From Bryobacterales bacterium (GTDB lineage: Bacteria > Acidobacteriota > Terriglobia > Bryobacterales > Bryobacteraceae), in contig JANXXL010000276.1 in NCBI GenBank assembly GCA_025350625.1, forward strand, positions 1-39,159: 39,159 nt of DNA. Reading direction: 5' to 3'. The position numbers were made by a program, and so were the translations under genes. This document shows, one piece after another, positions 1-39,159 of this stretch (positions are counted from its first letter, which is position 1; each line of letters opens with the position of its first letter). The notes under the pieces were generated by a model. It was given only the letters and a program-made list of their open reading frames with translations, made no database searches and was not told where the DNA came from.

Positions 1-590
1 CGCCGGTGAAGCGACTCGGTATCGGTCCCCTCGGCCATCAGGATGACGCGGCTGCGGTCGGCGCGGGTCTCGGTAAGAATGGTTTCGATTTCCGCCAAGT
101 CGCCGGGATCGGAGACCACGAACTTGAGCTGATATTCATAGTCGGCCATCAGTTGCTTGATCACGTCCGGTTGATAGCGCAGCCTGTCATGCTGAGCGGC
201 CCAACGTCCTTCTTCGCGCACCAGCGGAGTGGAGTTGGCCAGCTTGGGGCTAATGCTCATCAGGTCGCAAATTACCGGCTGGTAGACCGTGCCGGCGGTT
301 TCGATGGTGATATGCAGGCCGAGTTCCTTGAGTCGCTCCGTAAGCCGCACGATTTCATCTTGGATCATGGGTTCGCCCCCCGTCACGACGACATGAGTGG
401 CTCTGCGGAGGCGAACATCGCTCAGGATGGCGTCCAACGGCAAGTCATCGCCTTCCGGCTTCCAGGAGGCGTAAGGAGTGTCGCACCAAGTGCAACGCAG
501 ATTGCATCCGCTGGTGCGCACAAACACGCTCGGGATGCCGGCCAGCATGCCTTCGCCTTGAATGGAATAAAAAATCTCCGAGATTTTCAT
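1..590 (-). CDS. queE: 7-carboxy-7-deazaguanine synthase QueE (3' part cut off by window edge)
   Basis: Radical-SAM enzyme that contracts 6-carboxytetrahydropterin to 7-carboxy-7-deazaguanine, the step before QueC in queuosine/7-deazaguanine synthesis in the cytoplasm. The frame is open from the ATG at 588-590 to position 1, giving about 196 residues. The start is typical of the family ([13 protein letters not shown]). The radical-SAM cluster motif is CX3CX2C, with C29, C33 and C36 in CNLRCTWC, and a GGEP motif ([12 protein letters not shown]) follows for SAM binding. The ATG overlaps the queC stop by four bases (ATGA type), which implies translational coupling behind queC. The C-terminus lies outside the window. 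The family assignment is firm from the motifs. Confidence 0.95.
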
Positions 591-1273
591 CGCACAACCG
601 GGTCCCGAATGCCCGCTTCCGCGAAACCTTTCTCGCGCAATAAGCAGGAATCGCATTGGCCGCAGGGCCGACCCTCCCGATCCGGATCATAACAGCTATG
701 AGTGAGGTTGAAGTCCAGGCCCAGTTGTGCGGCGAGGCGCACGATCTCCGCCTTGCCGAGCGCAATTAGAGGCGTGTGAATATGGATGGCCGTGCGGCCT
801 TCTATGCCCGTTTTGGTCGCCAAGTTGGCCATGTTTTCGAAGGCGTGAATGAACTCGGGGCGGCAGTCCGGATAGCCGGAATAATCCAGCGCATTTACGC
901 CGATGAAGATGTCGGAGGCCTCGAGAACTTCGGCCCACGCCAGCGCATACGACAGAAAAATGGTGTTGCGCGCGGGAACGTAGGTGACCGGAATTCCCTG
1001 CGCCATTTCACTGGGCGAGCGGTGTTTAGGGACTTCGATATCCGCGGTCAAAGCGCTGCCGCCAAAAGCCCGCAGATCAATGAGCGCGGTGCGATGCTCC
1101 CGGACCCCGATAAATGCCGCCACGCGGGCAGCCGCCTCTAGTTCGACGCGATGGCGCTGGCCGTAATCGAAGGAAAGCGCATAACATTCGTAGCCTTCAC
1201 GCCGCGCCAGCGCCAGGCAGGTGGATGAATCCAGGCCTCCACTCAATAGACATACGGCTGTGCGGCTGCTCAT
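587..1273 (-). CDS. queC: 7-cyano-7-deazaguanine synthase QueC
   Basis: ATP-dependent ligase that converts 7-carboxy-7-deazaguanine to preQ0 using ammonia. It has 228 residues, the usual family length. The PP-loop SGGLDSS is at residues 11-17, and the C-terminal zinc site is visible as C194, C204, C207 and C210 (CGQCDSC). It precedes queE on the same strand with a four-base overlap, so the two enzymes of adjacent steps are co-translated. The gap to the upstream marR gene is only 37 bp, so read-through from marR is possible. No preQ1-riboswitch-like sequence was recognised in that short gap. Confidence 0.97.
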
Positions 1274-1310
1274 GCGGAAACCTCATTGTAACCGCCGCTT
1301 TGCGAGCTCA

Positions 1311-1769
1311 TTAATTCTTAAACTTTGCGGCATCCTTGCCCAGCTTCTTCAGAAGTCCCAGAAGTTTCGTTCGTTCCGCTGCCGACAAGCCGCCGGCGGC
1401 AGCCTCCATAATATCCGCGTGCGTCCGAAAGCCGCGCGCGATCGACTTTTTGCCCTTGGCCGTTAATATCACCTGGCGAACCCGGCGGTCTTCGCTATCG
1501 CTCCGTCGCCTGACGAACTTTCTATTCTCCAGCCTGTCGATAGCGACGCTGATGGAGCCGGGCGTGAGCTGCACCTTGAGACCGATAGTGTTGACCGGCA
1601 AGGGTCCTTTATGTAGCAACACTTCAAGAATCCTGAATTCCGAGTCCCCTAATCCGGTCTCCCGAATACTTGCTTCGGCGACCGACCTCATCGCGCAAAA
1701 GGCTTTCCACAGGACCAGCCAAACGTGGACGCCGGACGTTTCTTGCTCACTTGCAGGTTTTTCTCGCAT
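1311..1769 (-). CDS. MarR-family transcriptional regulator
   Basis: A 152-residue winged-helix DNA-binding repressor of the MarR family. The central region (about residues 40-110) carries the helix-turn-helix and wing: LPVNTIGLKVQLTPGSISVAIDRLE, then the wing RRSDSEDRRVRQVILTAKGK. It is divergent from the DoxX-azoreductase pair across 75 bp that hold two related operator-like boxes, so it most likely represses that pair and itself. The partner genes resemble the MhqR/YodB-type quinone and azo-compound stress regulons of Firmicutes. That is an analogy from gene content; the boxes do not match the published Bacillus operators I know. The ATG is only about 9 bp from a TATACT-like element, so its own leader would be very short. 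Confidence 0.9.
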   Translation of the reverse strand: MREKPASEQETSGVHVWLVLWKAFCAMRSVAEASIRETGLGDSEFRILEVLLHKGPLPVNTIGLKVQLTPGSISVAIDRLENRKFVRRRSDSEDRRVRQVILTAKGKKSIARGFRTHADIMEAAAGGLSAAERTKLLGLLKKLGKDAAKFKN

Positions 1770-1780
1770 CCATCCCTAGT

Positions 1781-1826
1781 ATATTGACATCAATATGATT
1801 GGTGCAAAGATATTTGACGTCTATAT
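1781..1826. promoter_or_regulatory. Two operator-like boxes in the marR/doxX divergent promoter
   Basis: Positions 1781-1796 (ATATTGACATCAATAT) are a perfect inverted repeat with 7-bp arms and a 2-bp centre. Positions 1811-1826 (TATTTGACGTCTATAT) match it at 11 of 16 positions and share the core TTGACRTCWATAT. The two centres are 30 bp apart, about three helical turns, so both would face the same side of the DNA. A possible doxX promoter is TTGGTG (1799-1804), 17 bp, TATATA (1822-1827), placing box 2 over the -10. A possible marR -10 on the minus strand is TATACT (1783-1778), touching box 1. Repressor binding here could shut both directions. MarR as the ligand is inference. Confidence 0.6.
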
Positions 1827-1844
1827 AGCACCGGGAGGTTACTC

Positions 1845-2231
1845 ATGATTCAGACAGCAACACCCGAAACTGCCGCTACCGGGAGAGTTCGAACCATTAC
1901 TCTTTGGGTACTTCAGATTGCAGCAGCTCTGGCATTCCTAGCGGCAGGCGGCGCCAAACTGGCCGGGGCCGGGCAAATGGTCGCGGTGTTCGACAAGATT
2001 GGTGTCGGACAGTGGTTTCGATATCTAACCGGTCTGCTCGAAGTGGCGGGCGCGATTGCTCTATTCATTCCCCGCTACGCGCTCTATGCGGCAGTGACGC
2101 TGATGCTGGTCATGGCCGGAGCCGTGTTCTCGCATCTCACCATAGTGGGCGGATCGCCGCTCCCGCCAATCATACTTCTCTTGCTGAGCGCAACCATCGC
2201 TTATCTGCGGAATCTGGAGAACAGACAATGA
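1845..2231 (+). CDS. DoxX-family membrane protein
   Basis: A 128-residue integral membrane protein with four hydrophobic segments (about residues 22-40, 58-75, 78-95 and 100-120), fitting the DoxX/DoxX-like family. The first helix carries the usual LQIAAALAFLAAGGAKLAGA and is followed by a GVGQWFRYLTGLLEVAGAI segment, both characteristic of the group. Biochemical roles in this family are diverse, including quinone-linked oxidoreductases and detoxification. A GGGAGG ribosome binding site lies seven bases before the ATG. Its stop overlaps the start of the azoreductase gene (ATGA), so the two are co-translated and probably act in the same stress response under the adjacent MarR regulator. Confidence 0.85.
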   Translation: MIQTATPETAATGRVRTITLWVLQIAAALAFLAAGGAKLAGAGQMVAVFDKIGVGQWFRYLTGLLEVAGAIALFIPRYALYAAVTLMLVMAGAVFSHLTIVGGSPLPPIILLLLSATIAYLRNLENRQ

Positions 2232-2854
2232 CCCATACTATTTTGCATATCGACAGCAGTCCCTTGGGCGATCGTTCGATTTCCCGCAGGCTGACTGCTC
2301 AGACTCTCACCGAATTACAAGTCAAGCATCCGGAGAGCGCGATACTAACCCGCGATCTCGCCGCAAATCCGCTGCCCCATCTGGATGGCATGACTATCGG
2401 AGCATTCTTCACGCCACCCGATCAGCGCACTGCGGCCTTGAATGAGGCCGCCAAACTGTCCGATCAAGCCATCGATGAACTGATCGCCGCCGATATTATC
2501 GTCATCGGCGCACCCATGTGGAACTTCGGCATTCCCTCTTCGCTCAAGGCGTGGATCGATCATATCGTTCGCACAGGCCGCACCTTTAAATATGGCATCG
2601 CAGGTCCGGAAAGCTTGCTGCCCAAGGGAAAGAAAGTGATCATCGTCTCTTCCCGCGGCGGCATGTATTCGGAAAGCCCGATGAACGCCATGGACTATCA
2701 GGAGACTTACCTGAGGGCGGTTTTGGGCTTCCTCGGTCTTACGGATGTGTCCTTCATTCGCGCCGAGGGCGTAGGAATGGGTGAAGAGGCCGTCAAGAGC
2801 GCGATCGTACTCGCCGAGTCGCAGTTGTCGCAGGCCATCGAACAAGTGGCTTAA
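2228..2854 (+). CDS. azoR: FMN-dependent NADH:quinone oxidoreductase / azoreductase
   Basis: A 208-residue flavodoxin-fold enzyme that reduces quinones and azo compounds with NAD(P)H through FMN. The N-terminus has the phosphate-binding SSPLGDRSISRRL; the isoalloxazine-binding PMWNFGIPSSLKAWIDHI and the TGRTFKY segment are hallmark AzoR sequences; and SSRGG closes the FMN site. The start at 2228 is chosen because of GGAGA at 2216-2220 and the ATGA overlap with doxX; a longer frame reading upstream through doxX is not credible. The gene completes a MarR-controlled DoxX-AzoR unit. Substrate preference cannot be read from the sequence. Confidence 0.93.
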   Translation: MTHTILHIDSSPLGDRSISRRLTAQTLTELQVKHPESAILTRDLAANPLPHLDGMTIGAFFTPPDQRTAALNEAAKLSDQAIDELIAADIIVIGAPMWNFGIPSSLKAWIDHIVRTGRTFKYGIAGPESLLPKGKKVIIVSSRGGMYSESPMNAMDYQETYLRAVLGFLGLTDVSFIRAEGVGMGEEAVKSAIVLAESQLSQAIEQVA

Positions 2855-2893
2855 CAAGCCCGTCTCGCATCGGAAAACGCGGCCCCCGGGTCT

Positions 2894-2909
2894 CCGATGA
2901 TATCATCGG
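2894..2909. promoter_or_regulatory. Perfect 16-bp palindrome before the OPT transporter gene
   Basis: CCGATGATATCATCGG is fully self-complementary and ends 15 bp before the ATG at 2925. A further CATCGGA at 2868-2874 can pair with TCCGATG at 2893-2899 and form an alternative hairpin. It could be a repressor operator for the transporter or part of a stem-loop after azoR. No T-run follows, so an intrinsic terminator is unlikely. Confidence 0.4.
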
Positions 2910-2924
2910 GCGATTGAGCCTCTT

Positions 2925-4958
2925 ATGAGCCTTCCCGTTCCCCCCCCGCATCGTCCCTTCGTTTCCGAGAAGACCACGATGAAGGAGTTTACGCTGCGGG
3001 CGGTCCTGCTGGGCCTGGTGATGTCGGTAGTGCTGGGGGCGGCCAACGCCTACCTGGGATTGCACGCCGGTCAGACTATCGCCGCCACCTATCCGGCGGC
3101 AGTCATCGGCATGGCATTCCTGCGCGCCTTCAAAGGCACGGTGCTGGAGGAAAACATCGCGCGCACCGCGGGCTCGATCGGCGAGTCGGTAGCCGCTGGC
3201 GCGATTTTCACCATTCCCGCATTCGTCATGTCGGGCTCGTGGACTTCGTTCGACCCCGCCCACGCCTATTGGAAATCGACGGCGCTGATGCTGGTGGGCA
3301 GCGTACTCGGAGTACTATTCGTATCGCTGGTGCGGCGAGCGCTGGTCGAAGACGCATCCTTGCCATTCCCCGAGTCGGTCGCGGCCGCGGAGATCCATAA
3401 GGCCGGCCAGCGCGGCGCGGACGCCGCACGCTACCTGTTTTGGAGCATCGGGTTTGGCACGTTGATCCAGGCTTTGGGCGAGTTTAAGCTCTACGCAGTA
3501 GATAAGGACTTCGTCGTCCGGATCGGGCAGATCGGCAAAAGTTTTGTCCGGCTGGGACCGCTGGGCAGCCAGAATATCTTGCAGACCGGAGCGATCTCGA
3601 CAGTGGCCGCGCCGACGGTCAGCCCCGCGCTCATCGGAGTCGGCTACGTCATTGGTCCGGAACTCGCATCGCTCAGTTTTTCCGGCAGCTTGCTGGCATG
3701 GGGCTTGCTGGTGCCGCTGATGATGTATTTCATGGGTCCCGATCTGCAAAAATTTCTTCCACCCGGCTCTGGCGACGGCGGCTGGGGAGCCATGGCCGCT
3801 GCGGTGTGGCGCTACATCATCCGGCCGGTGGCGGTGGGCGGCATGATGGTAGGGGCGGCTTACACGCTCATCAAAATGGGCAAGAAGCTCACGTCCAGCC
3901 TGGGCCGTGCTCTGGCCGAAGTGCGTCATGGAGCGCCGCCCATGGAATCCATGATCCGCACCGAGCGCTACATGGGTTCAAAGACTGTTCTGTCGCTGAT
4001 CGGCGTGGTGTTCCTGCTGATGATCGCTTTGTACTTTTACATTGCCGGGCAGATGTTGGCGGCCGTGGTGGCGGCGGTCGTCATGCTGATCGTCGGATTC
4101 TTCTTTGCCACCGTTTCGGGAAATTTGGTCGGCGTCATCGGTTCATCCAACAATCCGGTTTCCGGCCTGACGCTTTCGACCTTGATCATTGCCGCGCTGC
4201 TGATGGTGTCGCTGGGCGTGTCGGGACCGAGCGGGGTAGCGGTAGTACTCGGAGTCGCCGCGGTGGTGTGCGTCTCCTCCGCCGTAGCGGGCGAATTAAT
4301 GCAGGATTTCAAGGCCGGTTATATCCTGGGCGGCACGCCGCGTAACATCCAGATCGTGGAATTGATCGCGGTGGTGCTCTCGAGCTTGGTGATGTACTTC
4401 CCGCTCTACGTGCTGCACATCGGTAATATCAAGAGCGGCGGCACCGGCTTCGGTGATCCGAAACTGGCCGCGCCGCAAGCTGGGCTGATGGCGGCGCTCG
4501 CGCAGGGAATCGTCGGCGGCGAGATGGCCTGGCCGCTGGTCGTGACCGGCGCGATCTTTGGGGTAGTTCTAATCATGTTCAAGGTGCGCAGCCCCATGCT
4601 GGTGGCGGTAGGCATGTATTTGCCTTTCCAGACCACCTGCGCGATTTTCGTCGGCGGCGTGCTGCGCTCGATCACGGATTCCCGCAGCCGCGTTTCGGGC
4701 CACAACGCGGCGCAGATGACACGCGTCGAGAACGTGGGCATCCTGGTGGCCAGCGGATTGATCGCGGGGGAAGCGCTCACGGGGCTGCTGTTCGCTTATT
4801 TCAAATTCAAGGACATTCCGGTTCTGGAGTTCTTCAAAGATCCCTCCTACGTGGCGGGCTTCCTGGTGCTGCTGATCATGGGTTTCGCGATGATCCGCGT
4901 GCCGCTCGCAAACGCGGGACGGCCCGAAGACCCTGCGCCACCGTCGGCGATGGTGTGA
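2925..4958 (+). CDS. Oligopeptide transporter (OPT) family protein
   Basis: A 677-residue polytopic inner-membrane transporter with about 14-16 hydrophobic segments. It begins with the OPT hallmark EFTLRAVLLGLVMSVVLGAANAYLGLHAG and carries the conserved NIARTAGSIGESVAAGAIFTIPAF region (about residues 83-106) and the NPVSGLTLSTLI segment (about 411-422). The length fits the bacterial branch of the OPT superfamily, which moves small peptides or metal-ligand complexes; the substrate is not evident here. The start at 2925 has no clear Shine-Dalgarno sequence. An internal ATG at 2979 would still keep all membrane segments. A 16-bp palindrome lies directly upstream. Confidence 0.9.
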   Translation: MSLPVPPPHRPFVSEKTTMKEFTLRAVLLGLVMSVVLGAANAYLGLHAGQTIAATYPAAVIGMAFLRAFKGTVLEENIARTAGSIGESVAAGAIFTIPAFVMSGSWTSFDPAHAYWKSTALMLVGSVLGVLFVSLVRRALVEDASLPFPESVAAAEIHKAGQRGADAARYLFWSIGFGTLIQALGEFKLYAVDKDFVVRIGQIGKSFVRLGPLGSQNILQTGAISTVAAPTVSPALIGVGYVIGPELASLSFSGSLLAWGLLVPLMMYFMGPDLQKFLPPGSGDGGWGAMAAAVWRYIIRPVAVGGMMVGAAYTLIKMGKKLTSSLGRALAEVRHGAPPMESMIRTERYMGSKTVLSLIGVVFLLMIALYFYIAGQMLAAVVAAVVMLIVGFFFATVSGNLVGVIGSSNNPVSGLTLSTLIIAALLMVSLGVSGPSGVAVVLGVAAVVCVSSAVAGELMQDFKAGYILGGTPRNIQIVELIAVVLSSLVMYFPLYVLHIGNIKSGGTGFGDPKLAAPQAGLMAALAQGIVGGEMAWPLVVTGAIFGVVLIMFKVRSPMLVAVGMYLPFQTTCAIFVGGVLRSITDSRSRVSGHNAAQMTRVENVGILVASGLIAGEALTGLLFAYFKFKDIPVLEFFKDPSYVAGFLVLLIMGFAMIRVPLANAGRPEDPAPPSAMV

Positions 4959-5009
4959 AATACCAGTTATATTTCCGCCTCTGGTAGGCTGAAGAAATCG
5001 AGGACCCTC

Positions 5010-8000
5010 ATGAAGGCTTTTCCGTTATTCGTGTACTTCGTGGCCGCGGTCGCCGCATTTGCTGCAAACCCGACCACGCATCTGCTCCACAGCCCGGCTT
5101 TGAACCGCACCCAAATCGTCTTCTCTTACGCGGGTGACCTATGGAATGTGAACCGGCAGGGTGGAACGGCTACCCGGTTAACCTCCGGCGCCGGTCTCGA
5201 AACCCTTCCGGCGTTCTCGCCGGATGGCGAAACGGTGGCGTTCACCGGCGAGTATGACGGCAATGTGGATGTCTATACGATGCCCGCCGCGGGCGGGGTT
5301 CCAAAGCGCATCACGTATCATCCCGGCGCCGATTATGCCGCCGGATGGACGCCTGACGGTCAGCGTATTCTGTTCCGCTCCAATCGCCAGAGTTTCTCCC
5401 GTTACACGCAGCTTTTCAGCGTCGCGAAAGACGGCGGATTGGCGGAAGCTCTGCCGTTGCCCATGGCTTTTAGCGGCGCTTATTCGGCGGACGGCAGGCA
5501 GGTGGTCTATGCCCCACTCGATGGCGGCCAATTCGGGCCTACACCGGAACGCTGGGTAGCATGGAAACGTTACCGGGGAGGAGAAGCCAGCTATTTGTGG
5601 ATCGCAAATCTCACGGATCTGAGCATCACAAAAATTCCGCGTACCGATTCTAACGATATCAATCCCATGTGGATTGGCGACAAGATCTATTTCCTGTCGG
5701 ACCGCAACGGGCCTATGACGCTCTACCGCTACGATCCCTCGACTAAGGCAGTCACAGAATTAATCAAGAACAGCGGAGCCGACATCCGGTTTGCGAGCGC
5801 CGGGCCCGGCGGGATTGTCTATGAGCAGTTTGGCCGGATCGGCATTTACGACCTGGCAAGCGGAAAAGCCCGGCCAGTGCCGATTGAGATCGAAGCCGAT
5901 TTGAGTGAGGTGCGGCCCCACGTACAGAACGTGGAGAAAGAGATCCGCAACGGCCGCATTTCTCCGACGGGCGTGCGCGCTGTGTTTGAAGCTCACGGCG
6001 AAATTCTGAGCACTCCCCTGATTAATGGCGACATCCGAAACCTGACCCGAACCCCCGGCGTGATGGAACGTACACCGGCATGGTCGCCCGATGGGCAATC
6101 CGTCGCTTACTTCTCCGACGAATCGGGCGAGTATGCGCTCCATGTGAAACCGCAGGATGGGGAGGGAGAGGCGAAAAAGATTCTTCTTGCCGGTAACTCG
6201 GCGTTTTATTTCGCGCCGCACTGGTCTCCCGATAGCAAGCAGATCGCCTTCAATGACAACCAATTGAATCTTTGGCGCGCGGATATTGCTTCGGGCGTCG
6301 TGACCAAGATCGACACGGATTACTTTTATCCTTACGGCGAGATGGAGCGCGATATGGCTTGGTCGCCCGATTCGAAGTGGATCGCCTACGCAAAGTTCCT
6401 TCCGAACCGGTTGCACGCGATCGAATTCTATTCGATCGAGAGCGGCCAGAGCACGCAGATCACCGATGGAATGAGCGATGCCCGCTATCCGTCCTTCGAC
6501 CGCGAAGGCCAGTATTTTTATTTCACGGCGAGCACGAATTACGGACCCGGCGCGCACCCGCTCGATATGACCAGCGATGAGCATCAGATCACCCGCAGCG
6601 TGTACGCAATGGTGCTCTCGGCCGACGTCGCATCCCCCCTCACCAGGGAAAGCGACGAGGAGAAACCCACGGCTCCCAAGCCTGAAAGTAAGATCGATGA
6701 CACCGCCCCCAAACCCGTTCGCATCGACTTGACGGGCATCCAGCAACGTATCATTGCGCTTCCAGTACCCGCGCGAGATTACGTGAGTCTCGAATCCGGC
6801 CGCACCGGCGTCGTTTATTTTCTGGAGGAAGTTTCGCAGTCTCTTCGGAACCCGATTAACGGCGGCAAGACTCTCTCCAAATTTGACCTCAAAACCCGCA
6901 AAGTGGACCGGCTCGCCGAGGGTGTGGAATTCCTTGACGTTTCAGCCAACGGGGAGAAAATGCTGCTCCAACTAGCGGCAGAGGCCCCTGGAGCGCCGTC
7001 ACGCTGGGTCATTGCTCCGGCCGGGGAACCGCTTAAACCCGGCGAAGGACTGCTAAAGCTCGCTGCCATGGAGGTGAAGGTCGATCCGCCTGCCGAGTGG
7101 AAACAGATGTACCACGAGGTGTGGCGAATCGAACGCAGCTATTTCTACGATCCCAACTTACATGGTTTTGACGCCGCTGCGGCGGAGAAACGATATGCGG
7201 TCTATCTGGAGGCTCTCGCCTCGCGCGAGGATCTCAACTATGTTTTCCAGGAGATGCTCGGTTACATTACGTCCAGCCACCTGAGGGGCGGAGGCGGCAC
7301 CGTGCCCCGCGGGAAGCCCGTACCCGGCGGACTGTTGGGTGCGGATTTCGAAATCGCCAATGGGCATTATCGCTTCAAGCGTATCTTCATCGGCGAGAGT
7401 TGGAATCCGCAGCTCAAGGCGCCGCTGAGCGGACCCGGCATCAGTGTCAAGGAAGGGGAATACCTGCTGGAGATCGATGGCCACGCTCTTTCAGCGTCGG
7501 ACGACGTTTCCGCATGGCTTGAGGGCACCGCCGGCAAGCGCGTCACGCTGCGGGTTGGCCCGGATCCTTCGAACTCGAACGCGCGCTCGATCACTGTCGA
7601 ACCGGTGGCCAACGAAGCGTCTTTACGCAACCTGGCGTGGATCGAAGCTAACCGCCGTAAAGTGGAAACCCTCAGCGGCGGAAAACTCGCGTATGTCTAT
7701 ATGCCCGATACGGCCGAGGCGGGTTTGACAAGCTTCAACCGGTATTTTTTCGCTCAAGTAGATAAACAAGGTGTCATTCTCGACGAGAGATTTAATGGCG
7801 GTGGCCAGGTCGCCGATTATGTGATCGATGTGCTGAACCGGCCCTTGCTCTCCTACAACAGTTTCCGTTATGGCAACGTGCAGCGGAGCCCGGCGGGCTC
7901 CATCCCGGGGCCGAAGGTCATGATCATTAACGAGCCGGCCGGCTCGGGCGGGGATATGATGCCGTGGATGTTCCGTTATACGAAATCCGGAACGTTGGTG

Positions 8001-8327
8001 GGCAAGCGCACCTGGGGCGGGCTGATTGGCGTTCTAGGTTTCCCGGATCTTATGGATGGCGGGACGGTCACGGCTCCCAACGTCCGTATCTTTAGCCCGT
8101 CGGGCGAGTGGATCGCGGAGAACACGGGTGTGGCGCCCGACATAGAAGTCGAGCTCGATCCCAAGTCTGTGGCCGGCGGCCACGATCCGCAACTCGAACG
8201 TGCGGTCACAATTGCGCTGGACGAGCTTAAGAAAAAACCGCCGCTCGATTCGCACCGGCCAGCCTATCCCGATTATCAGCACCCGTCGGGCGGGAACAGT
8301 TCCGGTGCAGGCCGGGCCACGCAGTAA
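5010..8327 (+). CDS. Exported tricorn-type protease
   Basis: An 1105-residue homologue of the archaeal tricorn protease, a large peptidase that trims oligopeptides. An N-terminal signal peptide (MKAFPLFVYFVAAVAAFAA) points to export. Residues about 20-560 hold PD40/WD40-like beta-propeller repeats (FSPDGETVAF, WSPDGQSVAYFSDE, WSPDSKQIAF, WSPDSKWIAY), followed by the C1 region near 690-760, a PDZ domain about 790-880, and the S41-like catalytic C2 domain. The catalytic tetrad is recognisable as S756-H757 (TSSH), S979 in AGSGGD and E1037 in WIAENTG, with the same spacing as S745/H746/S965/E1023 of Thermoplasma. A GAGG element precedes the ATG. The gene follows the OPT transporter by 51 bp, so peptide breakdown and uptake may be linked; that is inference. 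Confidence 0.93.
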   Translation: MKAFPLFVYFVAAVAAFAANPTTHLLHSPALNRTQIVFSYAGDLWNVNRQGGTATRLTSGAGLETLPAFSPDGETVAFTGEYDGNVDVYTMPAAGGVPKRITYHPGADYAAGWTPDGQRILFRSNRQSFSRYTQLFSVAKDGGLAEALPLPMAFSGAYSADGRQVVYAPLDGGQFGPTPERWVAWKRYRGGEASYLWIANLTDLSITKIPRTDSNDINPMWIGDKIYFLSDRNGPMTLYRYDPSTKAVTELIKNSGADIRFASAGPGGIVYEQFGRIGIYDLASGKARPVPIEIEADLSEVRPHVQNVEKEIRNGRISPTGVRAVFEAHGEILSTPLINGDIRNLTRTPGVMERTPAWSPDGQSVAYFSDESGEYALHVKPQDGEGEAKKILLAGNSAFYFAPHWSPDSKQIAFNDNQLNLWRADIASGVVTKIDTDYFYPYGEMERDMAWSPDSKWIAYAKFLPNRLHAIEFYSIESGQSTQITDGMSDARYPSFDREGQYFYFTASTNYGPGAHPLDMTSDEHQITRSVYAMVLSADVASPLTRESDEEKPTAPKPESKIDDTAPKPVRIDLTGIQQRIIALPVPARDYVSLESGRTGVVYFLEEVSQSLRNPINGGKTLSKFDLKTRKVDRLAEGVEFLDVSANGEKMLLQLAAEAPGAPSRWVIAPAGEPLKPGEGLLKLAAMEVKVDPPAEWKQMYHEVWRIERSYFYDPNLHGFDAAAAEKRYAVYLEALASREDLNYVFQEMLGYITSSHLRGGGGTVPRGKPVPGGLLGADFEIANGHYRFKRIFIGESWNPQLKAPLSGPGISVKEGEYLLEIDGHALSASDDVSAWLEGTAGKRVTLRVGPDPSNSNARSITVEPVANEASLRNLAWIEANRRKVETLSGGKLAYVYMPDTAEAGLTSFNRYFFAQVDKQGVILDERFNGGGQVADYVIDVLNRPLLSYNSFRYGNVQRSPAGSIPGPKVMIINEPAGSGGDMMPWMFRYTKSGTLVGKRTWGGLIGVLGFPDLMDGGTVTAPNVRIFSPSGEWIAENTGVAPDIEVELDPKSVAGGHDPQLERAVTIALDELKKKPPLDSHRPAYPDYQHPSGGNSSGAGRATQ

Positions 8328-8329
8328 AC

Positions 8330-8431
8330 TTATCCCGTCGCGAGCGCGCCCCAGACGACTCCAATCAGCAGCAGCATTGCGCAGAGCGACAGGACAATCC
8401 AGGTCAGCCAGCCTTCGTATTTGGTTCTCAA
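8330..8431 (-). CDS. Possible 33-residue single-span membrane peptide
   Basis: A short frame on the minus strand starts at TTG (8431-8429), preceded by a strong GGGAGGG ribosome binding site. It encodes a charged N-terminus (RTKYEGW) followed by one hydrophobic helix (WIVLSLCAMLLLIGVVWGAL). The frame can be extended upstream to 8569, but that part looks random and would run across the rpsU start region. It is tail-to-tail with the tricorn gene, with two bases between the stops. I do not recognise a family; it may be a chance frame. Confidence 0.4.
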   Translation of the reverse strand: MRTKYEGWLTWIVLSLCAMLLLIGVVWGALATG

Positions 8432-8554
8432 ACGCCCTCCCGATGCCGGTAATCGACAGGAACGGCTTTTAGGTTTAGACCGGGCACTTGGGTTCCCACT
8501 AGTAAAGCTGCTACCCTGGAACCTTAAACTCCCGAAAGATCCGAGGTAGCACCG

Positions 8555-8776
8555 TTGGCTGAAGTTCATCTACAAGACGGCGAAAGTCTGGAGAGCGCGC
8601 TCAAGCGCTTCAAGCGTAAGGTCCTGCAAGAGGACATTATTAAGGACATCAAGAGTCACGCGTTCTATCTGAAGCCGGGGCAAAAGAAGCGTGTCAAAGC
8701 GGCCTTAGCGCGAAAGCGCGCCCGCAAGAGTAAGAAGCGCTCATGGGAGAGCGATTCGGATCAGCACCGGTCGTAG
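8555..8776 (+). CDS. rpsU: 30S ribosomal protein bS21
   Basis: Small-subunit protein S21, 73 residues, important at initiation near the 3' end of 16S rRNA. The sequence has the family's SLESALKRFKRKV motif (about residues 11-23) and a strongly basic tail (KKRVKAALARKRARKSKKR). The last ten residues (WESDSDQHRS) look like an added acidic-polar tail. The start is a TTG, supported by GAGGT at 8543-8547 with 7 bp spacing. The final 25 bp of the gene, up to and including the stop, recur at 11508-11532 beyond the neighbouring kinase gene. Confidence 0.92.
   Translation: MAEVHLQDGESLESALKRFKRKVLQEDIIKDIKSHAFYLKPGQKKRVKAALARKRARKSKKRSWESDSDQHRS
8752..8776 (+). repeat. Direct repeat copy 1 (3' end of rpsU)
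   Basis: The last 25 bases of rpsU, including its TAG stop, match 11508-11532 in the same orientation at 24 of 25 positions; the single difference is G versus C at the 19th base. The copies lie 2756 bp apart and bracket the whole Ser/Thr kinase gene. Confidence 0.85.
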
Positions 8777-8809
8777 GCCAGGGCGATCCTTGCGCGCCCG
8801 CTCCCTGCA

Positions 8810-11176
8810 CTACGGTGCCAGTGCCAGCCGGTGCATCAAGTCCACATAGCGCGGATCGCCACGGATGAAGTCGAACGGGGAAAAGCGGACGATGCCGACT
8901 AATTCAATATCCTGTTCGGTAAACGCCCTTTCCAGGTATTCGATCGCCTTATTACGATCACCGGCAATCGCGAAACCCAGCGCGACATTCGCCGGGTCAC
9001 CGCCTTTAGGAAGCGTGGCGAGCATGTACTTGCTGTAGCCTTGAGCATCCGCACTGAACGTGCCGGGCAGCGGAATGAATTTCTGTATTTCGCTGAGGGC
9101 CTCCGCGAAGCGTCCGGTAATCGCGTAGAATTCCGAAACATAAAAGTGAGCCGGACCGAAAGACGGATCGCTTTCGAGGAGTTTTTTGAATTGGGCCGAC
9201 GCCTCGGGATACTGGCGGGCGATCATCAGCGTCAGCCCATAATTCAAATTCATGATGGGCGAAAGCGGGTCGAGCGACAGCGCGGTGCGGAACTCGCTCA
9301 GCGCTTGCTCCGTTCGTTTTTGGGGATTCAGAACCAGGAAGGCGTAAAAATAATGAGCGGCGGCGTTGTTGGAATTCAACTGGAGCGCCCGCTGGAATTC
9401 CGCTTCAGCCTCCTGCAACTTTGAATTCGCGGCGAGCGCGCTGGCCCGCGCGGTGTGGGCCTCGGACAGCGAGTCGTCCAGTTCGAGCGCCTTGCGGGAA
9501 GCCGCGTCCGCCAAAACACGCGCTTGCGGGAAACTGATGCCGATGCCGTAACTGGGGCCGACATTGTAGGTATCCGCCAACCCGGTGTAAGCCAGCGCAT
9601 AAGACGGATCGGCAGCGATCGCCTGCTGGAATAGAACGATACTCTTTTTGAGGCCCTCCGGCGTGCGACCGTACCACAACTGGCGTCCTTCAAGATACAA
9701 CCGGTAGGCCTCGGTGTTGGAGGTTCCGGCGCGACCCATGCGCTGCTGTTGGTTGCCGCTCAAATGCGTCTGCAGCATGTTTGAAATGTCGCGGGTGATG
9801 TCGCCCTGCACCTGCATGAGGTCCGCCATCTTGCGGGCATAATGGGAACCCCACAGTTCGCTGCCGTCGGCGGTGTTCACCAGGTCGGCTTCGACATTCA
9901 ACTCATCGCCATGCTGCGTGATGCGTCCCAGCAGAACCGCGCCCACCTGCAGCGCCTGGCCAATCTGCCGCGGATCTTCCTGCGTTCCTTTAAATCGAAA
10001 GACCGTGCTCCGCGCCATCACCTTGAGGTTAGGCAGTTGCGAGAGCGTGCCGATCAAGCTATCGGTCAAGCCATCGCTCAGATACTCGTTATTGGGGTCG
10101 GCCGAAGCATTGACGAACGGCAGCACGGCCATGGACGTCACCGTTCGGGTTTCGGATTTTCCGCGGGTGAAGTACACCGCGGCGGCAGCGGCGATGACGA
10201 TTAGCACAGCCAAGCCGGCGGCCAGCATTTTACGCGAACGTCCTGGCGCCGGCGCCGCCGGGACCGCCGAAGAGCCCCCGGAAATCGCAGACGAGTGTCC
10301 GGAATCGAGGGTGCGCTTCAGCCGCGCCAGATCGGTGCGCAGATCGGCCGCGCTCTGGTAGCGCAGGTTGCGGTCTTTCTCGAGGGCTTTGCCAATGATG
10401 TTTTCCAATTCCGCGGGAGTGTTGGGATTGAACCGCGCCACCGCCGGCGGCGCTGCATCCAGAATGGCTTTGAAGATTTCCGCGGAACTGCCGCCGCGAA
10501 ACGGAACCGTACCGGTGGCCATCTCGTAAAGCACGGCGCCGAAAGAAAACAAATCCGTACGCGCGTCCAACTCTTTGGCTCGCGCCTGTTCCGGCGACAT
10601 GTAGGCGATCGTGCCCAGCATCGATCCCGGACTAGTGAGATCCTGTTGATCGATAGTGACCGTCAGCATGTTGGTCGGTCCCGCCGCGCTTGAAGAGCCG
10701 GCCGCCGGCCCCACCTTGGCCAGCCCGAAATCCAGCACCTTGGCGTGCCCCCGCTTGGTCACAAAAATGTTGGCCGGCTTGATGTCGCGGTGAACGATTC
10801 CCTGGGAATGCGCGGCGTCCAAGCCGTCGGCAATCTCCATGGCCAGCGTCAGCATGGTTTCGTTTTCCAGCGGTTTCGCGCCAATGAGGTGCTTCAGCGT
10901 AACGCCGTCGAGAAACTCCATCGCGATGAAAGTATGCTCACCGTGTTTGCCGATTTCATAGATGGTGCAGATATTCGGATGATTGAGAGCGGACGCCGCC
11001 CGCGCCTCGCGGCGAAAGCGTTCGAGCGCCTGCGGGTCGCGCGACATTTCATCGGGCAGGAATTTGAGGGCGACGAAGCGGCCGAGTTCGGTGTCCTCGG
11101 CCTTGTAGACCACACCCATGCCGCCGCCGCCGAGTTTCTCGACGATCCGGTAGTGGGAGATGATCTCGCCTATCAT
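8810..11176 (-). CDS. Transmembrane Ser/Thr protein kinase with TolB-like and TPR sensor region
   Basis: A 788-residue Hanks-type kinase. The cytoplasmic catalytic domain spans about residues 9-280: glycine loop GGGGMG 16-21, K38 in VALKFL, catalytic HRDIKPAN with D131, DFG at 149-151 and the SPEQ segment at 194-197. A Ser/Ala/Pro-rich linker leads to one membrane helix at about 317-337. The outside part starts with a TolB-N/FlgO-like domain ([24 protein letters not shown], about 349-470), then TPR repeats to about 750. This architecture is abundant in Acidobacteriota and Solibacter-type genomes. Targets are unknown. A TAGAAT -10-like element lies at 11209-11204 on the minus strand. The gene is bracketed by the rpsU-end direct repeat. 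Confidence 0.93.
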
Positions 11177-11546
11177 GAGGGAGCCGGAAGTTGAGGCCCT
11201 TCTATTCTACGATGCGGTGCGGGGCAATCGATAGAATGCATCTGCCGCACTCAGGAGCCTTGCAATTTTAAAGGCCGAATTTCGATGTGCCGAAGGTCAG
11301 ACGTGTTTCTTGCGAAATACCGAAAGATGTACATCATGACGATTAAAACCGGCTGAAACGGAGCGCCGGAGGGCACGTTTCCATGCCAAGGGTGCTGAAA
11401 GTTCGAACGGCGCGTCTGACGTCGCGCTGGCTATCGGCAAACGAAAATCGCTCATAGGCGGAACCGGGCGGGTCCCCACTCTTCGCCCCTCCTTCAGCCA
11501 ACTGGATCGATTCGGATCAGCACCGCTCGTAGCTGCTGTAAGGCCG
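11177..11546. other. 370-bp stretch without a credible gene
   Basis: This gap separates the start of the kinase gene from the end of the secreted TPR gene. I see a kinase -10-like element (TAGAAT, minus strand 11209-11204) and the second copy of the rpsU-end repeat (11508-11532). A 60-codon frame at 11297-11479 on the minus strand has no ribosome binding site and no recognisable features. No tRNA, terminator or riboswitch was found. Confidence 0.5.
11508..11532 (+). repeat. Direct repeat copy 2 (rpsU 3'-end sequence without rpsU)
   Basis: This copy matches 8752-8776 at 24 of 25 bases and even keeps the D-S-D-Q-H-R-S-stop reading. The bases upstream do not encode the rest of S21, so it is an isolated 3'-end fragment. 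It sits 15 bp before the stop of the minus-strand TPR gene. Confidence 0.85.
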
Positions 11547-13808
11547 CTACTTTATGTCCTGCGCGAATCCTAAATTCACTGGTTGGGTTGGAATCGTCTT
11601 GAACGCCTTGCCCGCCAGCAGTTGCTGCTGATCGTTCACGCTTTTCTCCCACGAGGCGAAGCTAATACTGAGAGAAACGACCGCCGCCCGGATGGTCCGC
11701 GCAATGGAGATTGCGTCCTGCACGCTCGAGATGGCGCCGATCACGCTAAAGCCCGACGTCGCGATGTCCATGCTGGCTGAGGCAATGTTGTACCCCATTT
11801 TGAACTTCTCGCCTCCGCTCATGCCTTCGGTTCCCAGCTTGGAATCTTCCAATCCCGGGTACCTCACAAAAAGCCGCGTGTAGTTATTGGCAAACCTCCG
11901 CGCTTGCGGACCTTCAACCGGAGTGTAGGTGGGGAGATAGATCGGCGACAGCGTAATTTCCTGATCTGCAAGCTTCAGCTTGATCACGCCTTTGTCGGTT
12001 TCTACTTTCTTAATCTGGCTCAAACTCAGATCGAGCGAATCGAACTGTTGCGCGCGGGCAACGGAAGGATCGATCACCATATCGCCCAGGCCATCTTCGC
12101 CCGCCGGCTTGCCAGGCGGCGCCGGATTCCCGTTCTTGTCGTAGGAAGAAAGATAGATCAAGCGCAGCCCGTCTCGATTTAACTCCACCTTCACCGCCCG
12201 ATCCTGCTTCCGTCCGCGCATTTCGGCATAAAAGGCCGGCGGCAGGCCCTGGCTCGCGACTACATCGAAACTCTTGATGGCGGAACGCCCGTCGTTAGCC
12301 TGCAAGAAAACCAGTCCCATGAGCTGGTTCGCCTCGGTCCCCAGGGGGAAGAGAGCGAGAGCGATCTGCAAGTGCTCGCTCGCCTCTCCTAGCTGCTGCT
12401 GGGCGTAAGCAAAGGGAATCGCGAAGCCGCCTACCCGGTTCCGCGCTTTAGCTTGCTCATTCTTCTTTTTCACCTGTGCTCGCTTGGCACGGAGCGCGCT
12501 GCGCTTCTCAGAGCCGTTGAAAGTCAGCTTCAGGGACCGGTTAAATAAATCGGCGGCGATGTCACCGGCGGCATCCACCTCTTCGTCATACTTGGCGCGT
12601 TTTGCGTCCAAGGTGCTGAGGTGCAGAGCGGCTTCGTCTTTGGCGCTTTGATCGGGGGTCAACTGCTGGAAACGCGTGAAATTCTCGCGGGCTCGGTCGA
12701 TATCCCCGGTCGCTTCGTAGAGCAGAGCCAGCTTCCATTTGGTGGGCGCGAATTCGGGGCCGAGAGCGGCGGCGGTAGTAAACGACTTGAGCGCACGATC
12801 GTACTTGCGCTCGGCCAGCGCACCGTAAGCCGATGCATACAACCGGCGAATCTCGACGCCGTCCCGGCCCGGCAGCGCGAGCAAAGCTTTCAGGTCATCG
12901 ATACGGGCATGCGATTCCTCGGCATCCAGCGTCTTCGGGGACATTTCCAGATATTTTTCGAGCAGCCCCACAGCCTCCGCGGTTCGCCCGTTGCTCTCGG
13001 CGCAATTTGCGAGATTGAAGGTAGCGGACGGGCTCTTTGCCAGAGTAGTCTTGAGTTCGCCCAGTGCATTGCACAAGCTGGATCTGTGACCCGCGCTGCT
13101 GTCGCTGCGCGCGGGTGGCCGGCTCGGCTTCGGAACCGCAGGAGTGGTCGGCCGCGCGGCGGGAGTCTCCGCCGCCGTGTCGCCTTCGAAAAACGGCTCC
13201 TCGGATCCACCGTCATCCTCAAGGGATGCGTTCAGGCCGATGCTGTCGGCGAGCTGGTTGACGCGGACGATACGATCCCGGTCGCTGTCACTCATCGAGA
13301 ACCCGTTCTCTCCAGTCGTGACATGCGTCAGAAGCTGCTGAAGTTTCTCGCGTTGCTTCGGCTCGACGGTTCCGGGTTTCGCCTTCGCCAGGTATTCGAG
13401 GGCCTTTTCACGATCTCCCATCTGGAAATAGCAGAGCGCAAGATCGTAGGAGAGCACCGCCTGGAAGGTCTGGAGCTTCATGCTTTGGTCCAGCGCCGAA
13501 GCGGCATCCTTAAAATTGCGCGCCTCGTAGAGCTTGCGCGATTGATTCAAGGCGTCCTTCACTCGCTTGTGAATTTCCTCGTCTACACGCTTCAAAGCGT
13601 CGGTGACTTCTTTCACTTCGATAAGCGCCTGGGACGCGGCATACTTGGCCCGCGCCTCCGCCAGTTGCCCGAGCTTTTCCAGTTTTTGGGCTTCTCCGGT
13701 TATGGTCTTGACTTGACCTTCCAACGCTTTTTTCTGCGTCTTTTCGAGGTTTTCGCCGGCCAGTCCTAAAGACATCCAAAAGGCCAGGAGAATCGTCTTT
13801 TTTCGCAT
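11547..13808 (-). CDS. Secreted TPR-repeat protein of unknown function
   Basis: A 753-residue protein with a short N-terminal signal sequence (MRKKTILLAFWMSLGLAG). A lysine-rich helical region, probably coiled coil, spans about 20-110. TPR-like repeats cover about 110-160 and 230-500. Between them is a Pro/Ala/Thr-rich linker (about 205-240, PAARPTTPAVPKPSRPPARS). The C-terminal 250 residues contain a beta-rich segment (VELNRDGLRLIYLSSYDKNG) and end in a moderately hydrophobic helical stretch near 675-725. I do not recognise a named family. It probably scaffolds protein contacts in the envelope. It is read in the same direction as the downstream kinase gene but 370 bp apart, so an operon is unlikely. 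Confidence 0.8.
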   Translation of the reverse strand: MRKKTILLAFWMSLGLAGENLEKTQKKALEGQVKTITGEAQKLEKLGQLAEARAKYAASQALIEVKEVTDALKRVDEEIHKRVKDALNQSRKLYEARNFKDAASALDQSMKLQTFQAVLSYDLALCYFQMGDREKALEYLAKAKPGTVEPKQREKLQQLLTHVTTGENGFSMSDSDRDRIVRVNQLADSIGLNASLEDDGGSEEPFFEGDTAAETPAARPTTPAVPKPSRPPARSDSSAGHRSSLCNALGELKTTLAKSPSATFNLANCAESNGRTAEAVGLLEKYLEMSPKTLDAEESHARIDDLKALLALPGRDGVEIRRLYASAYGALAERKYDRALKSFTTAAALGPEFAPTKWKLALLYEATGDIDRARENFTRFQQLTPDQSAKDEAALHLSTLDAKRAKYDEEVDAAGDIAADLFNRSLKLTFNGSEKRSALRAKRAQVKKKNEQAKARNRVGGFAIPFAYAQQQLGEASEHLQIALALFPLGTEANQLMGLVFLQANDGRSAIKSFDVVASQGLPPAFYAEMRGRKQDRAVKVELNRDGLRLIYLSSYDKNGNPAPPGKPAGEDGLGDMVIDPSVARAQQFDSLDLSLSQIKKVETDKGVIKLKLADQEITLSPIYLPTYTPVEGPQARRFANNYTRLFVRYPGLEDSKLGTEGMSGGEKFKMGYNIASASMDIATSGFSVIGAISSVQDAISIARTIRAAVVSLSISFASWEKSVNDQQQLLAGKAFKTIPTQPVNLGFAQDIK

Positions 13809-14093
13809 AAGCCCTTTCGAGGAACCTCTCCGATCGGCGTTGGTGTTTCGCGAAAACGGCCGCCGCCCAAGAACACCGGCGGCGTACGGATACAGCCAAT
13901 CAAAACCGCGCCTGCGTTAGCGTAGCATTGTCAGGGCGGTTGAAACCCAGGCCGGATGTAGCAGGCTAAGTTGCCATGCGACCAATGACGGTTGACACGA
14001 TTGGGTTTTTGCTGAACACTATAGAGCGGTCGGCGAGAGCATTTGGGCCGAGGCGAAGATTCAACTCGCAAACTCGAATAACGGGAGAAAATC

Positions 14094-15353
14094 ATGGATT
14101 CCAATCGATCTGGCCGGAGACGGTTCCTGAAAAGTGCCGCGTTGGCCGGCTTGGCCGCGGGCGCGGAGCAATCGGCCAGCGCCCAATCGGCCGTCTCTGA
14201 AGCAGCGCCGAAAGAAACCCATACCCACGGCGAGCCGTCGCGCTTTGCGAAAGATGGGGTACGGGGGGTAAAGCTGAGCCTGAATCACATGACTTACTAC
14301 ACCCCGCTTCAGGATTCTGCAGGAATCATCACGCCGGCGCCGTTCCACTTCATGCAACAACACTCCTCCCGCCTGCCGGATATCGATCCCGCGCAACACC
14401 GCCTTACGGTTCACGGCATGGTAGATCGACCTTTGAGCTTCACCATGGAGGAATTGAAGCGCCTGCCTTCGGTTTCCAGGATTTATTTCGTCGAGTGCCA
14501 TGGAAACGGCTCTCCCATGCGCCATAGCGACAACGATCCGAAGGAAGGGTTGCCGATTCAATATACCCACGGAATGACGAGTTGCAGCGAATGGACCGGG
14601 GTGCCGCTTTCTGTGTTGCTCAAAGAGGCCGGCCTGCAAAAAGAGGCTAGCTGGCTGGTTTACGAGGGGGCGGACGCCGGCAAGTATACATATACTCTTC
14701 CGCTGGCGAAGGCCATGGACGATGTTATGGTCGCCTACGCTCAGAATGGCGAGCCGGTTCGTCCCGAGCAGGGTTACCCGTTGCGGATGTTGGTGCCCGG
14801 CTGGGAAGGGCCCTTCAACGTTAAGTGGCTCAGGCACATTAAAGTGGTGGACCAGCCCTACATGACCTGGAATGAAAGCATGAACCACTCGATTCCTAGA
14901 GCCGATCTGGGCGGTAAATCGCGCTGGTATCACTTTCAGATGGCGGTGAAATCGGTAATTACCAAGCCCTCGGCGGGACTAAAACTGCCCGGCCCAGGTT
15001 TTTACGAGATTACTGGTCTGGCTTGGTCCGGTTTGGGCGCGGTGCGCAAGGTCGAGGTATCCACCGACGGCGGCCGCAGTTGGAAGGATGCGAAACTGCA
15101 AACGCCGGTGCTGCGGATGGCGCACACCCGGTTTAATTTCGACTGGAATTGGGACGGCGAAGAGGCGGTGATTCAGTCACGGTGCACCGACGATCAGGGA
15201 GAGGTTCAACCGTCGCTCGCTGAGCTAAATAAGAATTGGGGTATCAGCGAAGACAGCCATGCGCAAATGAAAAGCCGCGCCATTCATATCAATGCCATTC
15301 AACCGTGGAAGGTGGCCCGCGATGGGAGTGTACACGATGCGATGTTCTCTTAA
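14094..15353 (+). CDS. SoxC-like sulfite dehydrogenase, molybdopterin subunit
   Basis: A 419-residue member of the sulfite oxidase/SoxC family, which oxidises sulfite or protein-bound sulfur at a Mo-molybdopterin centre in the periplasm. The Tat signal SGRRRFLKSAALAGLA opens the protein. The oxidoreductase molybdopterin-binding domain covers about 60-260, with C135 in VECHGNG as the probable Mo ligand and the SCSEWTGVPLSVLL segment near 163-176. A Mo-co dimerisation domain of Ig type follows (about 280-400, VEVSTDGGRSWKDAKL). GGGAGA at 14083-14088 supports the start. The cytochrome c gene overlaps the 3' end by 17 bp, giving a SorAB/SoxCD-like pair. No soxXYZAB genes are visible, so a stand-alone sulfite dehydrogenase is the simplest reading. 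Confidence 0.9.
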   Translation: MDSNRSGRRRFLKSAALAGLAAGAEQSASAQSAVSEAAPKETHTHGEPSRFAKDGVRGVKLSLNHMTYYTPLQDSAGIITPAPFHFMQQHSSRLPDIDPAQHRLTVHGMVDRPLSFTMEELKRLPSVSRIYFVECHGNGSPMRHSDNDPKEGLPIQYTHGMTSCSEWTGVPLSVLLKEAGLQKEASWLVYEGADAGKYTYTLPLAKAMDDVMVAYAQNGEPVRPEQGYPLRMLVPGWEGPFNVKWLRHIKVVDQPYMTWNESMNHSIPRADLGGKSRWYHFQMAVKSVITKPSAGLKLPGPGFYEITGLAWSGLGAVRKVEVSTDGGRSWKDAKLQTPVLRMAHTRFNFDWNWDGEEAVIQSRCTDDQGEVQPSLAELNKNWGISEDSHAQMKSRAIHINAIQPWKVARDGSVHDAMFS

Positions 15354-15909
15354 TATGAGCGCGCCGGTAATAATGCTGGCAGCCGCCGCGATGGGGCTGG
15401 CGCAGTCGCCGACTTTTAAAGTGGGCACGCCTTTGAGCCCGGACGAAATACGCGGCTTCGACATGATGGTGGGCCCGGAGGGAAAAGAACTTCCCCCTGG
15501 GAGTGGCACCGCGAAAGAAGGCGCGGAGATCTTCGCCAAGCAATGCGCTGTGTGCCACGGCAAGAACGGAAGCGGAGGGCCGGCCAATCGTCTAGTGTTG
15601 GGCAGTCCCGGGAACCCGCATCGCGGCCCCTGGAAAGATACTGAAAAGTCCGCCACCAGCTATTACCCGTATCCCACCATTGCGTGGGATTATATCCAGC
15701 GCGCTATGCCTGCCACTAAACCGGGATCGCTAACCCCGACTGAAGTTTACTCGCTGGTTGCGTTTCTGTTTTACCAGAATGGCATCATCCAGGAGACCGA
15801 CGTCATGGACGCCAAGAGTTTGCCGAAGGTACAGATGCCCAATCGCGATGGCTTCGTGCCCGGAAAACCGGTCTGGCCTCCAGTTCCTAAAAAACCCAGC
15901 TGGTACTGA
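15337..15909 (+). CDS. Class I cytochrome c, electron acceptor of the SoxC-like enzyme
   Basis: A 190-residue periplasmic monohaem cytochrome. The N-terminus has a signal peptide (about 1-23, VIMLAAAAMGLAQS). The haem site CAVCH is at residues 70-74, and M124 in RAMPATKPG is the likely sixth ligand. The C-terminus is Pro/Trp-rich. The start at 15337 is chosen over upstream ATGs because GGGAG at 15324-15328 is correctly spaced and the signal peptide then begins at residue 1. It overlaps the end of the Mo subunit gene by 17 bp, indicating coupled translation and a physical or electron-transfer partnership. Confidence 0.9.
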   Translation: MRCSLNMSAPVIMLAAAAMGLAQSPTFKVGTPLSPDEIRGFDMMVGPEGKELPPGSGTAKEGAEIFAKQCAVCHGKNGSGGPANRLVLGSPGNPHRGPWKDTEKSATSYYPYPTIAWDYIQRAMPATKPGSLTPTEVYSLVAFLFYQNGIIQETDVMDAKSLPKVQMPNRDGFVPGKPVWPPVPKKPSWY

Positions 15910-16161
15910 TGGGTGTGACACAGCCGGCGGCAGATACTGGTCACCAGGGAACCGCTCACCCGTGACGTTCTTACTGTGGCATATGTCTTAGTTTTGCGCC
16001 TGCATAGCCCTGCAAGCGTTTAGACAACTTTTCGCATCATTTCCGGATTCCTGGAGGTTCCAATCCTGCATGAGGGTGATAACCTTATGCCTACCAACAG
16101 AATGGCAAAGGAACATCGCGTGCAGTATAAGTCGCAGTTCAGATTGGAATTGGAGGAAGCC

Positions 16162-16392
16162 ATGAGAAAACTTTTGCTTAGCGCACTGCTATTAGGGGCA
16201 ATGAGCTCCGTCACGTACGCTAAAAACGAACACGACGAAAATAAAAACGACAACAAAAGCGACGAATCGCGCGACGAGAACAAAAACAGGAACGACCGAA
16301 GCGTGCCGGAGATTGACCCGAACTCGGCCATTTCCGCTGTATTTCTGCTGGCAAGCGGAGTCCTTATGATTAGGGGCCGCCGCAAGCAATAA
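16162..16392 (+). CDS. VPEID-CTERM sorting-signal peptide (probable exosortase E substrate)
   Basis: A 76-residue exported precursor. GGAGG at 16152-16156 fixes the start at 16162; a longer frame from 16087 lacks a ribosome binding site and would hide the signal peptide. Residues 1-20 are a signal peptide ending SSVTYA. Residues 21-47 consist only of polar or charged residues (N, D, E, K, R, S, H). VPEID at 48-52 starts a C-terminal sorting domain with a hydrophobic helix (SAISAVFLLASGVLMI) and the basic tail RGRRKQ. This tripartite signal matches the VPEID variant of PEP-CTERM signals, known to pair with exosortase E. The xrtE gene begins 22 bp downstream, probably in one operon. After processing only about 27-30 residues would remain. 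Confidence 0.88.
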   Translation: MRKLLLSALLLGAMSSVTYAKNEHDENKNDNKSDESRDENKNRNDRSVPEIDPNSAISAVFLLASGVLMIRGRRKQ

Positions 16393-16414
16393 TCGCGTCC
16401 AGTGGGCCTAATTA

Positions 16415-18124
16415 ATGGGGGTGCGCATTGCGAAAATTAGCCCTACATCATCGGCCGTAAGTCTCATCCAGCCAGCTGTTCAGTTCTCAATACCTATAGC
16501 CCCGCGCAACGCCTGGCTGCCGCGGCGGTTGATTGCTCTCGCCCTCCTGTTCGTAGCCGAAATCGTCGTACTGTCAATCCTGTTCGACACGAAGGATCTG
16601 ATAGGAACAACAGTTCTCACCCGCTTTCTCAGCGATCAATTTCCGGCGCTGCTGCAGATTGGGCTGGCGGCGGCCACCGTGTACACTATCCTGATCTTCT
16701 TCACTGCGCGGAATCTTGTCTCTGAAATTTCCACCAAGTATAGAGACACCCCCATCTCGTGGCCAATGTTGGGTGGACATCTGGGAGCGGTCCTTGGGTT
16801 TCTATTCCTCTCGCGAAGGCTGTTCAGCGGTGCGGCGCTTTCTACGAGGCCGGATTTAATGGCTGCCACGTGGATACTGACTGGTGCGTGCCTGGCCTGC
16901 CTTGCGGCGATCGCGCTGGTGCCGGTGAAAGCGTGGCTCGCCCTCCTCTATGGGAGCAGCGGGATCACAGCTGCCGCCATCGCCGCCGGCATTTTCGCCT
17001 CGTTTGGGATGGACCTGGCACGGATTTTTTGGCTGCCGCTTTCCGGCTTAACATTCTCTGCGGTGAAGTTGCTTCTAGCGCCTTTCATTCCAGTTCTCGT
17101 CTCTGACCGAAGCTCTCTGCTTATTGGAAGCTCGCGCTTTTCCGTGGTCATAAGCCCGGGATGTTCGGGAGTGGAAGGTGCGATGCTTATGCTGGTCGTG
17201 ACCGTCGCTTGGCTGTGGCTTTTCCGGAAGGAATGCAAGTTTCCACAAGCGCTGCTCATTATCCCCGCCGGCGTCTGCCTGATTTTGCTCTTAAACTGTG
17301 TCCGAATCGCCGCATTGGTGCTGATAGGACACGCGGGCGCACCCCAGATCGCCTTGGGAGGATTTCACTCGCAAGCCGGCTGGATCGCCTTCAATGCCGT
17401 TGCCCTGGGCCTGGCTCTGCCTTTGCGAAGGTGGAGTTTTTTGACCAACGCTGGGCCGCTCGAATCGCCTGGCAGCACAAGTACACCGGCCAATCCCTCC
17501 GTCTGGTATCTCGCTCCATTCGCGTCGATTTTGGTTGCCGGTATGGTATCGAGCGCATCGTCTGCAGGATTTGAGTGGCTGTATCCTCTGCGTTTCTTGG
17601 TTGCGGCCGGAACTCTTTTCTACTTTCGAAGAATGTATCGAGACCTGGACTGGCGAGTGGGATGGGTTGGACCGTTCGCGGGTGTCGCCGTCTTCTTAAT
17701 ATGGATGGGACTGGCTAAGTGGTCAGCGTCCCCGGCCGACAGTGCCACCGAACGGGCTCTGTCATCCATGCCTTTTGCAGCCAGCTTCGCGTGGGTAACT
17801 TTCCGCCTGTTGGCGGCCACGATTACTGTTCCAATCGCCGAAGAACTGGCATTTCGGGGGTTCCTACTTCGCCGCCTGGTTTCGGAAAAGTTCGAAACCG
17901 TCGCCAGGCAAAGCTTCGGGTTGATGCCGATCGTGGTCTCTTCGGTGGCCTTCGGACTCATGCATGGAAACCGATGGCTTGCCGGTACACTGGCCGGCGT
18001 CGTTTATGCGCTCGCCTACCGGACACGGGGAAGGATCGGGGACGCGGTTGCTGCCCATGCGCTAACGAACCTCCTTCTGGCGGCGACGATGCTGCAAAGC
18101 GGAACATGGCGAACCTCCTGGTGA
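16415..18124 (+). CDS. xrtE: Exosortase E / CPBP-type protease fusion (XrtE, VPEID-CTERM system)
   Basis: A 569-residue multi-spanning membrane protein fusing two enzymes. The N-terminal exosortase domain has the Cys-Arg-His triad: C250 in SPGCSGVEG, R297 in LNCVRIAAL and H318 in GGFHSQAGW. It would cleave and transfer proteins carrying the VPEID signal. The C-terminal part (about 450-569) is a CPBP (CAAX-protease/bacteriocin-processing, Abi) domain with E476-E477 and R481 in EELAFRG, H517 in GLMHGNRW and H548/N552 in AAHALTN. This fusion is diagnostic of exosortase E. The ribosome binding site is weak, so the exact start is uncertain, and coupling to the upstream VPEID peptide gene is likely. 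Confidence 0.92.
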   Translation: MGVRIAKISPTSSAVSLIQPAVQFSIPIAPRNAWLPRRLIALALLFVAEIVVLSILFDTKDLIGTTVLTRFLSDQFPALLQIGLAAATVYTILIFFTARNLVSEISTKYRDTPISWPMLGGHLGAVLGFLFLSRRLFSGAALSTRPDLMAATWILTGACLACLAAIALVPVKAWLALLYGSSGITAAAIAAGIFASFGMDLARIFWLPLSGLTFSAVKLLLAPFIPVLVSDRSSLLIGSSRFSVVISPGCSGVEGAMLMLVVTVAWLWLFRKECKFPQALLIIPAGVCLILLLNCVRIAALVLIGHAGAPQIALGGFHSQAGWIAFNAVALGLALPLRRWSFLTNAGPLESPGSTSTPANPSVWYLAPFASILVAGMVSSASSAGFEWLYPLRFLVAAGTLFYFRRMYRDLDWRVGWVGPFAGVAVFLIWMGLAKWSASPADSATERALSSMPFAASFAWVTFRLLAATITVPIAEELAFRGFLLRRLVSEKFETVARQSFGLMPIVVSSVAFGLMHGNRWLAGTLAGVVYALAYRTRGRIGDAVAAHALTNLLLAATMLQSGTWRTSW

Positions 18125-18271
18125 GCGCCGACAGACAGCGCGCAATAACCGAAGTACTGCGCGGAGTTGGTACTCCGGCGTAAGTACCATCGGTTGGACG
18201 TTTCAGTACTGCAAAGCCATTGTCTTTGACCTGTCTAAGCCTCATTATTCAAACATCGGAGGAAATGAATA

Positions 18272-18457
18272 ATGAGTAGACAGTGTCCCCAATGCCGAAA
18301 GATCGTGGATTTTAAAGCGCCTTCATGCGATGGTTGCCGGCTGAGCTTCTTTAGCACACCAGCAAAGCGGAAAGACTTCACCGGCATCTGTGTGAGAATT
18401 GCGGGGGCTGCCTTCGTCGCCACCGCTCTTATCGTGGCGATAGTGTCGAGCCATTAG
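18272..18457 (+). CDS. Small zinc-ribbon membrane protein
   Basis: A 61-residue protein with a rubredoxin-like zinc-ribbon at the N-terminus (CPQC at 5-8 and CDGC at 19-22) and one C-terminal membrane helix (about 40-58, IAGAAFVATALIVAIVSS). GGAGG about 10 bases before the ATG supports translation. I do not recognise a specific family. It follows xrtE on the same strand with a 147-bp gap holding a small hairpin (18163-18176) and an 8-bp direct repeat (AGTACTGC at 18153 and 18205), so it is probably transcribed separately. Confidence 0.65.
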   Translation: MSRQCPQCRKIVDFKAPSCDGCRLSFFSTPAKRKDFTGICVRIAGAAFVATALIVAIVSSH

Positions 18458-18590
18458 AAACAACATCGCTCGCGGATGTATGCGGCTGACGCGCGACTTA
18501 GTCCTCGGGCGCACTCGCACTGGACGCAACCGGTGTATACTTTCAGTGGCCGATGTGCAATTAGTTCTTGAGCGTCGGACGGGTGACGAT

Positions 18591-19367
18591 ATGCAGCGCA
18601 CTTTCGTTGGCCTTTCACTTTGGATTACGGCCCTGACGTTCTCCGTCCTTCCGGCGCTGTCACAATGGACCTCCTATCCGAATCCAGGCACTCCCCGAAC
18701 GCGGGACGGAAAGCCTGATCTATCCGCGCCCGCGCCCAAGACCCGCGATGGCCGGCCCGATTTTTCGGGGATCTGGAGTGCTCCTCGATTCAGCACGAAA
18801 TACCTGGAGAACCTCGCCGCGGACGGTGTCGAGGTCCCTATGCTCCCCTGGGCGGCTGCTCTCTACCGGGAGCGCCAGACGAATGAAGGGAAGGATAGGC
18901 CGTCAGGGCACTGCCTGCCTCACAGCGTCACGGACTTCGACGCGCACCACATGCCGAAAAAGGTCATTCAGACTCCGGAAATAATGGTGGTGCTGTTTGA
19001 AAGCTACCACTCCTTTCGTCAGATTTTCACCGACGGGCGGCCTCTGCCGGCAGACCGCGATCCGGCATGGTTTGGGTATTCCATCGGGAAGTGGGAAGGC
19101 GAGGTTCTGGTTGTAGACACAGTAGGCCTCAAAGAAGCGACATGGCTCGACGACGGCGGCCACCCTCACAGCGACGCCCTGCACGTTATCGAGCGCTTCA
19201 GGCGCCCCGATTTCGGGCACATGGAAGTGCAACTCACCATCGACGATCCCAAGGCTTACGCCAAGCCGTGGACGGTGAAGATTCCGTGGGTTCTCATGCC
19301 CGACACTGATTTGCTCGACTGGGTCTGCGAAAATGAGAAGGATTCGCAGCACCTGGTAGGCAAGTAA
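18591..19367 (+). CDS. Secreted hypothetical protein with TRDGxPDxS repeats
   Basis: A 258-residue exported protein. The start at 18591 places a clean signal peptide first (QRTFVGLSLWITALTFSVLPALS); a frame extending back to 18480 adds only non-hydrophobic residues. After the signal come two near-tandem motifs, TRDGKPDLSAP and TRDGRPDFSGIW, then a globular domain with many conserved-looking aromatics (WFGYSIGKWEGEVLVVDTVG). Proteins with this PDFSGIW/GKWEGDTLVVDT pattern are common in Acidobacteriota, but I know of no assigned activity. It lies 58 bp upstream of the iorA-like gene on the same strand and may belong to that operon. Confidence 0.8.
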   Translation: MQRTFVGLSLWITALTFSVLPALSQWTSYPNPGTPRTRDGKPDLSAPAPKTRDGRPDFSGIWSAPRFSTKYLENLAADGVEVPMLPWAAALYRERQTNEGKDRPSGHCLPHSVTDFDAHHMPKKVIQTPEIMVVLFESYHSFRQIFTDGRPLPADRDPAWFGYSIGKWEGEVLVVDTVGLKEATWLDDGGHPHSDALHVIERFRRPDFGHMEVQLTIDDPKAYAKPWTVKIPWVLMPDTDLLDWVCENEKDSQHLVGK

Positions 19368-19425
19368 CTCGACGAGAAATTATCCCGCGTCCCTGCGCCC
19401 GGCGATCAAATAGGAGGGTGGATTC

Positions 19426-19917
19426 ATGAGCAAGACCGCATTGAAGGTGAATGGTAGATCGCACACTGTGGACATCGATCCCTCCACTCCGTTGCTGTAT
19501 ATTCTACGCAACGATCTTGGCCTGCAAGGTCCGCGCTTTGGTTGCGGACTGGGCCAGTGCGGGGCTTGCACGGTGATCATAAACGGTGCGGCGATTCAGT
19601 CCTGCATTACGCCGGTTTCCACTGTAAAGGGCGAGATCACTACTCTCCAAGGACTCGCTAAGGCAGGGAAGCTCCACCCGCTACAGCAGGCGTGGATTGA
19701 CGAGCAGGTCCCGCAGTGCGGTTTCTGCCAGAACGGGCAGATCATGACCGCCAAGGTGCTACTGGACAAAAATCCGAATCCGACGGATGCGGAGATCCGC
19801 GAGGGAATGAAAAGAACACTGTGCCGCTGCATGACCTACTACCGCATTCAGGCCGCCATCAAGCGCGGGGCGAAGGTGATCGCCGCTGCACAAACGGCGA
19901 AAGAGGTGGTCGCATGA
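19426..19917 (+). CDS. [2Fe-2S] subunit of molybdenum hydroxylase (IorA/CoxS type)
   Basis: A 163-residue electron-transfer subunit of the xanthine oxidase family. The plant-type [2Fe-2S] motif is CGLGQCGAC (about residues 43-51) with a further Cys in QSC. The second cluster sits in the four-helix domain, CGFC (about 101-104) and CRC (about 136-138). Electrons from the Mo site in the large subunit pass through these clusters. The gene overlaps the large-subunit gene by four bases (ATGA), so both are made together. AGGAGG precedes the ATG. There is no FAD-subunit gene nearby, as in isoquinoline 1-oxidoreductase-type two-subunit enzymes. Confidence 0.93.
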   Translation: MSKTALKVNGRSHTVDIDPSTPLLYILRNDLGLQGPRFGCGLGQCGACTVIINGAAIQSCITPVSTVKGEITTLQGLAKAGKLHPLQQAWIDEQVPQCGFCQNGQIMTAKVLLDKNPNPTDAEIREGMKRTLCRCMTYYRIQAAIKRGAKVIAAAQTAKEVVA

Positions 19918-22298
19918 CGCCCTTCGCAAATGTTCCGAAACAAGTCGAGGAAATGCTGGAGCAGTGCAGCATAACCCCATCCCGCAGGAATTTTCTCAAA
20001 AACGCGGGCCTGCTTGTAGTGAGTTTCAGCGCCGCCGGTTCCGGACTTCTGATTACGGACGCAAAAGCTCAAACTCCCGCGGGAGTTGCGGGTCCGTATC
20101 CCGACCCCGACTTTAGGCAGCTCGATTCCTGGATCGTCATTCATGAAGACAACACCGCAACCTTTTACGTAGGCAAGACGGACTGCGGCCAGGGTACAGG
20201 AACCTCCTTCCGTCAGATGATGTCCGATGAATTGGACATCGCCTACGACAAGACCACTTGCATCATGGGTAGCACCGATAACACAGTCGACCAGGGTGGG
20301 TCGGGTGGCTCCGATGCGATTCAGGTGGACGGCTGGCCCATGCGACGTGTCGCGGCCGAGGCTCGCCGGGTGTTGCTCGAGATGGGGTCTCAACGGCTCG
20401 GTGTGCCTGCCGGTCAGCTTTCTGTCAGCGCGGGCGTGATCACGGTCAGCGGCGATCCGTCGAAGCGCGTCACCTATGGGGAACTGATAGGTGGCAAGAA
20501 GTTCAACGTCCCGCTCACGGGAAAGGACATCAACGCGACCACTGGTGTAGCTGCCGTCAAACCGGTGCAGAATCTCAAAATGGTGGGTCAGTCTCCGCAG
20601 CGTTACGACATTCCGGCCAAGGTGGACGGTTCTTTGAAATGGGCCGTGGACGTCAAGCTGCCGGGTATGGTTCACGCACGCAACATTAAGCCGCCAGTAG
20701 CGGGCGCGAAGTTGATAGGCGTCGACGAGTCCTCCGTACAACGAATGCCCGGGTTCATCAAGGTGGTGAGCAAAGGCAACTACCTGGCGGTGGTCTGCGA
20801 GAGGGAAGAGCAAGCCATCAACGCGGCGAAACAACTCAAGGCGAATTGGGAAAAGCCCGCTGCGGCGCCCTTCCCGGCGTCGGAAGACTTGTTCAAATAC
20901 ATACGCGGCGCCACGCCCACATCGAGTGCCAAACCTACTATAGTCGGAAACCCGGACGAGGCTTTTGCTGGCGCGGCGAAAGTCGTCGAAGCCGAATACG
21001 AAGTACCTTTCCAGGGGCACACCGCGATCAGTCCGGCGCATGCTATGGCGGATCCCTCGAACGGCCAGATGACTATTTACTCCAATGACATGAAATCGTA
21101 TGGCATGCGGAACGGCGTCGCCACTTTTCTGGGGATGCCACGCGAGAACGTGCGCGTCGTCTGGATGGAAGGCCCGCAAGGCTTCGGCCGCACCGCCGCC
21201 GATGACGCCGGATGTGAAGCGGCCTACCTGGCCAAGGAAATTGGCCGGCCGGTTCGTGTCCAGTGGATGAGGAATGAGGAAACGGCATGGGACACCAAGG
21301 CACCTGCGTTCGCCATCAAGCTTCGCGGGGGATTGGACGCCGCCGGGAACCTGGTGGCGTATGACTACGATGCCCGGGCCGTCGACTATAATCACGTGGG
21401 TTATAACGAGCCCGATACTGTTTTGATCGCGCAACTGATGGGGTCGAGGCGCGCTAAACCGGCCGCGGGCAGCGCGTCAACTCCTTCGGAGATGTACGCG
21501 ATCCCAAACCGGCGGATGGCCGCCCACGTGGTGAGCTTGCCGCTGGTTTGGGAGACTCCACTTCGCACTGGAAACCTGCGCGATCCCAATGGCCCGCAGG
21601 CCACCTTCGCCTCCGAATCGTTCATCGACGAACTGGCGGCGGCCGCAAAAGCCGATCCGTTGGAGTTTCGCATGAAAATGCTGACCGCCGCCACTACCGA
21701 CGACCCCGGATTCAGGCGCGCCAGGTCCATTGCGGTCCTCAAGGCGGCCGCGGAAGCTTATGGGTGGGATAAGCGTCCTTCACCGAAACCGCAAGCCGCC
21801 GGAAACATCCTCACCGGACGCGGCGTTTCCTACGCTTTCCGCGGCCAGACCATTGCCGCCGAAATAGCCGAGGTCGAAGTGAATCGCCAAACCGGACATG
21901 TCTGGGTGAAGCGACTGGTGTGCGCGCACGATTGCGGACTGGTGATCAATCCCGAAGCGCTTCGGCACACCATAGAATGTGCGATGCTTCACTCCCTAAG
22001 CCGTGCGCTGCACGAGGAAGTGCAGTTCGACACCGAAAAAGTTACCAGCGTGGATTGGAATTCTCATCCGACACTCACTCATGCCGACGCGCCGGAGCGC
22101 ATCGACGTGATCCTTGTGAACGGCGATCCTCATCCTAACCGCCCCGATCTTCCTCCTTATGGAGCTGGTGAAACAGCATGCAAACCCATGCTGGCCGCGG
22201 TCGCCAATGCCATCCACGATGCGACCGGCGTCCGCATGCGCCGGCTTCCGTTTCGAGATGCACGCGTGCTCGCCGCAATCAGCACGACTCGCGCGTAA
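19914..22298 (+). CDS. Molybdopterin-binding subunit of aldehyde/isoquinoline oxidoreductase-type hydroxylase (IorB-like)
   Basis: A 794-residue large subunit of the xanthine oxidase family. A twin-arginine signal (SRRNFLKNAGLLVVSF, about 23-38) suggests export of the folded cofactor-loaded complex. It has tandem Mo-cofactor domains (KTDCGQGTGTSFRQM, GPQGFGRTAADDAGCEAA) and the catalytic glutamate E753 in PYGAGET. It resembles IorB-type two-subunit hydroxylases that act on aldehydes or N-heterocycles. The substrate cannot be named from sequence. The start at 19914 is set by the ATGA overlap with the iron-sulfur subunit gene. A 43-bp stretch near its 3' end recurs downstream at 22990-23032. 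Confidence 0.92.
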   Translation: MTPFANVPKQVEEMLEQCSITPSRRNFLKNAGLLVVSFSAAGSGLLITDAKAQTPAGVAGPYPDPDFRQLDSWIVIHEDNTATFYVGKTDCGQGTGTSFRQMMSDELDIAYDKTTCIMGSTDNTVDQGGSGGSDAIQVDGWPMRRVAAEARRVLLEMGSQRLGVPAGQLSVSAGVITVSGDPSKRVTYGELIGGKKFNVPLTGKDINATTGVAAVKPVQNLKMVGQSPQRYDIPAKVDGSLKWAVDVKLPGMVHARNIKPPVAGAKLIGVDESSVQRMPGFIKVVSKGNYLAVVCEREEQAINAAKQLKANWEKPAAAPFPASEDLFKYIRGATPTSSAKPTIVGNPDEAFAGAAKVVEAEYEVPFQGHTAISPAHAMADPSNGQMTIYSNDMKSYGMRNGVATFLGMPRENVRVVWMEGPQGFGRTAADDAGCEAAYLAKEIGRPVRVQWMRNEETAWDTKAPAFAIKLRGGLDAAGNLVAYDYDARAVDYNHVGYNEPDTVLIAQLMGSRRAKPAAGSASTPSEMYAIPNRRMAAHVVSLPLVWETPLRTGNLRDPNGPQATFASESFIDELAAAAKADPLEFRMKMLTAATTDDPGFRRARSIAVLKAAAEAYGWDKRPSPKPQAAGNILTGRGVSYAFRGQTIAAEIAEVEVNRQTGHVWVKRLVCAHDCGLVINPEALRHTIECAMLHSLSRALHEEVQFDTEKVTSVDWNSHPTLTHADAPERIDVILVNGDPHPNRPDLPPYGAGETACKPMLAAVANAIHDATGVRMRRLPFRDARVLAAISTTRA

Positions 22299-22315
22299 GT
22301 TGGGTAACAATTAAC

Positions 22316-22345
22316 TTGACACACCTGTAGCGCGCTAGATAGAGT
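22316..22345 (+). promoter_or_regulatory. Promoter candidate for the HEPN-like gene
   Basis: A consensus -35 TTGACA (22316-22321) is followed after 18 bp by TAGAGT (22340-22345), four of six matches to the -10. Transcription would start about 13 bases before the ATG at 22365, leaving no room for a usual ribosome binding site, and none is seen. The -10 overlaps the left arm of the adjoining inverted repeat. Confidence 0.5.
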
Positions 22346-22366
22346 TGACCCTGTCGCCAACTCTAT
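22339..22366 (+). promoter_or_regulatory. Perfect 9-bp inverted repeat spanning -10 and start codon
   Basis: ATAGAGTTG (22339-22347) and CAACTCTAT (22358-22366) are exact reverse complements around a 10-base spacer. The left arm covers the candidate -10 and the right arm runs into the ATG at 22365. It may be an operator for autorepression, or an RNA hairpin hiding the start codon if transcription begins upstream. Confidence 0.6.
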
Positions 22367-22886
22367 GGAGCCAGAACTACAAAGACTGTTTCTCTTTCAG
22401 GTTATGCATCAGTGCGAGTTCGTTCTTTTGGCATCCGACAGCATAGATGAATCAATCAAAAGATCCGATGTCCGGGGGACTTTCTATGCCTCCCAAAACC
22501 TACTTACCGCCGCCGCTAATATTTCAAAGGCGCTGTGGGGCGGAAAAGAGCGCTCCGTGGCGCGCAAGATCCTTCGGGATAGGATTGGTATTTCAGACGC
22601 ATCCCCTATCAGGGAAGTAGATATGCGTAACAACTATGAACATTTCGATGAAAGGCTTGAACGATGGTGGAAAGCATTCTCCCAACCGCGATCATTTGCC
22701 GATCTATCCATAGTCGAGACTAACGATGACTTAATTATGCTTGGCGTTGAGATTGAAGATAGATTCAGGATGCTCAACCTCTCAACCATGACGTTCACTT
22801 TTTGGGGTCAGGAATTTCCGTTGCGCGATCTAGTGGAGGAGGTTCGCAAAGTTCTTCCCACTGTGAGGATGGAATGCACGCGATGA
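22365..22886 (+). CDS. HEPN-like domain protein (putative RNase/toxin-like), orphan
   Basis: A 173-residue soluble, mainly helical protein. The motif RNNYEH (R88-x4-H93) fits the R-x4-6-H catalytic motif of HEPN RNases, including the preferred Asn right after Arg. Upstream helices (FYASQNLLTAAANISKALWG, about 43-62) resemble the first HEPN helices. HEPN proteins often act in toxin-antitoxin or defence systems with a nucleotidyltransferase partner; no partner gene is next to this one. The gene is visibly richer in A/T than its neighbours and lacks a Shine-Dalgarno sequence. It sits between an intact iorB-like gene and a fragment of another, which suggests acquisition. The HEPN assignment rests on one motif and helix pattern. 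Confidence 0.6.
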   Translation: MEPELQRLFLFQVMHQCEFVLLASDSIDESIKRSDVRGTFYASQNLLTAAANISKALWGGKERSVARKILRDRIGISDASPIREVDMRNNYEHFDERLERWWKAFSQPRSFADLSIVETNDDLIMLGVEIEDRFRMLNLSTMTFTFWGQEFPLRDLVEEVRKVLPTVRMECTR

Positions 22887-23158
22887 TGGCTGATCCGCCA
22901 GAATTTATGGCATTGGCCAATAGCAGTCACCTTGGTGCGGCCATGGCGAGATCTAGATCCAAAATGCTCAAAGTGGTTATACAGCCGCACGCATCGACGT
23001 GATCCTTGTGAACGGAGATCCCAATCCGAACCCGAAGCGTTTCGCGTTGCGGCGGCGCCGCGAATCGGCGCACGTAACCGGCCCGTAGCGTCCCGCCAGT
23101 CCGAGTTCGATCACACCCGGCTGAATCACACCCGCAATGCTACCCTTGAATTTCATAC
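22887..23158. other. 272-bp remnant-bearing gap before RNase J
   Basis: No intact gene is visible. It holds the iorB-like fragment at 22990-23032 and two copies of ATCACACCCG close together (about 23110-23135). There is no clear ribosome binding site before the RNase J ATG at 23159. A frame at 22802-23002 overlaps the HEPN-like gene and has no recognisable features. Confidence 0.5.
22990..23032 (+). pseudogene. Fragment of a second iorB-like gene
   Basis: These 43 bases match 22098-22140 inside the iorB-like gene at 39 positions, with the first 26 identical. In frame they encode RIDVILVNGDPNPN, against RIDVILVNGDPHPN in the intact gene. The match stops before the catalytic GAGE motif, and no other part of the family is found around it. 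It is either the scar of a deleted paralogue or a stray duplication created when the HEPN-like gene arrived. Confidence 0.75.
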
Positions 23159-24829
23159 ATGGCAGATAAAAAACTACAGATCATCCCGCTCGGAGGGCTG
23201 GGCGAGTTCGGAATGAACTGCATGGCCGTCCGATACGGCGACGACATCATCGTCCTCGATGCAGGCATGATGTTCCCCGACGCGGAGCTGTTGGGTGTGG
23301 ATATCGTAACGCCCGATTTCACCTATCTGGAGCAGAACCGCGAACACGTTCTCGGGCTGGTCCTCACCCACGGCCACGAGGACCACATCGGCGGGATTCC
23401 TTTTCTGCTGGCGCAACTGAATATTCCGGTTTATGGGACGGCCTTTACGCTGGCGCTGGTCGAACGGCGGCTCGAAGAGCACCAGATGCTCGACCAGGCC
23501 AAGCTCCACAAAATCAAGCCCGGCGGGAAGCTGGTGCTGGGGCCGTTTTCGATTGAATTCATTCACGTCACGCACTCGATTGTAAGCTGCGTCCTGCTGG
23601 CGATAACGACGCCGCTCGGTGTAATCATTCACACCGGCGACTACAAGGTGGACCCCACCCCTACCGACAACGAGTTGTTCGATCTCCACACCCTGGCCGA
23701 ATACGGCAAGCGCGGAGTGCTCCTACTGATGTCGGATTCGACCAACGTCGACCGACCCGGCTACACCGAAAGCGAGCGCGCCGTGGGCCCGCGCCTGGAA
23801 GATTTGTTCGTGCGCTCCCCGCGCCGGCTGGTGATTTCCTGCTTCAGTTCTTCCATTCACCGCTTGCAGCAGATACTGGATCTGGCCCACGAGTACGGCC
23901 GCAAGGTCGCGTTCCTGGGACGCAGCATGAATAACACCACTGAGATCGCACACGACCTCGGCCTTCTCACTATTCCCAACGGCATTCTGCTGCGTCCACA
24001 GGACATCATGCAGACCGCGCCCAGTAAACTGGTGGCGATCGCTTCCGGCACCCAAGGCGAGCCTATGTCGGCGCTGTCGCGTGTCGCCGTGGATAATCAC
24101 AAATCGCTCTCGCTCGAGCCGGGCGACACCGTGGCGCTCAGCTCGCGCATCATTCCTGGAAACGAAAAAGGCATCTACCGGATGATGAACCACATCGCGA
24201 AGCGCGGCGCCGATGTGATCTACGGAACTATGAACCCGCCGATACACGTTTCCGGGCACGGCAGTGCGGAGGAATTGCGCTTGGTTCTGAATCTGGTGCG
24301 CCCGCGATTTTTCGTCCCCATCCACGGTGAATACCGGCAAATGGCGAAGCACGCCCAGCTCGCCCAGCATTTAAGCCACCTGGGTCTCGAAGCAACCTTC
24401 ATATTGGAATCCGGCCAAACGCTGGTGATCGACAACGCGGGCGCGCGCAAAGGCGAACCGGTCACCGTAGGCCGGGTGTGCATCGATTCGGGCTCCATCG
24501 GCGACGTGGTCGAGGACATCGTCATTCGCGACCGGCGTCATCTGTCTGAAGATGGCTTCGTGCTGCCCATCATTGCGATGAACAAAAATTCGGGGCTCGC
24601 GGAAGGGCTGCCGGAAATTGTCAGCCGCGGGTTCATGTCGATGGAGGAGGGCACCGATCTGCTGCGCGACGCCCGCCAGTTGGTGCTGAAGACCATCGAG
24701 AATTCTACCGCCGAAGAACGCGGCGACTGGGGCGTGATGCAGGAAAAAATTCGCTCCGATCTAAAGCGTTTCATCAGCAAGCAGACCTCGCGCCGGCCCT
24801 TGATCATGCCGGTGATTCTTGAGGTTTAA
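23159..24829 (+). CDS. rnj: Ribonuclease J
   Basis: A 556-residue metallo-beta-lactamase/beta-CASP RNase with endo- and 5'-3' exonuclease activity in mRNA decay and rRNA maturation. The metal site THGHEDHIGG gives H71, H73, D75 and H76. The family start LGGLGEFGMN, the beta-CASP segment SDSTNVDRPGYTESER (about 194-209) and the PIHVSGHGSAEELRLVL and FVPIHGEYRQM motifs (about 362-395) are all present. Length is normal. A 1-bp-spaced GTG start of the FAD oxidase gene follows its stop, so the two are co-transcribed. No Shine-Dalgarno sequence precedes the ATG. Confidence 0.96.
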   Translation: MADKKLQIIPLGGLGEFGMNCMAVRYGDDIIVLDAGMMFPDAELLGVDIVTPDFTYLEQNREHVLGLVLTHGHEDHIGGIPFLLAQLNIPVYGTAFTLALVERRLEEHQMLDQAKLHKIKPGGKLVLGPFSIEFIHVTHSIVSCVLLAITTPLGVIIHTGDYKVDPTPTDNELFDLHTLAEYGKRGVLLLMSDSTNVDRPGYTESERAVGPRLEDLFVRSPRRLVISCFSSSIHRLQQILDLAHEYGRKVAFLGRSMNNTTEIAHDLGLLTIPNGILLRPQDIMQTAPSKLVAIASGTQGEPMSALSRVAVDNHKSLSLEPGDTVALSSRIIPGNEKGIYRMMNHIAKRGADVIYGTMNPPIHVSGHGSAEELRLVLNLVRPRFFVPIHGEYRQMAKHAQLAQHLSHLGLEATFILESGQTLVIDNAGARKGEPVTVGRVCIDSGSIGDVVEDIVIRDRRHLSEDGFVLPIIAMNKNSGLAEGLPEIVSRGFMSMEEGTDLLRDARQLVLKTIENSTAEERGDWGVMQEKIRSDLKRFISKQTSRRPLIMPVILEV

Positions 24830-26140
24830 GTGGAGATCACGGACGCCTCGAATTATCCGGGGCACGCCGAAGAGCTGTTTGCACCCGAGACCGAGTCGGA
24901 ACTCGCCTCGATTTTGAAGCGCGCGTCACAGCAGAAGATTCCCGTTACAGTGTGCGGCGCCCTCACCGGACTGGCCGGCGGCGCGTCGCCCTCCGGGGGT
25001 TGGGCGATTTCCCTCACCCGCATGCGAAAACTGGACGTGGGAAAAGGCCGCGCCGTGGCCGGCCCCGGAGTGCTGCTCCGCGAAGTGCAAGCCGCCGCGG
25101 CGGATTCCGGCCAGTTCTATGCTCCCGATCCTACCGAGAACACGTCTTCGATCGGCGGCAACATAGCGGCCAATTCGAGCGGTTCGCGAAGTTTCCGCTA
25201 TGGTGCCACGCGCCGCCACGTGCTGTCGCTGCGAGTCGCATTGATGGATGGCACCATTGTTTCCCATCGGCGAGGCGAGAAAATCAATTTCGAGGTTGCT
25301 GAAATTTCGCTGCCGCGCACTACCAAACACTCGGCCGGGTATCCACTCGCGCCCGGGATGGAATGGTTGGACCTTTTTGTCGGCAATGAGGGCACGCTAG
25401 GCGTCGTCACCGAAGCCGAATTACAGTTCCTGCCCGCACCCGGAGAGCGCCTAGGAGGTGTGGTATTTTTCCGCTCCGAAGACGCCGCAATGGACGCCGT
25501 GGAACGTTGGCGGCCGACGCCGGGACTTAATATGATCGAATACATCGATCAGGCATCCCTCGAAATGATGAACGTTCCGCAGAAAGCCGCGCTAATGATC
25601 GAGATCGAAGGCGACGCCGACATCGACATGAGTAACGCGCTTGAGAACGATTCCTGGTTTGCCACCTCCGCGTCCGACCGCGAGCGTTTCCGGGTCTTCC
25701 GCCATACCCTGGCCGAAAAAGCGAACGATCGCGTGCGCCGCACCGGTTTCATGAAGTTCGGTACCGACTACGCCGTTCCGTTGGACAAGAGCCGCGAAAT
25801 GATGGCGATTTACCGCCGCGTAATGGATGCGGACGCTCCGGGTCGTTACGTAATCTACGGCCACATCGGGGATGCGCATGTGCACGTCAACAGTTTCCCT
25901 GAGACTCGCGAGCAATTCGAGCGGGGCAAGGAAGTGATGACGAGTCTCGCCCGCGAAGCCGTGAAATTAGGGGGCACTGTTGGAGCCGAGCACGGCCTCG
26001 GCAAACGCAAAGCCCACTTGCTCGAAATCCAATATCCGCCGGATCAAATCGAAGCCATGAAGCAGGTTAAGCGGCGCTTTGATCCCGATTGGCTGCTGGG
26101 GCGGGGAACACTCTTCGCTTCTAACGGTCCGCCGGCGTAA
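24830..26140 (+). CDS. FAD-binding oxidase, GlcD/D-lactate dehydrogenase type
   Basis: A 436-residue VAO-family flavoenzyme that probably oxidises a 2-hydroxy acid such as glycolate or D-lactate. The FAD-binding PCMH domain (about 1-200) includes PVTVCGALTGLAGGA and DPTENTSSIGGNIAANSSGSR; the C-terminal cap has HIGDAHVHVN and the closing GTVGAEHGLGKRK. It starts at GTG directly after the rnj stop, with GAGG (24821-24824) inside the rnj end as ribosome binding site. There is no cysteine-rich Fe-S domain or separate GlcE/GlcF gene. It converges with the DUF4833-like gene and overlaps it by 20 bp. The exact substrate is not decided by sequence. Confidence 0.9.
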   Translation: MEITDASNYPGHAEELFAPETESELASILKRASQQKIPVTVCGALTGLAGGASPSGGWAISLTRMRKLDVGKGRAVAGPGVLLREVQAAAADSGQFYAPDPTENTSSIGGNIAANSSGSRSFRYGATRRHVLSLRVALMDGTIVSHRRGEKINFEVAEISLPRTTKHSAGYPLAPGMEWLDLFVGNEGTLGVVTEAELQFLPAPGERLGGVVFFRSEDAAMDAVERWRPTPGLNMIEYIDQASLEMMNVPQKAALMIEIEGDADIDMSNALENDSWFATSASDRERFRVFRHTLAEKANDRVRRTGFMKFGTDYAVPLDKSREMMAIYRRVMDADAPGRYVIYGHIGDAHVHVNSFPETREQFERGKEVMTSLAREAVKLGGTVGAEHGLGKRKAHLLEIQYPPDQIEAMKQVKRRFDPDWLLGRGTLFASNGPPA

Positions 26141-26639
26141 CCCGCTCCCGGCATTCAACGCCGGTCGACATATCGCTCCCGACCATCTCGGCGTATTCCG
26201 GCAAACTCACCAGCCATGATTTCTTGGATGCAATGATGATCTTCTGCAGGTAGGCTTCGCAGCTGCCGATTTTGGCTTCCGCACGCACCGCATCGCCGAC
26301 TCGCAGCACTCGGATCTCTTTCTTCTTATCGGAGACCAGAAACATGTGAAAGTTCTCGGGTTGCTTGTCCGGATGGATGCTGAAACCATAAGCCTTCAGC
26401 TTTTCGAGCAAGTTCAATTCCTGATGGTGCCCGTTCTCGCCCATAACCCAATACGCGACCACCGGCTGCTGCGGATCGAGTTTGCCGTCCTTGAGCTTCG
26501 CATCGTAGTGAACCACGTTGGTGTTAACCGTCCGCTCGATAACAAACAAAGGCACCAGCGCGTCCTCCGCGAAAGCCGGCGAAGCCACCGCTATTAAAAG
26601 CGAGCACACTATCGTTGAAAGAAAAGTAGCCAACCTCAC
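26121..26639 (-). CDS. Secreted DUF4833-like protein
   Basis: A 172-residue exported protein with a clear signal peptide (RLATFLSTIVCSLLIAVASPAFA). The mature part begins PLFVIERTVNTNVVHYDAKLKDGKL and includes PVVAYWVMGENG, a pattern I associate with DUF4833, whose function is unknown. One beta-rich domain fills about 30-160, with a Cys pair (C128, C163) that could form a disulfide. It is the last gene of the minus-strand series following topA and the two methyltransferases, 58 bp after the FkbM-type gene. Its 3' end overlaps the convergent FAD oxidase gene. Confidence 0.75.
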   Translation of the reverse strand: MRLATFLSTIVCSLLIAVASPAFAEDALVPLFVIERTVNTNVVHYDAKLKDGKLDPQQPVVAYWVMGENGHHQELNLLEKLKAYGFSIHPDKQPENFHMFLVSDKKKEIRVLRVGDAVRAEAKIGSCEAYLQKIIIASKKSWLVSLPEYAEMVGSDMSTGVECRERVTPADR

Positions 26640-26697
26640 AAGTTCCTTTATGACAGGTTAACATTCCGAGCGCCGCGACCCGGCACGTCGAACTTTC

Positions 26698-27654
26698 CTA
26701 CTCGAAAAAGATGGTGTCGTTGCGAACTTCGCCATCGCTGAACTCGCAGGGACCTGCGCGAAACCGGTAGTTGGGAGCGATACCCATCACGGCGGCGCGT
26801 ATCTCGGCCGGATCTTCAGGCTCTTCTTCTACGGAGATCACCATGCGCGGGTGATAGGCGCGGATGGTGTCTCCGCCGCCTTTGATCATGCGGGTGCCGG
26901 CGCCTTTGATATCGGCCTTGATGATATCCACGCGCGGCAGGCCCAGTTCCTTTACGATCTTATCGATGGTGGTCACGGGAATGTCGGCGATCACCCTCGC
27001 GTTGGCGCCCTGGTTCACAAAACTGTCGCCCGCAGCGCCATTTCCGTTGGCATAGAAGACCAGATGCTTTTCCTCGTCCCAAATTCCCTTGGGATAGACG
27101 ATCACTTTGCCGGACGCGATCTCTTTGGCGAAGTTGCGGCGCAGGCACTCCAGGGCTTCGGGAGAAGGCTCAATGGCAACGATCTTTTCCGCGCCCGCAT
27201 CCAGCGCCGTCTTGACATAAACGCCGATATGCGCGCCTCCGTCGAGTACAATGTCGCCCTTGCGGACTCCGCCGGTGGCTGCGTCCCCGTAAATTTTGCG
27301 TTTCTGCTGAGCCAGCAGAATGCCCAGGATGTTATCGCTGGTGTCGGGAACCCAATATTCGCCCGCTGGAGTGGACCACAACTTATACGCCCCTTCTTTT
27401 CGCACGACATGCGACTGCGCAAGAATTTTCTTCTCGTATTCTGCCTGGGTGATTTTCATTTGGGCGTCGGTGACGCTGCGCCAAACCGGGCAGTAAGGGC
27501 TGGTTTTGACGTTGTTCACAACCGGCAGCAACACCAGGCCGGGATACACCTTCAAGGCGGCTACACCGCTGGTAAAAACCATGCACAACGCAATGAATCC
27601 CATTAACAGGAAACGAGTGAGCCCGCTGAGCGCCCGGGGTGGCTTGGTGGACAT
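26698..27654 (-). CDS. Membrane-anchored FkbM-family methyltransferase
   Basis: A 318-residue protein with an N-terminal membrane helix (about 12-35, FLLMGFIALCMVFTSGVAAL) and a SAM-dependent methyltransferase domain (about 125-300). The SAM motif I is IVLDGGAHIGVYVKTALDAGA (about 134-154), followed by the acidic VAIEPSPEALECLRRN and the FkbM-type central DIIKADIKGAG. FkbM enzymes O-methylate sugars or polyketide-type substrates; the membrane anchor suggests work on envelope glycans or lipids, which is inference. The gap to the upstream methyltransferase gene is 45 bp on the same strand, so they may share a transcript. Confidence 0.85.
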   Translation of the reverse strand: MSTKPPRALSGLTRFLLMGFIALCMVFTSGVAALKVYPGLVLLPVVNNVKTSPYCPVWRSVTDAQMKITQAEYEKKILAQSHVVRKEGAYKLWSTPAGEYWVPDTSDNILGILLAQQKRKIYGDAATGGVRKGDIVLDGGAHIGVYVKTALDAGAEKIVAIEPSPEALECLRRNFAKEIASGKVIVYPKGIWDEEKHLVFYANGNGAAGDSFVNQGANARVIADIPVTTIDKIVKELGLPRVDIIKADIKGAGTRMIKGGGDTIRAYHPRMVISVEEEPEDPAEIRAAVMGIAPNYRFRAGPCEFSDGEVRNDTIFFE

Positions 27655-27699
27655 ATGCCGTTATATCGGCCGGAGCCTCAGGCTACGTTAGGATTGGTG

Positions 27700-28431
27700 C
27701 TACTTGCGGGCAGTCACACTGCGGGACGGCTGGCACCACAGGAAACTCCAGGGGGAAAGCGTCACGTCTTTAGCGTCGGCGGCGCGAAGCACTTCAGCGT
27801 AATAGCCAGTCTCCGCGGTGTCGAAAATTACCAGGCGGCCCTCCGGCTTCAACACTCGCAGCCCTTCGCGCAGCGCCTGTTCGCGCTCGCCATCGTCGGC
27901 AAGGGTGTGCAGCGCGTTGGCGGAGATCACCGCGTCGAAGTTGTTATCGGGGAAAACCAGCTTGCGCGCGTCGCCGGATTCAAAACGCACGCGGTCGGCG
28001 ACGCCCTCGGCCTTGGCGTTCTCTTTGGCGGCATCCGCGGAATTGCCTGAGAGATCCTGCGGATTCCAGACATCGATTCCGGTGACTTTGCCGGTCTTTA
28101 AACGCTTGGCCGCGCCGATCGCCAGCAGCCCGCGGCCGCAGCCGATGTCCAGAACTTTCTCATCGCCTTTCAGCGCCAATTGATCCAGCAGTTGTTCGCG
28201 CAGCCGCAGCTTGCCATCGCGGCTGGAATGAATCTTGAACCATGCGATTCCCGCACAAGCCAGCGCAATCAGTGTGAGCACCGCGAGCATCCGCCCGGCG
28301 GGCCCCGGATACTCCTGGCGATTCATGAACCAGAAGGCCAGTCCTACGCCGAGCGACCAGGCGGCGCGTCCAAACCATCCGCGCGCGACGAGCGGCGCGT
28401 CGATGCCATAGTCGACGGCGGCGGCCGCCAT
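27700..28431 (-). CDS. Class I SAM-dependent methyltransferase with N-terminal membrane helices
   Basis: A 243-residue protein. Two hydrophobic helices near the N-terminus (about 22-38 and 46-65) anchor a Rossmann-fold methyltransferase domain (about 80-230). Motif I is VLDIGCGRGLLAIGAAKRL (about 95-113), with TGIDVW next and the motif-IV-like FDAVISANALHTL following. It looks like the Methyltransf_11/UbiE-like group; the substrate is unknown. Its ATG directly abuts the topA stop with no gap, so translation is coupled to topA. A functional link to topology is not implied. Confidence 0.88.
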   Translation of the reverse strand: MAAAAVDYGIDAPLVARGWFGRAAWSLGVGLAFWFMNRQEYPGPAGRMLAVLTLIALACAGIAWFKIHSSRDGKLRLREQLLDQLALKGDEKVLDIGCGRGLLAIGAAKRLKTGKVTGIDVWNPQDLSGNSADAAKENAKAEGVADRVRFESGDARKLVFPDNNFDAVISANALHTLADDGEREQALREGLRVLKPEGRLVIFDTAETGYYAEVLRAADAKDVTLSPWSFLWCQPSRSVTARK

Positions 28432-30846
28432 TTAGACCGCCACCTCGACCGGAGCGACCTCAAGCGGCTTCTTGAATTTGCACTCGGCGTTGGGGCACTG
28501 CGCGAACGCGCCAGACTTGAGGAACTTCTCGATCAGGTAACCGCCGCCGCAATCCGGGCACTTCTCGGCGATGGGCTTGCCCCAGGCCACGAATTCGCAA
28601 TCCGGATAGCGATTACATCCATAGAAGGTCTTGCCGCGCTTCGACCGACGCTCAATGATCTCGCCTTCGGAGCAATTAGGGCACTTCACGCCGATGGTTT
28701 TTTGCTTGACGTACTTGCACTTCGGATAATTGCCGCAGGCCACGAATTCGCCATAGCGCCCGTACTTCTTCACCAGCTTCCCGCCGCACTGCGGGCAGTC
28801 TTCATCGAGCGGCACGTCTTTCGGCTTCTGCGCCTCGCCCAACTGCTTGGTGGTCTTGCAATCGGGATAGCCGGAGCACGCCAGGAACTGTCCAAAGCGC
28901 CCCTTCTTCAGCACCATGGGCCGGCCGCAATTATCGCAGTAGACCGTTTCATCTTGTTCGGTAGCGCCTTCTTCGGCGATTTCGCGAGTGTTGGTGCACT
29001 CCGGGTACCCGGTGCAGGCAATAAAACTGCCGTGCTTGCCCCACTTAATCACCATGGGCTTGCCGCACTTCTCGCACAGGAATTCGGTGGGACGCTCCAT
29101 GCGCTTGATGTCGGTCATGTGCGTCGCGGCGTGTTCCAGGTCTTTCTCGAAGCGCTGGTAGAAATCGCTCATGGCGGTGCGCCAGTCGAGCTTGCCTTCT
29201 TCGATCTCGTCGAGCTCAGCCTCCATGCGCGCCGTGTAAGTGGTGTCGAACAGATCGTCGAAGCTTTCGAGCAGCAGGTCCGTCACCACCATCCCCAGCT
29301 CTGTGGGATTGAATTTGCCGCCGTCCTTCCTCACGTACTCGCGGTCTTGAATGGTGGATAGAATCGAGGCGTAGGTGGAAGGCCGCCCCACGCCATTGGC
29401 TTCGAGTTCCTTCACCAGAGTGGCTTCCGTGAAGCGCGGCGGCGGTTCCGTGAAATGCTGTTCCGGCAAGATGGCCTTGAATTTCAGGACCTCGCCCTGG
29501 GTCACGGCCGGCAGCTTGCTCTTTTCCTCTTCGTCGTCTTCGTCCTTCGCATCCTTGCCTTCTTTATAGACCCGCAGAAAGCCGTTGAACTTCTCCACGC
29601 TGCCGGTAGCGCGGAATATATAAGCCGCGCCGTCTTTGCCCTTGGCATCCACGTCGATGGTGGTTTGATCGAACACCGCCGGTGTCATCTGCGATGCTAC
29701 AAAGCGCTGCCAGATGAGCGCATAAAGTTTGGCTTCGTCCTCCGCCAGGAAACTCGCCACGCTCTCCGGAGTCCGCAGAGCCGACGTCGGCCGAATGGCT
29801 TCGTGCGCGTCCTGCGCGTCTTTCTTGCTTTTATAAAAGTTAGGCTTTTCAGGACGGTAATCCGCGCCGTAGCGCTCGGCGATCATCCCGCGCACTTCGT
29901 CCAGCGCATCGTTCGATACGCGCGTCGAATCGGTACGCATGTAGCTGATCAGGCCCACGGCGCCTTCATCCTTGCCCAGTTCGACGCCCTCATAAAGTTT
30001 CTGCGCCAGCATCATGGTGCGCTTCACGCTGAAACGCAGCTTACGGGCGGCTTCCTGCTGCAAGGTTGAGGTGATGAACGGAGGTACTGGGTTGCGCTTC
30101 TTCTCGCGATTCGCGACCGACCGCACGATATAGTCAGTCCCGTCGAGCGTGGCGACGATGGCATCCGCCTCGGCCTGATTGGCGATCTCCAGGTTCTCGT
30201 CGTTTTTCTTGGCGAGGTGCGCGCTCAACTGCGGCGGTTTCTTGGCCGCCAAGTTGACGTCGATGCTCCAGTATTCTTTTTTGAGGAACGCCTTAATTTC
30301 GCGCTCGCGGTCGACAATCAGGCGCAGAGCCACGGTCTGCACGCGCCCGGCCGAAAGCCCTCGCCGGACCTTGTCCCACAGCAGCGGCGAAATCTTGTAG
30401 CCTACCAGGCGGTCGAGAATGCGGCGCGCCTGCTGCGCGTCGACCAGATGCAAATTAACCGATAGCGGCTTGTCGAAAGCCTTCTGGATGGCGCTCTTGG
30501 TAATTTCGTTGAACATCACCCGGAAGAACTTGACACCGTTCTTTTTGTCCTGCAATTCTTCCTGCAAGTGGAAACAGATGGCTTCGCCCTCGCGGTCAGG
30601 GTCAGCCGCCAGGTAGACGGCGTCGGAGCCCTTGGCCGCCTGCCGCAGCTCCTGCATTAACTTCTTCTTGCCCTCAATCACCTCGTAAACCGGTTTGAAA
30701 TCGTTGTCGACATCCACCGACAGGTTTTTCTTCGGCAGGTCCTTCACATGCCCCAAGGAGGCCTTCACAGTGAAGTTCTTGCCCAGGTACTTCCCGATCG
30801 TTTTCGCCTTCGCCGGAGACTCGACGATGACGAGATTCTTTGCCAT
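28432..30846 (-). CDS. topA: DNA topoisomerase I (TopA)
   Basis: An 804-residue type IA topoisomerase that relaxes negative supercoils. The TOPRIM domain opens the protein with VIVESPAKAKTI (E9) and DPDREGEA (83-90). The active-site tyrosine is Y302 in LISYMRTDSTR. The C-terminal third carries five zinc-ribbon units, each of CxxC...C type (CEKC, CDNC, CPQC, CPNC, CPDC), with the last losing the usual spacing (CPNAEC). It lies downstream of dprA with a 110-bp gap, a neighbourhood frequent in many bacteria. A membrane methyltransferase gene begins immediately after the stop. Confidence 0.97.
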   Translation of the reverse strand: MAKNLVIVESPAKAKTIGKYLGKNFTVKASLGHVKDLPKKNLSVDVDNDFKPVYEVIEGKKKLMQELRQAAKGSDAVYLAADPDREGEAICFHLQEELQDKKNGVKFFRVMFNEITKSAIQKAFDKPLSVNLHLVDAQQARRILDRLVGYKISPLLWDKVRRGLSAGRVQTVALRLIVDREREIKAFLKKEYWSIDVNLAAKKPPQLSAHLAKKNDENLEIANQAEADAIVATLDGTDYIVRSVANREKKRNPVPPFITSTLQQEAARKLRFSVKRTMMLAQKLYEGVELGKDEGAVGLISYMRTDSTRVSNDALDEVRGMIAERYGADYRPEKPNFYKSKKDAQDAHEAIRPTSALRTPESVASFLAEDEAKLYALIWQRFVASQMTPAVFDQTTIDVDAKGKDGAAYIFRATGSVEKFNGFLRVYKEGKDAKDEDDEEEKSKLPAVTQGEVLKFKAILPEQHFTEPPPRFTEATLVKELEANGVGRPSTYASILSTIQDREYVRKDGGKFNPTELGMVVTDLLLESFDDLFDTTYTARMEAELDEIEEGKLDWRTAMSDFYQRFEKDLEHAATHMTDIKRMERPTEFLCEKCGKPMVIKWGKHGSFIACTGYPECTNTREIAEEGATEQDETVYCDNCGRPMVLKKGRFGQFLACSGYPDCKTTKQLGEAQKPKDVPLDEDCPQCGGKLVKKYGRYGEFVACGNYPKCKYVKQKTIGVKCPNCSEGEIIERRSKRGKTFYGCNRYPDCEFVAWGKPIAEKCPDCGGGYLIEKFLKSGAFAQCPNAECKFKKPLEVAPVEVAV

Positions 30847-30956
30847 ATAAGTGCTGAAACCTTCCTTAACACTCTGCCTTCCCGGCAGCCTTCAACTACC
30901 TTTAAAGAAACAACCGAAATCTTAGCATGATAAGTGGGGGCAGGTCGCCGGGTCCG

Positions 30957-32192
30957 CTAATCCGTCCACGCCCGGATGTAGCTCTTGCCCGGAAGCTGGC
31001 GGACTAGGCCGGCCAGTTCCAACTCGAACAGAGCTGCAATCACTTCGGAGGAAGACACCCCTTCCATCGACTCTATCAAGTTATCCAGTCCCATCGGCGC
31101 ATCCGGCCGAAGCTGCCTTAAAATTTCACGTCCTTGACTGCCCATTACGGATGCTGGAGTGTCGACATTAGTTTCGTCGGATTTATTCTCGTTTAGATCC
31201 AAGCGTTTGCGGCACCGCTCCACCAGCCTCCGGCGGTCCTCGGGCTTCAACTCCACGATCACATCGTTCCATTCCTGGACCAATTTTGCCCCCTGCTTGA
31301 TCAACAGATTGGGCCCCCAACTCATCTTCGACATGATATTTCCTGGGACCGCGAAGACCTCCCGATTTTGCTCGATGGCCAGCTTGGCGGTGATCGCCGA
31401 GCCGGAGTATTCGCTGCCCTCCACCACTAACACTCCGGCACTCATCCCGCTAATGATCCGGTTGCGGATCGGAAAGTTCTGCGGATAAGCCGGCGCATTC
31501 ATGGGGAATTCGGAGATCAGCAGGCATTGGGAGGCAATCTGTTCGGCCAGTTTGCGATTCTCGGCCGGATAGATCTGGTCGATCCCGCAGCCAAAGACTG
31601 CAATCGTATCGCCGCCCACTTCGAGTGCTCCTCGGTGCGCGGCGGTGTCGATGCCGCGGGCCATGCCGCTGGCAATGGTCATCCCGGCGGTTGCTAAGTC
31701 CGCCGAGAGCTTGGTCGAGACCACGGTGCCATAAGCGGTCGGCCGGCGGGTCCCGACCACTCCCAGCATTAGGGTAGCGAGAAGCTCAACCCTGCCCCGT
31801 GTGAATAGGAGCGGCGGAGGATCGAAGATATCGCGCAATGCCGGGGGATACTGGGGATCGGTGATCGAAATCAGGATCACACCGGCCTGAGCGGCCAGTC
31901 GCTGCTGTTCGGCGGCATCGTCGAAAGCGCAACCGCTCGCGAGATTCTGAGCGACGCTCGCCGAAAGTCCACCGGCTTGGAGTTCCGAACGCGACGCACG
32001 GAAAATCGCTTGCGGAGTCCGGAAAACCTCCAGCAGCTGTCCGGCTTTGCGCGTACCCAGGCCGGGGGTCAGACGCAGAGCGAGCCAGTAGAGAGCGTCC
32101 TCCGCAGTCAGCGTGTCGGTGGAAGCGGGGCGCACGCCCGCAGCGGGTTGCATATTCATATGGTTGTGTTCAAGGGCGGGCGGAAATCTCAT
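30957..32192 (-). CDS. dprA: DNA-processing protein DprA
   Basis: A 411-residue protein that binds incoming single-stranded DNA and loads RecA during natural transformation. The Rossmann-like core shows ASGMARGIDTAAHRGAL, AVFGCGIDQIYPAENRKL, SEFPMN and FPIRNRIISGMSAGVLVVE (about 175-265), all typical. A C-terminal winged-helix (about 340-405) is present. The start at 32192 is only 23 bp from the divergent gene at 32216 and lacks a good ribosome binding site. Starts at 32159 or 32153 would remove up to 13 residues of little consequence. Transcribed toward topA. Confidence 0.95.
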   Translation of the reverse strand: MRFPPALEHNHMNMQPAAGVRPASTDTLTAEDALYWLALRLTPGLGTRKAGQLLEVFRTPQAIFRASRSELQAGGLSASVAQNLASGCAFDDAAEQQRLAAQAGVILISITDPQYPPALRDIFDPPPLLFTRGRVELLATLMLGVVGTRRPTAYGTVVSTKLSADLATAGMTIASGMARGIDTAAHRGALEVGGDTIAVFGCGIDQIYPAENRKLAEQIASQCLLISEFPMNAPAYPQNFPIRNRIISGMSAGVLVVEGSEYSGSAITAKLAIEQNREVFAVPGNIMSKMSWGPNLLIKQGAKLVQEWNDVIVELKPEDRRRLVERCRKRLDLNENKSDETNVDTPASVMGSQGREILRQLRPDAPMGLDNLIESMEGVSSSEVIAALFELELAGLVRQLPGKSYIRAWTD

Positions 32193-32215
32193 TCTTTGCG
32201 TTACGCTAGTGGCTG

Positions 32216-32647
32216 ATGACTCAAGCCACCTACGACGACGCCAACCTTCTGATCCGCCTCTACGATCTGCGGCGTGAAGAAAAACTGCGCGAAGCCCGCG
32301 CCTGGTTTACCGCCAATTTCAAGCCCAAAAGCATGGCGGATATTCAACAACTTTGCCCTCCGGGATCGGAAAACAACGCCCGCATGCGCATGGTCGCCTC
32401 CTATTGGGATATGGCAGCCTCATTCGTCACCGCCGGCGTTCTCAATCCCGAGCTGTTTTTCGCCAGCAACCGCGAGATGCTCGTGGTTGCCGTGCGCTTT
32501 CAGCCGGTCCTGGCCGATTTGCGGGCCGCCTTCAAGGATCCGTCCTTCCTCGATAATCTGGAAGCGGTAGGGCAGAAATTCTCGGATCATTTGAGCAAAG
32601 TGGGACCCGGCACGCTCGAAGCATTCATCGCGCGGGTAGGAGGTTGA
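32216..32647 (+). CDS. Hypothetical protein, helical, 143 residues
   Basis: A soluble-looking protein, rich in helix-forming residues, with no signal peptide. The sequence begins MTQATYDDANLLIRLYDLRREEKLREARAWFTANF-like (residues 1-35 are amphipathic helices) and has a hydrophobic middle (ASYWDMAASFVTAGVLNPELFF). I do not recognise the family with confidence. It is divergent from dprA across 23 bp and precedes the small gene at 32658 by 10 bp, probably as one transcript. Coding character (codon use, clean end) supports a real gene. Confidence 0.7.
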   Translation: MTQATYDDANLLIRLYDLRREEKLREARAWFTANFKPKSMADIQQLCPPGSENNARMRMVASYWDMAASFVTAGVLNPELFFASNREMLVVAVRFQPVLADLRAAFKDPSFLDNLEAVGQKFSDHLSKVGPGTLEAFIARVGG

Positions 32648-32657
32648 AGCTCGCAAC

Positions 32658-32921
32658 GTGCTCCGGGAGCCGGAATATTTTGAAGATCAGGAGCTCACCC
32701 TGATCTATGTCGCCAAAAAGTTGAAAGAAGCATTGGCGCTGGAACAACTGCTGACGGAAGCCGGACTCGACTATCTGGTCGAACCCGACCGCTACAGCGG
32801 GGGCATCATCTTCCGCTCGGAGCGCGTCGGGGCGTTCTTCTATGTGGCGCCGCCGGATGAAACAGCGGCTCGCGAGACCATGCGCGGCGCCGGCTACAAA
32901 CCGTACGAAGTTTCCGCCTGA
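32658..32921 (+). CDS. Small DUF2007-like hypothetical protein
   Basis: An 87-residue protein starting at GTG, 10 bp after the previous stop. A GGAGG lies 14 bp upstream, longer than ideal spacing. The pattern of a beta strand, a helix KKLKEALALEQLLTEAGLDY, then EPDRYSGG and RVGAFFYVAPPDE resembles the small signal-transducing or DUF2007-type alpha/beta fold. No function is known for the group. It is convergent with the NHL-repeat gene and six bases separate their ends. Confidence 0.65.
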   Translation: MLREPEYFEDQELTLIYVAKKLKEALALEQLLTEAGLDYLVEPDRYSGGIIFRSERVGAFFYVAPPDETAARETMRGAGYKPYEVSA

Positions 32922-32927
32922 AGCGAC

Positions 32928-35651
32928 CTATTGCTGCGGCGGGCTGGCGATGGGGATGACCACAATATTGCTGGTGGTGAAAAATTGCGAGATGGTCACC
33001 GGTGCTTGCAAATTGGGCACTACCGTCGGACTGATTTCGAGCACCACCATATAAATACTCACTTGTCCCACCACTAGGGAAGAGAGAAGAACAGGAGCGT
33101 TGACGTTCTCCACAATCGCGGTGACGCCAACCCTGGGGGAGTTGGCCTGCGTGCCCCGGTACTTAGCGCCGTCGACCAATTGCAGGCGCGCCGCGTCGGG
33201 ATCGATCATGCCCAACCCCGTGGCGTAAACCACGATCGTTTCGCCAGGAATCGCAGGGTTATCGGACGTAATAGGCGCTCCGGCGACGCTCGCGCAACAG
33301 AGAACACTGTTGTTGGGCGTGAGCACCAGTTGTATCCCGGATGTCGTGGTCGTTTTTAGACTGGTGCTGATAACAGTCCCATTGCCCGCCGGTCCCGGCA
33401 CTTTGGCCTGCAGCCTTATGCCTGCGCCGGTTCCGATCGCGAACGCCGTCACCGGGGAGTCCGGGTTCGCGTTTATTTGAGCTATAAACTGATCGCGGAT
33501 CGTGCCCAGAGTATCACCTGCGGCCACTGTGTAGAGGTACGACGCATCGCCAATCGTAATCGTCCCAGTGTCGCCTGCCTGTATCACGCCGGTAACCGGA
33601 ATGGTTGCGGTCGCGAAGCTGGAACCGTGTACTGCTATGGCCTTGCGCGGCTCGGGCGCCCCCGGGGTTTCGTCCGCAAAAAGTCCGGGAGCCTGGCCCA
33701 CTACCTGAACATTAATAGCGTCGGTTACCGTTACGCTTCCGTTGGCGTGCTTGATCCTCACCCAGGCGGAAACGCTATTCGCGCCAAAAACTACGAATGG
33801 AAACTGCGCCTTAATCTCGGTGGGGCTTACCGAGAACAGGCCGGCGCGGACGCCATCAAAGTAAAGTTGCACTCCGGCCAACTCAAAGGGCAGCGTTTCC
33901 GCATCTGCCGCCGCCGCGGAGGTGTCCGCAAGGTTCGCTCCGCGCAGCACCACGATAGAGCCGGGCGCTATCTGTGCGCCGCTCGCCCCGCCCTGCAAGG
34001 TCCCATTGCTGACCGTGAGCGTGACCGTGGCTTTCGTCGACTGGGAAGTGGCGAGTGTTATGCTATTGCCGGTCGTCCCGGGCTGGCGCGCTATCAAGCG
34101 GACGGTTGCAAAACCGGCCTCTTCGCTAGCCAAGACGCTGGGATTGCCCGCGCCCGCGTCAATCAAAGCCGTCAAACCCTTCGCAATGATTTCCAGGGTG
34201 TCATTAGCTTTGACGGTATAAGTGTAGGACGTGCCATTGATGGTAACGGTGGCAGTGTCATTCGTAGTTACAGTGCCGCCAATCGTAACCGAGGCAACGG
34301 CGAATACGGCGCGGCTAGCCCCATTCAGCACGCTATTCAGCGGCACATCGGGATGCGCGGGAGAGAATATCAGGATTCGATAATCGGTAGCGTCGGCGAC
34401 GTAAAGATTTTGGCCGTCCCAAGCTAAAGAGGTCGGAGTTGGCGTGACGTTCGCCGCGGAAATGACCAGCAAGTCGACGCTGTTATATCCGTCCTGGAAT
34501 TCGTCGGGCTGCCCGAGGACCACATCAGCCTTCGGGGCATTCTGCGCAGGTATGTTGTTAAAAACCAGCACGCGATCGTTGCCGCCGTCGGCGATGAACA
34601 GGCGGTGGCCGTCCGATAGGGCGTAACGCGGAAAACTCAAGGTCTTTCCGCACATCGATGGGAACGCAGCGTTTCCGTTGGCGTCGGTTCCGCTCGAGGC
34701 GCATAGATTCGGACTGTCGTTGGCGATGGATTGCGTCATGTCCTTCTGGCCGATTTCGACATCCGCCGGCTGCTGCGTTGCCGTGGGGATGGAATTCCAG
34801 ATGAGCACCCGGTTGAAGCCTAAATCCGAAACGTAGAGCCGCGTACCGTCGCTGGTAACCGAAGTGGGGCTCAGCATGGTATTCGCGGTCGCCGGTAACG
34901 CGAGATTTACTTGATTGACCTCCGGCGCAGTTGTGAAATTGGGCTGTCCCAGCACCAGGTCGGCGGCCTGGTTGTTCTGCGTCGGAATCGAGTTCCAAAT
35001 CAAAATCCGGTTGTTCTGGGTATCGGCGACGAATAGCTTGCCGTTCTGAATCCACACTCCCTGCGGACCGCGTAAGGCACTGGCAGTCACTGAGAGTTTG
35101 GCAACCGTCGTGAAGTCCGGTTGCCCCAGCACGAGGTCGGCAGGCCGGCCGTTGGTTAGAGGAAGGGATTTCCAGATCAGGATCCGGTTATTGGACGTAT
35201 CGGCCACTGCCAGAATGTTGCCGTCGGAAGCCACCGCCGTCGGCGCGCGCATGCTGGTAGCGGTAACCGGGGTCGATGCCACCGAAGCGAAGTCGGGCTG
35301 TCCCACCACCACCGACGCCTGCCCTCCGCACACCGGGCAGCGGCCGTCATAGAACGGGATCTCCGCGTCGAATGCCGGAAACATCTGTTGAATGCCATTG
35401 AAAATCAGAACCCGATTATTGAGGGGCAACAGACCCAGCCGGTTGCCATCGGCGACAAACAATGTGTTGTTCACATATGCCAGGCCGCCAACCCCACCCA
35501 AAAGCGTATTGGAAGCCCCGAAATTTTGGGCGTTGAAAAAGGGCTGTCCAATGACGGCCCGCGCCGCCTGACCGCTGAGAAAATCGGCACCCGAGCAGGG
35601 CCCGGACCACAGGACTGCTCCAAGGCATAGAAAAACGTAGGATTTCAGCAT
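32928..35651 (-). CDS. Secreted NHL-repeat protein with TIGR03437-type C-terminal domain
   Basis: A 907-residue exported protein. A signal peptide covers about residues 1-21. Residues 26-435 form about six NHL/beta-propeller blades, each with a pattern like ADLVLGQPDF followed by LFVADTQNNRILIWNSIP. The C-terminal part (about 440-905) matches the TIGR03437 'Solibacter C-terminal' domain: VLNGAS, IAPGSIVVLRGANLA (561-575), PTEIKAQFPF and PAIPGETIVVYATGLG (799-814). Two homologous modules of about 105 residues interrupt it, at 451-555 and 681-787. C105-C108 form a CPVC motif of unknown role in the propeller. An extended -10 promoter lies upstream. Function is unknown; the family is a marker for Bryobacterales. 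Confidence 0.88.
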   Translation of the reverse strand: MLKSYVFLCLGAVLWSGPCSGADFLSGQAARAVIGQPFFNAQNFGASNTLLGGVGGLAYVNNTLFVADGNRLGLLPLNNRVLIFNGIQQMFPAFDAEIPFYDGRCPVCGGQASVVVGQPDFASVASTPVTATSMRAPTAVASDGNILAVADTSNNRILIWKSLPLTNGRPADLVLGQPDFTTVAKLSVTASALRGPQGVWIQNGKLFVADTQNNRILIWNSIPTQNNQAADLVLGQPNFTTAPEVNQVNLALPATANTMLSPTSVTSDGTRLYVSDLGFNRVLIWNSIPTATQQPADVEIGQKDMTQSIANDSPNLCASSGTDANGNAAFPSMCGKTLSFPRYALSDGHRLFIADGGNDRVLVFNNIPAQNAPKADVVLGQPDEFQDGYNSVDLLVISAANVTPTPTSLAWDGQNLYVADATDYRILIFSPAHPDVPLNSVLNGASRAVFAVASVTIGGTVTTNDTATVTINGTSYTYTVKANDTLEIIAKGLTALIDAGAGNPSVLASEEAGFATVRLIARQPGTTGNSITLATSQSTKATVTLTVSNGTLQGGASGAQIAPGSIVVLRGANLADTSAAAADAETLPFELAGVQLYFDGVRAGLFSVSPTEIKAQFPFVVFGANSVSAWVRIKHANGSVTVTDAINVQVVGQAPGLFADETPGAPEPRKAIAVHGSSFATATIPVTGVIQAGDTGTITIGDASYLYTVAAGDTLGTIRDQFIAQINANPDSPVTAFAIGTGAGIRLQAKVPGPAGNGTVISTSLKTTTTSGIQLVLTPNNSVLCCASVAGAPITSDNPAIPGETIVVYATGLGMIDPDAARLQLVDGAKYRGTQANSPRVGVTAIVENVNAPVLLSSLVVGQVSIYMVVLEISPTVVPNLQAPVTISQFFTTSNIVVIPIASPPQQ
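33291..33611 (-). repeat. Inserted module 2 in the TIGR03437 domain
   Basis: This encodes residues 681-787 of the NHL protein. It shares with module 1 the order G-(5)-DTxTxTIGxxSYxYTVxAxDTLxxI, xIxxxIxA, then an Arg/Lys-rich RLxAxxPGxxGN segment. It sits between the AIAVHGSS and PAIPGETI parts, which are close together in ordinary TIGR03437 domains. Confidence 0.7.
33987..34301 (-). repeat. Inserted module 1 in the TIGR03437 domain
   Basis: This encodes residues 451-555 of the NHL protein and is homologous to the module at 33291-33611 (shared DTATVTINGTSYTYTVKANDTL-like core). It separates VLNGAS from IAPGSIVVL, which normally sit next to each other in this domain family. Confidence 0.7.
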
Positions 35652-35696
35652 TCGCAGATAAATTGTTTAAAGACGACCAACCTGGCTAGACTTCTG

Positions 35697-35705
35697 AGTA
35701 TAACA
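35697..35705 (-). promoter_or_regulatory. Extended -10 promoter for the NHL-repeat gene
   Basis: On the minus strand TGTTATACT reads as an extended -10 (TGn plus TATACT, five of six to consensus). No convincing -35 is present, as expected for extended -10 promoters. Transcription would start near 35690, about 40 bases before the ATG. Confidence 0.45.
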
Positions 35706-35762
35706 GTGTATCGACGTACCGAAGCCATCGCCGGTTGCCGTAGAAAGTAGTGGGCGCACAGC

Positions 35763-35797
35763 AAAAAAGGACCCGCCCCGAGAATTCGGAGCGGGTC
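35763..35797 (-). terminator. Intrinsic terminator after the 35822-36433 gene
   Basis: On the minus strand GACCCGC (35797-35791) pairs with GCGGGTC (35776-35770). A second inner stem TCCG/CGGA-type pairing is seen at 35789-35778, separated by one mismatch. Six T residues follow (35768-35763). This is the clearest Rho-independent terminator in the window, placed 25 bp after the stop. Confidence 0.88.
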
Positions 35798-35821
35798 AAG
35801 GATCGAAAGTTCAGGCCGTGA

Positions 35822-36433
35822 CTAGCGGCGATAATAATCGTTGTCGCGGTAATACTCGTGGTAATGCGAGCCGTTGCGGTCAATCCCGCGATCGGGAACA
35901 TCTACATTGAGTGGAGTCTGAATGCGGAATGACAAAACAGAATCGCGCGGGATTCGAACGGAGCGTCCCTGGACCTGGCCGCCGCTAATGGCCCCAACAA
36001 TATTGCCGAGCAGGCTATTGTCCCGTTGAGACTCGATGTGGGTGGCGTCAGTCCGAATGCCGTACCGCCGGCCGTTTACGTTCACCGATTCCAGATCGAG
36101 AACCAGGTCGTTATCCCGCATAACCCGGACAATCAATTCGACGGTCGAACCGCGCGGGATTGCCAGGCGCCCGTCGCTCCCACGGACATCGCGATCCACG
36201 ATACCGGTATAGACACGGTTATCGCGTCGTTCGACATCGATCGTGTCATTTACCCGCACCGGAATATTTGTTCCGGATTCGATGCGTGAAATCCTATCGC
36301 CCCTGTCGCCGCCATAATTTCGCTCCTGTCCGCTCCGTTCCTGTCCTTCCTGGGCATAGCCCAGGGGCGCGATCGACAGAGCTCCAATTATGGCCAAGCC
36401 GCCTATAAAATTTACACTTTGGCTGGTTCGCAT
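35822..36433 (-). CDS. Secreted hypothetical protein, 203 residues
   Basis: An exported protein with a signal peptide (about 1-27, FIGGLAIIGALSIAPLGYA). It continues with an Arg/Gly/Asp-rich stretch (about 28-50), a beta-rich domain (about 52-165: IPVRVNDTIDVERRDNRVYTGIV and IPRGSTVELIVRVM) and a Tyr/His/Asp-rich tail (HYHEYYRDNDYYRR). The middle resembles TrbI/VirB10-like or outer-membrane stress proteins only in general shape; I cannot name a family. GGAGG at 36445-36441 is a perfect ribosome binding site with 7-base spacing, but it lies in an inverted repeat. A strong terminator follows the gene, so it forms a single-gene transcript. Confidence 0.8.
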   Translation of the reverse strand: MRTSQSVNFIGGLAIIGALSIAPLGYAQEGQERSGQERNYGGDRGDRISRIESGTNIPVRVNDTIDVERRDNRVYTGIVDRDVRGSDGRLAIPRGSTVELIVRVMRDNDLVLDLESVNVNGRRYGIRTDATHIESQRDNSLLGNIVGAISGGQVQGRSVRIPRDSVLSFRIQTPLNVDVPDRGIDRNGSHYHEYYRDNDYYRR

Positions 36434-36440
36434 AAAATTA

Positions 36441-36480
36441 CCTCCGCCCGTTGGAGTGCAAGTGGGCGGCCAAACGGAGG
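36441..36480 (-). promoter_or_regulatory. 5' leader hairpin that can pair with the ribosome binding site
   Basis: In the minus-strand RNA, CCUCCG (36480-36475) and CCGCCC (36469-36464) are each perfectly complementary to parts of CGGGCGGAGG (36450-36441), which contains the GGAGG ribosome binding site of the 203-residue gene. The two pairings exclude each other. Either could hide the site, so translation may depend on temperature, an RNA-binding factor or folding choice. Confidence 0.5.
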
Positions 36481-36569
36481 CGCTGAACCCACGGGATAAT
36501 CGCCATCGCTCTGAGGGCTAGTGTAAAAGTCGCACTCCGCCGGTTGCGAGAATTGCCGCTGTGTGTTTT

Positions 36570-38153
36570 TTACTGCTTTTCGTCGAAGGTGATCCCGGAC
36601 TCCGCACCGAACTTCCGGTAGTTGCGGAATTCGATCCGGTTACGGCTGCAATGCGACGACCCCTGCTGGCAATTTAGTACTTCAGAGGTTGTCGGCAGCA
36701 AGAATGGCTGGGTAGCCGCCAAGCGTACGAAATCGTAGTCGATCGCCTCTTCCACCTTGAGCAGGGGGAACAGCAGCGGCATGTTGCGGGATTCTATTTC
36801 GAGACGCAGCACGCGCGAAGTTTCGCGGTCGATCCAGACCGTTCCGCGAAACGCCGGGTAGTACAATTGCCCCGTCGTCATGACGCGCCAGTGAGAACGC
36901 TCGCGCGGCACATCGAATTTGAAAGTGGTGGCGTTCCGCCCGGCGATGGTATCCTGCCCGGTCCGGCGGAAGGTGGCCGCCGTGGAAGGATCGAACAGGT
37001 CGTCTACCAGCGAAGCGAACTCGCCGGTGGACCAGGAGCCGCCCACATCTTCCATCGACTTCTGCGGCTTGTTGCCGAGCTTGACGTTGGTATAGCTCTC
37101 CTGGCCGTTTTCGTAGGCGAGGTCGGCGCTGATGGTGTCGATGGCCTGCCATCCATCCTTCGGCCGGTCGCTCTCAAAGCGGGTGGTCAACTGGCGGCAA
37201 AAAAAGTTAGGCAGCGAACCGGTGTAGACAGCGGCAGCTTCCTTAGCTTTGACGATGACGGGATCTTCCTGGACCGGTATGCTTTCCGGAGCGGGCTCGG
37301 CCGCCGGTTCAGCCCGACGGGGTTCGCTGACGGCCGGAGGAGGCGACGGCCTATCCGTTCCTTTCGCGACGCTCGCTACTGTGTTCGGTTCCGTATTTCC
37401 CGCGGACGCGCGCGGGGCAGGTTTGCCTCGCCGAATTTGCGGGCGACCCGGATCGTCGGAATCCGGAGCGGGATCGTTAGGCCGCGTGATCGTGGTAGGG
37501 CGATTGTCAACTGTCTCTACCGCGGGCGCGGCGGCGGCAGGTTCCGCATTGGCTGCTGGGGTGGCGGGCTCGTCCTTGTTCTTGCGGCGCAGAGTTGGCC
37601 GGTCGTCATCGTTCTCGGGTCGGCCGGCGGACGGCTTTGCGCCGCTCGCGTGGAGATCGGGCAGGTCCCAAGTGCGTGCAGCCGCTTCGCGCTCAGCAGG
37701 GGTCCCGGGCTTATTGAAGGTCACCCCGGTGGCGGTGAAATAACCCTGATCGTCGGCAGTAGAATCCACTGTGACATGATCCGCGATGGCGAAGGAGCTA
37801 AGTTCGGCGGCCTTAGCATCCTTCAGAACCGCCATCTTATCGCCGATTTTATAAGTAATAATGCGGTGATCGTCGGCTTCGACCACAAACTGGTTGCCGC
37901 TCACCGCGCGCAGGATCCCGGTGGTGCTGATCGTGACCGGGGCATTGTCCTTGCGCCCTTTCGCAGGCGTCGAGTCACCCTTCTTGCCGCGCCCGCCGCG
38001 GCCTCCAGGGAACGGTCCGCCGGCGCCCGGACTGCCCGACCCGGGATAGCGGCCGCCGGAACCAGGAAACTGAATTTGCGCGGAGAGACTTGCAGCAAGC
38101 ACACTGCAAAGGACCAAGCGGACGGCAAACATGCTCTTTGAGACGCGGCCCAT
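36570..38153 (-). CDS. Large secreted hypothetical protein with Pro/Ala-rich linker
   Basis: A 527-residue exported protein. The start at 38153 follows GGAGG (38161-38157) and gives a signal peptide (about 9-25, FAVRLVLCSVLAASLSAQ); longer frames run into the purM promoter. A Gly/Pro-rich segment (about 28-60) is followed by a small beta-domain (about 68-135, GILRAVSGNQFVVEADDHRIITYKIGDK), a long Pro/Ala/Asp-rich disordered linker (about 150-310), and a C-terminal 200-residue domain (LPNFFCRQLTTRFESDRP ... GTVWIDRETSRVLRLEIES) that reads like a LolA/DUF-type beta sheet. The pattern is common in Acidobacteriota secreted proteins of unknown role. It is divergent from purM. Confidence 0.82.
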   Translation of the reverse strand: MGRVSKSMFAVRLVLCSVLAASLSAQIQFPGSGGRYPGSGSPGAGGPFPGGRGGRGKKGDSTPAKGRKDNAPVTISTTGILRAVSGNQFVVEADDHRIITYKIGDKMAVLKDAKAAELSSFAIADHVTVDSTADDQGYFTATGVTFNKPGTPAEREAAARTWDLPDLHASGAKPSAGRPENDDDRPTLRRKNKDEPATPAANAEPAAAAPAVETVDNRPTTITRPNDPAPDSDDPGRPQIRRGKPAPRASAGNTEPNTVASVAKGTDRPSPPPAVSEPRRAEPAAEPAPESIPVQEDPVIVKAKEAAAVYTGSLPNFFCRQLTTRFESDRPKDGWQAIDTISADLAYENGQESYTNVKLGNKPQKSMEDVGGSWSTGEFASLVDDLFDPSTAATFRRTGQDTIAGRNATTFKFDVPRERSHWRVMTTGQLYYPAFRGTVWIDRETSRVLRLEIESRNMPLLFPLLKVEEAIDYDFVRLAATQPFLLPTTSEVLNCQQGSSHCSRNRIEFRNYRKFGAESGITFDEKQ

Positions 38154-38174
38154 GCACCTCCAGTGTACAGCCCG

Positions 38175-38203
38175 TTCGCGGTGTGGGTCGCGTACCATAT
38201 AAG
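38175..38203 (+). promoter_or_regulatory. Candidate leaderless promoter of purM
   Basis: TATAAG at 38198-38203 is a good -10 and a weak -35 (TTCGCG, 38175-38180) lies 17 bp upstream. The expected start of transcription falls on the A of the purM ATG (38209). No ribosome binding site precedes the ATG, so the transcript may be leaderless. Confidence 0.45.
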
Positions 38204-38208
38204 ATTCC

Positions 38209-39159
38209 ATGGCACAGAAGGTTCGCAAGCTGGCTAAGAAGGAACACGGCATTCGTTATCAGGACGCCGGGGTGAGTATAAACGAAGCCGACCGTGCGGT
38301 GGCCTCGATCCGCGGCTTGGCTCGCAAGACCTTCACCAGCAGCGTGCTCACCGATATCGGCAGCTTCGGCGGTGGCTTTCTGCTCAATGGCTACCGCGAG
38401 CCGGTGCTGGTTTCGTCCGCGGATGGAGTCGGCACCAAGCTCAAACTCGCATTCCTCACGGGGCGCCATTCGACCATCGGTGAAGATCTGGTCAACCACT
38501 GCGTGAACGATATCGCCGTGCAGGGCGCCCTCCCCCTGTTCTTCATGGATTATTTTGCGGTGGGCAAGCTCGACGCGCGCGTGGCGGCGGAAGTAATCTC
38601 GGGCATCGCGCGGGGATGCAAGGCCAATGGCTGCGCCCTGATTGGCGGCGAGACGGCCGAGATGCCTGGCTTCTATGCGGCTGGCGAGTACGACCTGGCT
38701 GGCTTCATCGTCGGCGCGGTTGAGCGCAAGCGCCTCTTGACCGGCGCAAAGATACGCCCCGGCGATGTGCTGATCGGGCTGCCTTCGACCGGATTGCACA
38801 CCAACGGCTATTCGCTCGCGCGCAAGTTGCTCTTCGACGTAGCCGGACACGGGCCTTCCACGCGGCTGCACGATCTCGAAAGCACCATTGCCGACGAGCT
38901 GCTGAAGCTGCACCGCAGTTACCTGAAGCCGCTGCGCGCCCTAGATGAAGCGGGCTTGCTCAAGGGCGCCGCGCACATTACCGGCGGTGGCATCACCGAC
39001 AATACTCCGCGCATTCTGCCCAAGGCTCTGGGAGTACGCATCGACCTGGGCACCTGGCCGGTGCTGCCGATCTTTGAGCTGCTGCGCAAGATCGGACGCA
39101 TTCCCGAGCAGGATTGGCGGCGCACCTTCAACCTGGGAATCGGCATGATCTTTGTGGTC
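38209..39159 (+). CDS. purM: Phosphoribosylformylglycinamidine cyclo-ligase PurM (3' end beyond window)
   Basis: Cytoplasmic enzyme of de novo purine synthesis; it closes the imidazole ring of AIR using ATP. The 317 visible residues cover most of the usual length of about 345. Family motifs include SSADGVGTKLKLA (about 68-80), HCVNDIAVQGALPLFFMDYF (about 96-115), LIGGETAEMPGFY (about 144-156) and GLPSTGLHTNGYSLAR, and AHITGGGITDN near 257. The start ATG is supported by the conserved N-terminal start of the domain (IRYQDAGVSINEADRAV) shortly after. It is divergent from the secreted protein gene with 55 bp between them. Confidence 0.96.
   Translation, partial: MAQKVRKLAKKEHGIRYQDAGVSINEADRAVASIRGLARKTFTSSVLTDIGSFGGGFLLNGYREPVLVSSADGVGTKLKLAFLTGRHSTIGEDLVNHCVNDIAVQGALPLFFMDYFAVGKLDARVAAEVISGIARGCKANGCALIGGETAEMPGFYAAGEYDLAGFIVGAVERKRLLTGAKIRPGDVLIGLPSTGLHTNGYSLARKLLFDVAGHGPSTRLHDLESTIADELLKLHRSYLKPLRALDEAGLLKGAAHITGGGITDNTPRILPKALGVRIDLGTWPVLPIFELLRKIGRIPEQDWRRTFNLGIGMIFVV

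Follow-up and report, generated by a model that had tools for sequence, protein, structure and literature searches.

A fused exosortase E/CPBP protease and its VPEID-CTERM micro-protein in a soil acidobacterium, with relatives whose sorting tags sit on almost no protein

The contig analyzed here (39,159 nucleotides, hereafter the window) carries, at 16162-18124, a gene for a micro-protein with a VPEID-CTERM sorting tag and the gene of XrtE, an exosortase E fused to a CAAX-type CPBP protease. It is near certain that this pair is a real XrtE/VPEID-CTERM system, of an already known kind. In relatives, such tags are almost always found on nearly no protein, which suggests that a micro-peptide is made or anchored by the pair. 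Conserved are the signal-peptidase site, the sorting tag, the co-occurrence with XrtE and, in about 20 of the relatives' loci, the adjacency of a PF04116 gene. The window locus is an ordinary member, and the interest lies in the pattern that the family shows around it. Among exosortase systems that could be assayed, few if any would be simpler than this one, in which a dedicated enzyme has a single substrate of 50-76 aa with conserved processing sites and next to no cargo. To our knowledge, what exosortases attach to their substrates is still open.

The XrtE/VPEID-CTERM pair in the window

The 76-aa precursor starts at ATG 16162 and reads MRKLLLSALLLGAMSSVTYA / KNEHDENKNDNKSDESRDENKNRNDRS / VPEIDPNSAISAVFLLASGVLMIRGRRKQ. 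Behind a signal peptide, a tripartite signal is recognized from the sequence, the A1 profile and the alignment, i.e., VPEID, a hydrophobic helix and a basic C-terminal tail. Two helices are predicted in the protein. The features of this gene are:

16152-16156, + strand: Shine-Dalgarno sequence GGAGG, 5 nt upstream of ATG 16162 (sequence)
16162-16392, + strand: VPEID-CTERM micro-protein precursor, 76 aa (reading frame and profile match, own genome)
16162-16221, + strand: Sec signal peptide, residues 1-20, SPase I site between TYA and K (A20 conservation, A.A motif enrichment)
16222-16302, + strand: 27-residue all-polar spacer or cargo, missing from nearly all acidobacterial relatives
16303-16317, + strand: VPEID motif (GTGCCGGAGATTGAC)
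16318-16389, + strand: sorting-signal transmembrane helix and basic tail RGRRKQ (alignments of relatives; predicted helix 53-74)

The spacer consists of K, N, E, H, D, S and R only and contains a weak 12-bp tandem repeat (16235-16263). It is correctly delimited, since A20, which is position -1 of the signal-peptidase site, shows a conservation of at least 90% across an alignment of 73 relatives; the 27 residues, none of them hydrophobic, that the preliminary description had counted are thus confirmed. Signal peptides and starts were called by a home-made heuristic, not SignalP, which misplaced some sites, among them that of the window; the alignment puts the latter at A20. An alternative start at ATG 16087 (101 aa) was dropped, as it buries the signal peptide and ignores the GGAGG before 16162. 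When the host's own genome was searched, the micro-protein matched tail profile A1 at 7.5e-15. TIGR04161 (a curated 31-position model with a cut-off of 33 bits) gave no match to the window protein at E<=1, and the tail remained unmatched even at E<10; at E<=1, the same model does match 60 of the 73 relatives in the alignment, the best of them at 2.9e-8. A search of Rfam yielded a sub-threshold chance match only.

The ATG of xrtE, at 16415, lies 22 bp past the micro-protein stop at 16392. The enzyme has the following parts:

16415-18124, + strand: xrtE, exosortase E/CPBP protease fusion, 569 aa (TIGR04162, 207.7 bits; AF2 model)
16856-17434, + strand: exosortase domain, about residues 148-340, with C250, R297 and H318 (PF09721, TIGR04178; conservation)
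17792-18076, + strand: CPBP/Rce1-like glutamic intramembrane protease domain, residues 460-554, with E476, E477, R481, H517, H548 and N552 (PF02517, 7.6e-17; conservation)

The TIGR04162 match covers residues 42-565, with a curated cut-off of 150 bits, and is accompanied by matches to PF02517 (Rce1-like) and PF09721. Across 68 homologues, C250, R297, H318, E477 and R481 are invariant and E476 (66/68), H517 (63/68) and H548 (64/68) nearly so; the EExxxR motif and the histidines of the fused CPBP domain are present. Both catalytic sets (C250/R297/H318 and E476-E477/R481/H517/H548) are therefore intact, as the preliminary description had read them, and its assignment of the pair holds by the family score, the 22-bp spacing and the co-occurrence with XrtE. 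An AlphaFold2 model built with 50 homologues as input reached a pLDDT of 89 and a pTM of 0.80, and searches of the PDB by sequence and with the fold of this model returned no relative.

The host is a soil member of the Acidobacteriota, and the window is contig 61 of its 5.09-Mb draft of 417 contigs, which is 89% complete. Three VPEID motifs occur in this genome, and only that of the micro-protein is C-terminal; the other two, in frames of 388 and 390 aa, are not and were therefore rejected as sorting signals. Likewise, a 44-row tail profile has one significant match in the genome, the window micro-protein. As far as the draft shows, XrtE thus has a single dedicated micro-substrate in this host: there is no second VPEID-CTERM protein, hence no long ones.

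Upstream of the pair, a SoxC-type sulfite dehydrogenase gene (TIGR04555) adjoins a cytochrome c gene (14094-15353 and 15292-15909). Directly downstream of xrtE lies a 61-aa open reading frame (18272-18457) whose N-terminus resembles a zinc ribbon and which contains a single hydrophobic segment; no family match above cut-off was found for it.

Coupling of micro-proteins to xrtE

Relatives were collected in two ways. A genome scan yielded 37 xrtE loci, the majority from Bryobacterales and Gammaproteobacteria, and a search of 150 genomes of the host's family found xrtE above cut-off in 28. In the latter set, the tail profile (E<1e-6) detects micro-proteins in 28/28 XrtE-positive genomes vs 5/122 others (Fisher p=1.3e-25), and all its matches sit in small genes. 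One of the five XrtE-negative genomes, G023, has a split xrtE. Micro-protein genes for which a full xrtE was not detected were seen in G024 (L093/L135), G049 (L132), G058 (L111/L137) and G097 (L116/L136), all of them draft genomes, with G024 99% complete. In Acidobacteriota, Gammaproteobacteria and Rhodobacterales, complete XrtE loci almost without exception have a PEID-type gene beside them, mostly on the same strand and upstream of xrtE. Because adjacency is near-universal at complete XrtE loci and co-presence near-perfect in the 150 genomes, the pairing is not due to chance. In the XrtE tree, the gammaproteobacterial genes form, with full support, a branch within the acidobacterial ones, which suggests either transfer between phyla or mis-binned contigs, as the records are MAGs.

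Size, cargo and conserved processing sites

The acidobacterial relatives, approximately 118 in number, comprise 79 distinct precursors and a hold-out of 39 further proteins. The 79 have a median length of 52 aa, with a median of 24 residues ahead of xPE, i.e., the signal peptide and a few more. In the hold-out, 18-28 residues precede xPE in 38 proteins and 41 in one. Most copies have 21-28, and about 115 of the 118 carry no cargo past about 2-11 residues. Clear exceptions are the window protein (47 residues ahead of xPE), L017 (65, Pro-rich) and L214 (41; KDKGHHWGKDKDPRGHVTGHV). Spacers of the gammaproteobacterial proteins span 18-74 residues, and polar inserts resembling that of the window are found again on other XrtE branches, those of L214 and of the gammaproteobacterial clade.

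Compared across relatives, the 27 polar residues of the window are a rare, unconserved extension. The preliminary description was right that the substrate is tiny and no surface protein, as all of the approximately 118 relatives are tiny, and no relative resembles a larger version of which the window gene would be a truncated copy. Its central point, a hydrophilic 27-mer as product, fared less well: about 115 of 118 relatives are without such cargo and the spacer is not conserved, so that a secreted 27-mer as the conserved product is unsupported. Its further idea, release of the peptide by the CPBP domain, is conjectural. Small size as such is typical of the VPEID family, since the Rhodobacterales VPEID proteins, annotated or xrtE-adjacent, are also only 57-88 aa long.

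The sole case of larger cargo observed is an APEID tail on a 205-aa frame that adjoins a very divergent xrtE on a Novosphingobium plasmid (L083, 5063-5677). A few micro-protein matches lie in long frames (up to 432 aa), which were rejected as long cargo because they reflect stop-to-stop read-through upstream of the start. Micro-protein genes reach 8 copies per genome, many of them far from xrtE, and tandem arrays of 4-5 cargo-less genes were observed at L013 (4841-5842), L123 (3116-3843) and L205.

The small genes are mostly under purifying selection, as dN/dS is well below 1 in most close pairs (e.g., 0.036/0.36 and 0.12/0.36); the L009/L032 pairs are too similar for such a reading. The CTERM is the most conserved part, being near-identical in close relatives while the signal peptide varies. 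An A.A signal-peptidase pattern is found in 80% of 70 sequences vs 49% in composition-preserving shuffles (z 6.8), and looser patterns show no enrichment, given the many small residues of the region. N-terminal cleavage is thus probably retained in the family. Since the site is kept although almost nothing is exported behind it, N-terminal processing appears to matter.

A fatty acid hydroxylase gene as recurrent neighbor

The neighbors of xrtE are otherwise unconserved: at the acidobacterial and gammaproteobacterial loci, 94 proteins fall into 123 Pfam families with at most 3 members each. PF04116, the fatty-acid-hydroxylase family, is the one exception: its genes adjoin those of micro-proteins or xrtE, as a rule tail-to-tail and at a distance of up to about 70 bp. 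The 150-genome set holds approximately 105 PF04116 genes, 9 of which lie within about 1 kb of a micro-protein gene or xrtE vs 0.02 expected. As the hydroxylase profile had been seeded with the observed loci, new genomes were tested; these gave 11 more non-seed loci with the same PF04116 subfamily adjacent, mostly where micro-protein genes are far from xrtE. The approximately 20 micro-protein loci with an adjacent PF04116 gene, mostly convergent and many without a nearby xrtE, are:

L016, L019, L056, L072, L114, L123, L126, L132, L188, L191
L195, L197, L199, L202, L203, L206, L210, L212, L217

L133 encodes a different PF04116 subtype (28% identity) and was excluded from the hydroxylase profile. 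PF04116 is missing from most xrtE-adjacent loci, including that of the window, whose genome has only a distant PF04116 gene on contig C99. The adjacency is unreported in the open literature searched, where no text treating exosortases together with fatty acid hydroxylases was found. A hydroxylase of this family points to a lipid, and its recurrence beside the tag genes is therefore a concrete clue to the acceptor.

Proposed mechanism and alternatives

Altogether, the precursors have two conserved elements, the SPase I site and the PEID-helix-RxRRK sorting signal; signals of the latter type occur in every XrtE-positive genome. Tentatively, XrtE is proposed to process micro-precursors at their C-terminus into lipid-linked or released micro-peptides. 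The precursor would be exported by Sec and cut after A20, and the short peptide would stay membrane-held by the VPEID-CTERM helix, with the tail inside. XrtE, by means of C250/R297/H318, would then cut at or near VPEID. Sortase passes the new C-terminus of its substrate to an acceptor, and archaeosortase ArtA is thought to do likewise; by analogy, XrtE may use an acceptor as well, with an amine-bearing lipid as the likeliest choice. A second cut, or the clearance of the left-over helix, could be the task of the fused CPBP domain (E476/E477/H517/H548). The product would be a lipid-linked or released micro-peptide, with 27 polar residues in the window and a handful in most relatives, many of which have a hydroxylase-family enzyme, lacking at the window locus, that would tailor the lipid side. 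There are precedents: ArtA maturation requires PssA/PssD, lipid enzymes whose link to it first emerged from synteny (PMC7157517), and MrtX, a CPBP enzyme, cleaves MYXO-CTERM (PMC11980579).

The peptide itself may be a by-product, since a function is hard to imagine for only 2-8 residues. A bolder and rather unlikely reading is that of a ribosomal lipopeptide pathway, in which exosortase E caps near-cargo-free micro-precursors with a lipid and the neighboring hydroxylase-family enzyme tailors that lipid. If true, a sorting tag would build a small lipidated molecule instead of sorting a protein.

It is doubtful that the micro-protein is instead a two-helix hairpin partner of XrtE, i.e., a cofactor, chaperone or regulator that fills the substrate site and gates the protease. 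The missing cargo of nearly all acidobacterial copies, their very tight length, mostly 21-28 residues before xPE, the two predicted helices with basic termini that are both predicted to be cytoplasmic, and the coupling of the genes to xrtE would all suit such a partner. However, the SPase I site is specifically conserved, and N-terminal cleavage, which is probably retained, favors a processed peptide over a pure hairpin partner. Moreover, genomes hold up to 8 copies, many distant from xrtE and beside the hydroxylase gene, and gammaproteobacterial proteins tolerate cargo of 18-74 aa, while in Novosphingobium a 205-aa frame bears an APEID tail.

Ordinary exosortase surface sorting, in which a short polar peptide, perhaps glycosylated, would be shown in an extracellular polysaccharide layer, is improbable, as most relatives lack any cargo that could be displayed. 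In its favor, polysaccharide genes surround some Rhodobacterales xrtE loci, and recurrent polar or His-rich inserts are seen in both L214 and Gammaproteobacteria. In contrast, there is no conserved EPS cluster among the 94 neighbors of acidobacterial and gammaproteobacterial xrtE, and the window neighbors are sulfite dehydrogenase and cytochrome c genes. Very unlikely, finally, is a functional product consisting of the conserved C-terminal helix fragment, freed by XrtE/CPBP as, e.g., a hydrophobic signal or a membrane-active peptide. It would suit this reading that the helix and basic tail are most conserved while the spacer varies or vanishes, and that the sorting enzyme carries a fused intramembrane protease. 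However, an enzyme recognition signal would be equally conserved, and no receptor or exporter gene is conserved among the 94 xrtE neighbors.

Comparison with known sorting systems

XrtE/VPEID (TIGR04162 and TIGR04161) is an established system, with xrtE annotated by RefSeq on Rhodobacterales plasmids; that EpsH-like domains can be fused to CAAX-protease domains was described in 2006 (PMC1569441). On VPEID substrates, no text was found in the open literature, and claims of novelty are limited to that scope. The window resembles the Rhodobacterales system in its full-length fused enzyme above cut-off and the adjacent small VPEID-tailed protein, but its tail is unrecognized by TIGR04161. Acidobacterial substrates further differ in being mostly cargo-free, present in up to 8 copies per genome and often beside PF04116, without an EPS cluster.

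The ArtA/PGF-CTERM system of Haloferax likewise combines a related Cys/Arg/His membrane enzyme and a tripartite C-terminal signal with linked lipid-synthesis genes (PMC7157517). Unlike XrtE, ArtA sorts large surface glycoproteins and lacks a fused CPBP domain in its model; the lipid genes linked to it are those of PssA/PssD, not of a hydroxylase as in XrtE relatives. The myxosortase MrtX and MrtJ/JDVT-CTERM share a CPBP-family sorting enzyme with the present system, and MrtJ/JDVT is also a two-gene system of an enzyme and a single target (PMC11980579). In these, however, the CPBP domain stands alone, without an exosortase domain, and the targets of MrtX are surface proteins whose tag has an invariant Cys.

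With classical PEP-CTERM/EpsH systems, the sorting logic is shared. The host also has two more exosortase-family genes (G000:C38:3788-4063 and G000:C30:26399-26662). Its PEP-CTERM proteins, four above the curated cut-off and one weaker match, differ in size from the XrtE target: the frames of the four span 206-349 aa, whereas XrtE has one micro-substrate.
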